Source: Arthrobacter sp. CAU 1506 (lineage in GTDB: Bacteria > Actinomycetota > Actinomycetes > Actinomycetales > Micrococcaceae). Taken from it: DNA of 64,000 nucleotides. A model generated the notes under the pieces. The model was not told where the DNA came from and did no database searches. It saw only the letters and a program-made list of their open reading frames with translations. The stretch covers positions 1 to 64,000 of the forward strand of contig NZ_SUKC01000012.1 of NCBI RefSeq assembly GCF_005047635.1, in the 5' to 3' direction. A program made the position numbers and the translations under genes. Positions 1 through 64,000 of this stretch are shown piece by piece (within the stretch, counting starts at the first letter, position 1; each line of letters opens with the position of its first letter).

Positions 1-123
1 ACTCGACTTTCTGAAGGACGTTTCCGCAGGTCAGAGACGATGTGGTGTCGTCCATGCAGTGTGGTGCCGAAGTCGCGGCAGTGGAGGGCCTGTCGTGCAT
101 CGGATGCAATAATCACTGTTCTA

Positions 124-134
124 GTTGACATAAT
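124..134 (+). repeat. Direct repeat copy 1, GTTGACATAAT
   Basis: This 11-bp sequence is identical to positions 569-579. The surrounding bases are much richer in AT than the rest of the window. The two copies bound 434 bp of non-coding sequence. Confidence 0.55.
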
Positions 135-568
135 GTGGATTATCGGCGTTACGAATAGGGCCGGGCGGGGAGCCTCACAGGCGATCTGGCAACTGGTCTA
201 TCCCGCTCGGGTGAACCTCGTTGGAAGCCAACTGCGGGCGGCTTTCTCTGCACGACGCCGTGGCATCAAGCCGGCCCGCCGTCGTGCCAGCGGCATGCGG
301 CTGTGCCGAGACCTGAACGCGCAGACAACGTCACCATGTCGGCCATGTTGTCTGGGTGTCAGTTGCCCGTTGATAAGTTCGCCCGTTGACGCTGTTCGCG
401 CAGCACCCGTGCGCCTGCAATGCTCGCACGGCATTGCCTCGGGCATCACCCTGATCAGGTGTCTGTCGTCTCCGTATCACCGCCTCCACGACGCCGCCTG
501 AGGGGCTCAGGAGATCAAGCCAGGGCCTTCCGTGCTCTCCCGCTTGGTACGGCACGCCGCGCGGTTAG

Positions 569-579
569 GTTGACATAAT
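569..579 (+). repeat. Direct repeat copy 2, GTTGACATAAT
   Basis: Second copy of the 11-bp sequence at 124-134. It overlaps by two bases the left arm of the stem-loop at 578-611. Confidence 0.55.
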
Positions 580-611
580 TCTGCGCCACGCCCGTCGGCA
601 TGGCGCAGAAT
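578..611 (-). terminator. Stem-loop downstream of UvrA-like gene
   Basis: ATTCTGCGCCA (578-588) is the perfect reverse complement of TGGCGCAGAAT (601-611), giving an 11-bp stem with a 12-nt loop. It lies 22 bp past the stop codon of the minus-strand UvrA-like gene. It lacks a clear T tract, so it is either a weak or factor-assisted terminator or part of a recombination site. Confidence 0.45.
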
Positions 612-633
612 CACCCCAGCGGCTGATGCAGTG

Positions 634-3018
<2,385 letters not shown>

Positions 3019-3211
3019 CGTGTCTCCATCTGTGAGGCGGGGTCACCGTTGGGGTCTCCGAAGGTGACGATATCCATGACCGTAATGCTAGCCGTGGCCG
3101 GGGCGCCCAAACTTCTCCATTCCTGCCCGTTCCGGACGGCGGCCAACGACGGCGGCCTTGGCGTGAGCCCGGGACGGCAGTTTGCCTCGGCCGCGACGTT
3201 CGCGGCACCTT

Positions 3212-4153
3212 TCAGCCGGAGGTCGCGCCGACCGTCGCCAACGCCTTGCGGGCGCGGCCCAGCGGTCCGCTGATGTTCAGCTCGTTCGCCAGCAGGTCGA
3301 GCCGTTCCGCACGGTCATCGTCGGGCACCCGCAGCCGGCCGTCAACGCTCCCGAGGTCCAGGTCCCGGACCACGTTGACCACCGTGGGCGCAACCTTGAG
3401 GTAGTCAGCGGATTCGGCAATCTTCGCCCGGAACCGCGCGGACATCTGAGCCTCCGGACTAGCGGCGGCGGAAACTATTCCGTCCAAACTGCCATGGTCC
3501 TTCAGCAGTCCGGCCGCCGTCTTATCGCCGATGCCGGGCACGCCTGGCAGGCCGTCGGAGGTGTCGCCGCGCAGCGTGGCGAAGTCCGCGTACTGCACGG
3601 GCAGCACGCCGTACTTGCGCACCACGGACACATCTGTCAGGACTTCTAGGTTGCTCATGCCCTTAGCTGTGTAAATCACCCGGATGTCCCGCTCGTCGTC
3701 CACCAGCTGGAACAGGTCCCGGTCTCCGGTCACGATATCGACGGGAACGTTGGCCTGGGCTGCAAGGCTGCCGATCACGTCGTCGGCCTCATGCTGGTCA
3801 GCTCCGACGACGGCGAGGCCAAGCGCGGCCAGCACCTCGCGGATCAAAGGCAATTGGGCCACCAGCCCCGGCGGAGTCTCTTCAACATCGACGCCCCCGG
3901 GCACGGTCGAGGCCACGCGGTGGCGTTTATAGGTCGGAATCAGTTCGACCCGCCACGCGGGACGCCAGTCGTTGTCCCAGCAGGCCACCAGGTGGGTGGG
4001 CCGGTAGTCGGCCACCAGCCGGGCGATGATGTCGAGCAATCCGCGGACGGCGTTCACCGGAGTTCCGTCCTTGGACTTGATGGAATCCGGCAGTGCGTGG
4101 AAGGCCCGGAAATACAGCGAGGCGGTGTCAAGGAGCATGAGTCGTTCGTCCAC
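3212..4153 (-). CDS. Stand-alone 5'-3' exonuclease / flap endonuclease
   Basis: 313-aa homologue of the N-terminal 5' nuclease domain of DNA polymerase I, without polymerase domains. The N-terminus (LMLLDTASLYFRAFHALPD) carries the first metal-binding Asp. The acidic cluster near residues 118-145 (EADDVIGSLA, TGDRDLFQLV) and the helix-hairpin-helix region GLPGVPGIGDKTAAGLL (about 206-222) are typical of FEN enzymes, which remove 5' flaps or RNA primers using two metal ions. I chose the GTG start because AAAGG lies just upstream; the ATG five codons in has no ribosome binding site. It is transcribed divergently from the lipoprotein gene. Confidence 0.88.
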   Translation of the reverse strand: MDERLMLLDTASLYFRAFHALPDSIKSKDGTPVNAVRGLLDIIARLVADYRPTHLVACWDNDWRPAWRVELIPTYKRHRVASTVPGGVDVEETPPGLVAQLPLIREVLAALGLAVVGADQHEADDVIGSLAAQANVPVDIVTGDRDLFQLVDDERDIRVIYTAKGMSNLEVLTDVSVVRKYGVLPVQYADFATLRGDTSDGLPGVPGIGDKTAAGLLKDHGSLDGIVSAAASPEAQMSARFRAKIAESADYLKVAPTVVNVVRDLDLGSVDGRLRVPDDDRAERLDLLANELNISGPLGRARKALATVGATSG

Positions 4154-4202
4154 AAGTTGCCCTTTCGCTGCTGACAGGGACCAGGTCCCCCGGAGTTGGT
4201 AC

Positions 4203-4208
4203 TACCTT
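4203..4208 (+). promoter_or_regulatory. -10 element TACCTT, leaderless promoter
   Basis: TACCTT ends 6 nt before the ATG at 4215, so transcription would start at or next to the start codon. No Shine-Dalgarno is visible. Confidence 0.5.
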
Positions 4209-4214
4209 AGTGCC

Positions 4215-5120
4215 ATGGGTCACGGCAGCCGAAGGAATCGAAAGTGTTCGGTGTTGCTGTTGACGGCGGCAGTCTTCACCTCCGGATGTACCGGCGCCCC
4301 CGGAGGCCTGTCCCCCGCCACCCCGCCGGCTAACCACCCGGTGGCGGCCGCCGTTGACCAGGGCCGGGCGCACTACACGGACCGTGTGGTCAACCTGCTG
4401 ATCACGAACATTTCCCCTGATCCCGTGCTGGTGACCTCAGCCACACTGCATTCACCGCTGTATGACGGAGCGGCGGACTGGAAGCCCACGCGCGTCGGCG
4501 GCACGAAGGTCTCGGCCGGTTCAACCGTCAGCCTGCCCGCTGAGCTGCCTCCGGCCGAGTGCTCGGCCGGTCAAGCGGCGGATGAGGCTGCGGGGCACCG
4601 GATAACGGTGACCATGGACGGCGAACGGTCAGGGCTGAGCACCGTCGAAGTCCGGGCCAACGATCCGCACAACGTGCTCTCCCGGAACCACTCGGAGGAC
4701 TGCTTGGCGCAGGCTGCGGGTTCGGTGGCAGCGCTGCGGATTGACCAGACACTAAAAGTGCTGCCAGGCAGCCGCTCCGCACTGGTCGGCATAGACGTCC
4801 GGCCGACGGGCGGGAAGGAGTCGTTGGTCATTGAATCCTTTGGCACCACCACCCTGCTGGACGAGGACAGCAAACATGCCTGGCCCAGGAACCTCCGCGT
4901 GGACGGAGCTGATGCGGCATCCCGCCTGAGCCTGCAGGTGGTGCCGATGCGTTGCGATCCGCATGCTTTGGCCGAGGACAAGCTGGGCACCCGGATTCCG
5001 GTCAGCATCGCAGCCGGGAACCACCACGGCGTCCTGCGGCTCGATGGCGGCCATGATTTTGACCGCGCGGTGTACCGCTTCATCACCGCTGCTTGCCAAG
5101 CCGCCGGCCAGAGGGGCTGA
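4215..5120 (+). CDS. Putative lipoprotein of unknown function
   Basis: 301-aa predicted exported protein that I do not recognise. It starts with a basic segment (MGHGSRRNRK), a hydrophobic stretch (SVLLLTAAVF) and a lipobox-like TSGC with Cys at residue 25. The -3 residue is Thr rather than Leu, so lipidation is likely but not certain. The mature part is rich in beta-type sequence and contains several Cys (in PAECSAG, SEDCLAQ, PMRCDP and TAACQA) that could form disulfides outside the cell. I chose ATG 4215 over upstream in-frame codons because it begins the signal peptide and sits 6 nt after a -10 element. It is not obviously linked in function to its neighbours. Confidence 0.7.
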   Translation: MGHGSRRNRKCSVLLLTAAVFTSGCTGAPGGLSPATPPANHPVAAAVDQGRAHYTDRVVNLLITNISPDPVLVTSATLHSPLYDGAADWKPTRVGGTKVSAGSTVSLPAELPPAECSAGQAADEAAGHRITVTMDGERSGLSTVEVRANDPHNVLSRNHSEDCLAQAAGSVAALRIDQTLKVLPGSRSALVGIDVRPTGGKESLVIESFGTTTLLDEDSKHAWPRNLRVDGADAASRLSLQVVPMRCDPHALAEDKLGTRIPVSIAAGNHHGVLRLDGGHDFDRAVYRFITAACQAAGQRG

Positions 5121-5146
5121 CGGCCTCCGGCGGCCGGTGTCTGCGT

Positions 5147-5173
5147 TTGCCGCGGCGTGCCAGCGCCTACACT
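5147..5173 (+). promoter_or_regulatory. Leaderless promoter of def (TTGCCG / TACACT)
   Basis: A -10 hexamer TACACT (5168-5173) ends 7 nt before the GTG at 5181. A possible -35 TTGCCG lies at 5147-5152 with a short 15-bp spacer. Confidence 0.5.
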
Positions 5174-5180
5174 GACAGCT

Positions 5181-5813
5181 GTGACCGACTACTCTGCCGA
5201 GCAACTGCGTGATCTGGTTCAATCGCTGGCCGCCTCCGGCGAACCTGCCCCCATCCTGCAAATCGGCGATCCGATGCTGCGGCAGCAGGCAGTGGTGTTC
5301 GACGGGCAGTTGGACGCTGCGGGCCTAGCCGCGTTGTTGGAGCTGATGCGCCGGACCATGCAGGCTGCCCCCGGCGTCGGACTGGCCGCTCCGCAGATCG
5401 GGGTGCCGCTGCGGATCGCGGTTCTCGAAGACAGCTACGCCGCGGACCCCGAAGTGGCCGAAGCGCGGCAACGCACCCCGCTCCCCTACTTCGCGATCAT
5501 CAATCCGTCCTACCGCGCCGTCGGCGAGGAAACGGCCGCCTTCTATGAGGGGTGCCTGTCCTTCGCCGGATTCCAAGGCGTGGTGGAACGGCACAGTAGC
5601 GTCGAACTGGACTACGACCTTCCCGACGGCAGCCACCGGCAGGAAACCTTCACCGGCTGGCCGGCCAGGATTGTGCAGCATGAAACCGATCACCTGGCCG
5701 GCACCATCTACGTGGACAAGATGCTGCCCCGGTCGCTCTGCGGCAATGCCGAGTACATGCGCTTCTGGGCGCAGCCGACGGTCAATCAGGCGCGCGTCGG
5801 CCTAGACTTCTAG
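5181..5813 (+). CDS. def: Peptide deformylase
   Basis: Cytosolic metalloenzyme that removes the N-formyl group from nascent proteins. All three family motifs are present in the 210-aa product: GVGLAAPQIG (65-74), EGCLS (123-127, metal-ligand Cys125) and HETDH (167-171, the other two ligands and the catalytic Glu). I prefer the GTG at 5181 to one 24 bp upstream because TACACT lies 7 nt before it, giving a leaderless mRNA. The gene stands alone and converges on the S9 peptidase gene with only 23 bp between them. Confidence 0.95.
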   Translation: MTDYSAEQLRDLVQSLAASGEPAPILQIGDPMLRQQAVVFDGQLDAAGLAALLELMRRTMQAAPGVGLAAPQIGVPLRIAVLEDSYAADPEVAEARQRTPLPYFAIINPSYRAVGEETAAFYEGCLSFAGFQGVVERHSSVELDYDLPDGSHRQETFTGWPARIVQHETDHLAGTIYVDKMLPRSLCGNAEYMRFWAQPTVNQARVGLDF

Positions 5814-5836
5814 GCCGGCGCCCGCACCGGCTTACC

Positions 5837-7903
5837 CTACGCCGGCGCAGCTGCTTTCGCCCCGGCGGCGGCAGCGAAGCCGCCGTCGTTGTTCTGCTCG
5901 GTGGGAAGGTAGGTGGACCACCAGCGCAGGATTTCGTCAAAGCGCTGCTTCCGGTGCCACGGGGTGCCGGCACGCGAGAGCTCATGGTTCTCGCCGGGAA
6001 AGATCAGCAATTGGGTGGGAACGCCGCGCTGCTTCAGCCCCACGTAGTAGCGCTGGGCCTGCTCCAGCGGACAGCGCAGGTCTTCTTCGGAATGGATGAC
6101 GAACACCGGGGTGCGTACCGAGTCCAGCTGGGCAAAGGGATTCTGGCCGCGGACGCGTTCCGGATCGGTGCCGGTGTATTCGTCCGAGAAGAACCAGCCG
6201 ATGTCCGAGGAGCCGACGAACGACGGCGGATCCAGATAACCGCGCTCCACGATGGCCGCGACGAACCGGTGGTCCTGGGACACCGTCCAGGCTGTCAGGT
6301 AGCCGCCGTAGGAGCCGCCCATGATGCCCTGCCGGCTTCCGTCCAGCTGCGGGTACTTTGCCACCGCGCCATCCAGGAACGCCAGCACATCGGCCATATC
6401 CACGGTCCCCATGGCACCCTTGATGGCGCGGCCATGCGTCTGGCCGTAGCCGGCGGATCCACGCGGGTTGCACATCACGACGGCGTAGCCCGCCTTGGCA
6501 TAGACCTGCGCCTCATCGAACACCTCCCAGCCGTACTGGGCAAACGGCCCGCCGTGGATGTTCAGCAGCACTGGATGCGGCCCCTCGCCCTCGGGCAGCA
6601 ACACCCAGCCGTGCACCGGGTAGCCGTCGTCCGAGGCAAAGACCTCTTCGAGTGGTTCGGCAACGCCCGTGCTGCGCAGGGCGGCAGAGAAGTCGGTCAG
6701 TCGGGACAGTCCGGCGCCGGCGACCAGTCCGAGGTCCCCTGCCGTACCGGCGTCGGAAAAACTGACGACCGTCCGGCCTTCGGCGTGTGCAGCAGCCGAC
6801 ACATTCAGCGGCCCGTCGACAAGGACGGTGCTGCTGCCCGTGGCCGATACTTCCAGCAGTTGTGCTGAGCCGCGGTGCCGGTTCACGGCCAGCACCGAGT
6901 CTGGACCGGTGGGCACCAGGTCGCCCTCGGCCAGGTCCAACGTTTCCGGATCGGTCAGCCGCCGGACCTCGTGCGGAGCGGACACGGGGGCGGCATAGAG
7001 TGCGGTGTTACGGGCGACGAAGTCCGTTCCGTTGCCGATCGAACTGCCCAGATAGAACAGCCAGTCGCCGTCGTTGCTGAGCGCAGGAGAGCCGGCGCCC
7101 AGGGTTTCGCCGGCCAGGTTGGACAGGAGCTTTGGCTGCTCGTCCAAGGCTTCAGGATCGAGGGCGTACACGTCGCGCCGCAGATCTTCATCCGCGCTGT
7201 TGTGCAGCGCGGCGGCGAAGTACAGCGTCCGCCCGTCCGGGCTGAAGACCGGGCTGTCGTGGTCGGCGTCCGCGCTGGTGAGCTGCCGTGCGGGCGCTAC
7301 CGCCGAAAACTCGGCGCCGGCGTCCTCGGTGGCCTTCCGCGCCCGGCCCACGGGCGCAACCGCCGGTTCCGCCTGCAAGTCCGGGGTGTCCACCATAAAC
7401 AAGTGGCTGCGCTTGTCGCCCGTGTAGCCGGCGCCGTTCATCCGGTACTTGAAGCCGGTGACCAGCCGGGCATCTTCGGCACCGGGGCCCACGCCGTCCA
7501 GCTTGCCGTAGCGACCCTCCTCCGGGACGCGGGCGGCGAAGACCAGGCGGCGGGAGTCCGGTGCCCAGATGAAAGCGGAGACCCCCAGCTTCTGGTCGGT
7601 GACGGCCACTGGCTCTCCGCCGCGGCTGTCCACCACCATCAGTTGCGGCCGCTCCCCCGGTGCCGCCGCCCGCAGGAAGGCCAGCGAACCGCCGTCGGGC
7701 GAGTAGCACGGCGCGGTGTCCCTGAAGCCGCGGGTCAGGCGGCGAGGCGCTCCGCCGTCATCAAGCGGAACCTCCCACAATTGCCCTACATAGCTGTCCG
7801 ACGCAAAGTCAGGATGGGTGACGGACACCGCCGCACGGCTACCGTCCGGGTGGAGTGTTGGGGCGGACAACGAATTAAATAAAGCAATGTCTTCAGATCT
7901 CAC
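5837..7903 (-). CDS. S9 family prolyl oligopeptidase-like serine peptidase
   Basis: 688-aa alpha/beta-hydrolase peptidase with an N-terminal seven-bladed beta-propeller (repeated PDGRSL/FSPDGRTLYFAA-type blades) and a C-terminal catalytic domain. The nucleophile lies in MGGSYGGY, the acid in HSEEDLRCPLEQ and the His in PGENHELSRAG; HGGPF upstream forms the oxyanion region. It resembles acylaminoacyl or dipeptidyl peptidases and probably degrades short peptides in the cytosol, as no signal peptide is seen. The GTG start at 7903 follows TAGGCT by 7 nt. An in-frame extension upstream of it lacks any initiation signal and runs into the divergent gene. Confidence 0.9.
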   Translation of the reverse strand: MRSEDIALFNSLSAPTLHPDGSRAAVSVTHPDFASDSYVGQLWEVPLDDGGAPRRLTRGFRDTAPCYSPDGGSLAFLRAAAPGERPQLMVVDSRGGEPVAVTDQKLGVSAFIWAPDSRRLVFAARVPEEGRYGKLDGVGPGAEDARLVTGFKYRMNGAGYTGDKRSHLFMVDTPDLQAEPAVAPVGRARKATEDAGAEFSAVAPARQLTSADADHDSPVFSPDGRTLYFAAALHNSADEDLRRDVYALDPEALDEQPKLLSNLAGETLGAGSPALSNDGDWLFYLGSSIGNGTDFVARNTALYAAPVSAPHEVRRLTDPETLDLAEGDLVPTGPDSVLAVNRHRGSAQLLEVSATGSSTVLVDGPLNVSAAAHAEGRTVVSFSDAGTAGDLGLVAGAGLSRLTDFSAALRSTGVAEPLEEVFASDDGYPVHGWVLLPEGEGPHPVLLNIHGGPFAQYGWEVFDEAQVYAKAGYAVVMCNPRGSAGYGQTHGRAIKGAMGTVDMADVLAFLDGAVAKYPQLDGSRQGIMGGSYGGYLTAWTVSQDHRFVAAIVERGYLDPPSFVGSSDIGWFFSDEYTGTDPERVRGQNPFAQLDSVRTPVFVIHSEEDLRCPLEQAQRYYVGLKQRGVPTQLLIFPGENHELSRAGTPWHRKQRFDEILRWWSTYLPTEQNNDGGFAAAAGAKAAAPA

Positions 7904-7910
7904 CCTTGTG

Positions 7911-7916
7911 AGCCTA
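7911..7916 (-). promoter_or_regulatory. -10 element TAGGCT, leaderless promoter of S9 peptidase
   Basis: On the minus strand TAGGCT ends 7 nt before the GTG start at 7903. No ribosome binding site is present. Confidence 0.5.
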
Positions 7917-7966
7917 GTCTCATCGCCGGGCCGGAGCCAATCAGCCGCACCGCCGTCCGCGCTGCC

Positions 7967-7972
7967 TAGGAT
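7967..7972 (+). promoter_or_regulatory. -10 element TAGGAT upstream of rlmA-like gene
   Basis: TAGGAT ends 5 nt before the ATG at 7978. The GGAG in between is too close to the start to work well as a Shine-Dalgarno, so a leaderless start is the simpler reading. Confidence 0.45.
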
Positions 7973-7977
7973 GGAGC

Positions 7978-8862
7978 ATGCCCTCCGCCGTACGCCCCCT
8001 GGATCTGGTCCCGCTGATGCTCTGCCCGGTCTGCGGAGAACAACTGGAAGCCGCCGGGCAGGTCCCGGCCCAAGGCCTGCGGTGTGCGGCAGGCCACCAG
8101 TACGACGGCGCACGGCAGGGTTACGTCAACATGCTCACCGGCCGCGGCACCCGCTTTATTCCGGACACGGCCGAGATGGTCGCCGCACGCGACGCCTTCC
8201 TGGGCGCCGGACACTACGCTCCGCTGGCCCGGCAACTGGCGGCGACCGCCGGCACGCTCCTGGCCGGCACGCCGGCACCCGTGCTGCTGGATGCCGGTTC
8301 AGGTACCGGCTACTACCTTGAAGCCGTGCTGCGAAGTGTGATGGATGGCCGGGCATTCGCGCTGGATCTGTCCAAGTTCGCCCTGCGCCGGGCAGCCCGT
8401 GCCCTGCCGGACGCCTTGTGCGTGGTCTGGGACCTGTGGAAGCCGCTTCCGCTGGCTGCCGGCAGCACCGACCTGATCCTCAACGTCTTCGCCCCGCGAA
8501 ATCCCGCGGAGTTTGCCCGGGTGCTGAAACCCGGCGGCCACTTGGTGGTGGCCACGGCAGCGCCCGGGCACCTGGGCGAACTGCGCGACGTGGTACCGCT
8601 GCTGGCCGTGGATGCCGACAAAGCAGAGCGGCTGGGCACCACCCTGGGCGACGGCTTCGAGGGAGTGGACAAGGTGCAGCTCCAGGTGCCGCTCCAGTTG
8701 GACGCCGAGGATATGGTGCAGCTGGTCATGATGGGACCTAACGCCCACCACAGCGATGCCGGAGAGATCCGTGCTGCCGCGGCCGACGCGACTGCGGCCG
8801 GCGGATTTCAGGTAACCGCGCGGTTCACTGTGTCGACGTATCGGCGCCGCGGCCGCGGATAG
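7978..8862 (+). CDS. 23S rRNA guanine-N1 methyltransferase, RlmA type
   Basis: 294-aa SAM-dependent methyltransferase of the RlmA/TlrB family, which methylates a single guanosine in 23S rRNA helix 35. The N-terminal zinc-binding motif is intact: CPVC (C16, C19) and CAAGH (C36, H40). The Rossmann SAM motif is DAGSGTGYY (105-113), followed by ALDLSKFALRRAAR. In TlrB-type members this methylation alters tylosin or mycinamicin susceptibility, but the sequence alone cannot tell RlmA(I) from RlmA(II). It is divergent from the S9 peptidase, with a small shared promoter region of 74 bp. Confidence 0.9.
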   Translation: MPSAVRPLDLVPLMLCPVCGEQLEAAGQVPAQGLRCAAGHQYDGARQGYVNMLTGRGTRFIPDTAEMVAARDAFLGAGHYAPLARQLAATAGTLLAGTPAPVLLDAGSGTGYYLEAVLRSVMDGRAFALDLSKFALRRAARALPDALCVVWDLWKPLPLAAGSTDLILNVFAPRNPAEFARVLKPGGHLVVATAAPGHLGELRDVVPLLAVDADKAERLGTTLGDGFEGVDKVQLQVPLQLDAEDMVQLVMMGPNAHHSDAGEIRAAAADATAAGGFQVTARFTVSTYRRRGRG

Positions 8863-8871
8863 GCCCGTCGT

Positions 8872-8890
8872 CGCAAGGCACGGCCTTGCG
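8872..8890. terminator. Hairpin between convergent genes
   Basis: CGCAAGGC (8872-8879) pairs with GCCTTGCG (8883-8890) around a 3-nt loop. It lies between the convergent RlmA-type and YczE-like genes. There is no T tract, so efficiency is uncertain. Confidence 0.45.
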
Positions 8891-8918
8891 CCCCTTCCGG
8901 GTCGGTGGACGGGAACGA

Positions 8919-9563
8919 TCAGTGGACGGGCTCGGCCGAGGCATCCTTGGGGGCGGCCGGCGCCAGATCGACAAACATCCATTTCAGGAACAGCTGGATC
9001 AGCGGTCCGATGGCCAGGACAAACACCAGCGTGCCAAGCCCGACGACGCCGCCGAGCAGCCACCCGGTGAGGGTCACCGCTGCTTCGATCCCGGTCCGGA
9101 CTATCCAGACCTGCCACCCGGTGACAGCATGCAGGCCGGTCATCAAGCCGTCGCGGGGGCCGGGGCCCAGTCCAGCTCCGATGTACAGGGCGCTGGCGGC
9201 AGCCAGCAGCAGCAATCCGACGCTGAAAGAAGCAATCTGCGCGGCCAGATGATGCCAGTGCGGAATGACCAGCAGACCAATGTCGGCGAAAAAGCCAACG
9301 AGCAGTGCGTTGGCGATGGTGCCTGCGCCCGGCTTCTGCCGCAGCGGGATCCAGAGCAGCAGCACAGCCGCGCTGATCGCCACGGTAGCCCAGCCGAAGC
9401 TCATGCCGGCTGCCCGGGCTATTCCTTGGCTCAGCACATCCCACGGCGCGGAACCGAGGCTGGCCCGGATCATGAGGGCGATCGCGATGCCGTAGGCGAA
9501 GAGACCGACAAACAGGCGCAGCGTCCTCAGGGACAATCGGCTGCTGGTCAGTACTGTCTGCAT
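8919..9563 (-). CDS. YczE/YitT-like integral membrane protein
   Basis: 214-aa protein with five or six hydrophobic helices (for example LRLFVGLFAYGIAIALMI near residue 14 and FSVGLLLLAAASALYIGAG in the middle). The segment GLGPGPRDGLMTG is a hallmark of the YczE/YyaS group, which is often placed next to MocR/GntR regulators; no such regulator is seen here. Transport substrate unknown. I chose ATG 9563 because CCGGAG lies 6 nt upstream; a longer in-frame extension has no hydrophobic or initiation features. Confidence 0.82.
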   Translation of the reverse strand: MQTVLTSSRLSLRTLRLFVGLFAYGIAIALMIRASLGSAPWDVLSQGIARAAGMSFGWATVAISAAVLLLWIPLRQKPGAGTIANALLVGFFADIGLLVIPHWHHLAAQIASFSVGLLLLAAASALYIGAGLGPGPRDGLMTGLHAVTGWQVWIVRTGIEAAVTLTGWLLGGVVGLGTLVFVLAIGPLIQLFLKWMFVDLAPAAPKDASAEPVH

Positions 9564-9662
9564 GGCAGGCTCCGGGAGACGCGGTGGGGCGCGGTATTCA
9601 GCACCGAACCATCCTATCCAGCCCGCGGTCTGACTTCCCGGCAACGCCGTTCTGGTTACAAC

Positions 9663-9701
9663 TTGGCCACGATACGCCCAATCCCGCACGCAAGTGGCCA
9701 A
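9663..9701. promoter_or_regulatory. Inverted repeat TTGGCCAC-N23-GTGGCCAA, candidate operator
   Basis: Perfect 8-bp arms at 9663-9670 and 9694-9701 lie in the 266-bp divergent region between the YczE-like and NfeD-like genes. The position suggests a regulator-binding site; the protein is not identified. The rest of the region holds no gene. Confidence 0.35.
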
Positions 9702-9829
9702 TTTCACGCCGACCCGCCCCGCCGTCGGGCATGATGGAAGCATCAAGGGCAGCAGCAGCTCGCGGTGGATGCCTGCTTGAACGATGCAGGCTCAGGAAAC
9801 GGCGGCTGCTCCAACATCTGGGAGTACTG

Positions 9830-10303
9830 ATGATCGAATGGCTTGTCGCCAACAGCTGGGTACTCTGGCTGGTCGTGTTCCTGATCTTGGCCATCGTCGA
9901 AATGATGACGCTGGACCTATTTTTTATCATGATGTCCTCCGGCGCACTGGTGGCCCTGTTCGGGGCTTTGCTCGGGCTGCCTTTCTGGCTGCAGGTGGTC
10001 ATCTTCTGCGTCGTCGCTTTGCTGATGGTGCTATTCGTCCGGCCGGTCGCATTGCGGCATCTGCGCCGTGGACCGCGGGAGCAAGCAACAAACGTGGACC
10101 GGCTGATTGGTGAATCAGCGATGACGCTTGAATCCGTCACCGACCATTCCGGCGTGGTCAAGATCGGCGGCGATACCTGGACCGCAAGGTCTGCGGACGG
10201 ATCGGCCATTCCGGCCGGTCAGCGCGTTTCGGTGGCCCGGATCGAGGGCGCGACCGCCGTCGTGACACCACAACGAACAGACGGGCCGCTCCCGGCCCAG
10301 TAA
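9830..10303 (+). CDS. NfeD-like membrane protein
   Basis: 157-aa protein with an N-terminal membrane region (about 10-30 and 35-75) and a C-terminal soluble OB-fold domain (about 85-150, with LIGESAMTLESV, VVKIGGDTWTARS and RVSVARIEG). NfeD proteins pair with SPFH/stomatin proteins, and such a gene follows 60 bp downstream, so they probably form a membrane-microdomain or quality-control complex. The start ATG has GGGAG 5 nt upstream. This is the short NfeD form without the ClpP-like protease domain. Confidence 0.88.
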   Translation: MIEWLVANSWVLWLVVFLILAIVEMMTLDLFFIMMSSGALVALFGALLGLPFWLQVVIFCVVALLMVLFVRPVALRHLRRGPREQATNVDRLIGESAMTLESVTDHSGVVKIGGDTWTARSADGSAIPAGQRVSVARIEGATAVVTPQRTDGPLPAQ

Positions 10304-10363
10304 GACCCGCGCCGGGCTGGATTCCGGCACCCGAGTCACTGACACCACTCCTAGAGGGGAACT

Positions 10364-11296
10364 ATGGATAGCAATATCGCAATCTGGATCGTGCTGCTGG
10401 TCCTGATCTTGTTCGTCGTGATCGTCCTGGTCCGGGCCGTACGGATCGTCCCGCAGGCACGGGCCGGCGTTGTGGAGCGACTGGGCAAGTACCAGCGCAC
10501 CTTGAACCCGGGACTAACCATCCTGATCCCCTTCGTGGACCGGCTGCTGCCACTGCTGGATCTGCGCGAACAGGTTGTCTCTTTCCCGCCGCAACCGGTG
10601 ATCACCGAAGACAACCTGGTGGTCTCCATCGACACCGTGGTCTATTTCCAGGTCACCGATGCCCGGGCCGCGACCTACGAGATCGCCAACTACATCCAGG
10701 CTGTTGAGCAGCTGACTACCACTACCCTGCGCAACGTGGTGGGCGGCTTGAACCTGGAAGAGGCGCTCACGTCCCGTGATCAGATCAACGGCCAGCTGCG
10801 TGGAGTCCTGGACGAAGCCACCGGCCGCTGGGGGATCCGCGTCTCACGGGTGGAACTCAAGGCGATTGATCCACCGCATTCCATCCAAGATTCGATGGAA
10901 AAGCAGATGCGGGCCGAACGTGACCGCCGCGCGGCCATTTTGACTGCCGAAGGCCTCAAGCAGTCCCAGATCTTGACCGCGGAGGGCCAGCGGCAGGCTG
11001 CCATCCTTGCGGCGGAGGGCGATGCCAAGGCGGCCATCCTGCGGGCCGACGGCGAAGCCCAGGCCATCCAAAAGGTGTTCGACGCTATCCACAAGGGCAA
11101 CCCCACTCAAAAGCTGCTGGCCTACCAGTACCTGCAGACGCTCCCCAAGCTTGCCGAAGGCGAATCGAACAAGCTCTGGATCATCCCCAGCGAGGTTGGC
11201 GAAGCGCTCAAGGGCATTGGCAGCGTGCTGGGCGCTGCGACTCCGGAGGACGGCACGCCGGCGGTCTCCGCAGCCGACAACGCGCCGCGCGGTTAG
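10364..11296 (+). CDS. SPFH-domain (stomatin/prohibitin-like, QmcA-type) protein
   Basis: 310-aa membrane-anchored protein: N-terminal transmembrane helix (about 4-24), SPFH domain (about 25-190, including RAGVVERLGKYQRTLNPGL) and an alanine/glutamate-rich coiled coil (about 185-235) with repeated ILTAEGLKQS, ILTAEGQRQA and ILAAEGDAKA units. These proteins oligomerise into membrane rafts and often regulate membrane proteases such as FtsH. It forms an operon with the NfeD-like gene, a classic pairing. The start has GAGGGGA 4-8 nt upstream. Confidence 0.92.
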   Translation: MDSNIAIWIVLLVLILFVVIVLVRAVRIVPQARAGVVERLGKYQRTLNPGLTILIPFVDRLLPLLDLREQVVSFPPQPVITEDNLVVSIDTVVYFQVTDARAATYEIANYIQAVEQLTTTTLRNVVGGLNLEEALTSRDQINGQLRGVLDEATGRWGIRVSRVELKAIDPPHSIQDSMEKQMRAERDRRAAILTAEGLKQSQILTAEGQRQAAILAAEGDAKAAILRADGEAQAIQKVFDAIHKGNPTQKLLAYQYLQTLPKLAEGESNKLWIIPSEVGEALKGIGSVLGAATPEDGTPAVSAADNAPRG

Positions 11297-11323
11297 GCCG
11301 CACGACCGCAGCCTCATGAAGGA

Positions 11324-11362
11324 CCCGGCGGCCCAGGCATCTGTGAGCCTGTGGCCGCCGGG
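11324..11362 (+). terminator. Long hairpin downstream of SPFH gene
   Basis: CCCGGCGGCC plus CAGGC (11324-11338) pairs with GCCTG, one bulged T, then GGCCGCCGGG (11347-11362). It is strong but lacks a U tract, and lies 27 bp past the SPFH stop codon. Confidence 0.5.
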
Positions 11363-11384
11363 ACCCGCAGCAGCCCGGCGGCGT

Positions 11385-11414
11385 TTTACCTGAAACAGGG
11401 GCGCGGACTATAAT
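11385..11414 (+). promoter_or_regulatory. Sigma-70-type promoter upstream of rbpA (TTTACC / TATAAT)
   Basis: A perfect -10 TATAAT (11409-11414) follows TTTACC (11385-11390) with an 18-bp spacer. The transcript would have a leader of about 165 nt before the rbpA ATG. Confidence 0.65.
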
Positions 11415-11487
11415 GGGTTGTTTGCCGGGAAGTTGCCGCTCATAACCATCCTTGACGTGGAGCAGATTGCCTTTATCATCTGCGACC

Positions 11488-11514
11488 GGGAACAGACGGC
11501 CGCCCGCCGACGTT
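11488..11514 (+). promoter_or_regulatory. Sigma-R/SigH-like promoter of rbpA (GGGAAC-N18-GTT)
   Basis: GGGAAC (11488-11493) is separated by 18 nt from GTT (11512-11514). This matches the GGGAAT-N18/19-GTT signature of thiol-oxidative-stress sigma factors (SigR in Streptomyces, SigH in mycobacteria). In Streptomyces coelicolor rbpA is a known SigR target, which supports the call. Confidence 0.6.
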
Positions 11515-11534
11515 GAGGGTGTTAGCGAGCCATC

Positions 11535-11562
11535 GCGGACGTGGTCCAAGCACCAGGTCCGC
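11535..11562 (+). promoter_or_regulatory. Stem-loop in rbpA leader
   Basis: GCGGAC-G-TGGT (11535-11545) pairs with ACCA-G-GTCCGC (11552-11562) around a 6-nt loop, ending 10 nt before the GAGGGAGAG ribosome-binding region. It may shape translation or RNA stability of rbpA. Confidence 0.45.
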
Positions 11563-11584
11563 CACAAGACAAGAGGGAGAGATC

Positions 11585-11932
11585 ATGAGCGATCGTAGCC
11601 TGCGGGGTATGCGCCTCGGAGCGCAGAGCATGGAGACCGAATCCGGTGTCGAGCCGGCTCCGCGCCAGCGCGTTGAGTACCGTTGCGAGGATGGCGAGCA
11701 GGTGTTCGTCACTTTTGCCGCAGAGGCCGAGATTCCCGCAGTCTGGGTCTCCAAATCCGGCAAAGAGGCGCTCCTGGTCGACGGAGAAAGGCCCGTTGAC
11801 CCGAATGCCAAGCCAGTGCGCACCCACTGGGACATGCTCCTGGAGCGCCGCAGCGTGGAGGAACTGGAACAGATCCTCGAAGACCGCCTGACCAAGCTCC
11901 GCGAACGCCGCGGGGAACGGCGCACCGCTTAA
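11585..11932 (+). CDS. rbpA: RNA polymerase-binding protein RbpA
   Basis: 115-aa essential-type actinobacterial transcription activator that binds RNA polymerase and group 1/2 sigma factors and stabilises the open complex. The N-terminal tail (DRSLRGMRLGAQSMETE) and the sigma-interaction domain (RTHWDMLLERRSVEELEQIL, then basic LRERRGERR) are clear. The core domain (about 28-70) has a single Cys (YRCEDGE), so the zinc-binding Cys set of Streptomyces RbpA is absent, as in mycobacteria. I chose ATG 11585 because of the strong GAGGGAGAG site and family N-terminus. Two promoters, one stress-type, lie upstream. Confidence 0.97.
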   Translation: MSDRSLRGMRLGAQSMETESGVEPAPRQRVEYRCEDGEQVFVTFAAEAEIPAVWVSKSGKEALLVDGERPVDPNAKPVRTHWDMLLERRSVEELEQILEDRLTKLRERRGERRTA

Positions 11933-11960
11933 CGCCTCGCCTCTCAGCCGCCAAAGCTAA

Positions 11961-11991
11961 AGGGAGCAACCCGGAATCCGGGTTGCTCCCT
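11961..11991. terminator. Bidirectional terminator between rbpA and mannosyltransferase
   Basis: AGGGAGCAACCCGG pairs perfectly with CCGGGTTGCTCCCT around a 3-nt loop. Short T-rich runs follow on both strands, fitting a shared terminator for these convergent genes. Confidence 0.8.
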
Positions 11992-12046
11992 CTGCTTTTA
12001 AGTCGGCCTCTGATGCATTCGTCCGGGTCCGGAGCGCTCGCGCGGC

Positions 12047-12778
12047 TCAGGCCCTCTTGGCGCGAAGCCTGCGCCACTTGTCGGCAATCCCCCATTTGGT
12101 GACCAGCACAATCGATTCGGCAACAATTGCACCGCTCATCTTCGAGTCGCCGTACTCCCGCTCGACGAAGGTGATCGGAACTTCGCGGACTGTCAGCCCT
12201 GCCTTCAGGGTCTGCCAGGTGAGATCGATCTGGAAGCAGTAACCGACCGATTCCACGGCAGCAAGATCGATGGTGCGCAGGGTCTGGGCCTTGAAGGCGT
12301 TGTAGCCCCCGGTGATGTCGCGGATGGTCACACCCAGCATGATCCGCGAGTACAGGCTGCCAGCCAGGGAAATGGCCTTGCGGTGGATGGGCCAGTTGAC
12401 GACTTTGCCGCCGGGGATCCAGCGCGAGCCTTTGGCCATGTCTGCGCCCTCGCGCAGCGCGGACAGCAACCGGTTCAGTTCTTCCGGCTGGTGGGAGCCA
12501 TCGGCGTCCATTTCCACCAGCACGTCGTAGCCGGCGTCGAGGCCCCAGCGAAATCCGGCGATGTAGGCTGCGCCCAGTCCGGCCTTGCCCTCGCGGTGGA
12601 GCACGTGGATGGCGGAATCTTCAGCGGCCATCCGGTCGGCGAGGGCGCCGGTGCCATCCGGTGAATTGTCGTCGACCACCAGGATGTCGGAGCCGGGTTC
12701 GGCGGAGCGGAGGCGGGCTACTGTCTTCGGGAGGGACTCAATCTCGTTGTACGTCGGGATGATGGTGACGACCCGCAC
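12047..12778 (-). CDS. Polyprenol-phosphate mannosyltransferase (GT2, Ppm1/DPM1-like)
   Basis: 243-aa family-2 glycosyltransferase that makes polyprenol-phosphate-mannose, the donor for lipoglycan and protein mannosylation, at the inner membrane face. Motifs include TIIPTYNEIESLP (5-17), VVDDNSPDG (34-42), the metal-binding EMDADGSH (about 89-96) and the ITGGYNAFK region. It lacks the acyltransferase domain of mycobacterial Ppm1 and the membrane-anchoring helices of some DPM1 forms. The GTG start has AAAGG upstream and follows directly on the stop codon of a small upstream open frame. A TATACT -10-like element lies at 12862-12867. Confidence 0.9.
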   Translation of the reverse strand: MRVVTIIPTYNEIESLPKTVARLRSAEPGSDILVVDDNSPDGTGALADRMAAEDSAIHVLHREGKAGLGAAYIAGFRWGLDAGYDVLVEMDADGSHQPEELNRLLSALREGADMAKGSRWIPGGKVVNWPIHRKAISLAGSLYSRIMLGVTIRDITGGYNAFKAQTLRTIDLAAVESVGYCFQIDLTWQTLKAGLTVREVPITFVEREYGDSKMSGAIVAESIVLVTKWGIADKWRRLRAKRA

Positions 12779-13000
12779 TCAGTGGCCTTTCGAACGTTGT
12801 GCTGCAAAACCGCAGATTCCATGATGCGTGAGGTGCCCAAAGGCTTCCACATCGACGGTCCAGTATAGGCCATCGCCCGGATGGCCAGCTGGCAGACAGT
12901 CCGGGCGGCCGGTATCGGGAGGAAGGGCGGGTAGGTCCGCATGCCTTCGGGCCACGAAAGCAAACCTGTAGGGGAACGCAGACATGTTTTCTACTGACAT
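12779..13000 (-). CDS. Possible small upstream protein or leader ORF (73 aa)
   Basis: An open frame of 73 codons (MSVENMSAFPYRFAFVAR...) whose TGA directly abuts the GTG of the mannosyltransferase gene. It has no clear Shine-Dalgarno, no family resemblance and only moderate third-position GC, and its start overlaps one arm of the 15-bp inverted repeat. It could be a leader peptide coupled to the downstream gene, or chance. Confidence 0.2.
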   Translation of the reverse strand: MSVENMSAFPYRFAFVARRHADLPALPPDTGRPDCLPAGHPGDGLYWTVDVEAFGHLTHHGICGFAAQRSKGH

Positions 13001-13012
13001 GCGGACCTACCC
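12929..13012. repeat. 15-bp perfect inverted repeat around 54 nt
   Basis: GGGTAGGTCCGCATG (12929-12943) is the exact reverse complement of CATGCGGACCTACCC (12998-13012). The 84-bp unit could fold as one long hairpin in RNA, or be a tiny inverted-repeat element; I see no target-site duplication at its ends. Confidence 0.7.
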
Positions 13013-13134
13013 TGGAAAGTGCCGGTTCGTCAAGGGGCAAAGGGTGCAACCGCCCAGAGGCAGGCTACCGCCAGCTGCCGCTCTCCCCGGCACGGGCCGA
13101 AATCCGCGAAGAAATACCGGCCCACTGAGACTTC

Positions 13135-13162
13135 AGCCTACTGGCTATGTAGGAAGTGTCAA
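13135..13162 (-). promoter_or_regulatory. Minus-strand promoter TTGACA-N16-TAGGCT
   Basis: On the minus strand the consensus -35 TTGACA (13157-13162) is followed after 16 nt by TAGGCT (13135-13140). Transcription would start near 13128 and run about 350 nt before the mannosyltransferase start codon. Confidence 0.55.
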
Positions 13163-13166
13163 TACC

Positions 13167-13206
13167 GCTCTGACCTGCGGTTTTGTCCAAAGATGCACGT
13201 CAGAGC
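13167..13206. promoter_or_regulatory. Inverted repeat GCTCTGAC-N24-GTCAGAGC
   Basis: Perfect 8-bp arms (13167-13174 and 13199-13206) sit 5 bp upstream of the minus-strand -35 element, a typical place for an activator or repressor site. Confidence 0.4.
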
Positions 13207-13298
13207 AGGTCTCCTTACTGCGGAAATGAGCAGAAATTAAACATTTCATTCAGATTTTCCTCCATGCGGCCCGGACCGCTCCCCCGGCACCACCCGCC

Positions 13299-14933
13299 CT
13301 AGAACGCGTCATGGATGGTTATTCCGTTCACCACGGTCCGGACACATTCCGGCAACCGCCCATTGTCCAGAGACGGAAGCATGGGGGTGCCGGCGCGGGC
13401 ATCCGTGCTCCAGGCAGACACCCGCGAGTCCGGCGTCTGGATGGAAAGTTCATCCGCATCCCAGACAGCGAAGGTGGCCGGTGTCCCCGGAGCCAGCTGC
13501 CCCTCCATCGGGTTGCGCTCCCCTGCCGCCCGCCAGCCTGCCCGCGTGTGCGCCAAAAACGCAGCCCGTGCAGACATCTGCTCGCCCCGATTGTGATGCT
13601 CCAGGCATGCCTTCACGGTTGCCCATGGGCTTTGTTCGGTCACCGGGGCGTCGGATCCGATGGCCACTGGAACGCCCGCGGTCTGCATCGTGCCCACCGC
13701 ATTCATCGCCAGTGCAGCCTCGGCACCAAGACGGGTGGCGTACATCCCGTCGCTCCCGCCCCAATACGCGTCGAAGAGTGGCTGCATGCTGGCCGTCACG
13801 CCATGCTGCAGCAGCCGCTCGAGTGCTCCATCAGGCAGCATCTCCACATGTTCCAGGCGCGGACGGGCGGACCGCACCGTCGCTTGTCCGACGCGTTCGG
13901 CGGCCAGATCCAGCGCATCCAGCACCCGGAGGAGCGCGGCGTCGCCGATCACGTGGAAGCCGGCCTGAATGCCTGCCTCAGCCGTCAACTCCAGGTGCCG
14001 GGCAGCTGCCTCGGTTTCCAGGTACAGCGAACCGTGTTCGCCCGGCCGGTCGGCATAGCCGGCGCTGATGGCCGCGGAATGGGACCCGATGGAGCCGTCC
14101 ATGGTCAAGTCGCCGCCCAGCCCCCGCAGGCGCCCGGCAAAGCGTTCCATGGTCTCGGAGACCTGTCCGGCCGAGGTCATCAGCTCGCCCCAATACGGCA
14201 GGATCCTGGGTCCGGGTTCGGCATCGCTCAGCGCCAGCAGTCCCAGCAGGTCCTCGGCGGGTCCCAGCTGCGGGGCAGCCATTTCCGTCAGCGCGACGTA
14301 CCCTCGGGAAGCCGCGTGCTGCAGGGCCTTGCGCTGGAGTTCTTCCCGCCGGCCGGCAGCGGGAGCCTGGACAGCGTGCCGAGCGCGTTCCAGCGCCGGC
14401 CCGCTGACGGTGCCGCTGGCGGTCCATCCGGGCACCTCGGCCAGCGCCAGCCGGGCTGCCAGCGCCGCCGAGACCACTGCTGAATGGACGTCCACCCGGG
14501 TCAGGAAGACCTCTGCCCCCGCCGCGGCGCGGTCCAGTTCGGCAGCGCTCGGTGCGCGGTGCTCCGGCCACCGGGTTTCATCCCAGCCGTGTCCCAGCAC
14601 GGGCCCCGTGTTCTGCCGCGCAGCTGCTGCGACCGCATCGAGCAGTTCGGCCAGTGAGGCACAACCGGCCAGATTCAGCGAGGACAGGGCGAGGCCAGTC
14701 TGGGTCACGTGGGCATGGGAATCCACGAACCCGGGGGCCACCAGCCGACCGTCCAGGTCGACAATGCTCATGGTGTTGTCCGCTATGGACGTGGCGGCAT
14801 GCTCGGATCCGATCCACGCCACGGTGCCGCCGTCAACCAGCATGGCCGTGGCATAGGGGTCGGCCGCGCTGTAGATGCTGCCATTGCGGTACAGCGTGAC
14901 ACCCGAGGCGGCGGGCAGGGCGGAGTTACTCAT
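13299..14933 (-). CDS. Amidohydrolase family protein (YtcJ-like)
   Basis: 544-aa metal-dependent hydrolase of the amidohydrolase superfamily, YtcJ-like group. The metal motif is DSHAHVTQTG (about 72-81), a second metal-linked His lies in the HVIGDAAL segment, and the terminal Asp in AIGSDAPVTEQSPW. Members hydrolyse C-N bonds of amides, formamides or cyclic ureas; the substrate cannot be told here. ATG 14933 has AAAGGAT 5-11 nt upstream. It follows helY on the same strand by 35 bp and may be co-transcribed. Confidence 0.88.
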   Translation of the reverse strand: MSNSALPAASGVTLYRNGSIYSAADPYATAMLVDGGTVAWIGSEHAATSIADNTMSIVDLDGRLVAPGFVDSHAHVTQTGLALSSLNLAGCASLAELLDAVAAAARQNTGPVLGHGWDETRWPEHRAPSAAELDRAAAGAEVFLTRVDVHSAVVSAALAARLALAEVPGWTASGTVSGPALERARHAVQAPAAGRREELQRKALQHAASRGYVALTEMAAPQLGPAEDLLGLLALSDAEPGPRILPYWGELMTSAGQVSETMERFAGRLRGLGGDLTMDGSIGSHSAAISAGYADRPGEHGSLYLETEAAARHLELTAEAGIQAGFHVIGDAALLRVLDALDLAAERVGQATVRSARPRLEHVEMLPDGALERLLQHGVTASMQPLFDAYWGGSDGMYATRLGAEAALAMNAVGTMQTAGVPVAIGSDAPVTEQSPWATVKACLEHHNRGEQMSARAAFLAHTRAGWRAAGERNPMEGQLAPGTPATFAVWDADELSIQTPDSRVSAWSTDARAGTPMLPSLDNGRLPECVRTVVNGITIHDAF

Positions 14934-14968
14934 GGAGATCCTTTCAGGGGGTGCAGCGGCGGGCCGGG

Positions 14969-17788
14969 CTATTCGGCCACGGCGGCATAGGCAACGACGC
15001 CGCGGCGGACCTGGCCGATGGCCTGCCTGCCGCGCGCCGCTAGCTGTGAATCAATGGCGGGAACCTTGACCAACTGGTCCAGCAGGTCGATCACCTGCTT
15101 GGCCCACCGGACAAAGTCGCCGGCAGCCAGGTCGGTTCCCTTGAGGGCTGTTTGCAGCGAGCGGCCGCTCGCCCACTTGTAGATCGGCCAGACGAGTCCC
15201 AGTTCCGGCTCTCCGCTCAGCGGCAAGCGGTGCTGCTCCTCAAGGTCGGTCAGCTGCGACCATTCGCGCACGGCGATGCTGACCGACGCTTCCATCGCCG
15301 GCGAGGGCATCTTGGGCCGAATGCCGGCCTCTTCGCGTTTGGCCTGGTACACCAGGCAGGAGACGAAGGCCGCCAGTTCTGCGGAGCTGAGCCCTGCGAA
15401 GGCGTCCTGTTCCAGGCACAGCGCCACCAACAGGTCGCGGTCCCCGTAGATCCGCCGGAGGCGTTCTCCCGCCGGGCTGATGGCCACCCCGTCGCCGCCG
15501 GTCTCCAGATAGCCATAGCTGTCCAATACCTGGCAGACACGGTCGAAGGTCTTGGCGATGGTGTTGGTCCGGCCCTGGATCTGCGATACCAGCTGGTCGG
15601 TCTCCTTGCGGAGCTTCCACCACCGCTCGGCCCAGCGGGCGTGGTCCTCACGATCGCTGCAGCCGTGGCAGGGATGGGCCTTAAGTTTGCGGCGCAGGTC
15701 GTTGATCTGCCGCTCGGCCTGTTGCCCGCCGGGCACCACAAAGTCACGGTGCTCGGTCCCGCGCCGCGGCGGACGCTTGTCGTGCAGGGCATTGCGCAGC
15801 GACGACGCCAGGTCGCGGCGTTCCTTCGGGCTGCGCGCGTTGAAGGACTTGGGGATCCGGATGCTGGAAAGGACCTCCACCGGGCCTTGGAAATCGTCAA
15901 CCGAGATGCGCCGGATGTGCTTTTCCTGGGTCAGCACCGTCGGGCGGGGCTCGCGGGCTGATTCGTCGCGGTCCAGCACCACCGCGTAGCCCAGGCTCCG
16001 TCCTGCCGAGATGTCGATGATGTCCCCGCGGCGCAGGCGGTCCAGCGACGATGCGGCCGCCGAACGCAGATGCCGGGACTGAGTACGGGAGGCGCGTTTC
16101 TCGACGTCGTTCAGTTCCCGGCGCAGCCGCGCGTACTCGGTGAAGTCGCCCAAGTGGCAGCTCATCGCCTGTTCGTAGCCGGCCAGGGATTCTTCCCGGC
16201 TGCGCACCTGCTTCGCCAGGCCCACCACCGAGCGGTCGGCCTGGAACTGCGCGAACGAGCTCTCCAGGATCTCGCGGGCGGGACCGCGGCCGAACTGGGC
16301 GATTAGGTTGATGCTCATGTTGTAGGTCGGCCGGAAGCTGGAATTCAGCGGATAGGTGCGCCGTGAAGCCAGGCCGGCCACTGCTCCCGGATCGGTGCCG
16401 GGCTGCCACAGCACCACGGCGTGGCCCTCGACGTCGATGCCCCGCCGTCCGGCGCGGCCGGTCAGCTGGGTGTACTCCCCCGCGGTGATGTCGACGTGTG
16501 CCTCGCCGTTGAACTTGTCCAGTTTCTCCAGCACCACGGACCGGGCCGGCATGTTCACGCCCAGCGCCAGTGTCTCGGTAGCGAAGACGGCGCGCACCAA
16601 CCCGTCGGCGAAAAGCTTCTCCACCACTTCCTTGAACGTGGGAAGCATGCCGGCGTGGTGGGCCGAGAATCCTCGGGACAAGCCCTCGCGCCAGGTCCAG
16701 AAGCCGAGCACGTCCAGGTCTTCTTCGGCGATGTCCTGCACTGCTTCGTCCACCCGGCGGACGATGGCGTCGCGTTCCTTCTCCGTGGTCAGGATCAACC
16801 CGGACTCCAGGCACTGCTTTACGGCGGCGTCGCAGCCGTTGCGGGAAAAAATGAAAGTGATTGCCGGTAGCAGCCCTTCGCTGTCCAGCTTGGCGATCAC
16901 CTGCGGCCGGCTGGCGCGCCGGATCCGGGTCAACGCCTGCCGTGGAGGTTCCGGGGCACGCCGTCCCCGCCGTCCGCCGGACCGGCCCCAGTTGGCGCTG
17001 CGGTTGAGCTTGTGCTCGGCCGAAGCCAGCTTCAGCAGCTCGGGGTTCACTTCATAGGCACGGCTGTTGCCGGCCCCGGACTCCGGCACCGATTCATCGA
17101 AGGCAATGTCGCCGGCGAAGAGATCGAACAAGTCGGAACCGACCATCACGTGCTGCCACAGCGGGACCGGCCGGTGCTCGGACACCACCACGTCAGTGTC
17201 GCCGCGGACGGTATCCAGCCAGGCGCCGAACTCTTCCGCATTGGAGACGGTGGCCGACAATGAGACCAACTGCACGTCGTCGGGCAGGTGGATGATGACT
17301 TCTTCCCACACCGCACCACGGAAGCGGTCGGCCAGATAGTGGACCTCGTCCATCACCACGTAGGCCAGGTCCAGCAACGTCTCGGAGTTGGCGTACAGCA
17401 TGTTCCGCAGCACCTCGGTGGTCATCACCACGACGTCCGCATGCGGGTTGACGGAGGTGTCGCCGGTCAGCAGGCCGACCCGTTCCGCTCCGTAGGTGGC
17501 GACCAATTCGTTGTACTTCTGGTTGCTCAGCGCCTTGATCGGCGTGGTGTAGAAAGCCTTCAAGCCCCGCTGCAGCGCCATGTAGACCGCAAACTCGCCG
17601 ACCACGGTCTTGCCGGCGCCGGTGGGGGCGGCAACCAGCACGCCGCGCCCGAGCTCAAGCGCTTCGCAGGCTTCGCGCTGGAACGGATCGAGTTCGAATC
17701 CGAGGGTCTGGCTGAATGAATACAACCGGGTCTTGGAGAAGGCCACCCGTTCGGCGGCTGCCAGATAGCGTTCGGATGGAGAACTCAT
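14969..17788 (-). CDS. helY: Ski2-like DEAD/DEAH-box RNA helicase HelY
   Basis: 939-aa superfamily-2 helicase. Motif I is AAPTGAGKT (53-61), motif II DEVH (147-150), motif III SLSATVSN and motif VI QLTGRAGRRGID. The C-terminal half carries the DSHCT-type domain. Mycobacterial HelY (906 aa) is the closest known relative; Ski2-like enzymes unwind structured RNA for decay or processing. In many actinobacteria helY lies next to tatC and the proteasome genes, exactly as here. ATG 17788 follows TAGTCT by 6 nt, so its mRNA is likely leaderless and independent of tatC. Confidence 0.93.
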   Translation of the reverse strand: MSSPSERYLAAAERVAFSKTRLYSFSQTLGFELDPFQREACEALELGRGVLVAAPTGAGKTVVGEFAVYMALQRGLKAFYTTPIKALSNQKYNELVATYGAERVGLLTGDTSVNPHADVVVMTTEVLRNMLYANSETLLDLAYVVMDEVHYLADRFRGAVWEEVIIHLPDDVQLVSLSATVSNAEEFGAWLDTVRGDTDVVVSEHRPVPLWQHVMVGSDLFDLFAGDIAFDESVPESGAGNSRAYEVNPELLKLASAEHKLNRSANWGRSGGRRGRRAPEPPRQALTRIRRASRPQVIAKLDSEGLLPAITFIFSRNGCDAAVKQCLESGLILTTEKERDAIVRRVDEAVQDIAEEDLDVLGFWTWREGLSRGFSAHHAGMLPTFKEVVEKLFADGLVRAVFATETLALGVNMPARSVVLEKLDKFNGEAHVDITAGEYTQLTGRAGRRGIDVEGHAVVLWQPGTDPGAVAGLASRRTYPLNSSFRPTYNMSINLIAQFGRGPAREILESSFAQFQADRSVVGLAKQVRSREESLAGYEQAMSCHLGDFTEYARLRRELNDVEKRASRTQSRHLRSAAASSLDRLRRGDIIDISAGRSLGYAVVLDRDESAREPRPTVLTQEKHIRRISVDDFQGPVEVLSSIRIPKSFNARSPKERRDLASSLRNALHDKRPPRRGTEHRDFVVPGGQQAERQINDLRRKLKAHPCHGCSDREDHARWAERWWKLRKETDQLVSQIQGRTNTIAKTFDRVCQVLDSYGYLETGGDGVAISPAGERLRRIYGDRDLLVALCLEQDAFAGLSSAELAAFVSCLVYQAKREEAGIRPKMPSPAMEASVSIAVREWSQLTDLEEQHRLPLSGEPELGLVWPIYKWASGRSLQTALKGTDLAAGDFVRWAKQVIDLLDQLVKVPAIDSQLAARGRQAIGQVRRGVVAYAAVAE

Positions 17789-17794
17789 ATCAAA

Positions 17795-17800
17795 AGACTA
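17795..17800 (-). promoter_or_regulatory. -10 element TAGTCT, leaderless promoter of helY
   Basis: On the minus strand TAGTCT ends 6 nt before the ATG at 17788. No Shine-Dalgarno is present. Confidence 0.5.
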
Positions 17801-17855
17801 TCCGTTTAAACCAGTGCGCCTGAGTGCACCTCTGGGCTCGACGAGCCGTATGCCG

Positions 17856-18752
17856 CTAGCGGGCGCCGTCCGGCTTCCCGTCATCAGCTTTCAATTGGTC
17901 CAGCGGCATTGCCTTATCCAGCGGCGTGGCCTGGTCAAGGGGCACGGCCTGGTCGAGAGTGGCTGCGATGTCCGCCTCGCGCGCGGCGCGCCGCTTCTCA
18001 CGGCGCTTGTCGTTGATCAGGCTGATACCTGTTGCCACGAAGAACAGCGCTAGTAACGGTCCGGCGAGAAGGAACATGGACATGGCGTCGGGTCCGGGGG
18101 CCGCCATGGCCGCAACCAGACAGACTACGAACACCACGATCCGCCAGCTCTTGATCACCCTGCGGCCGGACAACAGACCGGCAAAGTTCAGGCCTACCAG
18201 CACCACCGGAAGCAGGAACGCAATCCCGAGCGACAGGAACATCCGCATGACGAACGTCAGGTAGTCGGTGGCCAGGATCTGGTTCACGCCACCTTGCGGG
18301 GTGAACATGGTCAGGACCTTCACGATCTCCGGCAGGACAATCCAACCAAAGTAGATCCCGAGCAGGAACAGCGGCACGGCGGCGAACATGAAGCCCAGCG
18401 TGTAGCGGCGTTCCTTGGTCTTGAGTCCGGGCGTGATGAAGCCCCAGATCTGGTAGATCCACACCGGCGAACTGACCAGCAGGCCCAGGAAAATGGAGAC
18501 CTGGATTTTCAGGTCGAAGGGCGAGCCGACGCTGCCGTAGTTGATCTCGGCGCGCCGGCCCTTTTCCGCCGAAATTTCCATCAGCGGCTGTTGGACGGCC
18601 ACCATGACCGGGTCATAGAGGAACCAGCCGACAATGGCCCCCAGCAGGACGGCGATGCCGGCGATGATCAGCCGGTTGCGCAGTTCTTTGAGGTGGGCCT
18701 TGAGCGGCATCCGCCCCTCAGGGTTGGCCTTGCGGCCCTTCTTACCGGCCAC
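17856..18752 (-). CDS. tatC: Sec-independent translocase subunit TatC
   Basis: 298-aa polytopic membrane protein, the receptor for twin-arginine signal peptides. Six hydrophobic segments are visible, starting with LIIAGIAVLLGAIVGWFLY (about 28-46), and the cytoplasmic N-terminal RMPLKAHLKELRNR is characteristic. The C-terminal tail after residue 255 is unusual: a basic run (DKRREKRRAAREAD) followed by PLDQA-type repeats (AVPLDQATPLDKAMPLDQ) and an acidic end. The GTG start lies 5 nt after the tatA stop, with the AAGG of the stop region serving as ribosome binding site, so translation is coupled. Confidence 0.95.
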   Translation of the reverse strand: MAGKKGRKANPEGRMPLKAHLKELRNRLIIAGIAVLLGAIVGWFLYDPVMVAVQQPLMEISAEKGRRAEINYGSVGSPFDLKIQVSIFLGLLVSSPVWIYQIWGFITPGLKTKERRYTLGFMFAAVPLFLLGIYFGWIVLPEIVKVLTMFTPQGGVNQILATDYLTFVMRMFLSLGIAFLLPVVLVGLNFAGLLSGRRVIKSWRIVVFVVCLVAAMAAPGPDAMSMFLLAGPLLALFFVATGISLINDKRREKRRAAREADIAATLDQAVPLDQATPLDKAMPLDQLKADDGKPDGAR

Positions 18753-18757
18753 GGCCC

Positions 18758-19048
18758 TTACTGCTGGTGCGGCGATGGGGATCCACCGTTCGCATTCGGC
18801 GCCTGGCCGCGGTTATCAGTGTTGTTGCGGGGCGGGTTGACCACACGGCCCTCGACCGGCTCCGAGTCCGTAGCGGAAGCGGAACCGGACGCATCGTCGT
18901 CCTTCATTTGCTTCACTTCGGACTTGAAGATGCGCATAGACTGACCCACGCTGCGGGCGAGGCCCGGCAGCTTCGGTGCGCCAAAGAGCAGCAGCACAAT
19001 GATGACCAGAATAATGATGGTCCAAGGGTTATCGAAGAGTCGTCCCAT
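18758..19048 (-). CDS. tatA: Sec-independent translocase subunit TatA
   Basis: 96-aa pore-forming subunit. It has one N-terminal helix (PWTIIILVIIVLLLFGAPKL), the hinge and an amphipathic helix (ARSVGQSMRIFKSEVKQM), then a Gly/Asn/Pro-rich disordered tail. A strong AAAGGAA lies upstream of the ATG. No tatB is seen here; TatB may be encoded elsewhere, as is usual in actinobacteria. Confidence 0.95.
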   Translation of the reverse strand: MGRLFDNPWTIIILVIIVLLLFGAPKLPGLARSVGQSMRIFKSEVKQMKDDDASGSASATDSEPVEGRVVNPPRNNTDNRGQAPNANGGSPSPHQQ

Positions 19049-19090
19049 GCGTGGTTCCTTTCGTCTACTACATCTTATGTCATCGCGGGG

Positions 19091-19435
19091 TCAGGAAAGC
19101 CGCAGGTCGTGCAGGGACTGCCGCTGCCCCCGGGCCTCCCGACGGGCGACCCGCCGCTGCCGCCGCTGCTCGCGGCGCTGCTCCTTGCCCAGGGCGTATT
19201 CCTCTTTGAGCACGGCAGGATCGGCGAAGAGTGCCGGTCGGGGCTGGTGCGGTTCGGCCACCGGCGGTTCCGCCTGCAGGCCATTCGACAGCCGGTCCGC
19301 CGCCGACTCGAATTCACGCAATGTTCGCATGAACTGGCGGAAGATCCGCCAACCCAGCAGGGCGATGAAGACCAACGCCAGCGCACAGAGGGCAACCCAC
19401 AGAAGAATCCAGAACCAAAGCGGCATGCTGTCCAC
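19091..19435 (-). CDS. Conserved small single-pass membrane protein
   Basis: 114-aa protein with one N-terminal helix (WFWILLWVALCALALVFIAL) and a long cytosolic tail ending in a very basic stretch (GKEQRREQRRQRRVARRE). The function is unknown. It lies between pafBC and tatA, a place where many actinobacteria carry a similar small gene. The GTG at 19435 starts 1 nt after the pafBC TAG and has GGAAG upstream; an in-frame ATG at 19426 is an alternative. Co-transcription with pafBC and the tat genes is likely. Confidence 0.75.
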   Translation of the reverse strand: MDSMPLWFWILLWVALCALALVFIALLGWRIFRQFMRTLREFESAADRLSNGLQAEPPVAEPHQPRPALFADPAVLKEEYALGKEQRREQRRQRRVARREARGQRQSLHDLRLS

Positions 19436-19436
19436 T

Positions 19437-21434
19437 CTAGCTTCCGCTGGGAGCCGCAGCCGAGCTGTACACGTCCAGCGCCTGCCGCAACCATTCCTGG
19501 CTGCGCTGCACTACGTCGGCCGGCTCCAACACCACCACTTCGCCGCCGTGCCGGGCCACCAGGCCGGGCAGCACAGCTGTGGTGGACAAGCGGATTTCGG
19601 CCACCAGCGATCCGTCCTGCAGCACGGCACGGCGTCGGGCGTTGTATTGATCGGCCAGTTCGGCCAGACGCTCTGAGATCCGCAACACCACCACCTGGTC
19701 CGTCTCCTGCGGCGTGAACAGGCTGTCCGGGAATTCGCTGCTGCGCGCCGCCGGCGGCTCAAACGGCTCACCGGTCTGGGTTAGGGACCGCATCCGGTCC
19801 ACGCGGAACTGCCGCACGGCCTGCTGCCGGTGGCACCAGGCCTCGGTGTACCAGTGGCCGTCCACGGCGAAGACCCGCAGCGGATCGATCCGGCGGGAGG
19901 TGATTTCGTCCCGGGAAGGCACCAGGTAATCGATCTCTACGCTCCGTCGCGTGGCCGCAGCCTCCTGCAGGGCGAGCACTTCCGGTGCGCGTTCCTCCGC
20001 GGCCAGGTCCGCCGCGACGGCGGCATGCCGGCCGGCAACCCCGCCGGCCGCCGCCAGCAGTTTGCTGAGTGCGCTGCGCAGGGCCGGCTGCTCCCCTACC
20101 CCGGGGACGGTTTCCAGCGCCTGCAGCCCCACCACCAGCGAGAGCGCCTCGTCGAGGCTCAGCCGCACCGGCTTGTCGATCTCATCGGCATTGCTGATGG
20201 AAATCGTGCCGTCTTCCCAGAACGCCTCGATCAACTGGTCCGGACCGTAGCCGGGTGTCCCGCAGACGAACAGCAGGTTGAGGTCCTTGATCAACTGGGT
20301 GGTGCTGATGCCAAACTTGTGCGCGGTGTCCTCCAGCGGCACCCCGGGGTTGGCGGTGACGTAGGACACCAGGTCCAACAGCCGCGGCAGATGGTCCAGG
20401 GAGCCGGACTTCCGTGACGGCCGCGCAGGGTCGTCTTTGAGGGTGTACGACGGCGGGGCTTCGGCTGCGGCGGCCAGGGCGCCTTCCAGCCGGCGGACCA
20501 CCGCGCCGCGCAATTCGTCCGGTTCCTGCACCCAGGCGTTGGCGCCGTGCGAGGCAATTTCCTCGGCCAGTACTTCCACATCGCCGTAGCCCAGTTCCAC
20601 CGCGTCCCAGCCGGCCGGCGGCTGAACGGCTTCGACGGCTGAAGCGGCCGAGCGCAGGGAATTGGCCTTGTCTTCGCGCAGCAGCAGGACCGCGGTGCCG
20701 TTGTCCTGCGGCGCCTGAAGTCCTGCCAGCACAGCACGCATGGTGAAGCCCTCCGGGATGCTGTAGGTCCCGGGCAGCTTCTTAACGGTGGAGGTGATTC
20801 GGGACAACCGGAAGGTGCGCTGGGCGTCCCGGTCCAGATCCCGGCCGGCCAGGTACCAGTGGCCGTAGCGGTTGCCTAAACCCCAGGGTTCGACCCGCCG
20901 CTGCTGCGGCTGCCCGTCCCGGGGCGACCGGTAATCGAAGGAGACCGGCGTGTGCTCGAGCACGGCCTTGAGCATGGCTTCGAAGGCCGGTTCCGCGGTC
21001 CGGATACGCGGCTCCACGCCAATCAGCGGGTCGCCCTCGGCCAGGGCGCCTTGGACGTCCAGCCGGCGTACCGCGCGGGCGGCGGCGGACCCCAGCGAGG
21101 CCTGCTGCCAGAGACGCGAGGCCAGCGAGAGGACGGCGCTTTCCTGTGGGCTGAACTGCAGTTCCGGGAGCCGGTACTTGTGCCGGTCGATCCGGTAGCG
21201 CAGCCCGCTTTGGTCGTTCTCGTACAGCGTGTCGCCCGGGAACGTCTCCACCGGGACGCCCATTTCCCGCAGGTCTTCCTTGTCCCGCTCGAACAGGCGG
21301 TTGAAGGCATCGTCGCTGGTGGCCTCTCGATACGGCGGAATCAGCGCGCGCAGCTCCTCCTTGCTGTAGCCGCGCCGGCGTTCCAGCAGCGCGATCAGCA
21401 GGTTCAGGAGTCGTTCGGTTTTGGAGGCGGACAT
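19437..21434 (-). CDS. pafBC: PafBC, fused WYL-domain DNA-damage-response activator
   Basis: 665-aa protein joining two units that are separate pafB and pafC genes in mycobacteria; a fused form is known in Arthrobacter. Each half has an N-terminal winged-helix domain (start MSASKTERLLNLLIALLERR; second near residue 340, DHLPRLLDLVSYV) and a WYL domain (first with WGLGNRYGHWYLAGRD, second with RVFAVDGHWYTEAWCH). It activates the LexA/RecA-independent SOS-type regulon by binding single-stranded DNA. Location next to pafA and prcAB is conserved, although its role is transcriptional, not pupylation. The ATG follows TAACGT by 7 nt. Confidence 0.95.
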   Translation of the reverse strand: MSASKTERLLNLLIALLERRRGYSKEELRALIPPYREATSDDAFNRLFERDKEDLREMGVPVETFPGDTLYENDQSGLRYRIDRHKYRLPELQFSPQESAVLSLASRLWQQASLGSAAARAVRRLDVQGALAEGDPLIGVEPRIRTAEPAFEAMLKAVLEHTPVSFDYRSPRDGQPQQRRVEPWGLGNRYGHWYLAGRDLDRDAQRTFRLSRITSTVKKLPGTYSIPEGFTMRAVLAGLQAPQDNGTAVLLLREDKANSLRSAASAVEAVQPPAGWDAVELGYGDVEVLAEEIASHGANAWVQEPDELRGAVVRRLEGALAAAAEAPPSYTLKDDPARPSRKSGSLDHLPRLLDLVSYVTANPGVPLEDTAHKFGISTTQLIKDLNLLFVCGTPGYGPDQLIEAFWEDGTISISNADEIDKPVRLSLDEALSLVVGLQALETVPGVGEQPALRSALSKLLAAAGGVAGRHAAVAADLAAEERAPEVLALQEAAATRRSVEIDYLVPSRDEITSRRIDPLRVFAVDGHWYTEAWCHRQQAVRQFRVDRMRSLTQTGEPFEPPAARSSEFPDSLFTPQETDQVVVLRISERLAELADQYNARRRAVLQDGSLVAEIRLSTTAVLPGLVARHGGEVVVLEPADVVQRSQEWLRQALDVYSSAAAPSGS

Positions 21435-21441
21435 AGTTGAA

Positions 21442-21447
21442 ACGTTA
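21442..21447 (-). promoter_or_regulatory. -10 element TAACGT, leaderless promoter of pafBC
   Basis: On the minus strand TAACGT ends 7 nt before the ATG at 21434. No Shine-Dalgarno precedes the start. Confidence 0.5.
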
Positions 21448-21482
21448 CTGGCTACCGGGCATTCGGAACGAAGTTAACGACC

Positions 21483-21528
21483 AGGGGCGGAGTAACGATG
21501 ACCTAACGTTCACCGTTGCTCCGCCCCT
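21483..21528 (-). terminator. Hairpin between FKBP gene and pafBC
   Basis: AGGGGCGGAGTAACG (21483-21497) pairs with CGTTGCTCCGCCCCT (21514-21528), 15 bp with one G-U wobble. It lies 20 bp after the FKBP stop codon and just before the pafBC promoter, so it probably separates the two transcripts. Confidence 0.6.
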
Positions 21529-21547
21529 GTTCAGGCTGTCGGCGGAC

Positions 21548-21943
21548 CTAGCGGACGCCGAGCAGATCGACCACGAAGATCAGCGACTCGCCCGGCGCAA
21601 TGGCCGATCCTGCGCCGCGGTCGCCGTAGGCCAGGTGGGCCGGGATCTCCAGCCGGCGGCGTCCGCCGACCTTCATGCCCAGCAGGCCCTGGTCCCAGCC
21701 CTGGATGACCTGGCCGACGCCGACGCGGAAGTCCAGCGGCGCTCCGCGGTTCCAGGAAGCATCGAATTCTTCGCCGGTGGACCAGGCCACGCCCACGTAG
21801 TGCGTGGAGACGGTGTCGCCGGCCTTGGCCTCGGCGCCGTCGCCCACGATGATGTCTTCGATCACCAGGTCCTGGGGCGTTTCGGTCCCGGGAAATTCGA
21901 TTTCAGGCTTGGTGCGGTCGTAGTCGCGCTTGCCAAAAGACAT
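21548..21943 (-). CDS. FKBP-type peptidyl-prolyl isomerase (cytosolic)
   Basis: 131-aa single-domain FKBP that catalyses cis-trans isomerisation of Xaa-Pro bonds. The domain covers about residues 20-131, with the FK506-site residues in VSTHYVGVAWSTGEEFDASW, GQVIQGWDQGLLGMKVGGRR and PAHLAYGDRGAG. There is no signal peptide. It lies beside a second FKBP gene in the proteasome neighbourhood, a common actinobacterial arrangement. Confidence 0.95.
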   Translation of the reverse strand: MSFGKRDYDRTKPEIEFPGTETPQDLVIEDIIVGDGAEAKAGDTVSTHYVGVAWSTGEEFDASWNRGAPLDFRVGVGQVIQGWDQGLLGMKVGGRRRLEIPAHLAYGDRGAGSAIAPGESLIFVVDLLGVR

Positions 21944-22018
21944 GCTGAACCTCTCTTGCTTGTGACGTGTATGCGGTGCTGCCGACGGCTACGTTACCGT
22001 ACCGTCCGGGCTCGGCTA

Positions 22019-22927
22019 CTACTTCACGTCGGTCAGTTCGACATAGAAGATGAGGTCTCCGACAGCATCTCCCTGGCCCTGGACATAGGCCATTTCGGTG
22101 GGGATGGACAGCATGACCTTGGCGCCTTCCTTGAGCCCGGTCAGGCCCTTGGTCCAGCCTTCAATCACGCCGTCGAGCGGGAATTCGGTAGCTTCTCCGC
22201 GGGAGTAGCTGGAGTCGAACTCGGTGCCCTCGGACCAGTTCCAGCCGGCGTAATTGGCCTTCACCGTGCTGGTCTCGGTGGCCTGTTTGCCGTCGCCTTC
22301 GTCGATCACCTTGACGATGAGGTTGTCCGGCGCGTCGTTGCCCTCGGGGATCTTGACCGAGGGGACACCCTTCTTGTCGAGTGTGATCTCAGGCAGCTTG
22401 CCGGCCTTGTCCAGTTCGGCGACTTCGGCCGCGTCGGCCTTAACCGCCTTGTCCCGGACGTCCTGCACGGTCAGGAAGAGCAGTTGCGGGTTCTGCGCGG
22501 GGGCAGACGAGCTGGAAGATTCCGGCGGCTGCACATAGTAGGCGATCTCGCTGCCGGGATTTGCGCCGAGCAGCGCGTTGTACAGCGCGGGGTCGGCGGA
22601 CTTGAAGCCTTCGCTCAGTTCCACTGTCTGGTCGACCGGTCCGGAGTAGGTCTCGCCCAACTGTTCGCCGGTGACGGCGTCCTTGGCCAGCAGCCGGTAC
22701 CGGATCCACTGGCCGTCGGCAGCGCCGTCGCCCTTGCCTTCGGTGATGACCTCGGCGTTCGATTCGGGCAGTTCCAGCGGGGCGGAGAAGTCAACCGCCG
22801 GTGCGGCGCCCTCGGCGCCCGCCTTCACAGTGATGTCGTCCAGGCTGTCCGAGCCGGAATCAGCGCCGCCGCTGCACGCCGTCAGGAGCAAGGCTGCAGG
22901 TAGCAGGATGGAGAGTATTTTGCGCAC
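22019..22927 (-). CDS. FKBP-type peptidyl-prolyl isomerase lipoprotein
   Basis: 302-aa exported protein with a classic lipoprotein signal (MRKILSILLPAALLLTAC, lipidated Cys18) followed by a Ser/Gly/Asp-rich linker. It has two FKBP-like units: a degenerate N-terminal one (about 60-160) and a C-terminal one (about 200-302) with VKANYAGWNWSEGTEFDSSY and IEGWTKGLTGLKEGAKV. It probably folds proteins outside the membrane. I chose the GTG at 22927 because it gives the normal lipoprotein N-terminus; an ATG 42 bp upstream (22969) would add 14 residues to the signal peptide. Confidence 0.9.
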   Translation of the reverse strand: MRKILSILLPAALLLTACSGGADSGSDSLDDITVKAGAEGAAPAVDFSAPLELPESNAEVITEGKGDGAADGQWIRYRLLAKDAVTGEQLGETYSGPVDQTVELSEGFKSADPALYNALLGANPGSEIAYYVQPPESSSSSAPAQNPQLLFLTVQDVRDKAVKADAAEVAELDKAGKLPEITLDKKGVPSVKIPEGNDAPDNLIVKVIDEGDGKQATETSTVKANYAGWNWSEGTEFDSSYSRGEATEFPLDGVIEGWTKGLTGLKEGAKVMLSIPTEMAYVQGQGDAVGDLIFYVELTDVK

Positions 22928-23015
22928 AATCGACTTTCTTATCGTGGAACATGTGGGCTTGAAGGACATTCTCGCAGAGAAATCTGGAGATCTGCTTGGA
23001 AGCAGCGTCAGCAGG

Positions 23016-24377
23016 TCACAGGGTGGCGAGAAGGGCTTCCACCCGCGGATCCTCACTCTTGAAAGGATCCTTGCACAGAATCGTCTGTTGCGAGCGGTCG
23101 TTGAGCTTCAGATGAACCCAGTCGACCGTGAAGTCGCGGCCGTTCTCCCGGGCCGCCCGGACAAAGTCGCCACGCAGCTTCGCCCGGGTGGTCTGCGGCG
23201 GGTAGTCCATGGCATTCTTGACCTCCTGTTCCTCCACCACACGGGCCACCTCGCCGCGGGCCTGCAGCAGATGGTACAGGCCGCGCTTGGCCGAAATGTC
23301 GTGGTAGGTCAGGTCCACTTGGGCAATCCGCGGGGCATCCAGGTCGATCGACTCGCGGTCCATGATCCGGTTGATCAGCCGTTTCTTGATCGCCCAGTCG
23401 ATCTCCCGCTCGATCCCGCTGTGGTCGCCGGACTCCACCGCCGCCAGCGTGCGCTCCCACAAGTCCAGGATGCGTGCCACGTGCGGATTGTGCGCTCCAT
23501 TGGCTTCGACGAATTCCCGCGCTTTGGACAAGTATTCCTGCTGCATGGCCAGCGCGGACATCTCCCGACCACTGGCCAGTTTCAGGGGTTTCCGTCCGGT
23601 CAGGTCGTGGGAAATGTCGCGGATGCTCCGGATCGGGTTTTCCAGCCGGAGATCGCGCATGATCAGTCCGGCTTCCACCATCCTCAGCAGCAGGTCCACC
23701 GACCCGACCTTCAGCATGGTGGTGGCTTCGGACATGTTGGAGTCGCCGTTGATGACGTGCAGCCGCCGGTAGTACTCGGCATCTGCATGCGGTTCGTCAC
23801 GGGTGTTGATGATCGGCCGTGAACGCGTGGTGGCCGATGAGACGCCCTCCCAGATGTGGTCGGCCCGTTGCGAGAAGGCGTAGATAGAACCGTTTTGGGT
23901 CTTGAGTACCTTGCCGGCGCCCACCAGGATCTGCCGGGTCACCAAGAAGGGGATCAGGATGTCGGCCAGCCGGGAGAACTCGAGTTTGCGCGGGATCAGG
24001 TAGTTCTCGTGGCTTCCGTAGGAGTTCCCGGCAGAATCGGTGTTGTTCTTAAACAGGTAGACCCGGCCGCCGAAGCCCTCGCGGGCCAAGCGTTCCTGGG
24101 CCTCGTTCATGAGGTCTTCGAGGATCAATTCGCCGGCCCGGTCGTGGGCTACCAGTTGGGCGACGTCGTCGCATTCCGCGGTGGCGTACTCGGGATGGGA
24201 TCCGACGTCCAGGTACAGCCGGGAGCCATTGGTCAGGAACACGTTGGAGGACCTTCCCCACGTGACCACCCGGCGGAAGAGGTAGCGGGCCACCTCTTCG
24301 GGTGAGAGCGGGCGCGAGTCCGGCGCCGAATAGGAGATGCCGAACTCGGTCTCGATTCCGAAGATCCGTCTGTCCAT
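23016..24377 (-). CDS. pafA: Pup--protein ligase PafA
   Basis: 453-aa ATP-dependent ligase of the glutamine-synthetase fold that couples the C-terminal Glu of Pup to lysines on target proteins through a phosphate intermediate. The metal/ATP-binding N-terminus is GIETEFGIS (7-15), the catalytic Asp lies in [12 protein letters not shown] (Asp57) and [12 protein letters not shown] is also typical. It lacks the long loop after residue 40 that marks Dop, which separates the two paralogues in this window. It starts 2 nt after the prcA stop, in one operon with the proteasome genes. Confidence 0.97.
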
Positions 24378-24379
24378 GG

Positions 24380-25111
24380 CTAGCCGTCCATTCCCTCGCC
24401 CAAAATCTCGGTTAGTTCAGCGGTCGCCAACCGACGGAATGCACGCTGGCTCCCCCGGCTGGACAGCGGGTCGCGGTCCAGCACAGCAACTTCGAGTCCT
24501 TCGGGACGCAGTTCCCGGGCCTGCCCGGCGTCCTGCTGCCCGGTCTTGCCGGACAAGGCGGCCACCGCGGCCCGAACCGCCCCGGCATAGTCGCGGCCGT
24601 CGGCCCAGTCGGTCCGCAGGGCTTCGCCCACTGCTTCGGCGTCACCGCCCATGACCACGAACCGGCGTTCATCCGCGATGGATCCGTCGAACGTGAGCCG
24701 GAACAGCCGGTCCTCGGCCGGCGTCGTCCCGACTTCGGCTACAGCGAGCTCCACTTCGAACGGTTTGGTGTCGGCAGTGAAGACCGCGCCCAGGCTTTGT
24801 GCGTAGACGCTGGCCAGGCCCCGCCCGGTCACGTCCTCGCGGTCGTAGGAATAGCCGCGGACGTCGGCGTAGCGCACGCCGGCTTGGCGCAGGCTTTCGA
24901 ACTCGTTGTACTTGCCGACCGCGGCGAAGGCGATGCGGTCGTAAATCTCGCCGATCTTATGCAACGACGGCGAAGGGTTCTCGGCGACCAGCGCGATCCC
25001 GTCCGAGCAGCTGAGCACCACCACCGAACGGCCGCGGGCAATGCCTTTCCGGGCGAAGTCCGCCCGGTCCTTCATTAATTGCTCGGGCGATACGTAGAAC
25101 TGCTGTGTCAT
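24380..25111 (-). CDS. prcA: 20S proteasome alpha subunit PrcA
   Basis: 243-aa outer-ring subunit of the bacterial 20S proteasome. The N-terminus [23 protein letters not shown] forms the gate of the entry pore, and the alpha-ring fold follows ([33 protein letters not shown]). Unlike PrcB it has no propeptide or active-site Thr. The C-terminus is a low-complexity acidic stretch typical of alpha subunits. ATG 25111 is preceded by GGGAGG and lies 2 nt after the prcB stop; an upstream in-frame extension overlaps prcB and is not real. Confidence 0.97.
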
Positions 25112-25113
25112 GC

Positions 25114-25944
25114 CTACGCCTCCCGTCCAGCCACGGCCCGGCCGGCGATCACGGCTTCGGACGTGGCGGCCAGTTCGCGCTCCGGGATGCGGCGGGCGCC
25201 GGCCGCGTTGACGGTGTAGACCACCGGCCATACTTGCCGGACGGTATCCGGACCTCCGGTGGCCGAGTCGTCGTCGGCGGCGTCGTAGAGGGCTTCGATG
25301 GCGACCCGGACAGCGGTCGCCTCGTCCAGATTCGGCTGCCAGAGCTTCTTCAACGAGCCGCGGGCAAAGACCGAGCCGGACCCGACGCTGTGGTGCTCCT
25401 GCTCCTCGTAGCGGCCGCCGGTCACATCGTAGGAAAACAGGCGGCCCACCCGGCGTTCCTGGTCGAAGCCGGCAAACAACGGAATGACGGCCAGGCCCTG
25501 CATTGCCATCGGCAGGTTGGACCGGATCATCGCGCCCAGCCGGTTCGCTTTGCCTTCGAGGCTCAGCAGCGTGCCTTCGATCTTCTCGTAGTGCTCCAGT
25601 TCCACCTGGAAGAGCCGGGTGATGTCGAGGGCGATGCCGGCGGTGCCTGCGATGCCGAGCACCGAATAGGAATCGGCCGGAAAGACCTTCTCGATATGCC
25701 GGCTGGCGATCATATTCCCCATCGTTGCCCGGCGGTCGCCGGCCATGAGCACGCCGCCGGCAAAGGTCATCGAGACGATCGTGGTGGCATGCGGCACCAG
25801 CGGGGCGGCTCCGGCCGGCAGTTGCTGGGCTCCGCGGGCAGCCGGCAGCAGGTCCGGCGCCGTACGGGCCAGATACTCGCTGAAGGAGGCGGTGGCTGAA
25901 TGCGAAATCTGGGCGAAGACGGAGCCCGGACCGCCGGCCGGCAT
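25114..25944 (-). CDS. prcB: 20S proteasome beta subunit PrcB
   Basis: 276-aa catalytic subunit made with a propeptide of about 53 residues that is cut off to expose the nucleophilic Thr (junction PHA/TTIVSM, Thr54). The core has [19 protein letters not shown], with the Asp and Lys/Arg neighbourhood expected of active beta subunits. It forms the two inner rings of the 20S core. ATG 25944 lies 9 nt after the pup stop; a TTG directly at the pup stop is an alternative start adding 3 residues. Tight spacing with pup and prcA indicates one operon. Confidence 0.97.
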
Positions 25945-25953
25945 GTTAATCAA

Positions 25954-26157
25954 TTACTGCCCGCCCTTCTGCACGAAACCACGCACGAACTCTTCCGCGT
26001 TCTGTTCCAACACACCGTCGATCTCGTCCAGCAGATCATCGGTGCCTTCGGTCTCGGCCTGCGCGGCAGGTGCGGCGGCAGGCTCGGGTGTGGGCTCGTC
26101 GTCGTACTCTTCGTCTTCGCGGCGGGAGTCCGCGTTCTTGCGGTCCTGGGTTGCCAT
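25954..26157 (-). CDS. pup: Prokaryotic ubiquitin-like protein Pup
   Basis: 67-aa intrinsically disordered tag. It ends in VQKGGQ: the C-terminal Gln must be deamidated to Glu by Dop before PafA can attach Pup to target lysines. The C-terminal half ([20 protein letters not shown]) is the helix that binds the Mpa coiled coil. A very strong AAGGAGG lies 6 nt upstream of the ATG, which fits the high level of Pup needed. Confidence 0.98.
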
Positions 26158-26199
26158 GATGGCCTCCTTATGGTGTGACGGTCGACTCGGTCCTCATGC

Positions 26200-27816
26200 T
26201 TATGTTGCCACGTGCGGCTCGCTGCTGGGTCCCAGCAAGGCGGTAATAAAATCCTCCGCGGATGCAGCCTCCTCGAAAAGCTTCCCGGTCAGCTCGCGGT
26301 TGCCGCGCAGCGGTTCGCGGGTCGGGATGCGCTGCAGCCGCCGCCGGTCGGGAAGGTCGAAAATCACCGAATCCCAGCTGGCGCCGACCACTTCCTGCGG
26401 GAAATGCTGGATGCATTTTCCGCGGAAATAGGCCCGGGTGTCGTCCGGCGGTTGGCTTACGGCGGTGTTGATCTGTTCATCCGAGAGCAGCCGCTGCATC
26501 CGGCCGCGTGCAGCCAGCCGGTGGTACAGGCCCTTTTCCGGCCGGACATCCGCGTACTGCAAGTCGATCAGGCCCAGCCGCGGATCGCCCCATTCCAGGC
26601 CGTCCCGGTCACGGTAGGCCTGCAGCAGCTTGAGTTTGGCCACCCAGTCCACCTGGTCCGCGGCTTCCATCGGGTCGCGCCGCAGGGTCTCCAGCACCGA
26701 GGCCCAGCGCTCGAGCACTTCCGCGGTCTGGCCGCTATGGGTCCCGTGCCTCCGGCAGTGCTCCACGGCTGCCTGCAGATAGATGTCCTGCAGGTCCAGG
26801 CCGGTGACCATGCTGCCGTCGCTGAGCGCGACCTTTTGCTGCAGTGAAGGGTCATGGCTGACCGCCTGCAGCGCCTGCACCGGGTCGGCCAGTTGCACGT
26901 CCGGGGCTTCCCCATGTTCGATCATGGACAGCACCACGGACGTGGTGCCCATCTTCAGGAAGATCGACACCTCGCTCAGGTTCGCGTCGCCGATGATCAC
27001 GTGCAGCCTTCGGTACTTGTCCGCCACCGAGTGCGGTTCATCGCGGGTGTTGATGATCGGCCGGCGGATGGTGGTCTCCAGCCCCACCTCCGCTTCGAAG
27101 AAGTCAGCGCGCTGGCTGATCTGGTACCCGGGCGTCCGGCCGTTGGTGCCCAGTCCCACCCGGCCGGCCCCACACACCACCTGCCGGGACACGAAGAATG
27201 GAACCAACCCGGTCACAATCTGGTTGAACGGCAGGCTGCGCGGCATCAGGTAGTTCTCATGCGCACCGTAAGAGACCGACTTATTGTCCGTGTTGTTCTT
27301 GTACAGATTCACCGGCGAGAACCCCGGCGTCGCGGCTATCCTGCGCAGCGCGGACAGCACGACGGCGTCGCCCGCCTTGTCCCAGCGCACCGCGTCCAGC
27401 GGGTTGGTCACTTCCGGCGAGGAGTACTCCGGGTGCGCATGGTCCACGTAGAGCCGGGCACCGTTGCTGAGCACCATGTTCATTAGCACGCCGGAGGCTT
27501 CGTCCGTGTAGAACTCGTTGGCGGCCGCGCGGCCGCCGGCCAGCGCAATCTGCTCGGCATCCAGCACCGGCGGCACATCGGTCAGCTGCGAAGGGTCGGC
27601 CGCCTCGCGCGAGAGGTCGAAGCCGCGCGCATCGTGCAGCGGCTCCTCGTCGGTATAGTCCCAGCGGGTGCCGGCCAGATTGCCCAGCCCCTTGCGCATG
27701 GTTGCCGCATAGGCGTTGATCACCTGCGAGGAGAGCACCGTGGAGTTGGCCAGCGGTTCACTCGGAGCATGGATGCCATACTCCGTCTCCGAACCCATCA
27801 CCCGGTAAACGCTCAC
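26200..27816 (-). CDS. dop: Pup deamidase/depupylase Dop
   Basis: 538-aa PafA paralogue that deamidates Pup's C-terminal Gln and removes Pup from conjugates. Conserved features are GSETEYGIH (8-16), the catalytic Asp in [13 protein letters not shown] (Asp125) and [13 protein letters not shown]. The insertion at about residues 52-108 is the Dop-loop that PafA lacks. The GTG start overlaps the mpa stop (GTGA), so the two are translationally coupled. Confidence 0.97.
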
Positions 27817-29570
27817 AGGTACTGCCCCGTGTTCGGCATCGTTTCGATCGACTTGCCGGCCTCCTGCCCGGCCTTGCCCTGCACGATGGTCCTGATGTAG
27901 GTGATCCGTTCGCCCTTCTTACCGGAAATCCTGGCCCAGTCGTCGGGGTTCGTGGTGTTCGGCAGGTCTTCATGCTCGCGGAATTCGTCCACCACCGCGC
28001 GCAGCAGATGTTCGATCCGCAGGCCCTTCTGCCGGCTGGTCAGCAGGTCCTTGATGGCATTCTTCTTGGCCCGGTCCACCACGTTCTGGATCACCGCGCC
28101 GGAGTTAAAGTCCTTAAAGTAGAGCATCTCGGTATCGCCGCTGGCGTAGGTGACTTCCAGGTACTCGTTCGACTTGTCGGTGGAGTACATTTCCTCCACC
28201 GTGCGCTGGATCATCGCCTCGATCGTGGCCTTGCGGTCCTGGCCGTGTTCGGCCAGGTCCTCCGCATGGATCGGAAGATTGGTGGTGAGGTACTTGGTGA
28301 AAATGTCCGCGGCCGCCTCGGCATCCGGGCGGTGGATCTTGATCTTCACGTCCAGCCGTCCCGGGCGCAGGATGGCCGGGTCGATCATGTCCTCGCGGTT
28401 CGACGCGCCGATGACGATCACGTTCTCCAGCTTCTCCACGCCGTCGATCTCGGAGAGCAACTGCGGCACAATCGTCGTTTCGACGTCGGACGAGACGCCC
28501 GTGCCACGGGTGCGGAACAGCGAATCCATCTCATCGAAGAACACCACCACCGGGCTGCCATCGGAGGCCTTCTCGCGGGCGCGGGCGAAGATCAGCCGGA
28601 TGTGGCGCTCGGTCTCACCGACGTATTTGTCCAGCAGCTCCGGTCCCTTGATGTTCAGGAAGTAGCTGCGGGTGTCCGTGCCGCTGCGCTCGATTGCCTT
28701 GGCGGCCAGCGAGTTGGCAACCGCCTTGGCGATCAGCGTCTTGCCGCAGCCCGGAGGACCGTAGAGCAGGATGCCCTTGGGTGCCTTCAACCCGTGCTCG
28801 CGGTACAGGTCGGGGTGCAGGAAGGGCAGTTCGACGGCGTCGCGGATCTGGTCAATTTGCGGCCCCAGTCCGCCAATGTCCTCGTAGGAGATGTCCGGGA
28901 CCTCTTCGAGGATCAGGTTCTCCACTTCGCTGCGCGGGATCTTCTCCAGCGCGTAGCCGCTTCGGGCGTCGATCGAGACGGCGTCGCCAACCCGAAGGCG
29001 CTCGGACAGCAGTGCTCCGGAGAGCTTGACCACACGTTCTTCGTCGGCCCGACCCACCACCAGGATGCGGTGCCCGTCCAGCATCTCTTTGATGGTCACC
29101 AGTTCGCCCGAACGCTCGAAGCCGAGCGCCGCGATCACCGTCAGCGATTCATTCAGCAGGACTTCCTGCCCGGGCCCCAGCTGGTCCATGTCGACCAGGG
29201 GGCTGACTGCCACCCGGAGCTTGCGTCCGGACTGGACAATGTCCACGCTCTCCTGCACCATGGCGGCGTTGCTGACGCCCGGACGCGGCCTCTGCGCCTT
29301 ATGCACGTCGGTGATGGTGGCGAAACTGAAGGGTGTCTCGCCGTCGCGCTCGAGGGCGGACTTGAGCCGCACAATCTCCGTCTTGGCGGCCTCAAGGGTG
29401 GCGACCAGCCGGGAATTGTTCTGCGTGGCTGCAGCAAGGGACTTATCCAAGTGGCGCAGTTTGTCGCGCAGGACGTTGATTTGTCGCTGGGCGACGGTCA
29501 GCGCGTCACGCTGTTCGTCCAGTTCGTCAGCCGGTGCCGGTTCATTGTTCTGGTTCTGGTTGTCCTTCAT
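27813..29570 (-). CDS. mpa: Proteasome-associated AAA+ ATPase Mpa (ARC)
   Basis: 585-aa hexameric unfoldase that recognises pupylated proteins and feeds them into the 20S proteasome. Order of domains: N-terminal coiled coil (about 15-75) that binds Pup, tandem OB region (about 80-225), AAA+ domain with Walker A GPPGCGKT (271-278) and Walker [11 protein letters not shown] (341-350), then a C-terminal TGQYL tail whose penultimate Tyr opens the proteasome gate. ATG 29570 gives the normal ARC N-terminus; the open frame continues upstream without family resemblance. Confidence 0.97.
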
Positions 29571-29758
29571 CACCGCGACCCGCTTCCTTGCATCGGTTCC
29601 TTCACTAGACCCTAACGGGCGCCTGAGCCGCCTGCACGTGTCTACGAAAAGAAACGCCGAATCGAAACATGGAATTCCAACGTCCGGCCGGGAGGATCTG
29701 TTGCCTGTGGTCGGCTTATTACGCGAGATAACGAAAACGCCGCCGCGTTGGTGCCCGG

Positions 29759-30799
29759 CTAGTCGGTCTCTGGGTTGACGTCCTTGAACGCCCCGCGCTG
29801 CACAGTGGAGGCGGCGTCCTTGGCCACCCGGCGCAGCCGCTTGTCTGAAACCGTCCGCTCGCCCAGTGCCTCGGCGTTCCAGTCCTGCTCGTTGCCGGTC
29901 CAGACCTGCACGTCCTCGGCGGCAAATTCGGTCTTGGACGGGCGGCGCTTGGGGGTCAGCCCGGTCACGCCGCTGGCCAGTCGCCGGGCGGTGAGCAGGA
30001 AGCCGGTGTGCGCCACCATCCGGTGGTCCGGACGCACGGCCAGGCCCTCCAGATGCCAGCTGCGGACCATCGATTCCCAGCCTTCCGGCTCGGTGAACCG
30101 GCCGTCTTCCCGGATGGCTTCGGCGGTACGCGACAACTGAGTCACGGTGGCAACATAGTTGATCCACACTCCCCCGGGCGCCAACACCGTGGCCACGGCG
30201 TCCAGGCATTCCCACGGCGCCAGCATGTCCAGCACCACGCGGTCCACGCTGCCGGGTTCCTCAGCCTTGACCACTTCGTCCTGGAAATCGCCCAGCGAGA
30301 TCTGCCAGGCAGGGTGCGGTCCGCCGAAGAAGGTCTCCACATTGCCGCGGGCAACGTCGGCGAATTCTTCGCGGCGCTCGAACGAGTGCAGCCGTCCGCC
30401 GTCGCCCACGGCGCGCAGCAAGGAGATGCTCAGCGCTCCGGAGCCGACGCCGGCTTCCACCACCCGGGCACCGGGGAAGATGTCCGCCATGGTGACAATC
30501 TGCGCAGCGTCCTTGGGGTAGACGACGGCGGCGCCCCGCGGCATGGACAGCACGAAGTCCGACAGCAGCGGACGCAGCGCCTGGTACCGGTGGCCCACGG
30601 TGTTGGTCACCACCGTGCCTTCTTCCCGGCCGATGACTTCGTCGTGCGGCAGGAAGCCCTTATGCGTATGGAAGGCACCCCCGGGCGTCAGGGTGATGGT
30701 GTTCATCCGGCCCTTTTCATCGGTGAGCTGGACCCGTTCGCCGGGCCGGAGCGGTCCGCGTCGCTGGTCGGCGCCGTGCGGGCTGGTGGAGGAGCTCAT
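29759..30799 (-). CDS. trmI: tRNA (adenine-N1)-methyltransferase TrmI
   Basis: 346-aa class I SAM methyltransferase making m1A58 in the T-loop of tRNAs. The N-terminal beta-domain (about 15-70, [11 protein letters not shown]) precedes the Rossmann fold with [15 protein letters not shown] (SAM motif) and [11 protein letters not shown] (motif IV). The C-terminal tail (about 280-346) is longer than in the best studied TrmI and is polar. In many actinobacteria trmI lies just upstream of mpa and downstream of an M50 protease, as here. Confidence 0.95.
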
Positions 30800-30911
30800 G
30801 CGTGGATCACTTCCGGTTGTTGTTGCGTGGCCGCGGCGGTACCAACCGCTGCGGTGTTGTCGATTGTATTCGCACCGGCAGCCCGGCTGCGGGTGCTCGT
30901 CGTCGTGAAGG

Positions 30912-32069
30912 TCAGAGCCGGCCGGGTTTGCCGGTAATGGCACGGACCACGGTGCTCTGCTGCAGCACCCCGGTGACTCGGCCGCCGCCGTCGATCACGG
31001 CATACTCGCTGCCGGCCAGCCGGGCCAGGTACTGGACCAATTCCTGTCCGGCGGCCACTTCCGGGACATAGGCCCCCGGCGCCAAGGCCCGGGAGACGGC
31101 GGCGGCCGGGGTCAGTGCGGCTGCCGACGGCGGCACCTGGCTCAGGGCGCCGCGGTCCACCACCGCTTCGGGCTGGCCGGTGCCGGCGGTGAGCACCACG
31201 TTCAGCCCCGGATCCCGCTCCAGGATTTGCTGGACCTGGGCGACCATGGCGGTGGCCGGCAGCGACGTTGCCGGGACTTTGAGCTGCCCGGCGCTGACGG
31301 TCGGCAACCGCAGCCGCATCCGGGCGTGCTCGATCGCCGAGCTGGCGCCCATCCAGAGGAACCCGCAGACCAGCACCATCAGCACCACCATTTGCAGGTC
31401 GGGTGAGTCGCCCCGCATCAAAGGCACGCCGATCACGCCGATCACCAGCAGCACTACAATGACGCGGCCGGCCCAGCCTGCCGCCACGGTGCCCTTCTCC
31501 TGGCTGCCGGTCACTTTCCAGACCGCGGTCTCCACCAGCCGGCCGCCGTCCAAGGGCAGCCCCGGCAGGATATTGAAGAGCGCCACCAGGAAGTTCGCCA
31601 GGATGAAGATGTCGGTCAGCAGGAACGGGATCGGCTCGCCGCGGAACAGCGGCAGGACCAGCGAACCGAGGCCGGCCAGGGCAAAGTTGGCCACCGGTCC
31701 GGACAACGCCACCATCAGGGATTTGCCCGGTGTGGCATTGAAATTGTCGAATTGGGTGTGGCCGCCCCAGAGATTGAGCACGATTTTGGCCGTTGGCCAG
31801 TGGAAGGCCTGGGCAGTCAGGGCGTGGGCGAGTTCGTGGACCAGTACGGAGAACAGCAGCAGCAGCGCATATCCGAAGGCCACCGCATAGGCGCCAACGC
31901 CGAGTTCCGGTATCAAGCGCTGAACCTGGGGCCCGAAGATCAGCACGATGAACGCGGCGATGACGAACCAGGACCAGGCGAGCAGCACCGGCACACCGAA
32001 CATCCGACCCAGCGGAATCCCTTCGCTGCGCTGTTTCTGCCCCGGCGTCCGGGGTGTCTGCGTGCTCAT
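30912..32069 (-). CDS. Site-2 protease-like M50 zinc metalloprotease with CBS domains
   Basis: 385-aa intramembrane protease. The zinc motif is HELAH (78-82) and the third ligand lies in NILPGLPLDGG (166-176). There are about six membrane helices to residue 235, and then a cytosolic region with two CBS-like units (about 240-385). S2P enzymes cleave membrane-bound regulators such as anti-sigma factors; CBS domains usually sense adenylate nucleotides. Its ATG overlaps the HAD gene's stop (ATGA), so the pair is coupled. Confidence 0.93.
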   Translation of the reverse strand: MSTQTPRTPGQKQRSEGIPLGRMFGVPVLLAWSWFVIAAFIVLIFGPQVQRLIPELGVGAYAVAFGYALLLLFSVLVHELAHALTAQAFHWPTAKIVLNLWGGHTQFDNFNATPGKSLMVALSGPVANFALAGLGSLVLPLFRGEPIPFLLTDIFILANFLVALFNILPGLPLDGGRLVETAVWKVTGSQEKGTVAAGWAGRVIVVLLVIGVIGVPLMRGDSPDLQMVVLMVLVCGFLWMGASSAIEHARMRLRLPTVSAGQLKVPATSLPATAMVAQVQQILERDPGLNVVLTAGTGQPEAVVDRGALSQVPPSAAALTPAAAVSRALAPGAYVPEVAAGQELVQYLARLAGSEYAVIDGGGRVTGVLQQSTVVRAITGKPGRL

Positions 32070-32794
32070 ACTCCTGCTTCCTGGGAAGCGGGCACCAAGA
32101 GCCGCTCCACGTCCGTAACGCCCTTCCCGGCCAGGCTGTCCCACTGCGGACGCCCGGGAGACGGCGGAACCGGCACTACGTGCGGAATAGCGACCGTCAC
32201 GAGACCGGCGGCTTCGGCGGATGCAACTCCGGGAACGGAGTCTTCCAGCGCCACCACGCACCGCTTGTCTGCGCCGGGCAGCCGCTCGCTGAGCCAGTCA
32301 AAAGCCCGCTGGTAAGGCTCCGGATGCGGCTTGCCATGGCTGACCATATCGCCGGTGACCAGGTAGGGGAAGCTGCCTTCGGGCAGCGCACGCACCACCT
32401 CGGTGGCCAACTTCGTCTCGCTCATGGTCACCAGAACGGTGGGAATGCCGGCCTCACGCAGCTCTGCGAGCAACTCCCGGGCCCCGGGTCGCCACGGAAT
32501 ACTTTGGCGGACTTGTTCGGTCACGGCGTCGATCAGCCGGTCGATGATGTCGCGGATGCTGAGGTCCACGCCGGCCCGCTGCAGTACCGCCGCCGATGTC
32601 TCCAGTGCATTGCCCACGAGCTCCAAGCCCAGTTCTGCACTCCACACGCCGCCAAAAGAGGCCACAAGTTCGGATTCGGCTGCGATCCAATACGGTTCGG
32701 TATCGACGAGTGTTCCGTCCATATCCCAGAACACCGCCTGCAGGTCTGGCTGAAGGGCGCCGGACGCAGCGGCGGAAGGATCAAGTGCGGGCAT
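32066..32794 (-). CDS. HAD-superfamily hydrolase (phosphatase/phosphomutase type)
   Basis: 242-aa haloacid dehalogenase-like enzyme. Motif I is FWDMDGTLVDTE (about 22-33) with the nucleophilic Asp; motif II lies in VTMSETKLA, the Lys in GKPHPEPYQRA and motif IV in ALEDSVPGVASA. An alpha-helical cap lies between motifs I and II, so it resembles beta-phosphoglucomutase or small sugar phosphatases. ATG 32794 follows TAGACT by 6 nt. Confidence 0.88.
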   Translation of the reverse strand: MPALDPSAAASGALQPDLQAVFWDMDGTLVDTEPYWIAAESELVASFGGVWSAELGLELVGNALETSAAVLQRAGVDLSIRDIIDRLIDAVTEQVRQSIPWRPGARELLAELREAGIPTVLVTMSETKLATEVVRALPEGSFPYLVTGDMVSHGKPHPEPYQRAFDWLSERLPGADKRCVVALEDSVPGVASAEAAGLVTVAIPHVVPVPPSPGRPQWDSLAGKGVTDVERLLVPASQEAGV

Positions 32795-32800
32795 GGCACC

Positions 32801-32806
32801 AGTCTA
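32801..32806 (-). promoter_or_regulatory. -10 element TAGACT, leaderless promoter of HAD gene
   Basis: On the minus strand TAGACT ends 6 nt before the ATG at 32794. No ribosome binding site is present. Confidence 0.5.
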
Positions 32807-32910
32807 CGGGCCCCACGGGCCCGGCCATTGTCCGGCCACAGCACAGGCAGGGACCGGCTTGGACACCGGAAACCGGCCGCTATGCTGTGCGCGAATCGCA
32901 AAGGGCCTCA

Positions 32911-32939
32911 CTGACAAGCCGTGCGCGGAGGATTAGGGT
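32911..32939 (+). promoter_or_regulatory. Leaderless promoter of PAC2 gene (CTGACA / TAGGGT)
   Basis: CTGACA (32911-32916) and TAGGGT (32934-32939) are separated by 17 bp, and the -10 ends 6 nt before the GTG at 32946. This is one of the best formed leaderless promoters in the window. Confidence 0.6.
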
Positions 32940-32945
32940 GAAACC

Positions 32946-33863
32946 GTGAGTACTCAGGACAGTGGCGATCTGCCGATGGACGGCCCGGGCGAAACGCACG
33001 GCCTGCATTTGCTGTTCCCGCAGCCCAAGGCCGGGGAGGCACAGCGTCGCTATACCGTGATGCTGGCTGCGTTCGAAGGTTGGAATGATGCCGGAGAGGC
33101 CGCCACGGATGCCGTGAAGTACCTCAGCCGGTTGTGGGAGAGCCACAAGGTGGCCACCGTGGACCCGGATCTTTACTACGATTTCCAGTTCACCAGGCCG
33201 GTTGTCCATCGCACCGGGTCAGGCGAACGCCGGATCAAATGGCCGACGACGAAGCTCACCCGGAGCAGCGTTCCGGACGCGCCGCTCGACATCATTTTTG
33301 TCCACGGCGTGGAGCCCTCTTACCGCTGGCGGGCCTATACCGCTGAGCTTCTGGCGCACGCCGAGGAGCTGGGAGTGGACTGCATCATCCTGGTGGGCGC
33401 GCTGCTGGCCGACGTCCCGCATTCGCGGCCCATCCCGGTGACGGTGACCAGCGACGACGACGATGTCCGGAGCGCTTTGAACACCGAAACCAGCCAGTAC
33501 GAAGGCCCCACCGGAATCGTCGGTGTGCTGGCCGACGTCGCCTCGCTGGCCGGCATCCCGACCATGTCCGTCTGGGCGGCGGTGCCGCACTACGTCGGCC
33601 AGTCGCCCTCCCCCAAGGCCGAACTCGCGCTGCTGCACCGGCTGGAGGACATTCTCCAGGTGCCGCTGGAAGTGTCCGTCCTGAGCGAAGAAGCCGAAGC
33701 CTGGGAGCGCGGCGTCGACGAATTAGCCACCGAGGACCCCGAAGTTGCCGCCTATGTGCGGCAGTTGGAAGAGGCCAAGGACACGGCCGAACTGCCGGAG
33801 GCCACCGGCGAGTCCATTGCCCGCGAATTCGAGCGCTACCTCAAAAAGCGCCGCAAGGAGTAG
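32946..33863 (+). CDS. PAC2 family protein
   Basis: 305-aa protein of the PAC2 (proteasome assembly chaperone 2-like) family. Features are MLAAFEGWNDAGEAATDAV (about 39-57), DIIFVHGVEPSYRWRAY, CIILVGALLADVPHSRP and the GPTGIVGVLAD segment. In eukaryotes and archaea relatives assist 20S assembly; the role of bacterial members is not settled. It lies about 3 kb from mpa and 7 kb from prcB, but it also occurs in bacteria without proteasomes, so a link is only suggestive. The C-terminus (about 230-305) is acidic then basic and coil-like. Confidence 0.88.
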   Translation: MSTQDSGDLPMDGPGETHGLHLLFPQPKAGEAQRRYTVMLAAFEGWNDAGEAATDAVKYLSRLWESHKVATVDPDLYYDFQFTRPVVHRTGSGERRIKWPTTKLTRSSVPDAPLDIIFVHGVEPSYRWRAYTAELLAHAEELGVDCIILVGALLADVPHSRPIPVTVTSDDDDVRSALNTETSQYEGPTGIVGVLADVASLAGIPTMSVWAAVPHYVGQSPSPKAELALLHRLEDILQVPLEVSVLSEEAEAWERGVDELATEDPEVAAYVRQLEEAKDTAELPEATGESIAREFERYLKKRRKE

Positions 33864-34091
33864 ACCGGGAAGGCGCCTTCCGGGCCTGGGCACACGTTTC
33901 GCGTGAAGGCCTGCGCCGGCCGAGGACGCGTCTCGCAAGAACTTTGTCCGGCTGCTTGGGCCACTGCCGGTGCTTCCCAGCTGGCAGCCGTTCACCATCC
34001 GCCGGAGTATCTGTGCATCAGGTATCGACGGAACGGCGCCTTCGTGCTGTGATGTACGCACTCGATCGACGGTCCGGCAAGGGGAGCACGT
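33864..34091. other. Intergenic region after PAC2 gene
   Basis: This 228-bp stretch holds a 14-bp palindrome, GGAAGGCGCCTTCC (33868-33881), just after the PAC2 stop. I see no gene or clear promoter in the rest. Confidence 0.4.
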
Positions 34092-34364
34092 ATGTCTGTC
34101 CAGGGAACATTCGTCAAAAACCGTCTGCACAGCCCGGACTTCAGGAGGGGCACTCTTGTCGTCGGGGCGTACTTGGTCGCGCTGTGCTGGGCCGGCTTTC
34201 TCTACCTCCTGGTTGTCACGGCCGGCGAATCCGCCTCGCTGGTGCATCCCATGCTCTTGGGAACTCTCGGGCTTTGGGTTGTCTGGAACCGGGTAACCAA
34301 AGCCGTCCCCCGTGCATACCGGCCGGCAAGGCACCGGAAGACGTCGGAACGGCGCTGGCGCTAA
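34092..34364 (+). CDS. Small membrane protein of unknown function
   Basis: 90-aa protein with two hydrophobic helices (TLVVGAYLVALCWAGFLYLL about 21-40; MLLGTLGLWVVW about 54-65) between basic ends. I do not recognise it. The ATG has a good ribosome binding site (AAGGGGAGC, ending 5 nt before the start), which is why I accept it over longer open frames on the opposite strand. It converges on mshC with 27 bp between. Confidence 0.6.
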   Translation: MSVQGTFVKNRLHSPDFRRGTLVVGAYLVALCWAGFLYLLVVTAGESASLVHPMLLGTLGLWVVWNRVTKAVPRAYRPARHRKTSERRWR

Positions 34365-34391
34365 GAACGCGCTCCTGCGCAGGCCGACGTT

Positions 34392-35654
34392 TTAGAGCCG
34401 GATACCCAGCAGCGCGTCGAGCAGGGCGGCGAACTGTTCGGCGCCGTCCTGCGGCTGGTCGTTGGCCTGCTCGCGGGAGTGCTCGGCGAAGCCGTCGATT
34501 TCGGCCAACGCCGCGGGGGCATTGAGATCGTTGGACAGCGCGCGCCGGACCTGCTGCGCGAGCTCGGGCACCTGCCCCGCCTGAACGTAGGGAGCGGCGC
34601 TGCGCCAGGCAGCCAGCCGGGCCTGACCCTGGTGAAGCAGGTCCTCGGTCCAGAACCAGTCGCTGCGGTAATGCTGGCCCAACAGGACCGTGCGGATGGC
34701 TGCGGGCTCCACGCCTTCCTCGCGCAGCGCCGACACCAGCACCAGGTTGCCCTTGGACTTGCTCATCTTTTCGCCGTCGAGGCCTACCATGCCCGCGTGC
34801 ACGAAGTGCTTAGCCAGCGGTTTGCCAGCCAAGGCGTAGGCGTGGCCGGCACTCATTTCGTGGTGCGGGAAGCTCAGGTCGGAGCCGCCGGCCTGGACAT
34901 CGAAGGTTTCCGGCAGGTATTTGCGGGCGATCACCGAACACTCGATATGCCAGCCGGGCCGGCCATCGCCCAGCGAGGCTCCCGGCCACTCGGGTTCTCC
35001 GTCGCGGGACACGCGCCACAACAAGGCGTCCAGCGGGTGCTTCTTGCCGGGCCGTCCCGGGTCTCCGCCGCGCTCGGCAAAGAGCGGCAGCATGTCTTCC
35101 TCGGTCAGCCGGGAGGTGGCGCCGTTGTGCCAGCCGGGGCCGGCGGCAGCAACGGAATCGAAATAGACGTCGCCGTCGGGCTCGCCGTCGGTGCCGGGCA
35201 CCCGGTAGGCCAGGCCGCGGGCCAGCAGATCTTCCACAGCGGGGACAATCCATTCAATGGCTTCCACGGCACCCACATACTGCTGGGGCGGGATCACGTT
35301 CAGTTCTTCCATGTCCGTGCGGAACAGTTCGGTCTGGTCCTTCGCCAGGATCTGCCAGTCCACGCCGATGGCGTTGGCTCGTTCCAGCAGCGGATCGTCA
35401 ATGTCCGTCACGTTCTGGACGTAGTTCACCGTACGGCCGGCGTCGCGCCAGTAGCGGTTGAGCAGGTCGAACGCCACGTAGGTAGCGGCATGGCCCATGT
35501 GGGTGGCGTCGTACGGGGTGATGCCGCAGACGTAGAGGCTTCCGGTAGAGGACGGCTCCAGTGCTACCAGCGACCCCACAGAGGTGTCGTGGATGGTCAG
35601 TTCGTCTTTGCCGCCCGGGATTTCGGGTACGGCACGGGCATTCCAACCAAGCAC
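34392..35654 (-). CDS. mshC: Cysteine:GlcN-Ins ligase MshC (mycothiol synthesis)
   Basis: 420-aa class I aminoacyl-tRNA-synthetase-like ligase that joins cysteine to glucosaminyl-inositol, the third dedicated step of mycothiol synthesis. It shows [15 protein letters not shown] (41-55) with the zinc-ligand Cys43 and HIGH-type motif, GWHIEC (233-238) and KMSKS (295-299). It lacks the tRNA-binding C-terminal domain of CysRS, so it is not cysS. GTG 35654 is chosen because GGAAGGAA lies 8 nt upstream; a TTG further up is in frame but overlaps this site. Confidence 0.95.
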
Positions 35655-35765
35655 TCTTGAGTTTCCTTCCAATGAGGTGGACCGGCGCAGGGGCGGCGGT
35701 CCCGCCGTCGTACATTAAAGCTCCTAACGTTCAAGGACGCAGGAGCCGGATAAATTCCCGGGCTG

Positions 35766-36590
35766 TCAGGCGTTGATGATTCCGAAGCCCAGCAGCACGA
35801 ATAACAGCGTGCCCAGACCGATCCGGTACCAGACAAACAGGCGGTAGCTGCGGGTGGACACGTACTTCAGGAACCAGCCGATGATGACGAAGCCGACGCC
35901 GAAGGCGACCGCCGTGGCCAGCGCGGTCTCGCCCAGCCCGTACGGTCCCGGTTCCCCAAAGCTCTTGACCAGCTGGTACAGGCCGGAGGCGAAGACCGCG
36001 GGAATGGCCAGCAGGAATGAATAGCGGGCCGCTGCCCCGCGGGTGTAGCCCATCAGCAGGCCGGCGGTGATGGTGCCGCCGGAACGCGAGACGCCGGGGA
36101 TCAGCGCCAGTGCCTGCGCCAGGCCGTACAGGATGCCGTGTTTGTAGGTGAGTTTGTCCAGTGTGCGGGTGTGGCGGCCGATCGAGTCCGCGATGGCCAG
36201 GAACAGGCCGAAGACAATCAACATGGTGGCCACGATCCATAGGCTCCGGAAGGTGGATTCAATCTGGTCCTGGAACAGCAAGCCGAGCACGGCGATGGGC
36301 AGCGAACCGATAATGACCAGCCAGCCCATCCGCGCGTCCGGGTCGTTGCGCGGCACTTTGCCGGTCAACGATCCGAACCAGGCCTTGACGATGCTGACGA
36401 TGTCACGCCAGAAGTAAACGACGACCGCGGTTTCGGTGCCCAGCTGGGTGATGGCGGTGAAAGCGGCCCCCGGGTCGGCGGCGCCGGGCAGGAACTCCCC
36501 CACGATGCGCAGGTGCGCGCTGGACGAGATCGGGAGGAACTCGGTCAGGCCCTGCACGAGCCCCAAAAGGATTGCTTCTAGCCAATTCAC
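35766..36590 (-). CDS. uppP: Undecaprenyl-diphosphatase UppP (BacA)
   Basis: 274-aa polytopic membrane enzyme that dephosphorylates undecaprenyl diphosphate, recycling the lipid carrier for peptidoglycan; extra copies give bacitracin resistance. The two BacA motifs are present: [14 protein letters not shown] (about 14-27) and [14 protein letters not shown] (about 175-188). About eight helices are visible. GTG 36590 follows TAGGGT by 7 nt; a long upstream in-frame extension is not plausible. Confidence 0.95.
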
Positions 36591-36597
36591 ACAGTCG

Positions 36598-36603
36598 ACC
36601 CTA
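36598..36603 (-). promoter_or_regulatory. -10 element TAGGGT, leaderless promoter of uppP
   Basis: On the minus strand TAGGGT ends 7 nt before the GTG at 36590. Confidence 0.5.
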
Positions 36604-36751
36604 TGGCACGCGGGCCCCGGAAACGGAACCAGACACAGTCCCCGGGCGAAGATCACCCCACGGTATGAGGACTGGGCTCCCTCCCGCGGCCAGGCAGGAC
36701 CTCGGGCACGGCGTCGGCGGGCCGCTGCCAAGGCCACGGCACCGCAGGCCA

Positions 36752-36757
36752 TAAGCT
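36752..36757 (+). promoter_or_regulatory. -10 element TAAGCT, leaderless promoter of AKR gene
   Basis: TAAGCT ends 6 nt before the ATG at 36764. No ribosome binding site is present. Confidence 0.5.
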
Positions 36758-36763
36758 GGCTAT

Positions 36764-37699
36764 ATGGAGCACAAGCGCTTGGGTAACAGCGGGCTGAAGG
36801 TCCCGCAGCTGTCGCTGGGAACGATGACCTGGGGCGAGGAGACGGACGAGGAAGCCGCCGGTGCCATGCTGCGCGCCTACCTCGACGCCGGCGGCACGCT
36901 GGTGGACACCGCCGCGCCCTACGCCGAGGGCCGGAGCGAGGCGATGCTCGGTGCCTTCCTGGGCGAGTTGGTTCCCCGGCAGGAGGTGCTGGTGGTCTCC
37001 AAGGCCGGCGTGACCCGGAGCGAGGGCCGGCGCGAGGTGGACACGTCCCGCGGCGCCATGTTGCGCAGCCTGGACGCAAGCCTGGCGCGGCTGGGCACCG
37101 ACTACCTGGACGTCTGGCTGGTGCATCTCTGGGACGACGCCTCGGCTCCGCTGGAAGAAACCCTGTCCGCGCTGGAACATGCCGTGTCCTCCGGCCGCGC
37201 GCGCTATGTGGGTGTGTCCAACTACTCCGGCTGGCAGCTGGCCCGGGCGGTCTCGGTCAGTCCGGTTCCGCTGGTCGCGGTGCAGAACGAGTACTCGCTG
37301 CTGCAGCGCCGGCCGGAACACGAGGTGATTCCGGCAGCCACTGCGCTGGGCCCGGGCCTGATGGCGTGGTCGCCGCTGGGCCGTGGCGTCCTGACCGGCA
37401 AATACCGCACCGGCACGCCCGCCGATTCCCGCGCCGCTTCCGAACAACATGCCGGCTTTGTGGAACCGTATCTGGCCGGCCGACCGGCCAGGATTGTGGA
37501 TGCGCTGGCCACGGCCGCCCGTGGCCTGGACGTCCAGCCGCTGGATCTGGCGCTGAGCTGGGTGCTGCAGCGGCCCACGGTCGGCACCGCCGTCGTGGGG
37601 CCGCGGACTCCGGCGCAGCTGGACGAGATCCTCAAGGCTCCGCTGGATGCCTTGCCTGCGGAGATCGCGCAGGTCCTGGATGAAATTTCCGCGCCCTGA
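36764..37699 (+). CDS. Aldo/keto reductase
   Basis: 311-aa NADPH-dependent (beta/alpha)8 oxidoreductase. The catalytic tetrad is visible: Asp48 (VDTAAPY), Tyr53, Lys80 (VVSKAG) and His121 (WLVHLWD). The C-terminal cofactor motif is [12 protein letters not shown]. The substrate is unknown, probably small aldehydes or ketones. It lies divergent from uppP. Confidence 0.9.
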
Positions 37700-37713
37700 C
37701 CTGAGGTTCGGCG

Positions 37714-37992
37714 CTACTTTTCTTCGATTTCCAGATCGTCGTCGAACGGATCGACGACGTCGTCGGGGTCGTCCATGTCCTCGTCATCGGACTCGTCGTA
37801 AATTACCAGCGGTGTCACTTCGCCGTAAGCATCGTAGAGCGCGTCTTCGTAGGTCTCGAAGGATTCCATAATGGACGAGAACGCTGCTTCCACGGCAGGA
37901 TCGTCTTCACCCCGGCGGCTCGAAGCGGCGGCCAGATGTTCCTGCAGCGCGGAAACCAGTGACTCAAGTGCGACACGCGGATCAATGCTCAT
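37714..37992 (-). CDS. Small acidic conserved protein
   Basis: 92-aa protein with an N-terminal helical part (MSIDPRVALESLVSALQEHL, about 1-60) and a strongly acidic C-terminus (DESDDEDMDDPDDVVDPFDD). Function unknown. Related short proteins occur in Arthrobacter and neighbours; some databases call them primosomal proteins, but nothing in the sequence supports that. ATG 37992 follows TAACGT by 7 nt. It is divergent from the next small gene. Confidence 0.75.
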   Translation of the reverse strand: MSIDPRVALESLVSALQEHLAAASSRRGEDDPAVEAAFSSIMESFETYEDALYDAYGEVTPLVIYDESDDEDMDDPDDVVDPFDDDLEIEEK

Positions 37993-37999
37993 GGTGTAG

Positions 38000-38005
38000 A
38001 CGTTA
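38000..38005 (-). promoter_or_regulatory. -10 element TAACGT, leaderless promoter
   Basis: On the minus strand TAACGT ends 7 nt before the ATG at 37992. The same hexamer precedes pafBC. Confidence 0.5.
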
Positions 38006-38044
38006 GCCGCAATGTGGAGAATAAGTGAAGAGAACAGGAGGGCA

Positions 38045-38278
38045 ATGAGAGAACAATTTCTGGGTGCCGCTGTCACCCGCGAACGCGACTACGCCCGGCA
38101 GTACGAATACCTGGTCCTCACCGTCAACAAGGACGAATCCATTGGCGAAGCACGCCGGGTGTTGACCGACCACGCCGAGTACGGCAAGTGGGATTTGGTG
38201 CGCACCCGGTTGTATCTGGGCGGCGGCCGCAAGTACTGGCTGCGCCGCCGGGTGCTCCGGGTCGAACGCACCGCCTGA
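38045..38278 (+). CDS. Small conserved actinobacterial protein (DUF5703-like)
   Basis: 77-aa protein with an aromatic, basic core (YARQYEYLVLTVNKDESIGE, then GKWDLVRTRLYLGGGRKYWL). It resembles the small DUF5703 group found near mshC and M20 peptidase genes in actinobacteria. No function is known. ATG 38045 has AGGAGGG just upstream; the open frame extends 11 codons further but without a better site. Confidence 0.75.
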   Translation: MREQFLGAAVTRERDYARQYEYLVLTVNKDESIGEARRVLTDHAEYGKWDLVRTRLYLGGGRKYWLRRRVLRVERTA

Positions 38279-38321
38279 ACCAGCCCGAACGGTGCGGCGC
38301 GCACCGCCCGGGCGGTCCGGG

Positions 38322-39479
38322 TCAGTCGTCCAACGGCCCCAGCCAAGCCGTGGCAATGGTGCTGTGCGCCGACTCGTTGTCGGAGGGGTGGTACAGCCCG
38401 GCCAACACGTCCCGGTACAGGCGCTCCAGCTCCCGACCGCGGAAGTATCCGCCGCCGCCGGAGACGCGGACGGCTTTTTCCACCACGTCCTTGGCCGTCT
38501 CGGTGGCCCTGATTTTGATCCCGGCCAGTTTGGCGAACCACAGCCCGCCGTGGTCGGCCAGCGTGTCCACATCAAGGGCGATGGATGCCAGCTGCGGGTA
38601 CAAGCCGTCCATCGCGAGGGCGGCATCGGCCACCCGCCAGCGGATGTCCGGATCCTGCGCGTAGCTCTTGCCTGTCTTCAAAGAACGACGGCGGTGCACG
38701 GCTTCCACGGCCAGGTCCAGGGCGCGGGTGCCGATCCCCGCATACACGGACGAGAGCAGGATTTCGAAGCACGCGAAGATGCCGAAGATCAACACATCAG
38801 GGTTGGGGCCCACCGGCAGTTTCCGGAAGATCCGGTCCGGCGCTGCCACTGCGCCTTCCAGCACGGTGGTGTTGGACTGGCTGGCGCGCATGCCCAGCGT
38901 GTTCCAGTCGTCCTTGATCCGGTAGCCCGGCTTGTCGCGGTCGATGAACCCCCAGACCAGCTGCGGGGCCTCGCCGGAGTCGTCCCGGCCAAAGACGCCC
39001 AGCCGGGTCCACGCCGGAGAGAGGCTGGTGAAGACCTTCGTCCCGGTGAACTCATAGCCGCCGTCAGCGCGGGGCGCCGCTACGGTCCGGGAGTCGAAGA
39101 GCACCTGGTCGTTGCCGGCTTCGGAAACGCCGAAGCCAAAGACTTCGCCGCGGCCGGCCTCGGCCAGGACATAATCGAGGCTGTTGTCGCCTCGGGCCTT
39201 GAGCACGCTGGCAACACCGGTCCAGACCAAGTGCATGTTGACCGCCAGCGCGGTGGCCGGGGCGGCGCCAGCCAGCCGCATTTGAGCCCGGGTTGCCTCT
39301 TCCAACGAGTAGCCGAGTCCGCCGTCTTCCTCCGGCACGAACATTTTCAGGTAGCCGGCCTCAACCAGATCGGCGAAGTCCTCGTGGAAAAAGCTGTTCG
39401 CCTCGTCGTAGCCTGCGGCCCGTCCGCGGATGGTTTCCAGCAGTGAGTCCGGGAGCAGTTCTTCAACACTGGCAGGCAT
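38322..39479 (-). CDS. Acyl-CoA dehydrogenase-fold flavoprotein
   Basis: 385-aa ACAD-superfamily protein with the N-terminal helical, middle beta and C-terminal helical domains. The region after the YRDVLAG segment, where ACADs carry the catalytic Glu (usually EGT), reads LYHPSDNESAH, so the normal base appears replaced by Pro; a Glu four residues later might substitute. This pattern is seen in ACAD-fold enzymes with other activities, so calling it a true acyl-CoA dehydrogenase is uncertain. ATG has AAAGGA upstream. It follows the M20 gene by 31 bp and may be co-transcribed with it. Confidence 0.8.
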   Translation of the reverse strand: MPASVEELLPDSLLETIRGRAAGYDEANSFFHEDFADLVEAGYLKMFVPEEDGGLGYSLEEATRAQMRLAGAAPATALAVNMHLVWTGVASVLKARGDNSLDYVLAEAGRGEVFGFGVSEAGNDQVLFDSRTVAAPRADGGYEFTGTKVFTSLSPAWTRLGVFGRDDSGEAPQLVWGFIDRDKPGYRIKDDWNTLGMRASQSNTTVLEGAVAAPDRIFRKLPVGPNPDVLIFGIFACFEILLSSVYAGIGTRALDLAVEAVHRRRSLKTGKSYAQDPDIRWRVADAALAMDGLYPQLASIALDVDTLADHGGLWFAKLAGIKIRATETAKDVVEKAVRVSGGGGYFRGRELERLYRDVLAGLYHPSDNESAHSTIATAWLGPLDD

Positions 39480-39510
39480 GCCGGTGGTCCTTTCGTTGTT
39501 GGTGCAGAGA

Positions 39511-40815
39511 TCAGTAGGTGGTGAGCAGCCGCTGCAGCACGCGGGTGCCGAACTTCAGCGACTCCACCGGCACCCGTTCGTCCACGCCGTGGAACATGCC
39601 GGGGAAGTCCAGCTCTTCGGGCAGCCGCAGCGGCGCGAAACCGTAACCGGTGATGCCCAGCCGGGCCAGCGACTTGTTGTCGGTGCCGCCGGAGAGGGTG
39701 TACGGCAGCACCACGGCGTCCGGGTCCTCAAGCTTCAGCGAGTCCACCATGGCGTCCACCAGATTGCCGGCAAACGGGACTTCCAAGGACCTGTCCTGGT
39801 GCACGTAGCTCACGTCCACGTCCGGGCCCGCCAGCTCGCGGATGGTGGCGAGCACCAGCTCTTCCTGGCCTGGCAGCGTCCGGGCGTCGATTCGCGCCTC
39901 GGCCAGCCCGGGGATCACGTTCTCTTTGTAGCCGGCCTTCAGCACGGTGGGGTTCGAGGTGTTCTGCAGCGTGGCGCCCACAAAACGGGCCACGGTCCCC
40001 AGCTCCTTGAGCAGAATCTCCGGGTTGTCCGGATCAAATTCCACGCCGGTGAGTTCGGTGACGCCGTCCAGGAACTGCCGGGTGGTATCCGTCAATTCGA
40101 TGGGCCACTGGTGTGATCCGATCCGCCCGACGGCGGCGGCCAGTGTGGTGACCGCGTTGTCGGTGTTGATCTGCGAACCGTGGCCTGCGCGGCCGGCGAC
40201 GGCGAGGCGCAGCCAGGCGATCCCCTTCTCCGCGGTCTGCAGCAGGTACGCTCGCCGGCCGCCAATGGTGGCCGAGAAACCGCCCACTTCCGAGATGGCC
40301 TCGGTGGCGCCGTCGAAAAGCTCCGGCCGGTTCTCCACCGCCCACCGCGCGCCGTAGGTACCGCCCGCTTCTTCATCGGCGAAGAAAGCGAAGACGATGT
40401 CCCGGCGGGGCTGGATGCCGCTGCGGGACATGTGCCTCGCCACTGAGAGGATCATCGCGTCCATGTCCTTCATGTCCACGGCCCCGCGGCCCCAGATCAG
40501 CCCGTCCCGCTCCTCGCCGCTGAACGGATCCACCTGCCAGTCGTCCGCCTGCGCCGGGACCACATCAAGATGGCCGTGCACCACCAGCGCCGGGGCCGAG
40601 GGATCCGAGCCGGCCATCCGTGAAACGACGGACGTCCGGTGGGGCGCGGACTCGAACACCTCGGTGGCCAGCCCGGCTTCTTCCAGCAGGCCAGCGGTAT
40701 ATTCGGCGGCTTGCCTCTCCCCCGGGCCCTCGTTGTTGCCGTAGTTGGAGGTGTCGATCCGGATCAGTTCCTGGCAGATCCGGACCACTTCGTCGTGCGG
40801 GTTCGGTACGGTCAT
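39511..40815 (-). CDS. M20/M25/M40 family metallopeptidase
   Basis: 434-aa di-zinc carboxypeptidase or dipeptidase. The metal site residues are in VHGHLDVVP (His80, Asp84 region), GAVDMKDMDA (Asp114), FADEEAGG (catalytic Glu148 and ligand Glu149), IDARTLPG and the terminal HGVDERVP. A dimerisation domain lies at about 190-320. The substrate is unknown; a peptide or N-acyl amino acid is likely. ATG 40815 has GAGGGAG just upstream. The open frame extends further but without family resemblance. Confidence 0.93.
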   Translation of the reverse strand: MTVPNPHDEVVRICQELIRIDTSNYGNNEGPGERQAAEYTAGLLEEAGLATEVFESAPHRTSVVSRMAGSDPSAPALVVHGHLDVVPAQADDWQVDPFSGEERDGLIWGRGAVDMKDMDAMILSVARHMSRSGIQPRRDIVFAFFADEEAGGTYGARWAVENRPELFDGATEAISEVGGFSATIGGRRAYLLQTAEKGIAWLRLAVAGRAGHGSQINTDNAVTTLAAAVGRIGSHQWPIELTDTTRQFLDGVTELTGVEFDPDNPEILLKELGTVARFVGATLQNTSNPTVLKAGYKENVIPGLAEARIDARTLPGQEELVLATIRELAGPDVDVSYVHQDRSLEVPFAGNLVDAMVDSLKLEDPDAVVLPYTLSGGTDNKSLARLGITGYGFAPLRLPEELDFPGMFHGVDERVPVESLKFGTRVLQRLLTTY

Positions 40816-41056
40816 GACGGCTCCCTCGAAGTAGGTGTCTGTCCCCAGCCTATCCAGCCAAAGTGCCAGAACCAGCAGCAGCGCCGCGCTGCGCCGCTGC
40901 GGTTCCGGGCCGGGGCCGCTGCGTGCGGCGCGCACCGCCGGGCATGCCGCGCGGCCGATTCAACACTTCGGACAAAACATGTTAGAGTTTTTCTCGCTGC
41001 TTTCGACGGAATCAGTGCGCCTGAGGGCTCCTGATCATCCATCGAAAACTCCACCT
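40816..41056. other. Intergenic region upstream of tRNA-Leu
   Basis: 241 bp without a gene. A possible tRNA promoter is TTCAAC (40959-40964) and TAGAGT (40983-40988) with an 18-bp spacer; it is weak by consensus. Nothing else is recognised. Confidence 0.35.
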
Positions 41057-41140
41057 GCGCGGGTGGCGGAATGGTAGACGCGCTAGCTTGAGGTGCTAGT
41101 CCTCTTATTGAGGGTGAGGGTTCGAGTCCCTTCCTGCGCA
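41057..41140 (+). tRNA. tRNA-Leu (anticodon GAG)
   Basis: 84-nt type II tRNA. The acceptor stem pairs GCGCGGG (41057-41063) with CCTGCGC (41133-41139). The anticodon stem CTAGC/GCTAG encloses loop TTGAGGT, so the anticodon is GAG, reading CUC leucine codons. The long variable arm (CCTC...GAGG) is typical of leucine tRNAs, and GGTTCGAGTCC forms the T arm. CCA is not encoded. A strong terminator follows. Confidence 0.95.
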
Positions 41141-41145
41141 CAGAG

Positions 41146-41172
41146 AAAGCCCCGGGAATCCGGGGCTTTTTT
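41146..41172. terminator. Rho-independent terminator after tRNA-Leu
   Basis: AAAGCCCCGG pairs with CCGGGGCTTT around a GAAT loop, followed by TTTTTT. It is 6 nt past the tRNA. On the other strand it lies past the AlkD-like stop, so it can act in both directions. Confidence 0.9.
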
Positions 41173-41189
41173 GTGTCCCCTGACACCCG

Positions 41190-41843
41190 CTATGTTGCGG
41201 TGCAGCATGGCAGGTGGAGCGATGATACCCGGCCGGGGACAATTTTCTTCACCTCGGTGCAGAGCCTGGCCACACCTTCCCGGACGATGTCACTGTCACC
41301 GCCCGCCGCTGCAGCCCTGGCCCGCCGCACCACCTCCTCCGCGTCGATGCTGGCGGCACGCAGCGCCCGCAGCGGAGCAAGGATCGCGGCCCGGCGCAGC
41401 CAAGGGTCCGGCTCCCGCGCCCAACGATCCAGGATTGCCTCGGCCCGCGCCCGGGACTGGTCCGCCAGCCCGCTGATCAAGGGGCCCACGACGTCCACCG
41501 CGAGCGGATCCACCAACGCCGCCGTGCGGGCGTCCCGCAGGAATCCCTCAATCCGGGTCAGGTCGGAGTTCAGCAGCAGGCTGAGGTTGGACTGCAGCAG
41601 CACCACGGCGGCCAGCCGCAGTTCGAAGACCGGCCGCGTCCACAATTCGGAGCTGAGGGCTGTGACTTGGTCATGGGACCAAGGCCGGAATTTCCGCCCC
41701 ACATCGCGCACCGTGCCCCGCACTGCGCCGACGGACGCCCCGTAGTACCGCAGGCCGTCACCCGGGTCATGCGCCGCCCGCGCCCGTTCCTCCGTAGCCT
41801 CCCGCTGCAAGGTGGAGTCGATGAACTCAGCCGCCTCACTCAT
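41190..41843 (-). CDS. AlkD-like DNA alkylation repair protein
   Basis: 217-aa HEAT-like-repeat protein of the DNA alkylation repair family, whose best known members are glycosylases that remove alkylated purines. The segments GLRYYGASVGAVRGTVRDVG, LSSELWTRPVFELRLAAVVLL and PDPWLRRAAILAPL match the family. The last 15 or so residues (PGRVSSLHLPCCTAT) do not look like the family and end close to the tRNA terminator, so the C-terminus may be altered. ATG 41843 has only a weak ribosome binding site. It lies 57 bp downstream of the ThDP-enzyme gene on the same strand. Confidence 0.8.
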   Translation of the reverse strand: MSEAAEFIDSTLQREATEERARAAHDPGDGLRYYGASVGAVRGTVRDVGRKFRPWSHDQVTALSSELWTRPVFELRLAAVVLLQSNLSLLLNSDLTRIEGFLRDARTAALVDPLAVDVVGPLISGLADQSRARAEAILDRWAREPDPWLRRAAILAPLRALRAASIDAEEVVRRARAAAAGGDSDIVREGVARLCTEVKKIVPGRVSSLHLPCCTAT

Positions 41844-41899
41844 CCCAGGATTCTTTCGTTCACCGCTGGCGCTGTCGAGCCGGGGCTGGCCCCGGCGTG

Positions 41900-43693
41900 C
41901 TAATTCTGCTGACCGTTGGCGGACTCTTCCTGCTCGGTGTAGGTCCGCAGGAGTTGCCTGGCGCCGACGGACGCCGTACCCTCTTCCGCCAGGGCCTGCT
42001 CCATGGTCTGGGCCTTGTCCCGGCCGGCAGGGAACGGCGGGAGCAGCGGAACGTCGGGGTCCGTGATGACTTCGATCAGGTAGGGCCGGTCGGCTGCCAG
42101 CGCCTCGTCCCACGCGGCACCAAGCTGCTCAGGATCCTCGACCCGTTTCCCCTGCAACCCCAGCAGGCGTGCATAGCCGGCGTAGTCGACATCCGGCAGC
42201 GCCTGGCTGTCGGCGAAACGTGGTTCGGCCTCCATCTCGCGCTGTTCCCAGGTCACTTCGGCCAGCTCCCGGTTGTTGAGCACGCAGACGGCAAAACGCG
42301 GGTCCAGCCACTGTTTCCAGAGCCGGCTGACGGTGATCAGTTCGGCCAGGCCGCTCATCTGCATCGCCCCGTCGCCGCTGAGCACCACGACGGGCCGCTC
42401 GGGGGCCGAGAGCTTGGCGGCAATGCCGTAGGGCAGCGAACAGCCCATGCTTGCCAGCGTGCTGGACAGGTGCGCTTGCGCACCGGGCGGCAGGCGGAGC
42501 TGCCGGGCATACCAGTACACAGAACTGCCCACGTCGACGGCGAGCCAGCCGTCGGGCGGGAACCGTGCGCTGAGCTCGAACGCCACCCGCTCGGGGTTGA
42601 CCGGCCGCGCCGGAGTCATCGCGCGTTTCCGTGAGAGTTCACGCGATTCCCGGACCCAGCCTTCCAGCTGCTCCCGCCACGGGCTGGACGCCCGGTCCTC
42701 GAGCAGCGGCAGCAGCGCCTCCAGGGTGCTGGCGGCGTCGCCGGTCAGCGCTGCCTCGACCGGATAACGGTTGCCGATGGCGCCTGAATTGTTATCGATC
42801 TGCACTGCCCGCGCAGCCCCGGGCGGCGGATAGAACTCGGTCCACGGGTCGTTCGAGCCAACAATCAGCAAGGTGTCGCAGTTCCCGAGCAGCTGGCCGC
42901 TGGCTCCGGTTCCTAGATGGCCCATGGTCCCGGCCGCGAACGGCAGCGACTCATCCACATACGGTTTGCCCAGCAGGCTGGTGGTGATGCCGGCGCCGAG
43001 CTTCTCGGCCACCGCCACCACTTGCTCACCGGCCTCGCGCGCCCCCTGCCCCACCAACAGGGCCACCCGCTGTCCGGCATTGAGGACGTCGGCGGCAGCA
43101 CGCAGATCCTCGGGTCGCGGCACCAGCTGTCCCGGACGCCACACCGGTGCGGTGGCCAGAATGCCGTGCGTGTGCTCGAGTTCGGGAACGGGCTGTTTTT
43201 GGATATCGTGCGGAATGATCACGACGGCGGGACCGCGGCCTGCCAGCGCTGCCTTGAACGCCCGGTCCATGACCAGCGGAACCTGCTCAGCACTGCTGAC
43301 CTGCTGCCGGTAGACGGCTACGTCCTTGGTGAGGGTGGACAGGTCCACCTCCTGCATGTAACCGGAACCGAGCACGGTGCGCGCCTGCTGGCCAATGATC
43401 GCCACCACCGGCACGCTGTCCAACGCGGCATCGTAGAGTCCGTTGAGCAGGTGCACTGCGCCGGGTCCCTGCGTGGAGGTGACCGCACCCACCCCGCCCG
43501 TGTACTTGGCGTGGCCCACGGCCATAAAAGCGGCGTTCTCTTCATGCCGGGCCTGGACGAACTCCACGGTCCCGGCCCGCCGCAGCGCGCCCATGAAGGT
43601 GTTGATGCCGTCCCCGCTGTAACCGAAGATGCGGGGTACCTGCCAGGCGTGCAGCCGTTCAACCATAAGGTCTGCCACCAGCCGCTGGGCCAT
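41900..43693 (-). CDS. ThDP-dependent pyruvate oxidase/dehydrogenase-like enzyme (PoxB type)
   Basis: 597-aa thiamine-diphosphate enzyme with the Pyr, central and PP domains in order. The activating Glu lies in QARHEENAAFMAVGHA (Glu51), and the ThDP/Mg motif is LSGDGAMQMSGLAEL followed about 30 residues later by NN (VLNNRELAE). The long form with YSGDGINTFMGAL near the N-terminus is typical of pyruvate:quinone oxidoreductases, which turn pyruvate into acetate; acetolactate synthase and other relatives cannot be excluded. I chose ATG 43693 because GGAG lies 7 nt upstream; a GTG 12 bp earlier would sit inside that site. Confidence 0.88.
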   Translation of the reverse strand: MAQRLVADLMVERLHAWQVPRIFGYSGDGINTFMGALRRAGTVEFVQARHEENAAFMAVGHAKYTGGVGAVTSTQGPGAVHLLNGLYDAALDSVPVVAIIGQQARTVLGSGYMQEVDLSTLTKDVAVYRQQVSSAEQVPLVMDRAFKAALAGRGPAVVIIPHDIQKQPVPELEHTHGILATAPVWRPGQLVPRPEDLRAAADVLNAGQRVALLVGQGAREAGEQVVAVAEKLGAGITTSLLGKPYVDESLPFAAGTMGHLGTGASGQLLGNCDTLLIVGSNDPWTEFYPPPGAARAVQIDNNSGAIGNRYPVEAALTGDAASTLEALLPLLEDRASSPWREQLEGWVRESRELSRKRAMTPARPVNPERVAFELSARFPPDGWLAVDVGSSVYWYARQLRLPPGAQAHLSSTLASMGCSLPYGIAAKLSAPERPVVVLSGDGAMQMSGLAELITVSRLWKQWLDPRFAVCVLNNRELAEVTWEQREMEAEPRFADSQALPDVDYAGYARLLGLQGKRVEDPEQLGAAWDEALAADRPYLIEVITDPDVPLLPPFPAGRDKAQTMEQALAEEGTASVGARQLLRTYTEQEESANGQQN

Positions 43694-43800
43694 AGTTTGC
43701 TCCACTCGTCATGATCAGGATGCTTACTTTCTACCATCGGTTGTTGGCGCGATGAACCCTCCGGCCAGCCGCGCCCGGTACCGCGTGCAAAGATGACGGC

Positions 43801-44352
43801 ATGGAACTGGACGGAGAACTTGCGGGCCAGCAGATTCGGCCGGACGGCCCGGATCAGCGGGACATCGACCTGTACCGCACCCTGAGCGCCGACATCGCCT
43901 CGGGCGTGGCGGTGGTGTCCACGCGGTGGCGGAACCGGGACTACGCGGCAACCGTCAGCGGTTATCTCTCGGTCTCCTATGACCCGCCCACCATGCTCGT
44001 CAGCCTCTTCGAGGAGTCCCGCATCTGTGACGCGGTGACCAGTTCCGGGACCTGGGCGTTAAGCCTGCTGGCGGCCCAGCACCAGGGCACCGCGAACTGG
44101 CTGGCGAGTCCCGGGAACCCGGTGGAGGGCCTGCTCAACCAGGTTCCGTTCCGGCGCGGCCCGGCCACCGGCGCGGCCGTGATCGGCGGAGCGGCGGCGT
44201 GGTTCGAACTGAAGACCAGCGCGGTGCATCCGGCGGCGACCCATTCGCTGATCGTGGGCGAGGTGCTGGCCATGGGCCGGGATGCCTCCGGCACGCAAAG
44301 CGCCGATCCGCTGATCCACTTCGCATCCTCCTACCACCGCCTGCGCCGGTAG
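43801..44352 (+). CDS. Flavin reductase-like domain protein
   Basis: 183-aa FMN-binding split-barrel protein of the flavin reductase family. It has SADIASGVAVVST (about 29-41), then TVSGYLSVSYDPPTMLVSLF and the C-terminal HSLIVGEVLAMG. Such proteins supply reduced FMN to partner oxygenases. The nearby FAD monooxygenase (47.0 kb) usually reduces its own flavin, so a link is not implied. Start ATG 43801 lacks a clear Shine-Dalgarno. It is divergent from the ThDP-enzyme gene. Confidence 0.88.
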   Translation: MELDGELAGQQIRPDGPDQRDIDLYRTLSADIASGVAVVSTRWRNRDYAATVSGYLSVSYDPPTMLVSLFEESRICDAVTSSGTWALSLLAAQHQGTANWLASPGNPVEGLLNQVPFRRGPATGAAVIGGAAAWFELKTSAVHPAATHSLIVGEVLAMGRDASGTQSADPLIHFASSYHRLRR

Positions 44353-44356
44353 CGCG

Positions 44357-44473
44357 GCGGTCAGCGCAGTTTGGGCGGCCAGCGCAGTAAGGGCGGATCA
44401 GCGGCGGACGCCGGGCTACGGCAGCGGCCCACGCCGGGCTAAGGCAGCGTCGGACGCCCGCCTATGGCAACGG
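44357..44473. repeat. Tandem 18-bp and 23-bp degenerate repeats
   Basis: Two 18-bp units (44357-44374 and 44375-44392, GCGGYCAGCGCAGTNNGG) plus a partial third are followed by two 23-bp units (44408-44430 and 44431-44453, beginning ACGCCGGGCTA) and a third degenerate copy (44454-44473) that overlaps the 3' end of the DUF2231-like gene. This looks like local duplication of the gene's tail. Confidence 0.65.
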
Positions 44474-44968
44474 AGGTGGCTCGGAAAAGCGGCCTTCCCA
44501 GACCGCCCGCGAACCGGACTCGCCGGTCAGCACCACCGCCACCGTGGCACCGGCACACACCGCCAGCACGACGACGACCAGCACCGCCGCAATGATGCGG
44601 TACCCGGCGCCGAGCCTGCGCCGCCAGGAGGCCGCCGCCGTCGTGCCATAACGGAACCAGAGCCACAGGCCCAGCGCCGTGATGAACAGGCCGATCACCC
44701 ACGGCAGCATCATGTCACCCAGGCGCATGTGTTCCATGGCCAGTGGCGTCTGGTCGATGCGCAGGAACAACCAGTGCCCCGCCTGCTGGGATACCGGCAC
44801 CAGCACCAACGCGAACAGCGCCATCAGCGGTGTCACGATCCCCAATCGGCGCCGGGCCGCCGGCCAGAGGACGCTGAGCACAATGCACAGCGCGGTGAGT
44901 GGAATGAACACCACCGTGGCGTGGACCAGGAGCACGTGCAGCGGCAGCGCATTGACTTCGTAGTCCAT
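44462..44968 (-). CDS. DUF2231-like membrane protein
   Basis: 168-aa protein with four hydrophobic segments (for example VLLVHATVVFIPLTALCIVL about 12-31 and IIAAVLVVVVLAVCAGATVAV near 125-145). The conserved LPLHVLLVHATVVFIPL start matches the DUF2231 group, whose function is unknown (possible redox or cytochrome-like roles are suggested for some). ATG has AAGGAGC upstream. Its 3' end overlaps the 23-bp repeat. Confidence 0.75.
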   Translation of the reverse strand: MDYEVNALPLHVLLVHATVVFIPLTALCIVLSVLWPAARRRLGIVTPLMALFALVLVPVSQQAGHWLFLRIDQTPLAMEHMRLGDMMLPWVIGLFITALGLWLWFRYGTTAAASWRRRLGAGYRIIAAVLVVVVLAVCAGATVAVVLTGESGSRAVWEGRFSEPPPLP

Positions 44969-45098
44969 CGCATTCCGCTCCTTAGACTCCGGGCAGGGCC
45001 GTCAACGGGTAAGACGTGCACGCCGGTGATGCGGTTCAGCCGGGAATCCGCGCGGCCGGTCCATTGTGTTCCCCGGCCTCCTGCCCTATGAATGGACT

Positions 45099-46274
45099 AT
45101 GACGGTCACGCTGAGGTCCCTGGAAACCGCTGTTCCGGAAACGATCCTGATCCAGGCCGAGGCGCGTGACGTGTTTGCCGCCCAGACCGGGCTGACGCGC
45201 CTGGGCCAGCGGCTGGTGACCACCTCGTTCGACCAGTCCGGCATCGACACGCGGCACACCGCCGTCGACGAACTCACCACGGCGAAGCGGGCCGAACAAC
45301 CGGTGTTTTTCGACGCCGGATCCCGGGAGCTGCTCTCCCCCAGCACCAAGGTGCGCAACGATTTTTTCGCGCACAAGGCCACTCCGCTGTTCATCGAAGC
45401 CGCCGGCAAGGCGCTGGCCGCGTGCGACGGGATCGGCCCGGCGGACATCACGCACCTGATCACCGTCTCCTGCACCGGATTCTTCAACCCCGGCCCGGAC
45501 TACAAAGTGGTCCGCGCACTCGGACTCAATCCCGGCGTGCAGCGCTATCACCTGGGGTTCATGGGCTGCTACGCGGCATTCCCTGCGCTCCGGGCGGCCA
45601 AGTTGTTCTGCGACGCGGACCCCGAAGCCGTGGTCATGGTGGTGACGGCGGAACTGTGCACGCTGCATGTGCGCACGTCCAACGACCCGGACACCATTGT
45701 GGGGTCCTCGCTGTTCGCGGACGGCGCCGCAGCCGCGGTCATCACCGCACGCGAACTGGAGCATTCCGGGCCGGGCATCCGGCTGGACCACTTTGAAACC
45801 ATCCTCACCCCGGTGGGCGAAGAATCCATGGCCTGGAATATCGGCGACGAAGGCTTCGAGATGGTGCTGGGCACGTACGTTCCGCACATCATCGACGAAC
45901 ACATTGTCGGCGCGCTGGAGCCGCTGCTGGCCCGTGAACCGGCGCTGGCGGCCAAACCGTACCGCGACATCGAGCACTGGGCGATCCACCCGGGTGGACG
46001 GAGCATTCTGGACAAGGTGGAGGCCAAACTGGCGCTGACCGAGGAGCAGCTGATGCCCGCCCGTGAAACGCTGCGGCGGTACGGGAATATGTCCAGCGCC
46101 ACGGTGATGTTCGTGCTCAAGCACATTCTGGAGCAGCCAGCGGGCGCCGCGGAGGAACGGATCTGCTCCATGGCCTTCGGCCCCGGGCTGACGGTGGAGA
46201 CCGGCCTGTTTACCAAGACTGTCCCGGCCGTGACGCCGCACCCCCGAGACGCCATCGCTGCAGCCGCGGTGTAG
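45099..46274 (+). CDS. Type III polyketide synthase
   Basis: 391-aa chalcone/stilbene-synthase-type enzyme that extends a starter acyl-CoA with malonyl-CoA and cyclises the product. The Cys-His-Asn triad is present: Cys157 in LGFMGCYAAF, His297 in WAIHPGGRSIL and Asn330 in YGNMSSATVMF. The 391-aa length matches bacterial alkylresorcinol- or pyrone-forming enzymes. ATG 45099 lies 6 nt after TATGAA, a weak -10. The methyltransferase and FAD-monooxygenase genes directly downstream point to O- or C-methylation and ring hydroxylation of the product, as in the srsABC phenolic-lipid operon of Streptomyces griseus. Confidence 0.93.
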   Translation: MTVTLRSLETAVPETILIQAEARDVFAAQTGLTRLGQRLVTTSFDQSGIDTRHTAVDELTTAKRAEQPVFFDAGSRELLSPSTKVRNDFFAHKATPLFIEAAGKALAACDGIGPADITHLITVSCTGFFNPGPDYKVVRALGLNPGVQRYHLGFMGCYAAFPALRAAKLFCDADPEAVVMVVTAELCTLHVRTSNDPDTIVGSSLFADGAAAAVITARELEHSGPGIRLDHFETILTPVGEESMAWNIGDEGFEMVLGTYVPHIIDEHIVGALEPLLAREPALAAKPYRDIEHWAIHPGGRSILDKVEAKLALTEEQLMPARETLRRYGNMSSATVMFVLKHILEQPAGAAEERICSMAFGPGLTVETGLFTKTVPAVTPHPRDAIAAAAV

Positions 46275-46289
46275 CCGGAACGGACCGCC

Positions 46290-47015
46290 GTGGCCTCCCC
46301 CTCTCCGGTGCACAGCCGGTCACCGTTCCTCGCCGTCCGCGCCGTGGACGCGATGGAGGAAATGGACAAACCGGACTGCGATCCGGCCATGCTGCGGCGC
46401 ACCTATGCCCAGTTTCCGCTGATCAACCGGGCGGTCTCGGGCTGGCACGGCATCTACCGCCGGCTGCTCCGGCCGCGGCTGGCCGCGGTGGAGCACCCCG
46501 CCTTGCTGGACATCGGCTCCGGTGGCGGCGACGTGCCGCGGATGCTGGCGCGCTGGGCCGCCCGCGACGGCCTGGGCCTGCGGATCACCGCCATCGACCC
46601 CGACCCGCGGGCCCACGCCTTCGCCACATCGCGCCCTCAACTGCCGGGACTGGAGTTCCGGCAGGCCTTCAGCTCGGAGCTGGTTGCCGAAGGGCGTCGC
46701 TTCGATGCGGTGGTGTCCAACCACTTGCTTCACCACTTGACCGACGCTGAACTCGCCGGACTGCTGCAGGACTCGGGGCAGTTGGCGCGTTCCCTCGCGG
46801 TGCACAGCGACATCATCCGCAGCCGTCCGGCTTATGTGCTGTTCGCCGCCGGGACGCTGCCGTTTTTCCACCGCTCCTTAATCCGCCGCGACGGCCTGAC
46901 CTCCATTCGCCGCAGCTACACGCCCGCGGAACTGCGCGCCGCCGTGCCGCCGGACTGGCAGGTGGTTCGCGATTCACCCTTCCGGCAGCTGCTGGTCCGT
47001 GGGACCCATGGCTGA
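46290..47015 (+). CDS. Class I SAM-dependent methyltransferase (polyketide tailoring)
   Basis: 241-aa methyltransferase with the Rossmann motif LLDIGSGGGDVPRML (about 71-85), ITAIDPDPRA (motif II) and FDAVVSNHLLHHL (motif IV). It starts 15 nt after the polyketide synthase stop and overlaps the next gene, so it probably methylates the polyketide. It differs from the isoprenylcysteine-methyltransferase type found in srsB. The GTG at 46290 has a poor ribosome binding site; ATGs at 46353 and 46362 are alternatives. Confidence 0.85.
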   Translation: MASPSPVHSRSPFLAVRAVDAMEEMDKPDCDPAMLRRTYAQFPLINRAVSGWHGIYRRLLRPRLAAVEHPALLDIGSGGGDVPRMLARWAARDGLGLRITAIDPDPRAHAFATSRPQLPGLEFRQAFSSELVAEGRRFDAVVSNHLLHHLTDAELAGLLQDSGQLARSLAVHSDIIRSRPAYVLFAAGTLPFFHRSLIRRDGLTSIRRSYTPAELRAAVPPDWQVVRDSPFRQLLVRGTHG

Positions 47016-48375
47016 GCTGCTGGCCCCGCGGCACCGGAGAAGTACGCGACGGGCGGAGGACACGCTGCACGACGTCGCCGTCGTGGGCGGCGGGCCGGTG
47101 GGGCTGTTCACGGCCATCCTGCTGGCCAGGCACGGATTGGACGTCACCGTGCTGGAGCAACGGACGGCGCGGAGCAGCCACTCCCGGGCGATCGGGATCC
47201 ATCCGCCGGCCCTGGCCGTGCTGGATGACGCGGGCGTGGGTGCTGCACTGCTGGCGGCCGGGGTCCGCATCCGCCGGGGCACGGCCCGCAGCCGCGGCCG
47301 CGAGGTCGCCTCGCTGTCCTTTGCGTCCGTGCCCGGCCCGCATCCCTACGTGCTGGCCGTACCGCAGGTGATCACCGAACAATTGCTGGAGGAGCAGTTG
47401 GAAGGGCTGCTTCCGGGCGCCCTGCGGCGCGGCGTACAGGTGTACAGCGCGGACGACGACGGGGCAACCGTCACGCTCTCCTGTCGCCTGGGCGCGAGGC
47501 CAGGAGCGGGAACACGCGCGGGCATAGGGCCGGGTTCGGAAACTTGCGTGGGCGAGGCGGCGGGAGCGGGAACCCGCGCCGGCATAGCGCCGGGTTCGGA
47601 AACTTGCGCGGGCGAGGCGGGAGCTGCAACGGTCCCGGATGCTGGGCATGCCGCGGACCCGGGCGAGGTATCAATCCGCGCCCGTCTGGTCGTCGCGGCC
47701 GACGGCGCGTACTCCGCGCTACGCCGGCAACGCGGCGTCACGGTGCGAACGCGGATGTATCCGGATGCCTACCTGATGGGAGATTTCGCCGACGGCACCG
47801 CCGACGGCACCGCCGACGGCAGCACTGCAGTGCTCTATCTGGAGGCCGGTGGCATCGTCGAATCGTTTCCGCTGCCCGGGGGCACCCGGCGCTGGGTGGC
47901 GAGGATGCCCGGCGTGGTCAGCCATCCCACCGCTGCCGGCCTGGCCTCGCTGATCGCGCGGCGTACCGGCGGTGGCCCGGAGCCGGACAGCTGCTCCATG
48001 CTGAGCGCCTTCTCGGTCAGTTCCAGGATGCCGCGTCGGCTAATTTCGGGGCGGCTGGCCCTGATTGGCGATGCGGCACATCAAATCAGCCCGATCGGCG
48101 GGCAGGGCATGAACCTGGGCTGGCTGGACGCGGCTGCCCTGGCTCCGATCATGGCCGCGGCGCTGCGCGGCGAGCCGACGGCGCGGGCGCTGCGGCAGTT
48201 CGAGGCGGACCGGCGGCGGGCTGCCGCCACCGCCACGTGGCAGGCGCATCTGAACATGGCGTTGGGTCGGCCGCTGCCCTCGGCAGTGCTCGCCGCCCGC
48301 AACCACGTGTTCGCCGCGCTGACCCACATACCCGGTGCCCAGGACGCGGTGGCCAGCCGCTTCACCATGCACTGA
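47008..48375 (+). CDS. FAD-dependent aromatic monooxygenase (group A)
   Basis: 455-aa flavoprotein hydroxylase. The N-terminal FAD motif is VAVVGGGPVGLFTAILLARHG, the middle DG motif VVAADGAYSALR and the C-terminal GD motif RLALIGDAAHQISPIGGQG; all three mark PHBH-type hydroxylases. ATG 47008 overlaps the methyltransferase stop by 8 bp; a GTG 9 bp earlier is possible. Between the FAD motifs lies an unusual insert of two 20-residue repeats (GAGTRAGIGPGSETCVGEA and GAGTRAGIAPGSETCAGEA) and later a DGTADGTADG repeat. It probably hydroxylates the ring of the polyketide. Confidence 0.9.
   Translation: MAELLAPRHRRSTRRAEDTLHDVAVVGGGPVGLFTAILLARHGLDVTVLEQRTARSSHSRAIGIHPPALAVLDDAGVGAALLAAGVRIRRGTARSRGREVASLSFASVPGPHPYVLAVPQVITEQLLEEQLEGLLPGALRRGVQVYSADDDGATVTLSCRLGARPGAGTRAGIGPGSETCVGEAAGAGTRAGIAPGSETCAGEAGAATVPDAGHAADPGEVSIRARLVVAADGAYSALRRQRGVTVRTRMYPDAYLMGDFADGTADGTADGSTAVLYLEAGGIVESFPLPGGTRRWVARMPGVVSHPTAAGLASLIARRTGGGPEPDSCSMLSAFSVSSRMPRRLISGRLALIGDAAHQISPIGGQGMNLGWLDAAALAPIMAAALRGEPTARALRQFEADRRRAAATATWQAHLNMALGRPLPSAVLAARNHVFAALTHIPGAQDAVASRFTMH
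47503..47622 (+). repeat. In-frame 60-bp tandem repeat in monooxygenase gene
   Basis: Copies at 47503-47562 and 47563-47622 differ at 6 of 60 positions. The unit is in frame and adds 20 residues per copy to the protein. Confidence 0.85.
47788..47823 (+). repeat. In-frame 12-bp tandem repeat in monooxygenase gene
   Basis: Three copies of GCCGACGGCASC encode DGTADGTADGS. They are nearly identical, which suggests recent slippage. Confidence 0.75.
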
Positions 48376-48494
48376 TCGTCATCGGGCGGCTGCCGCCTGT
48401 CCGGACGGCTAAAGTTGCTGCTAGACAAATTCGGCAGCACGCCGGTTTCCCACGGCTGGAGAGGTACCGGCCGAGCACAGCACGGAGGTGGAGC

Positions 48495-49727
48495 ATGGTC
48501 GGCGCGGACCGCATCGCCGTGCTCTCGTTGCATACCTCGCCGCTGGCCCGGCCCGGCGGGGGCGATGCCGGCGGCATGAACGTCTATGTCCGCGCGCTGG
48601 CGAGGGAACAAGCAGCGTTGGGCACCGCCGTCGACGTTTTCACCCGCTCCCAACATGACGGCCAGGAGCCGGTGGAGCATCCCCGGGCAGGCGTGCGCGT
48701 GATCCATCTGGACGGGGCGCCGGCGGACACCGTGGCCAAGGAAGAGGTGCCGCTGCGGCTGGCCGCGCTGGAAGCGTCACTACGGCGGTTCGCGGAGCGG
48801 GACGGGGCCCGGTATGACGTGCTGCACTCGCACTACTGGCTCTCAGGTGCTGTGGGACTGCGCCTGCAGCGGGACTGGCGGATTCCGCTGGTACATTCGA
48901 TGCACACTATGGGGCTGGTCAAGAATCTGCACCTGCAGCCCGGCGAGGCAGCCGAGCCGGAAACCCGGGTCCGCGGCGAACAGGCCATCGCCTCCGGTGC
49001 CGGCCGGCTGATCGCCAATACGCTGAATGAAGCTTCCGAGCTGGTGGATCTCTACGGCGCGGACGAGGGGACGGTGGACGTGATCCCGCCCGGCGTGGAC
49101 CTGCGGACCTTCCGTCCGGAGGGCCGGCAGCGGGACCGGGCAGCTGCCGGGCTGGACCCGGATACCTTCCACCTGGTGTTCGCCGGCCGGATCCAGGCGC
49201 TGAAAGGGCCCCAGGTGCTACTGGCCGCGGCGGCGGAACTGCGCCGGGAACGGCCGGATATCCGGCTGCGGATGTCCATCACCGGCGAGGCCAGCGGAGC
49301 CGCCGAACTGGACCTGCCGGCGCTGGCCCGGGAACTGGGGTTGGCAGACGTCGTGACGCTCTCGCCGCCGGTGGAGCCTGCCGAACTGGCGGCCACCTTC
49401 CGCAGCGCCGATGTGGTGGCGGTCCCGTCCTTCAGCGAATCTTTCGGGCTGGTGGCCCTGGAAGCGCAGGCCTGCGGTACACCAGTGGTCGCCACGAACG
49501 TGGGCGGGTTGCCGGTGGCGGTCAGCCACGGGCTCACCGGACTGTTGGTGGATGGACACGATCCTGTGCGGTGGGCCGGTGCGCTGCGCGAACTGCACGA
49601 CTACCCCGAGTTCCGCCAGCGGCTGGGCGTCAACGCCGCGGTGCACGCCTCGTCGTTCGGCTGGGAGCAGACCGCAGCGCTGACGGCGCACAGCTACCAG
49701 CTGGCGGTGGACCACTTCCGCCGCTGA
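48495..49727 (+). CDS. mshA: D-inositol-3-phosphate glycosyltransferase MshA
   Basis: 410-aa GT4 glycosyltransferase that transfers GlcNAc from UDP-GlcNAc to inositol-3-phosphate, the first step of mycothiol synthesis. The N-terminal glycine-rich LARPGGGDAGGMNVYV (about 17-32), HSHYWLSG, SMHTMGLVKNLHL and the C-terminal donor-site SFSESFGLVALEAQACG are typical. ATG 48495 has GGAGGTGGAG upstream; the open frame extends far back through the preceding gene but is not real. With mshC at 34.4 kb this gives two mycothiol genes in the window; mshB and mshD are not seen. Confidence 0.95.
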   Translation: MVGADRIAVLSLHTSPLARPGGGDAGGMNVYVRALAREQAALGTAVDVFTRSQHDGQEPVEHPRAGVRVIHLDGAPADTVAKEEVPLRLAALEASLRRFAERDGARYDVLHSHYWLSGAVGLRLQRDWRIPLVHSMHTMGLVKNLHLQPGEAAEPETRVRGEQAIASGAGRLIANTLNEASELVDLYGADEGTVDVIPPGVDLRTFRPEGRQRDRAAAGLDPDTFHLVFAGRIQALKGPQVLLAAAAELRRERPDIRLRMSITGEASGAAELDLPALARELGLADVVTLSPPVEPAELAATFRSADVVAVPSFSESFGLVALEAQACGTPVVATNVGGLPVAVSHGLTGLLVDGHDPVRWAGALRELHDYPEFRQRLGVNAAVHASSFGWEQTAALTAHSYQLAVDHFRR

Positions 49728-49745
49728 CGGGTCCTCGCGCACCGC

Positions 49746-49751
49746 TAAGAT
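49746..49751 (+). promoter_or_regulatory. -10 element TAAGAT, leaderless promoter of GNAT gene
   Basis: TAAGAT ends 6 nt before the GTG at 49758. No ribosome binding site is seen. Confidence 0.5.
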
Positions 49752-49757
49752 TCATAG

Positions 49758-50270
49758 GTGCCAACTCCCGATTACCGCGTCCGCCGCGCCACCAGCAATG
49801 ATGTTCCCGCAACCCTGGACATGAAGTTGGCTGCCTGGCGGGAAACGTATGCCGAGCAGCGTCCCGCCTCGTTCTTTGCCGCCGAAGCCGCGCAGCGGGA
49901 GCAACAGGTCGACTGGTGGTCTCGCGGCCTGGCCGCGGGCGCGGAGTTGTGGATCGCCGAGGATCCGTCCGGCCTGATTATCGGGTGTGCCGGCGCCGGA
50001 CCGGCCCAGGATGACGACGGCGATGCCGGCGTCCCGTACGAACTGCAGATGCTCTATGCGCTGAAGCGGGCGCACGGCACCGGCTTGGGCCAGCAGCTGC
50101 TGGAGGCGGCGATCGGTGGACAGCCGGCGCTGCTCTGGGTCCTCGAGGACAATCCCCGCGCCCAGGCGTTCTACCGCAAGCACGGCTTCGCCGCCGACGG
50201 ACGCCGCGAAGCACTGACCGGCCTATGGGACGGCCTGCACGAGATCCGGATGGTCCGCAACGCCGGGTAG
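49758..50270 (+). CDS. GNAT family N-acetyltransferase
   Basis: 170-aa Gcn5-related acetyltransferase. The acetyl-CoA site is in ELQMLYALKRAHGTGLGQQLL (Q/RxxGxG/A-type loop), and PALLWVLEDNPRAQAFYRKHGF is the conserved motif B. The substrate is unknown. It starts 30 bp after mshA but is probably not MshD, which is a larger two-domain GNAT. Confidence 0.88.
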   Translation: MPTPDYRVRRATSNDVPATLDMKLAAWRETYAEQRPASFFAAEAAQREQQVDWWSRGLAAGAELWIAEDPSGLIIGCAGAGPAQDDDGDAGVPYELQMLYALKRAHGTGLGQQLLEAAIGGQPALLWVLEDNPRAQAFYRKHGFAADGRREALTGLWDGLHEIRMVRNAG

Positions 50271-50282
50271 TCCCGTTCCGGT

Positions 50283-50306
50283 AAAGCCCCTCCGGCGGGG
50301 CGCTTT
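50283..50306. terminator. Hairpin between GNAT and kynureninase genes
   Basis: AAAGCCCC (50283-50290) pairs with GGGGC-GCTTT (50297-50306) with one bulged base. It lies between convergent genes; a U tract is poor. Confidence 0.5.
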
Positions 50307-50354
50307 CCCGTCAGGCCCTTGTCGGTGAGCCCCCTCCAGCCGCACCCTTTGCCG

Positions 50355-51584
50355 TCAGGCCCGTTCCAGCTCGGCGCGAATTGCCGCGATGCCGCGCCAG
50401 ACTTCCGCAAAGCTGGTGGACAGCGGCGAGAGCCCCAGCCGGATACCGTCCGGTTCGCGGAAGTCCGGGATCACGCCCTGTTCCCAGAGCCGGGCCGTGA
50501 CGTGTTTGAACGCCGGATGGTCGATCGTGACGTGTCCACCGCGCTCGGCCGGATTCAACGGGGAGGCGACGACGACGCCGAAGTCGGCCAGGCTGGCCTG
50601 CACGGCTTCGATGGCGAATTCGGTCAAGGCGACGGACTTGTCCCGGACAGCGGCCAGGCCGGCCTCATCGATCAGCGCGATCATGTCCTGCATGGCCGTC
50701 ATCCCGATGATCGGCGGCGTCCCGGAGGTGAACCGGCGGATACCGCCGGCGGGTTCGTAGCCCTGGCCCATCTCGAACGGTTCACTGCTGCCCAGCCAGC
50801 CCTGGATCGGCTGCTGGAAATGCTGGAGTTCTGTCCGCACATAGGCCCAAGCGGGCGCGCCCGGTCCGCCGTTCAGGTACTTGTAGCTGCAGCCTGCGGC
50901 CAGGTCCACGCCCCACGCATCCAGTTCCACGGGCAGCACCCCGGCGGAATGGCACAGATCCCACAAAACCAGGGCACCGGCGTCGTGCGCCGCGGTGGTG
51001 ATGGCGGGGATGTCGGCAATGTATCCGGAGCGGTACGCCACATGGCTGAGCAACACCAGCGCGGTGTCAGGCCCGACGGCGGCGCGCACGGCGTCCGCGG
51101 TGACTCCCCCGCCATGCGGCGGTTCGAGCCAGTCCAACTCCAAGCCGCACTCGGCAGCGATGCCCTCCACGATGAAGCGGTCGGAGGGAAAATTGTCCCG
51201 GTCCACCAGGACGCGGGTCCGGCCGGGGCGGGCCGCAATCGCTGCCCTTGCCAGCTTGTAGAGCAGCACGGTGGTGGAGTCGGCCACCACGCACTGGCCG
51301 GGGGCTGCGCCGAGCACCACGCGGCCCAATTCATCGCCGACCCGTTCGGGCAGCGCCAGCCAGCCCTCGTCCCAGGCCCTGATCAGCCGTCCGCCCCACT
51401 GCTGCAGCATCACCTCGCGGACCCGGTCCACACTGGCGGCCAGCGGCCGGCCCAGTGAATTGCCGTCCAGGTAGGCGGTGACAGATTCGTCGTCGTGGCC
51501 CACAAATCGGGTGCGGTATCCCGCCAGCGGGTCGGCGGCATCGAGCGTCCGGGCGCGGTCGGCAAGCTGAGCATCGGTGGTCAT
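50355..51584 (-). CDS. kynU: Kynureninase
   Basis: 409-aa PLP enzyme that cleaves kynurenine or 3-hydroxykynurenine to anthranilate (or 3-hydroxyanthranilate) and alanine. The PLP-binding Lys lies in CSYKYLNGGPGAPAW, preceded by DLCHSAG, and the FTSGTPPIIGM segment is typical. No other kyn genes are adjacent, so it may serve tryptophan breakdown or salvage. ATG 51584 follows TATGCT by 6 nt; the open frame continues upstream without signals. Confidence 0.94.
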   Translation of the reverse strand: MTTDAQLADRARTLDAADPLAGYRTRFVGHDDESVTAYLDGNSLGRPLAASVDRVREVMLQQWGGRLIRAWDEGWLALPERVGDELGRVVLGAAPGQCVVADSTTVLLYKLARAAIAARPGRTRVLVDRDNFPSDRFIVEGIAAECGLELDWLEPPHGGGVTADAVRAAVGPDTALVLLSHVAYRSGYIADIPAITTAAHDAGALVLWDLCHSAGVLPVELDAWGVDLAAGCSYKYLNGGPGAPAWAYVRTELQHFQQPIQGWLGSSEPFEMGQGYEPAGGIRRFTSGTPPIIGMTAMQDMIALIDEAGLAAVRDKSVALTEFAIEAVQASLADFGVVVASPLNPAERGGHVTIDHPAFKHVTARLWEQGVIPDFREPDGIRLGLSPLSTSFAEVWRGIAAIRAELERA

Positions 51585-51590
51585 ACGGCC

Positions 51591-51596
51591 AGCATA
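51591..51596 (-). promoter_or_regulatory. -10 element TATGCT, leaderless promoter of kynU
   Basis: On the minus strand TATGCT ends 6 nt before the ATG at 51584. Confidence 0.5.
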
Positions 51597-51738
51597 AGGG
51601 CGGTGGGCGTGGCCGGGCGCGAGGTAAGGGCACGGTGAATCAGAAAAAAGTTTTCCGTTGCTGTCGATATCCACATCCGCCGTTCGACGGCATAGTAGAA
51701 GGCGCATACCGCGTCCTCGTTCACAAAGGAGAAAAGCC

Positions 51739-52182
51739 GTGAAGTACATGTTCATCATGCGTGCCACCGACGAAGCGATCGAAGCGTCCAAGGCCATGCC
51801 GTTCGAAGAAATGATCAACAAGATGGGCGCCTACAACGAGTCCATGATCAATGCCGGCGTCATGCTGGGCGGTGAAGGGCTGGCGGACCTGTCCGACGGC
51901 AGCGCCTTCGTCGTCGACTTCTCGGAGGAGCCGCCGATCGTCACCGACGGCCCGTACGGCGAAACCCATGAGCTGTTCAACGGCTTCTGGATTGTCCAGG
52001 TGTCGTCCAAGGAAGAAGCTGCGGAGTGGGCCAGCCGCTGCCCACTGGGCCCCGGCTCCAAGCTGGAGGTGCGCCGCGTGACCGAGGCCGCCGACTTCGC
52101 CGAGTTCTCCGACAACGAGTACATCCAGAAGGAAGAGGGCTGGCGCGAACAAGAGGCGAAACTGCGCGCGGAGAACGCCTAG
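51739..52182 (+). CDS. YCII-related (DGPF) domain protein
   Basis: 147-aa protein of the YCII/DGPF family, with KYMFIMRATDEA at the N-terminus and the signature VTDGPYGETHELFNGFWIV (about 73-91). The biochemical function is unsettled. DGPF genes are the standard neighbours and probable targets of ECF42 sigma factors, and such a sigma gene follows 28 bp downstream. GTG 51739 has AAAGGAG upstream. An upstream in-frame extension lacks family resemblance. Confidence 0.9.
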   Translation: MKYMFIMRATDEAIEASKAMPFEEMINKMGAYNESMINAGVMLGGEGLADLSDGSAFVVDFSEEPPIVTDGPYGETHELFNGFWIVQVSSKEEAAEWASRCPLGPGSKLEVRRVTEAADFAEFSDNEYIQKEEGWREQEAKLRAENA

Positions 52183-52210
52183 CAGCCTCGCGGCGGCGGG
52201 AGGGTCAGCC

Positions 52211-53551
52211 GTGGCGGGGACGGAGGAGGCGCGGGCCGAGGCTGCCGCGCGGACGGAGGCTACCGAGCACTCGGTCACGACCGAGCGCTCGGGATCGCTT
52301 GAGCGGGAGGAGGCGACCGAGCGGGCAGCTGCGGTCAGGCGCCGGCTGGATGCCGTGTGGCGCATCGAGGGTGCCCGGATCGTCGCCGCGCTGGCCCGGG
52401 CCACCGGGAACGTGGGGTTTGCCGAGGACCTGGCGCAGGAAGCCGCCGCCGATGCCCTGCGCCAATGGCCAGACACCGGCGTGCCAAGCAATCCCGCCGC
52501 CTGGCTGACCGCGGTGGCCAAACGCAAAGCCATTGACGCCTGGCGGAGGGCCGACCGCCTCGACGAGCGCTACCAGGAGCTGGCCCGCGGGCTGCAGGAC
52601 GAAGACGCCCCCGGCTGGGAACCAGTACCGGACGACGTGCTGCGGTTGGTCTTCACCGCCTGCCACCCCGTGCTCTCCCGGGAGGCGCAGGTGTCGTTGA
52701 CGCTGCGGATTGTCGGTGGCCTGTCCAGCGAGGAAATCGCCCGGCTCTTTGTGCTCCCGGTGGGCACGGTCCAGCAGCGCATTGTCCGCGCCAAGAAAAC
52801 CCTGGCCGCCGCGAAGGTCCCCTTCGAGGTGCCGGAACCAAATGAATGGGGACCGCGGCTGGGCGGCGTGCTGCGGGTGATCTACCTGATGTTCACCGAA
52901 GGCTATGCTGCCACCTCCGGGGAACGCTGGATCCGGCCGGACCTGGCCGGCGAGGCCCTGCGGATCGGCCGGGTCCTGGTGACGCTGGTGCCGCAGGAGC
53001 CCGAGGCGCACGCGCTGGTTGCCTTGATGGAACTGCAGGCCTCGCGGTTCGGCGCCCGTACCCGGCCCGACGGCACACCCGTCCTGTTGGCCGATCAGGA
53101 CCGCACCCGCTGGGACCGCGCCCAGATAGGCCGCGGACGCGCGGCGCTGGCCCGGGCGGACCGGCTGGGCCGTGGACGCGGCAGCTATGCGCTGCAGGCG
53201 GCCATCGCCGAGTGCCATGCGGTGTCGCCCAGCGTCGAACGAACCGATTGGGCAGAGATCGTGCTGCTCTACGAGGCACTCGGACGGATTGCGCCCAGCC
53301 CGGTGGTCGAGCTCAACCGGGCCGTCGCCGTCTCCATGGCCACCGGCCCGGCCACGGCGCTGGCCATCGTCGATGAGCTGGCTGCGGCGGGGTCACTGCG
53401 CGGATCGCATCTGCTGCCCAGCGTCCGGGCCGAACTGTTGGCCAGGCTTGGCCGGTCGAACGAGGCGCGCGCCGAGTTCGCCGCCGCAGCCGCCCTGGCC
53501 AGGAACGACCGTGAACGCGAGGTGCTCGAACGCAAGGCGGCCGCCACCTGA
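52211..53551 (+). CDS. ECF42-type RNA polymerase sigma factor with TPR-like C-terminus
   Basis: 446-aa sigma factor. After an acidic, Glu-rich N-terminal 45 residues comes sigma region 2 (about 50-115, VGFAEDLAQEAAADALRQW, then NPAAWLTAVAKRKAIDAWRR), region 4 (about 140-200, LSSEEIARLFVLPVGTVQQRI), and a long C-terminal TPR-like extension (about 215-446), typical of ECF42. These factors have no anti-sigma factor; the C-terminal domain is needed for activity. GTG 52211 has GGAGG upstream. It forms an operon with the DGPF gene. Confidence 0.93.
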   Translation: MAGTEEARAEAAARTEATEHSVTTERSGSLEREEATERAAAVRRRLDAVWRIEGARIVAALARATGNVGFAEDLAQEAAADALRQWPDTGVPSNPAAWLTAVAKRKAIDAWRRADRLDERYQELARGLQDEDAPGWEPVPDDVLRLVFTACHPVLSREAQVSLTLRIVGGLSSEEIARLFVLPVGTVQQRIVRAKKTLAAAKVPFEVPEPNEWGPRLGGVLRVIYLMFTEGYAATSGERWIRPDLAGEALRIGRVLVTLVPQEPEAHALVALMELQASRFGARTRPDGTPVLLADQDRTRWDRAQIGRGRAALARADRLGRGRGSYALQAAIAECHAVSPSVERTDWAEIVLLYEALGRIAPSPVVELNRAVAVSMATGPATALAIVDELAAAGSLRGSHLLPSVRAELLARLGRSNEARAEFAAAAALARNDREREVLERKAAAT

Positions 53552-53591
53552 ATCGGGCCTGCGCTGAACCGTTGCTGGCACGGACCGTGCG

Positions 53592-54497
53592 TTAGCTGTC
53601 TTCCCCTGAGAGAGTGTTGACGCTGCCCGTGAAGTGAAGCCGGTGGCTGCGCTCTCCCCAGCCGGAGAACTCGGACGATTCCCACGACCCGTTGCGTTCC
53701 GTGTCATGGATCCGTACGGCCACCGTGGCAGGGAGGAACACCGGAGCAGCGAAGTCGATGCGCCAGCTGAACGGTTCGCTGGCCGTGGCCTCCACGCTGG
53801 TCAGTACCCGCGATGCCAGATACATGCCGTGCGCGATGGACCGCTTGAGCCCCAGCATCTTGGCCGACACCGCGCTCAAGTGGATGGGGTTAAAGTCGCC
53901 GGATACACCGGCGTACTCACGGCCTGCCTCGGGTCCGAGGCGCCAACGTGCCGTCGGCTGCGGCGGGATGAAATCGGTGCGTTCCGGCCTGAAGGCCTTG
54001 TCCAGGCCGGGCAGGTAGACCGCCTTGGCCAGGTAGTCCGAGACACCTTCCCACACGGTTTCGCCTCCGGCCTCGATCCGGGTGTGAAGTTCCACCTGGG
54101 TGCCGGCGTGGTGGCCGCGCAGGCCTTCGGCCCAGGCCGTCACCGTCAACGGTTCGGTGAAGTGGACCGGCCGCAGGTGGTTCACCCGGTTGGCCAGATG
54201 CACCATGCCCAGCAGCGGGAGCGGGAAGTCCTGCCGTGTCATCACGCTCATCGCCACCGGGAAGGCAACGGAGTGCAGGAACACCGAGGGCAAGGTGTCC
54301 CGCACGGTGCCGTGCATCAGTTGCTGGAAGCCGCTGACCCGTTCCGGGGCGATGTGCACGCCGTCAACGGTGTGCCGCACCGCCGGGAGCTGCTCGGTCT
54401 GCTGGCCGACGCCGAGCTTGTGCCGCGCCGCTGTGGACGCGGCCGTCAGGTACAGCCGGGAGAGCGTGGGCATCTCCCCCAGGATGACCTCGCTCAT
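53592..54497 (-). CDS. MaoC-like hot-dog dehydratase (HtdX-like)
   Basis: 301-aa double hot-dog protein of the MaoC/R-specific enoyl-CoA hydratase group. The C-terminal hydratase motif is YAGVSGDFNPIHLSAVSAK (about 196-214, catalytic Asp and His), followed by SIAHGMYLASR. The N-terminal hot-dog is degenerate. Its order with the next two genes matches mycobacterial htdX-fabG4-fadA2. The ATG overlaps the reductase stop (ATGA), so the pair is translationally coupled. Confidence 0.9.
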   Translation of the reverse strand: MSEVILGEMPTLSRLYLTAASTAARHKLGVGQQTEQLPAVRHTVDGVHIAPERVSGFQQLMHGTVRDTLPSVFLHSVAFPVAMSVMTRQDFPLPLLGMVHLANRVNHLRPVHFTEPLTVTAWAEGLRGHHAGTQVELHTRIEAGGETVWEGVSDYLAKAVYLPGLDKAFRPERTDFIPPQPTARWRLGPEAGREYAGVSGDFNPIHLSAVSAKMLGLKRSIAHGMYLASRVLTSVEATASEPFSWRIDFAAPVFLPATVAVRIHDTERNGSWESSEFSGWGERSHRLHFTGSVNTLSGEDS

Positions 54498-55834
54498 GCG
54501 CCCACCATGCTCTGGCCGCAGACGCGCAGCGTCTGGCCGTTGATCCCACCGGCAGCGTCGCTGGCCAGGAAGGCCACCGCTTCGGCCACGTCCAGCGGCC
54601 TGCCGCCCTGCTGCAGCGAGGACAGCCTACGGGCCACCTCGCGGGTCAGGAACGGCATCCGCGCGGTCATGTCCGTCTCGATGAAGCCGGGTGCCACGGC
54701 GTTGATGCTGCCGCCGGCGTCCGCAAAGGCGGCCGCCGATGCGCGAACCATGCCGATGATGCCCGCCTTGGAGGCGGCGTAATTGGTCTGCCCTCGGTTG
54801 CCGGCAATTCCGCTGGTGGAGGCCAGCGACACCACCCGCGGGGCTCCGCGAAGGACTCCCGAGGCCAACAACTGCTCGTTCATCCTCAGCTGGGAGGAGA
54901 GATTGACCGCGATCACCGAGTCCCATTGTGCCTGGTCCATGTTGGCGAGCAGTTTGTCCCTGGTGATGCCGGCATTGTGCACCACAATATCCAGCCCGTG
55001 GTTCCGCTCCGCCGCATGGGCTGCGATCTTCTCGCCGGCGTCCGGCGCGGTGATGTCCAACTGCAGGGCGGTGGCGCCTACCCGGTTGGCAAGGTGGGCC
55101 AGCTGTTCCCCGGCTGCGGGAACGTCGACGGCGATGACCTTGGCGCCGTCGCGGTGCAGGGTCTCGGCGATGGCAGCGCCGATGCCGCGGGCGGCACCGG
55201 TAACGACGGCGACCTTGCCAGCCAGCGGGCGGTCCGCCTCCGCCGGCAGCGCGGCGGTGCCGGAGCCAACCGTCAGGAACTGCCCGTTGATGTAGGCGCT
55301 TCGGCCGGAGAGCAGGAAGCGCAGGGCCCCGAGGACGGCAGGAGCGCCGGCATCCACGCCCTCGCCCAGCAGGATCCCGTTGCCGGTGGCTCCGCCGCGC
55401 AGCTCATGGGCCAGCGACCGCAGGGCACCGTCCACCGCCTGGCGGGCGGCAGCCCGGGCGGGCTCGCCGGTGCCGGAGGCGGGGCGGGAGACCGTAACGA
55501 CCCGGCCGCCAGGCGCCAGGGCACGCAGGCTGGCGCCTGCGGTGAGCATCGGGTCCGAGAGTTCTTCCGGCGACTCGAGTTCGTCGAGCACCAGCAGGAT
55601 GCCGCCGAGCCGTTCCTTCGGCGCCACGTGCCGGCGGACATCCAGATCCCAGCCGAGCATTTCCTTGGCCAGCACGTCGGCGCCGGCCCCGGAGCCCAGC
55701 ACCAGGACGGGCCCGGGCAGCAACGGGGTGCCCGGCCGGTAGCGGCGCAGCACCGCTGGCTGGGGCAGTCCCAGTTTCTTGGCCAGGCTTTTCAGCGGCC
55801 CGGCGTTGACCAAGTCCAGGTAGCGGTCCGCCAT
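54494..55834 (-). CDS. 3-oxoacyl reductase (FabG4-type, long SDR)
   Basis: 446-aa short-chain dehydrogenase with an extra N-terminal flavodoxin-like domain (about 1-200), as in mycobacterial FabG4. The C-terminal SDR domain has VVTGAARGIGAAIAE (cofactor site), VVHNAGITRDKLL, then the catalytic YAASK. It reduces 3-oxoacyl-CoA or -ACP, probably with the adjacent hydratase and thiolase. Its ATG overlaps the thiolase TAA (TAATG). Confidence 0.93.
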   Translation of the reverse strand: MADRYLDLVNAGPLKSLAKKLGLPQPAVLRRYRPGTPLLPGPVLVLGSGAGADVLAKEMLGWDLDVRRHVAPKERLGGILLVLDELESPEELSDPMLTAGASLRALAPGGRVVTVSRPASGTGEPARAAARQAVDGALRSLAHELRGGATGNGILLGEGVDAGAPAVLGALRFLLSGRSAYINGQFLTVGSGTAALPAEADRPLAGKVAVVTGAARGIGAAIAETLHRDGAKVIAVDVPAAGEQLAHLANRVGATALQLDITAPDAGEKIAAHAAERNHGLDIVVHNAGITRDKLLANMDQAQWDSVIAVNLSSQLRMNEQLLASGVLRGAPRVVSLASTSGIAGNRGQTNYAASKAGIIGMVRASAAAFADAGGSINAVAPGFIETDMTARMPFLTREVARRLSSLQQGGRPLDVAEAVAFLASDAAGGINGQTLRVCGQSMVGA

Positions 55835-57171
55835 TAGTTCGCCTCCAGAATGGCTACCACGCCCATGCCGCCGGCGGCGCACACGGAGATCAGGCCGCGG
55901 GTGCCGCGGGACTCGGCGTCGGCCTTTTCGCGCAGCATCTTGGCGAGGCTGGCGACCAGCCGGCCGCCGGTGGCGGCGAACGGGTGTCCGGTGGCCAGCG
56001 ACGAACCGTTGACGTTCAGCCGGGTCCGGTCGATCGGGCCCAGCGGCTTCTGCAGGCCCAGCTTGTTCCGGCAGAACTCTTCGCTCTCCCACGCCGCCAG
56101 ATGGCACAGCACCGTGCCGGCAAAGGCTTCATGGATCTCGAAATAGTCGAAGTCGGCAAAGGTCAGGCCCTGCCGGGCCAACAACCGCGGCACGGCGTAG
56201 GCCGGCGCCATCAGCAGGCCCTCCTTGCCGTGCACAAAATCCACGGCTGCGGCCTCGGAATCGACGACTTCGGCCAGCACCGGAAGGTCGTTGCGCCGGG
56301 CATAATCCTCCGAGCCGAGCAGCACGGTGGAGGCGCCGTCGGTCAGCGGGGTGGAGTTGCCGGCGGTCATCGTCGCCTCGGCGCCCAGGTTCTTGCCGAA
56401 GACCGGCTGCAGCTTGGCCAGCTTCTCCAGCGTGGTGTCCGCCCGCAGGTTGGAGTCCTTGGCCAGGCCGCGGTACGGCGTCATCAGGTCGTCGAAGAAC
56501 CCGCGCTCATAGGCAGCCGCCAGGTTGCGGTGGCTGGCCAGCGCCAGTTCATCCTGCGCCGCGCGGCTCACGTTCCACGCCGCAGTGGTCAGCGCCTGAT
56601 GCTCCCCCATCGACAGCCCGGTGCGCGGTTCGGCAGTACCGGGCGCGTTGGGCGCCAGATCCTTGGGGCGCAGTTTGGCCAGGGCGGTGAGCTTCTGCTG
56701 CACCGATTTGGCGCGGTTCAATTCCAGCAGCACCGCCCGAAGCCCCTCGCTGACAGCGATCGGGGCATCCGAGGCGGAATCCACGCCGCCGGCGATGGCG
56801 GATTCGATCTGGCCGAGCTTGATCTTGTTGGCCAGGCCCACCACGGTTTCCAAGCCGGTGGCACAGGCCTGCTGCAGGTCGTAGGCGGGCGTTTCCGGCG
56901 ACAGCGCGGAACCGATGACTGCTTCACGGGTGAGGTTGAAATCGCGGGAGTGCTTCAACACAGCGCCGGCGGCGACCTCGCCGATCCGTTCGTCCTGCAG
57001 GCCGAAGCGCGCCACCAGGCCGTCCAATGCTGCCGTCAGCATGTCCTGGTTGCTGGCCTGGGTGTAGGCCCCGTTGGACCGGGCAAACGGGATGCGGTTG
57101 CCGCCGATGACGACTGCCTTGCGCAGGACGGTGGCGGGACGGGTGCCGGTGGCGTCGGGTGAAGCGGCCAT
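55834..57171 (-). CDS. Acetyl-CoA C-acyltransferase (FadA2-like thiolase)
   Basis: 445-aa thiolase. The nucleophilic Cys103 lies in LQQACATGLETV; the other catalytic groups are in FEIHEAFAGT, NGSSLATGHPFAATGGR and SVCAAGGMG. It carries out the last step of beta-oxidation or the first condensation of the reverse path. ATG 57171 has GAGGAGAG upstream; earlier in-frame codons run through the promoter region. It is divergent from the TetR gene and shares its operator. Confidence 0.94.
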   Translation of the reverse strand: MAASPDATGTRPATVLRKAVVIGGNRIPFARSNGAYTQASNQDMLTAALDGLVARFGLQDERIGEVAAGAVLKHSRDFNLTREAVIGSALSPETPAYDLQQACATGLETVVGLANKIKLGQIESAIAGGVDSASDAPIAVSEGLRAVLLELNRAKSVQQKLTALAKLRPKDLAPNAPGTAEPRTGLSMGEHQALTTAAWNVSRAAQDELALASHRNLAAAYERGFFDDLMTPYRGLAKDSNLRADTTLEKLAKLQPVFGKNLGAEATMTAGNSTPLTDGASTVLLGSEDYARRNDLPVLAEVVDSEAAAVDFVHGKEGLLMAPAYAVPRLLARQGLTFADFDYFEIHEAFAGTVLCHLAAWESEEFCRNKLGLQKPLGPIDRTRLNVNGSSLATGHPFAATGGRLVASLAKMLREKADAESRGTRGLISVCAAGGMGVVAILEAN

Positions 57172-57219
57172 GAAGGCTCTCCTCGTGAATTGGGTACAGG
57201 TCGGATCGAAGTCAGTTAC

Positions 57220-57252
57220 CGTTACCAAGCGTACCTGATACGCTGGGTAACG
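57220..57252. promoter_or_regulatory. 33-bp palindromic operator with divergent -10 elements
   Basis: CGTTACCAAGCGTA (57220-57233) and TACGCTGGGTAACG (57239-57252) form an inverted repeat matching at 13 of 14 positions around a 5-bp centre. Because of the symmetry TACGCT occurs on both strands. On the plus strand it ends 7 nt before the TetR GTG; on the minus strand it can serve the thiolase operon. A TetR dimer bound here would block both promoters. Confidence 0.75.
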
Positions 57253-58022
57253 TGAATAGCGCCACAGTCCGTTCCGCGGCTTCGCCCGGGCCCGACGGCC
57301 GCTCCGCCCGCTGGGACCGCCATCGGACCGAACGCCGCCGGGAACTGATCCGTGCTGCCCGTCATGCCGTGCACCGGCTGGGCCCCGACGCTTCGATGGA
57401 GGACATCGCAGCGGCTGCCGGGACTTCGAAACCGGTTTTCTACCGCTACTTTGGCGACAAGGCAGGGCTACAGCAGGCCATGGGCGAGGTGGTGGTGGGC
57501 CGCATGCAGGCCAGGCTGCAGGAAGCCGCCGCCAGTGCGACCACACCGCAGGAAGGCCTGACCGCCATGGTCTCGGTCTATCTGCAGATGGCGGAATCCT
57601 CGCCGCACGTGTACGCGTTCGTCACCCGGGATGCACCCTTGGACCCATCGGTTCCGCAGCCGCTGCGCGGCCAACCGACGCCGCCCGCTGCTGCCACGGA
57701 GACCGGCAGTTCCGCAGTGTTGCATGATTTTTTCGCCAACGTGACGGCGATGATCGAAGCCCCGCTGCGCGGTCACCTGAGCGCCTCCGCGGACAGCGCG
57801 GCGGAACTGGCCGCGGCCTCCTACTGGCCGCGGGCCGCCATCGGCATGGTGCGCGCCGCCGGCGAACGCTGGCTGGCCGCACCCGATGACGGCAGCAAAC
57901 CAAGCCGGGAGCTGATGACCAGCATGCTCACCCAATGGTTGCTCCGCGGAGTGGCTCCCGGCCGGACGGAGCCGACAGCGGCGTCCGGTCCCCCGCCGGC
58001 AGCCCGCCAGTCCGCACACTGA
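57252..58022 (+). CDS. TetR family transcriptional regulator
   Basis: 256-aa regulator with an N-terminal helix-turn-helix (about 25-80: RRELIRAARHAVHRLGPD, MEDIAAAAGTSKPVFYRYFG) and a ligand-binding C-terminal domain. The gene lies between the thiolase operon and the acyl-CoA oxidase gene and its start overlaps a palindrome, so it most likely represses this lipid module and itself, with an acyl-CoA as possible inducer. The Pro/Ala-rich C-terminal tail (about 230-256) is probably disordered. Confidence 0.92.
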   Translation: MNSATVRSAASPGPDGRSARWDRHRTERRRELIRAARHAVHRLGPDASMEDIAAAAGTSKPVFYRYFGDKAGLQQAMGEVVVGRMQARLQEAAASATTPQEGLTAMVSVYLQMAESSPHVYAFVTRDAPLDPSVPQPLRGQPTPPAAATETGSSAVLHDFFANVTAMIEAPLRGHLSASADSAAELAAASYWPRAAIGMVRAAGERWLAAPDDGSKPSRELMTSMLTQWLLRGVAPGRTEPTAASGPPPAARQSAH

Positions 58023-58098
58023 GCCGCAGTGCTGCCGCCGGCACCGCCGCAGCCACTTTGACCATCCGACCTATCCGTGACGACCGAAGGAACACCCG

Positions 58099-60207
58099 AT
58101 GACGTACACCCCCACTGCCGAAACGCCGGAGCCGGTTGTAGACAGCGGCGCTACCGTTGACGTGGCCGGGCTCGGCGAGGCTCTGCTGGGCCGCTGGGCC
58201 GAGGTCCGTAAGGCGGCCCGTGACCTCGCCGGCCATCCGGAGCTCTACCGGATCGACGGACTGCCGATGGATGAGCACCGCGAACGGGTGGTGGGCCAGT
58301 TGAAGTACCTGGTCGACGCCGGGGCCGTGCACCGCGCGTTCCCGCGGCGGCTGGGCGGCGAGGACAACCACGGCGGTAACATCGCCGGTTTCGAGGAACT
58401 GGTCACCGCCGATCCCTCGCTGCAGATCAAGGCCGGCGTGCAGTGGGGCCTGTTCGGCGCCGCCGTGCTGCATCTGGGCACCCGGGAGCACCACGACCGC
58501 TGGCTGCCGGACATCATGAGCCTGAAGACGCCCGGCGCCTTCGCCATGACCGAGACCGGCCACGGATCGGACGTTGCCAGCATCGCCACCACCGCCACGT
58601 ACGACCCGGCGACGCAGGAGTTCGTCGTCCACACCCCGTTCCGCGCCGCGTGGAAGGACTACCTCGGCAACGCCGCCAACGACGGTCTGGCCGCGGTGGT
58701 GTTCGCGCACCTGGTCACCCGCGGGGTGGACCACGGCGTCCATGCGTTCTACGTCCCCATCCGCGACGAGCAGCGCAGCTTCCTGCCCGGTATCGGCGGC
58801 GAGGACGACGGCTACAAGGGCGGCCTGAACGGCATCGACAACGGCCGGCTGCACTTCGACCAGGTCCGGATTCCGCGCACCAACCTGCTGAACCGGTACG
58901 GCGACGTGGCCGAAGACGGCACCTACTCCTCCCCCATTGCCAGCCCCGGCCGCCGCTTTTTCACCATGCTGGGCACCTTGGTGCAGGGCAGGGTCTCGTT
59001 GGACGGCGCCGCGGTGGCTGCCAGCAAGGTGGCACTGGCCATCGCCGTCCGTTACGCCACCGAGCGGCGGCAGTTCAACGCCTCCTCGGACACGGCCGAA
59101 GAGGTGCTGCTGGATTACCAGCGACACCAGCGCCGGCTGCTGCCCCGGCTGGCCACTACTTACGCGGCCTCGTTCGCCCATGAACAACTGCTGCAGAAGT
59201 TCGACGACGTGTTCTCCGGTGCGCATGACACCGACGAGGACCGGCAGGATCTGGAGACCCTGGCGGCGGCGTTGAAGTCGCTCAGCACCTGGCACGCCTT
59301 GGACACGCTGCAGGAGTGCCGCGAGGCGACCGGCGGCGCCGGCTTCCTGGCTGAGAACCGGTTCGCCGCCCTGCGCGCCGACCTGGACATCTACGCCACG
59401 TTCGAGGGCGACAACACGGTGCTGCTGCAGTTGGTTGCCAAGCGCCTGCTGGCGGACTACGCCAATGAATTCCGTCATGCCGACTTCGGCGTCATGGCCC
59501 GCTGGGTGGCGCACCAGGCGGCCGACGTCACGCTGCACCGCACCGGGCTGCGCCAGGTAGCCCAGACCTTCGCGGACAGCGGATCGGAGCGCAAGAGCGC
59601 CAACTACCTCAAGGATCCGGAAACCCAGCGCCAACTGCTCACCGACCGGGTCTCCACCATGGTGGCTGGTATCGGCGGCGCCTTGCGCAACGCCACCCGA
59701 CTTCCGCAAAAGGAAGCCGCGGCACTGTTCAATGAGCACCAGCATGAACTGATCGAGGCGGCCCGCGCCCACGCCGAACTGCTGCAATGGGAAGCCTTTA
59801 GCGCCGCGATCGCCGAGATCGAAGACCACGGCACCCGGCAGGTGCTGACCTGGCTGCGGGACCTCTTCGGGTTGTCGCTGGTGGAAAAGAACCTGGGCTG
59901 GTACCTGATGTACGGCCGGCTGTCGGCGCAGCGCGCCCGGATCCTCGGCACCTACATCAACCGGCTGCTGTCCCGGCTCCGCCCGCACGCCCATGACCTG
60001 GTGGATGCCTTCGGCTACGGCCCGGAGCACCTGCGCGCGAAGATTGCCAGCGGCGCGGAGCAAGAACGCCAGGACGAAGCCATGGCGTACGCCCGCTCAC
60101 GGCGCGCCAGCGGCGAAGCCCCGGTGGACGAAAAGGTGCTGATGGCCCGGCGCAAGGCCGAGGAGAAGCTCAGCAAGAACCGGCAGAAGCTGGAAGCCAA
60201 GAACTAG
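58099..60207 (+). CDS. Acyl-CoA oxidase/dehydrogenase (ACOX type)
   Basis: 702-aa ACAD-superfamily flavoprotein with the extra C-terminal domain of acyl-CoA oxidases. FAD-binding is indicated by FAMTETGHGSDVASIATTA, and the catalytic Glu lies in IYATFEGDNTVLLQ. It catalyses the first step of fatty-acid beta-oxidation, passing electrons to oxygen (or another acceptor). In Mtb the corresponding place is taken by fadE5. The ATG has GAAGGAAC upstream. The C-terminus is a basic helix (ARRKAEEKLSKNRQKLEAK). Confidence 0.93.
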   Translation: MTYTPTAETPEPVVDSGATVDVAGLGEALLGRWAEVRKAARDLAGHPELYRIDGLPMDEHRERVVGQLKYLVDAGAVHRAFPRRLGGEDNHGGNIAGFEELVTADPSLQIKAGVQWGLFGAAVLHLGTREHHDRWLPDIMSLKTPGAFAMTETGHGSDVASIATTATYDPATQEFVVHTPFRAAWKDYLGNAANDGLAAVVFAHLVTRGVDHGVHAFYVPIRDEQRSFLPGIGGEDDGYKGGLNGIDNGRLHFDQVRIPRTNLLNRYGDVAEDGTYSSPIASPGRRFFTMLGTLVQGRVSLDGAAVAASKVALAIAVRYATERRQFNASSDTAEEVLLDYQRHQRRLLPRLATTYAASFAHEQLLQKFDDVFSGAHDTDEDRQDLETLAAALKSLSTWHALDTLQECREATGGAGFLAENRFAALRADLDIYATFEGDNTVLLQLVAKRLLADYANEFRHADFGVMARWVAHQAADVTLHRTGLRQVAQTFADSGSERKSANYLKDPETQRQLLTDRVSTMVAGIGGALRNATRLPQKEAAALFNEHQHELIEAARAHAELLQWEAFSAAIAEIEDHGTRQVLTWLRDLFGLSLVEKNLGWYLMYGRLSAQRARILGTYINRLLSRLRPHAHDLVDAFGYGPEHLRAKIASGAEQERQDEAMAYARSRRASGEAPVDEKVLMARRKAEEKLSKNRQKLEAKN

Positions 60208-60211
60208 GACA

Positions 60212-60269
60212 ACGACGGCGGGGCTCCCCTTGGGCGACACGGCTCGCCTTGGCGGGGCCCCGCCGTCGT
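60212..60269 (+). terminator. Strong hairpin downstream of acyl-CoA oxidase
   Basis: ACGACGGCGGGGC (60212-60224) pairs perfectly with GCCCCGCCGTCGT (60257-60269). The 32-nt loop contains a smaller inner stem. It separates the oxidase gene from the Wadjet operon. Confidence 0.7.
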
Positions 60270-60287
60270 GAGCGGAGCTGGACCAGC

Positions 60288-60293
60288 TAAGAT
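60288..60293 (+). promoter_or_regulatory. Possible -10 element TAAGAT of jetABC operon
   Basis: TAAGAT lies 43 nt before the jetA ATG, just after the upstream hairpin. A matching -35 is not clear. Confidence 0.4.
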
Positions 60294-60336
60294 TTTCTGG
60301 GCCCGATCTTCCCTTCCGCGGGCGGAAAGCACTTCC

Positions 60337-61800
60337 ATGTCCTTCACCCAGAATGCCCTTGCCCGCTGGCAGGAGTTGCAGGCGCTGGCCGCCACGCCCG
60401 GGCTTAAGCTCGCCTCCGCGAGTCCGTGGGTGCCGGCGCTGTTCAGGACCGCTTTCACCCGCTCCCGCCCGCAGCTGCCGTTGGAAGAGTTTCACCGCAG
60501 TACCGACTCGTTCCTGGCCGAACTGCGCCGCGCCGGGGTGGAGCTGCGCGTGGACTGGTCCGCCCGCCAGTACGCCGACGACTGGGTGGCCCGGCGCTAC
60601 CTGTCCCGGCTGCGCGAGGACGGCCGGTTCGTCTACGAACCCACCGAGACCACGGTGCGGTTCCTGGAGTACCTGGACGGCCTGACCGGGACTTCCTCGT
60701 CGTTGAACAGCTCCCGGCTGGCCACGCTGCTTACCCGCGTCGAAGCGCTGGCGCATGAAACGGACCCCGACCCCGAGGCCCGGATCGCCGTGCTGCAGGC
60801 CGAAATCGCCCAGCGCCAGGACAAGATCCGCGCGCTGGAAGCCGGCGAAGCACCTGCGTCGCTGCCCGACGCCACCGCGGTGGAGGCAGCCCGCGACGTC
60901 TTGGCGCTGGCCGCCGGCCTGCCGGCCGATTTCAAGCGGATGCGTGACGGCCTGGAGCTCATGCTGCACACCCTGCGCGCCGAGATTGTGGAGTCCAACG
61001 CCACCAAGGGCATCACCATGGGCGAGGTGCTCGAGGCGGACAAGCGGCTGCGCGGCACCAGCGAGGGCCGGACATACGAGAGCTTCACGGCCTTCCTGAA
61101 CGACGAGGAGCAGCAGCAGCGCTTCCGGCAGGCCATCGCCGAGGTGCTCGAGCGGGACTTCGCCGACGCCCTGGAGGCCGAGGACCGGCGGGCGCTGCAG
61201 CGGCTGATGCCCCAATTGCGGGCGCAATCGGCGGAGATCCACCGGATCTACGGGCGGCTCTCGGAGAGCATGCACACCTTCGTGCAGTCGGACGACGTCC
61301 GCGAATCGATCCAGCTGCGGCAGACCATCCGGGCGGCCGAGACCGCCATCCTCAAGTCCCGGCGCAGCCTGCCGGGCCGCCGTGCCGTGATTCCCGCGCC
61401 CGAACTCTTCGGCTCCGGCTTTGAATCGGTCAGCATGGTCCGGCTCTACGATCCTCAGGACCACCAGGCCCCGGCAAAGCTGCCGGAACCGCCTGCCTTC
61501 ACCGAAGCGGACATCCACCGCGCGCTTCGCACGCCGCAGGCGGACGCGGCGGCCCTCGCCCGCGCCGTGCGCACCGCCGTCGAGGCCCGCGGGCCGGTGC
61601 CGCTGTCCGAGGTCTATGCCGACTTGGAAACGCAGCACCGGCACCTCAACAGTCTGCGGTGGCTGCTCCAGCATGCGCTGAATTCCGGTGGCACGCTGGA
61701 CCCGCAGGCCACCGACACCGTGACCCTGATCCAGATCGACGGCAGCGAACGCACCGCACTGCTGCCCGCCGTCACCTTCACGAAAGCTGCAGATTCATGA
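60337..61800 (+). CDS. jetA: Wadjet anti-plasmid protein JetA (DUF3375, MksF-like)
   Basis: 487-aa DUF3375 protein, the kleisin-like subunit of a Wadjet/MksBEFG SMC complex. The N-terminal region (about 1-130, RPQLPLEEFHRSTDSFLAEL, WVARRYLSRLREDGRFVYEP) is winged-helix-like, followed by a coiled coil (about 145-170), a conserved core (about 230-330: TKGITMGEVLEADKRLRGT, EGRTYESFTAFL), and a C-terminal winged-helix region. JetA links the JetC ATPase heads and binds JetB. GGAAAG lies 8 nt upstream of the ATG. The stop overlaps the jetB start. Confidence 0.93.
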   Translation: MSFTQNALARWQELQALAATPGLKLASASPWVPALFRTAFTRSRPQLPLEEFHRSTDSFLAELRRAGVELRVDWSARQYADDWVARRYLSRLREDGRFVYEPTETTVRFLEYLDGLTGTSSSLNSSRLATLLTRVEALAHETDPDPEARIAVLQAEIAQRQDKIRALEAGEAPASLPDATAVEAARDVLALAAGLPADFKRMRDGLELMLHTLRAEIVESNATKGITMGEVLEADKRLRGTSEGRTYESFTAFLNDEEQQQRFRQAIAEVLERDFADALEAEDRRALQRLMPQLRAQSAEIHRIYGRLSESMHTFVQSDDVRESIQLRQTIRAAETAILKSRRSLPGRRAVIPAPELFGSGFESVSMVRLYDPQDHQAPAKLPEPPAFTEADIHRALRTPQADAAALARAVRTAVEARGPVPLSEVYADLETQHRHLNSLRWLLQHALNSGGTLDPQATDTVTLIQIDGSERTALLPAVTFTKAADS

Positions 61801-62720
61801 ACGAGATGACCGAGGCCCGCGTTGCACCCGCCGGAGGCCCGTCCGACGGCAACCCGCAGGATGAATCCGCGGAGCTTCAGGAGTCTGCAGGGCTGGACGC
61901 CGGGTTGGACGACCAGGACTGGCTCGACACTGGGCTGGAGGACCGGGCCGAGCCCGACGACGCAGCCGGGCTGGACGACCAGGACGGGCTGGACGCCCAG
62001 GCTGGGTTGGACGACCAGGACGGGCTGGACGACCAGGCTGAACCGGATGCAACTGCCCGGGACGAGGTCCGGGACGGGCCCGAGTTGTTCGACGGCGATA
62101 CCGGCACCCTGCCGCTGAAGCTGCGCCAGGCCCTGATCAGGCTGCTGCGCGGCCCCTACCTGGACGCCTCGTCCACGGACCGCGTCTACGACACCGTGGT
62201 GGAACACCGGCGGATCCTGGCGTCCCGGCTCAGCGAACTGTTCCTGCAACTGGTCATTGACGAAGACCGGAAGGTTGCCATGCTGCGCCCGGTCCCGATG
62301 GCCGAACCGCACACCACCGCCCTGCAGCGGCAGCGGGATATGACCCGGGAAGAAACGCTGCTGCTGCTGCGGATGCGCCTGGTGCAGGACCGTCACGCCG
62401 GCACCGGAACTGAGCCACTGCTCAGCCGTGCCGACGTCATCGACGTGCTGCAGGACTACGTGGATCCGGAGCAACGCGATGCCAAGCACGTAGAGGACCT
62501 GGCTGACGCCTCGTTGCGCAAGCTGGTCAACGAGCGCCGGCTCCTGCAGGCAACCGAACTTCCGGATGTGTGGGTCATTTCGCCGGCACTTCCGCTGGCC
62601 TTGCCGTTCGAGAACATCGGCGACATCCCGGCGGTCATCAACTCGCTGGCCGGCGATGATCAACCGGCAGGCAGCGGGCCGGAAACGGATCAGTTGGCTT
62701 TCGACGGCGGGGAGGCCTGA
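61797..62720 (+). CDS. jetB: Wadjet protein JetB (DUF4194, MksE-like) with acidic repeat extension
   Basis: 307-aa DUF4194 protein, the KITE/MksE-like subunit. The conserved part spans about residues 95-305 (LPLKLRQALIRLLRGPYLDA, RREETLLLL-type helices, VIDVLQDYV, WVISPALPLALPF). The first 95 residues are a highly acidic low-complexity extension made of GLDDQDGLD-type repeats, which I do not know from typical JetB. ATG 61797 overlaps the jetA TGA (ATGA); a second ATG is at 61806. JetB bridges JetA and helps control the SMC ATPase. Confidence 0.9.
   Translation: MNEMTEARVAPAGGPSDGNPQDESAELQESAGLDAGLDDQDWLDTGLEDRAEPDDAAGLDDQDGLDAQAGLDDQDGLDDQAEPDATARDEVRDGPELFDGDTGTLPLKLRQALIRLLRGPYLDASSTDRVYDTVVEHRRILASRLSELFLQLVIDEDRKVAMLRPVPMAEPHTTALQRQRDMTREETLLLLRMRLVQDRHAGTGTEPLLSRADVIDVLQDYVDPEQRDAKHVEDLADASLRKLVNERRLLQATELPDVWVISPALPLALPFENIGDIPAVINSLAGDDQPAGSGPETDQLAFDGGEA
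61890..62050 (+). repeat. Acidic tandem repeat in jetB (36-bp unit)
   Basis: Two 36-bp copies (61968-62003 and 62004-62039) differ at two positions and encode GLDDQDGLD-type units. A third, degenerate copy starts at 61902 and a fragment lies at 61890. The repeats are in frame and encode a disordered Asp/Gln-rich stretch. Confidence 0.85.
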
Positions 62721-62722
62721 GC

Positions 62723-64000
62723 ATGAGCATTGAGACAATCCTGCCGATGGACGGGCTGCTCAACCCGGGCCAGCACCGGCTAACGTCCGTGCAGTTGGTC
62801 AACTGGGGCACGTTCGACGGCGCCCACACCATCCGCGTGGACCGCGCCGGCACGTTGTTGACCGGGGGTTCCGGGGTGGGCAAATCCACCATCTTTGACG
62901 GCATGCTGCAGGTGCTGGACGCCCGGCCCAAAATGAATGAGGCCGCGCAGACCAGCTCCGGCCACGCATCCGAGGAACGGCGTACCGCGTTCAGCTACAT
63001 GCGCGGGCGGCTGGGTGCCACGCCGGCCGACGGCGATGCTTCACAGACCGCCACGTTCTACCAGCGCCCCGGCGCCATCTGGTCGGCGGTCTGCCTGACC
63101 TTCGACAATGCGCTGGGCCAGACCACCAGCCTCTCGGTGATGCTGGACCTGCCGGCCAATGGCACCGAACACAATGTGGGCCGTTTCTACGTCCTGCACA
63201 ACAAGCCGCTGGACATCCCCCGCCTGGAGTCCGGCATGGCGGGCAGGTTCAGCAAAACATCGCTGGAGGCGCTGCTGCCGGGCAGCCAGGTCTTCGATTC
63301 GCACAAGGCCTTCGCGGAACGTTTCCGACAGGCGCTGGGCATCGACCAGGAAAAGGCGTTCGGCCTGCTGCGCACGCTGCAGACCGGCAAGGGCCTGGGC
63401 GGCACCGTCAACGACTTCTTCCGCAACCACGTGTTGGATACGCCGCGGACGCTGGCGGCGGCCGAAGAAGCAGTGCAGGACTTCAGCCACCTGCGCAGCA
63501 TCAGGCGGCAGCTGGAACGGGTCCGGCAGCAACGCGACCTGCTCGCTCCGGTGCCCCGGCTGCACCAGCAGCTGCAGGAGACACAGTCGCAGCTGGAGCG
63601 CAACATCCTCTTGGCCGACGTCGCCCTGCCGCTCTACCGGCGCCGCCTGGCACTGGAGTGCCAGGACCGGCAGATCGGGGTGTTGAGCGCGGAGGCGGCC
63701 ACCGCAACAGCGGAGCTGGCGGAGACCGAAGCGGCACGAACCGCGCTCAAGGAGAAAACGGCCCGGCTTTCCGCGCGGTACGGCAGCGAAGGCGGCGCCG
63801 CCGTCGCCACCCTGGAGCGCGAGCTGGCCGCAGCGCAGTCCGAGCTGCGCGCCCGCCAGTCGATCGAAGATTCCTTCCGGGCCGAAGCTGAGGCCGCGGG
63901 CCTTGACGCCGACTTCAGCCCCGGCGGGCTGGCGGCAGCGCGCAGCCGCGCCGCGGTGCTGGTCAAGGAGCTGCTGGCAGAAGCCGAGTCCGTCCGTGAA
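62723..64000 (+). CDS. jetC: Wadjet SMC-like ATPase JetC (MksB-like), truncated by window end
   Basis: The first 426 codons of an SMC/MukB-like protein run off the right edge without a stop. The start MSIETILPMDGLLNPGQHRL has GGAGG 7 nt upstream and lies 2 nt after jetB. The ATP-binding head has Walker A GGSGVGKST (48-56) and ALQVLDA-type helix; LQTGKGLGGTVNDFFRNHVL (about 214-233) is characteristic. From residue about 255 a long coiled coil begins (LRSIRRQLERVRQQRDLLAP onward). Typical JetC proteins exceed 1,000 aa, so most of it, and the nuclease gene jetD, should lie beyond the window. Confidence 0.93.
   Translation, partial: MSIETILPMDGLLNPGQHRLTSVQLVNWGTFDGAHTIRVDRAGTLLTGGSGVGKSTIFDGMLQVLDARPKMNEAAQTSSGHASEERRTAFSYMRGRLGATPADGDASQTATFYQRPGAIWSAVCLTFDNALGQTTSLSVMLDLPANGTEHNVGRFYVLHNKPLDIPRLESGMAGRFSKTSLEALLPGSQVFDSHKAFAERFRQALGIDQEKAFGLLRTLQTGKGLGGTVNDFFRNHVLDTPRTLAAAEEAVQDFSHLRSIRRQLERVRQQRDLLAPVPRLHQQLQETQSQLERNILLADVALPLYRRRLALECQDRQIGVLSAEAATATAELAETEAARTALKEKTARLSARYGSEGGAAVATLERELAAAQSELRARQSIEDSFRAEAEAAGLDADFSPGGLAAARSRAAVLVKELLAEAESVRE

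Follow-up and report, generated by a model that had tools for sequence, protein, structure and literature searches.

Three genes lie at the right edge of a 64,000-nucleotide stretch of DNA from Arthrobacter sp. CAU 1506 (positions 1 to 64,000 of the forward strand of NZ_SUKC01000012.1, assembly GCF_005047635.1; hereafter the window). A preliminary description had taken them for an anti-plasmid defence operon of the Wadjet type. For type I Wadjet systems, which are also called JetABCD, MksBEFG or EptABCD, it has been reported that the suppression of plasmid transformation in B. subtilis needs all four Jet subunits (PMC10586767) and that mksG is required in C. glutamicum (PMC10123090). The question raised by this locus is whether its genes encode a machine that destroys plasmids or one that organises DNA.

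Identity of the jetABC genes

The first gene, jetA (positions 60337 to 61800, plus strand), encodes an MksF-like kleisin of 487 amino acids with a DUF3375 domain. The protein scores 321 bits against PF11855 (cut-off 28.6) and 682 bits against the PADLOC profile JetA1, and it matches the solved JetA chains 8q72, 8as8, 9qxt and 8dk1 with E-values of 5e-22 to 3.4e-20. The ATG at 60337 is favoured as the start codon, the JetA1 profile beginning at residue 1 from there; the longest mechanical open reading frame of jetA opens earlier, with a GTG at 60268. The ATG of jetB at 61797 overlaps the jetA stop codon (ATGA), and the gene (61797 to 62720, plus strand) encodes an MksE-like KITE protein of 307 amino acids with a DUF4194 domain. 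JetB scores 97.4 bits against PF13835 (cut-off 32.7; query without the first methionine) and 237 bits against JetB1, and its sequence matches JetB of the PDB entry 8as8 with an E-value of 5e-4. The predicted fold matches JetB of 8dk1 (E-value 1.6e-9) and MukE of 3rpu (1.1e-6). An acidic repeat within JetB is coded at 61902-62040.

The third gene, jetC (plus strand), starts at 62723 and is seen in the window only in part, up to 64000, as had been recognised before; it continues to position 66049 of contig C4. Its product, an MksB-like SMC ATPase of 1108 amino acids, matches AAA_29 (PF13555, 69 bits), SbcC_Walker_B (PF13558, 51 bits), PADLOC JetC1 (1050 bits) and JetC of 8as8 (E-value 1.7e-82). 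The ATPase motifs are intact, with the Walker A sequence GGSGVGKST, the signature SGGEGQR and the Walker B sequence TVMMDEAF. Profile scores of this size for JetA, JetB and JetC exclude chance matches. Thus, the Pfam and PADLOC profiles confirm three co-directional genes of type-I-like identity in the order JetA, JetB and JetC, and all three genes match the families PF11855, PF13835 and PF13555 that the preliminary description had named. The locus resembles type I Wadjet in its DUF3375 kleisin, DUF4194 KITE protein and SMC ATPase, in the order and the overlapping or close spacing of the genes, and in matching the PADLOC type-I models throughout; the nearest solved sequences are JetA and JetC chains. 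The modelled JetB may also recall MukBEF, since it matches MukE folds. However, all four solved matches of the 1108-residue JetC at E ≤ 0.001 are JetC proteins and none is MukB. The genome also encodes a separate true Smc (907.7 bits).

Absence of the JetD nuclease

The Wadjet-defence reading of the window's jetABC is not supported. Reading on to the right of the window, as had been proposed, revealed the rest of jetC and no jetD after it, an absence that the preliminary description itself had named as refuting its reading. Contig C4 (126,205 bases) continues for 60 kb past jetC, the first 26 kb of which were read, and the genome is 99.99% complete. A genome-wide search for JetD_C (PF09983) gave no match, not even at E ≤ 1, and one for PF11795 gave only two, of 16 and 11.9 bits, both of which fall short of the cut-off; the weaker one lies on the opposite strand within the span of smc. 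Thus, unlike type I Wadjet, neither the operon nor the genome has a JetD/MksG protein (DUF3322 plus JetD_C/DUF2220). Among the 14 controls used for JetD_C, C. glutamicum exceeded the cut-off and B. subtilis gave a match that did not reach it.

For comparison, genomes were drawn evenly from the family Micrococcaceae (295), the order (248) and the class (296). A core-type JetC, defined by a score of at least 975 bits with the next class reaching at most 552 bits, is present in 138 of the 295 family genomes. JetD_C (E ≤ 0.001) is absent from 95 of these 138, including the genome of the window, and the remaining 43 have it on another contig or at a distance of at least 21 kb. None of the core-clade loci that were read adjoins a JetD-scoring gene, and the JetD profiles were silent on the window and on loci L001-L005. 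Among the best 80 of 339 named relatives, JetA, JetB and JetC are all present in 80/80 loci, while JetD gave at most 11 weak matches (18.7-26.5 bits) that overlap the end of jetC. These matches are explained by the use of stop-to-stop frames for the JetD rows, which extend back into jetC in another frame. As the same JetC clade recurs without an adjoining jetD across the family, the absence is not a local accident.

Three further explanations for the missing gene were rejected. A local deletion or assembly break does not agree with the length of contig C4 past jetC and with the relatives that are also devoid of jetD. A divergent JetD missed by Pfam was sought with a custom profile built from nine seed sequences, which scored at least 309 bits in 29/29 jetD-bearing loci and gave only weak matches in loci lacking jetD, namely 21.4 and 23.2 bits in two of the 58 core loci, none in the window, and matches in 20 of 44 other jetD-less loci (best score 40.1 bits among the 12 listed). 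Here, too, the listed matches coincide with the end of jetC and have the same cause as those in the named loci. Finally, a substitute nuclease next door was discarded, no gene cluster being common to all core loci.

It is quite unlikely that the locus functions as an anti-plasmid defence with a nuclease supplied by another locus, be it a canonical JetD acting in trans or a different enzyme. Such an arrangement would agree with the 43 core-type genomes that do contain JetD_C, with the conserved N-terminal motif of JetB (see below) and with a RecB-like nuclease-helicase gene (TIGR03491) that 12 of 41 loci (39 core and two divergent ones, with about 5 kb upstream in 40 of the 41) carry upstream in the same orientation, as does one megaplasmid locus. 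However, JetD_C is missing from the larger part of the core-type genomes, no single gene adjoins all core loci, and the RecB-like gene is found neither in the window nor in the next 28 kb. Moreover, in 30 canonical loci, 19 of which belong to core-type genomes, JetD is found at a distance of 5.2-6.4 kb from the JetA of the same locus.

Conservation and evolution of the core clade

A JetC tree was built from 28 core, 29 other jetD-less and 28 jetD-bearing rows chosen among the loci fetched, the incomplete L143 and L174 being excluded. All 28 core rows form one clade with a stem of 0.82 changes per column and an SH-aLRT value of 100. In contrast to type I Wadjet, the window's JetC belongs to a deep clade of its own, distinct from the loci of the order that carry jetD. 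The JetA tree unites all 41 jetD-less loci in one group (SH-aLRT 87). L053 and L063 belong to this group, but the JetC tree puts both within a mixed group, and they were therefore not counted as core and were excluded from the motif count.

Walker A, the DEAF of Walker B and the ABC signature SGGE[GR]QR are kept in 47/47 core loci. Across nine pairs, dN/dS is 0.05-0.27 for JetC and 0.03-0.21 for JetA, with frames read from stop to stop and a saturated dS in the pair L065/L067; values of 0.09-0.74 for JetB were set aside because the frames include parts that overlap jetA. As judged from these ratios, the core JetC clade is under purifying selection. It is highly improbable, and runs counter to the data, that the core clade is a decaying Wadjet remnant left behind after the loss of jetD. 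In the sample of the order, the JetC of the jetD-less locus L141 is nearly identical to that of the jetD-bearing L133, which suggests that recent jetD loss does occur in other lineages. However, the core clade has its three genes together in all 80 named loci (best 80 of 339) and its motifs in all 47, dN/dS is much smaller than 1 for JetA and JetC, and the stem is deep.

The N-terminal JetB motif LF-x-GD-x-G is kept in 39/39 core loci tested and resembles the LW-x-GD-x-G of jetD-bearing relatives, and therefore the loss of a surface for the JetD partner is not demonstrated. The sequence IFDR, which is given as the JetD-contact motif of JetB (PMC10586767), was not seen literally in the jetD-bearing JetB sequences inspected.

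Smc was detected in 21 of 22 relatives (E ≤ 1e-150), the exception without a match being the 350-contig assembly G085. The identity matrices of JetC and Smc correlate with r = 0.96 over 13 main-branch genomes; over all 22 genomes the value is 0.57, or 0.64 without the window. The window's Smc groups with its own genus and the window's JetC with another genus, and the jetABC copy of the window looks horizontally replaced. Two core-type copies sit on Arthrobacter megaplasmids.

A putative accessory SMC complex

With its gene identities, intact ATPase motifs, missing JetD, deep clade and separate Smc, the locus encodes JetABC (equivalent to MksFEB) without JetD/MksG. Because this genome lacks the cutter and the corresponding gene sets of the relatives examined lack it too, the genes probably specify a second DNA-organising machine rather than a plasmid-destroying defence. 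The best explanation, to which we assign a probability of about 0.6, is that jetABC encodes a nuclease-less accessory SMC complex that resembles MksBEF, extrudes loops but does not cut, and works beside the normal Smc. The kleisin JetA and the KITE subunit JetB would link JetC dimers into a complex that binds DNA and, like the known JetABC, extrudes loops by means of ATP, but does not cut. Most likely, it would act as an accessory condensin alongside Smc, as does MksBEF of P. aeruginosa. Loop extrusion, a chromosomal rather than a plasmid target and the physiological role of JetABC are what we infer for this complex.

The P. aeruginosa complex, likened here from its published description, is also a kleisin-KITE-SMC assembly beside a normal Smc and is said to have lost JetD (PMC10586767; PMC7485682). 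As strain PA14 is reported to carry a four-gene mks operon (PMC10123090), P. aeruginosa has more than one kind of mks system. The core operon is further like an MksBEF-type condensin in that it is stable over time without MksG (138/295 genomes, 28/28 tree rows). Unlike P. aeruginosa MksBEF, the core clade did not appear outside the window's family when 248 genomes of the order and 296 of the class were sampled. The apparent horizontal replacement of the window's copy points against a condensin, since such replacement is commoner among accessory or defence genes. The megaplasmid copies, the low JetC-Smc correlation over all genomes, the conserved N-terminal motif of JetB and JetD_C in 43/138 genomes were likewise counted against this reading. 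A further point against it is that MksB of C. glutamicum is described as not detectably affecting the folding of the chromosome (PMC7083940), although that system has MksG.

JetABC might instead keep plasmids or foreign DNA of another kind in check without cleaving it, for instance by holding or compacting small circles, and would then still serve immunity or copy control. We regard this as unlikely. The shape-sensing part of Wadjet is stated to be JetABC (PMC10586767), mutants of C. glutamicum in mksB, mksF or mksG show a raised copy number of one plasmid (PMC10123090), and the co-occurrence of JetD_C with core-type JetC implies that the job of the core clade need not equal that of canonical Wadjet. 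However, the same work on C. glutamicum shows MksG to be needed (PMC10123090), the megaplasmids themselves carry two of the copies, and the close following of Smc by main-branch JetC is a better fit to housekeeping.

Beyond the accessory condensin proposed for the window, a second jetD-less JetC clade exists in another family (f11) of the order. The odds seem about even that, in the order Micrococcales, the plasmid-cutting Wadjet has repeatedly evolved into stable SMC complexes that lack the nuclease, at least in the clade of this family and in that of f11. These complexes would now be second condensins or would control DNA without cutting it, with canonical Wadjet being gained and lost alongside them. 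If so, a good part of the Wadjet calls in these actinobacteria would not represent defence. In one survey, Wadjet is given for 42% of Actinobacteria and 7% of other bacteria (PMC10482375). According to a review, a Wadjet-like defence machine may be the ancestor of MukBEF and probably also of MksBEF (PMC10586767). A family that widely keeps a cutter-less JetABC, with a JetD-bearing system elsewhere in 43/138 genomes, would provide natural pairs for testing the transition from Wadjet to condensin. A phrase search of the literature for JetD- or MksG-less Wadjet/Mks sets found nothing. For annotation, jetABC sets labelled Wadjet may be non-defence. The genome report on Paenarthrobacter lasiusi S21 lists a JetA-JetB-JetC set as Wadjet defence in its table 6, without comment there (PMC11719660). 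By this listing, the set resembles that of the window in having three genes without JetD; a four-gene type I Wadjet is present in its genome as well (PMC11719660).

Flanking genes and upstream region

Downstream of jetC lie genes for a sensor histidine kinase and a response regulator, followed by an opposite-strand gene without a Pfam match. The KdpDE pair was rejected as a component of the system because other loci have no adjacent pair; one weak and distant KdpE-like match occurs in L047. Defence profiles run on ten neighbour genes gave no match except for two weak ones of the response regulator. Upstream of jetA, an acyl-CoA oxidase/dehydrogenase gene (58099 to 60207, plus strand; PF22924, PF01756) lies outside the system; it does not adjoin the other jetABC loci compared, and the named loci give only matches of about 32 bits. 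The operon had been credited with a candidate promoter of its own, but a scan of 60100-60420, which is not decisive for an actinobacterium, found no sigma-70-like site. Of the strong terminator described before the operon, the T run is absent, and a pattern scan between the acyl-CoA oxidase gene and jetA found no T-tailed terminator but only a weak 5-bp site at 60276. What stands is a very stable hairpin, formed by a GC-rich inverted repeat (60212 to 60269, plus strand), with a folding energy of -51.3 kcal/mol for positions 60205-60285 and a z-score of -4.65.

The jetABC operon

The right end of the window falls within an operon of three forward-strand genes. The jetA gene (60337-61800) is assigned to DUF3375 by Pfam and to JetA1 by PADLOC, jetB (61797-62720) to DUF4194 and JetB1, and jetC (62723-64000 in the window) to AAA_29 and SbcC_Walker_B by Pfam and JetC1 by PADLOC. 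The overlap of jetA and jetB is ATGA, and two bases separate the jetB stop from the jetC start. The remainder of jetC was read on the same contig, C4 (126,205 bases, beginning with the 64,000 of the window), where it ends at position 66049. The nearest solved relatives of JetA and JetC are JetA chains (E 5e-22) and JetC chains (E 1.7e-82), respectively; the sequence match of JetB to solved JetB is weak (E 5e-4). An AlphaFold model of the last 228 residues of JetB (mean pLDDT 75.7, pTM 0.47) matches JetB of Pseudomonas aeruginosa PA14 (E 1.6e-9, TM-score 0.42 of the query) and MukE (E 1.1e-6, TM-score 0.29 of the query). Because the TM-scores are low and the rmsd is 15-16 in both cases, the domains of the model seem to match better than their whole arrangement. 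Thus, the three genes proposed in a preliminary description are borne out by Pfam, PADLOC and the solved structures. The start of jetB also contains an acidic repeat (window 61902-62040) of about 5.9 copies of an 18/36-base unit (GGGCTGGACGACCAGGAC), coding for GLDDQDGLD-like residues that were seen in none of the JetB stretches of relatives compared.

Absence of the nuclease JetD

The same description had interpreted the operon as a type I-like Wadjet anti-plasmid defence system, which is not supported, because no jetD-like nuclease gene lies downstream of jetC and JetD_C is missing genome-wide. Directly after jetC, Pfam identifies a DUF4118 histidine kinase (C4:66153-67652) and a KdpE-like response regulator (C4:67634-68323), which are followed by a gene without Pfam match on the strand opposite to jetC (C4:68365-70386). 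The kinase is short and KdpD-like (DUF4118, HisKA, HATPase_c), and no KdpD sensor domain was found in it; the pair (C4:66153-68323) is not conserved beside the other jetABC loci compared. A search of the whole window genome (4.24 Mb, 44 contigs, 99.99% complete) for JetD_C (PF09983) returned nothing with the limit set as loosely as E <= 1. When 14 control genomes were searched in the same way, Corynebacterium glutamicum came out above the cut-off and Bacillus subtilis under it. DUF3322 (PF11795) had two sub-cut-off matches of 16 and 11.9 bits in the window genome, and several controls likewise had matches under the cut-off. The second lies within the span of the smc gene on the opposite strand, and purpose-built JetD profiles were silent at both loci. 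The Wadjet-defence label over-reads a gene set without its defining effector.

Distribution of JetABC without JetD

Among 295 evenly drawn genomes of the Micrococcaceae, 167 encode DUF3375 and 70 JetD_C. A JetC profile built from 16 jetD-less loci cleanly separated the group containing the window copy (core type), which reaches at least 975 bits in 138 of the 295 genomes, from the next score of 552. No JetD_C at E <= 0.001 was present in 95 of these 138 genomes; in the other 43, JetD_C and the core jetC are at least 21 kb apart or on different contigs. That a nuclease acting in trans serves JetABC is improbable. At the 30 best-scoring JetA loci, JetD was always found 5.2-6.4 kb from JetA (30/30), 19 of them within core-type genomes. 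JetA, JetB and JetC occur together in all of the best 80 of 339 relatives from named genomes (records of Arthrobacter, Pseudarthrobacter and Paenarthrobacter, plus one unclassified Micrococcaceae bin). A JetD profile had zero matches at these best 80 of 339 loci, about 75 of which have at least 1.4 kb of sequence past jetC. A cleaner rebuilt profile, scoring at least 309 bits in 29/29 jetD-bearing loci, gave 11 weak matches (18.7-26.5 bits) at the same 80 loci, overlapping the end of jetC. The absence of jetD at the window locus is not a local accident. The core type was detected only in the window's family among 248 genomes of the order, and only in the window genome and two others of its family among 296 genomes of the class.

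Phylogeny of JetA and JetC

A JetA tree built from 71 loci of the family has a branch (SH-aLRT 87) that sets the 41 jetD-less loci apart, and 39 of these share a stem of 2.5 changes per column. For JetC, 85 loci of the order were used in a quick tree that carried long-branch warnings; its 28 core loci, all jetD-less, form one clade (SH-aLRT 100, stem 0.82). Eight loci of another family make up a second jetD-less clade (stem 0.89), nested in a group of 32 rows with 23 jetD-bearing ones, and a third, mixed group comprises 20 jetD-less and 5 jetD-bearing rows. Two loci (L053, L063) belong to the mixed group in the JetC tree, yet stand beside the core in the JetA tree. The jetD label requires seven changes on the JetC tree, at least six by the starred branches, gain and loss not being told apart. 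Since, in addition, 52 of 93 JetC-bearing genomes of the order sample are without JetD_C, JetABC without JetD is common in the order and, on these trees, appears to have arisen or been fixed more than once.

Several loci deserve separate mention. In the family with the second jetD-less clade (L098-L114, none with jetD), JetD_C occurs in 2 of the 18 JetC-bearing genomes of the order sample, each with a second JetC match, and the JetC match of L110 (genome G490) holds one in-frame TAG, possibly due to a pseudogene or a sequencing error. L133 and L141, from two genomes of one genus, have near-identical JetC, one with and one without JetD; this looks like a very recent nuclease loss. The Micrococcaceae also harbour a second, very different subtype of the JetD-bearing jetABCD operon (14 loci: L018, L021-L026, L028-L034), with a JetA stem of 4.85 changes per column and, in the 10 of 14 loci read in frame, a JetB lacking the LW-x-GD-x-G start.

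Inheritance of the window's jetC

The identity matrices of JetC and the ordinary Smc correlate with r = 0.96 in 13 main-branch genomes and with r = 0.57 in all 22 genomes (0.64 with the window left out), the lower value being due to three deep branches of JetC. The Smc of the window genome shares 78-83% identity with seven members of its genus and groups within that genus with full support, whereas its JetC (window 62723-64000; L002:2723-6049 in the extracted locus) is 45-46% identical to its own genus versus 68% to another genus (g32), with which it groups (support 100). All ten genomes listed for the window's genus carry core JetC, so the likeliest history is that the window species swapped its own copy for a foreign one from within this clade; alternatively, old paralogues may have been sorted.

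Possible function of JetABC without JetD

The complex shows signs of maintenance. All 47 of 47 core loci have intact Walker A and DEAF Walker B motifs, the ABC signature reads SGGEGQR in 39 and SGGERQR in 8, and dN/dS in nine close pairs is 0.05-0.27 for JetC and 0.03-0.21 for JetA, with dS saturated in one pair. True Smc is encoded elsewhere in the window genome (contig C3, 907.7 bits). Of 22 relatives tested, 21 likewise encode it, the lone miss (G085) being a 350-contig assembly.

In Wadjet, JetABC is described as motor and shape sensor and JetD as the cutter (excerpts of PMC10586767). JetABC without the cutter should still load on DNA, hydrolyse ATP and extrude loops. By analogy with P. 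aeruginosa MksBEF, the studied precedent for a nuclease-free complex, the window's JetABC would be a loop extruder serving as an accessory condensin, to which we assign a probability of roughly 0.6. Against this count the probable horizontal replacement of the window copy and the lack of a chromosome phenotype of C. glutamicum MksB, whose complex does have MksG (excerpts of PMC7083940). JetC matches of any kind came from 16 plasmid records, and two of these, Arthrobacter megaplasmids (0.75 and 1.35 Mb), carry core-type copies. Phage records yielded one distant JetA match. Control of plasmids by JetABC without cutting is a less likely explanation.

MksBEF without MksG is already a known kind of complex, and table 6 of PMC11719660 prints a three-gene JetABC alongside a four-gene Wadjet of Paenarthrobacter lasiusi without comment. 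No description of a jetD-less actinobacterial clade was found in the open-licence papers searched. The corrected finding is a well-bounded variant.

Neighbouring genes

No gene common to the flanks of all core loci was found, and the ten neighbours of the window locus gave no defence match except two weak ones, the response regulator against PD-T4-6 and PDC-M60B. A gene for a RecB-like nuclease with an SF1-type helicase (TIGR03491, TM0106 family), absent from the window and the following 28 kb, lies upstream of and co-directional with nuclease-less jetABC at 12 of 41 loci (L069:740-4891, forward strand; also L055, L060-L062, L064-L067, L073, L083 and L085). It is possible that this gene is an ancestral neighbour or a partner of jetABC. 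The same arrangement occurs on one megaplasmid (NZ_CP012477.1; L281:3059-6679), where the TIGR03491 gene ends 151 bases before jetA.
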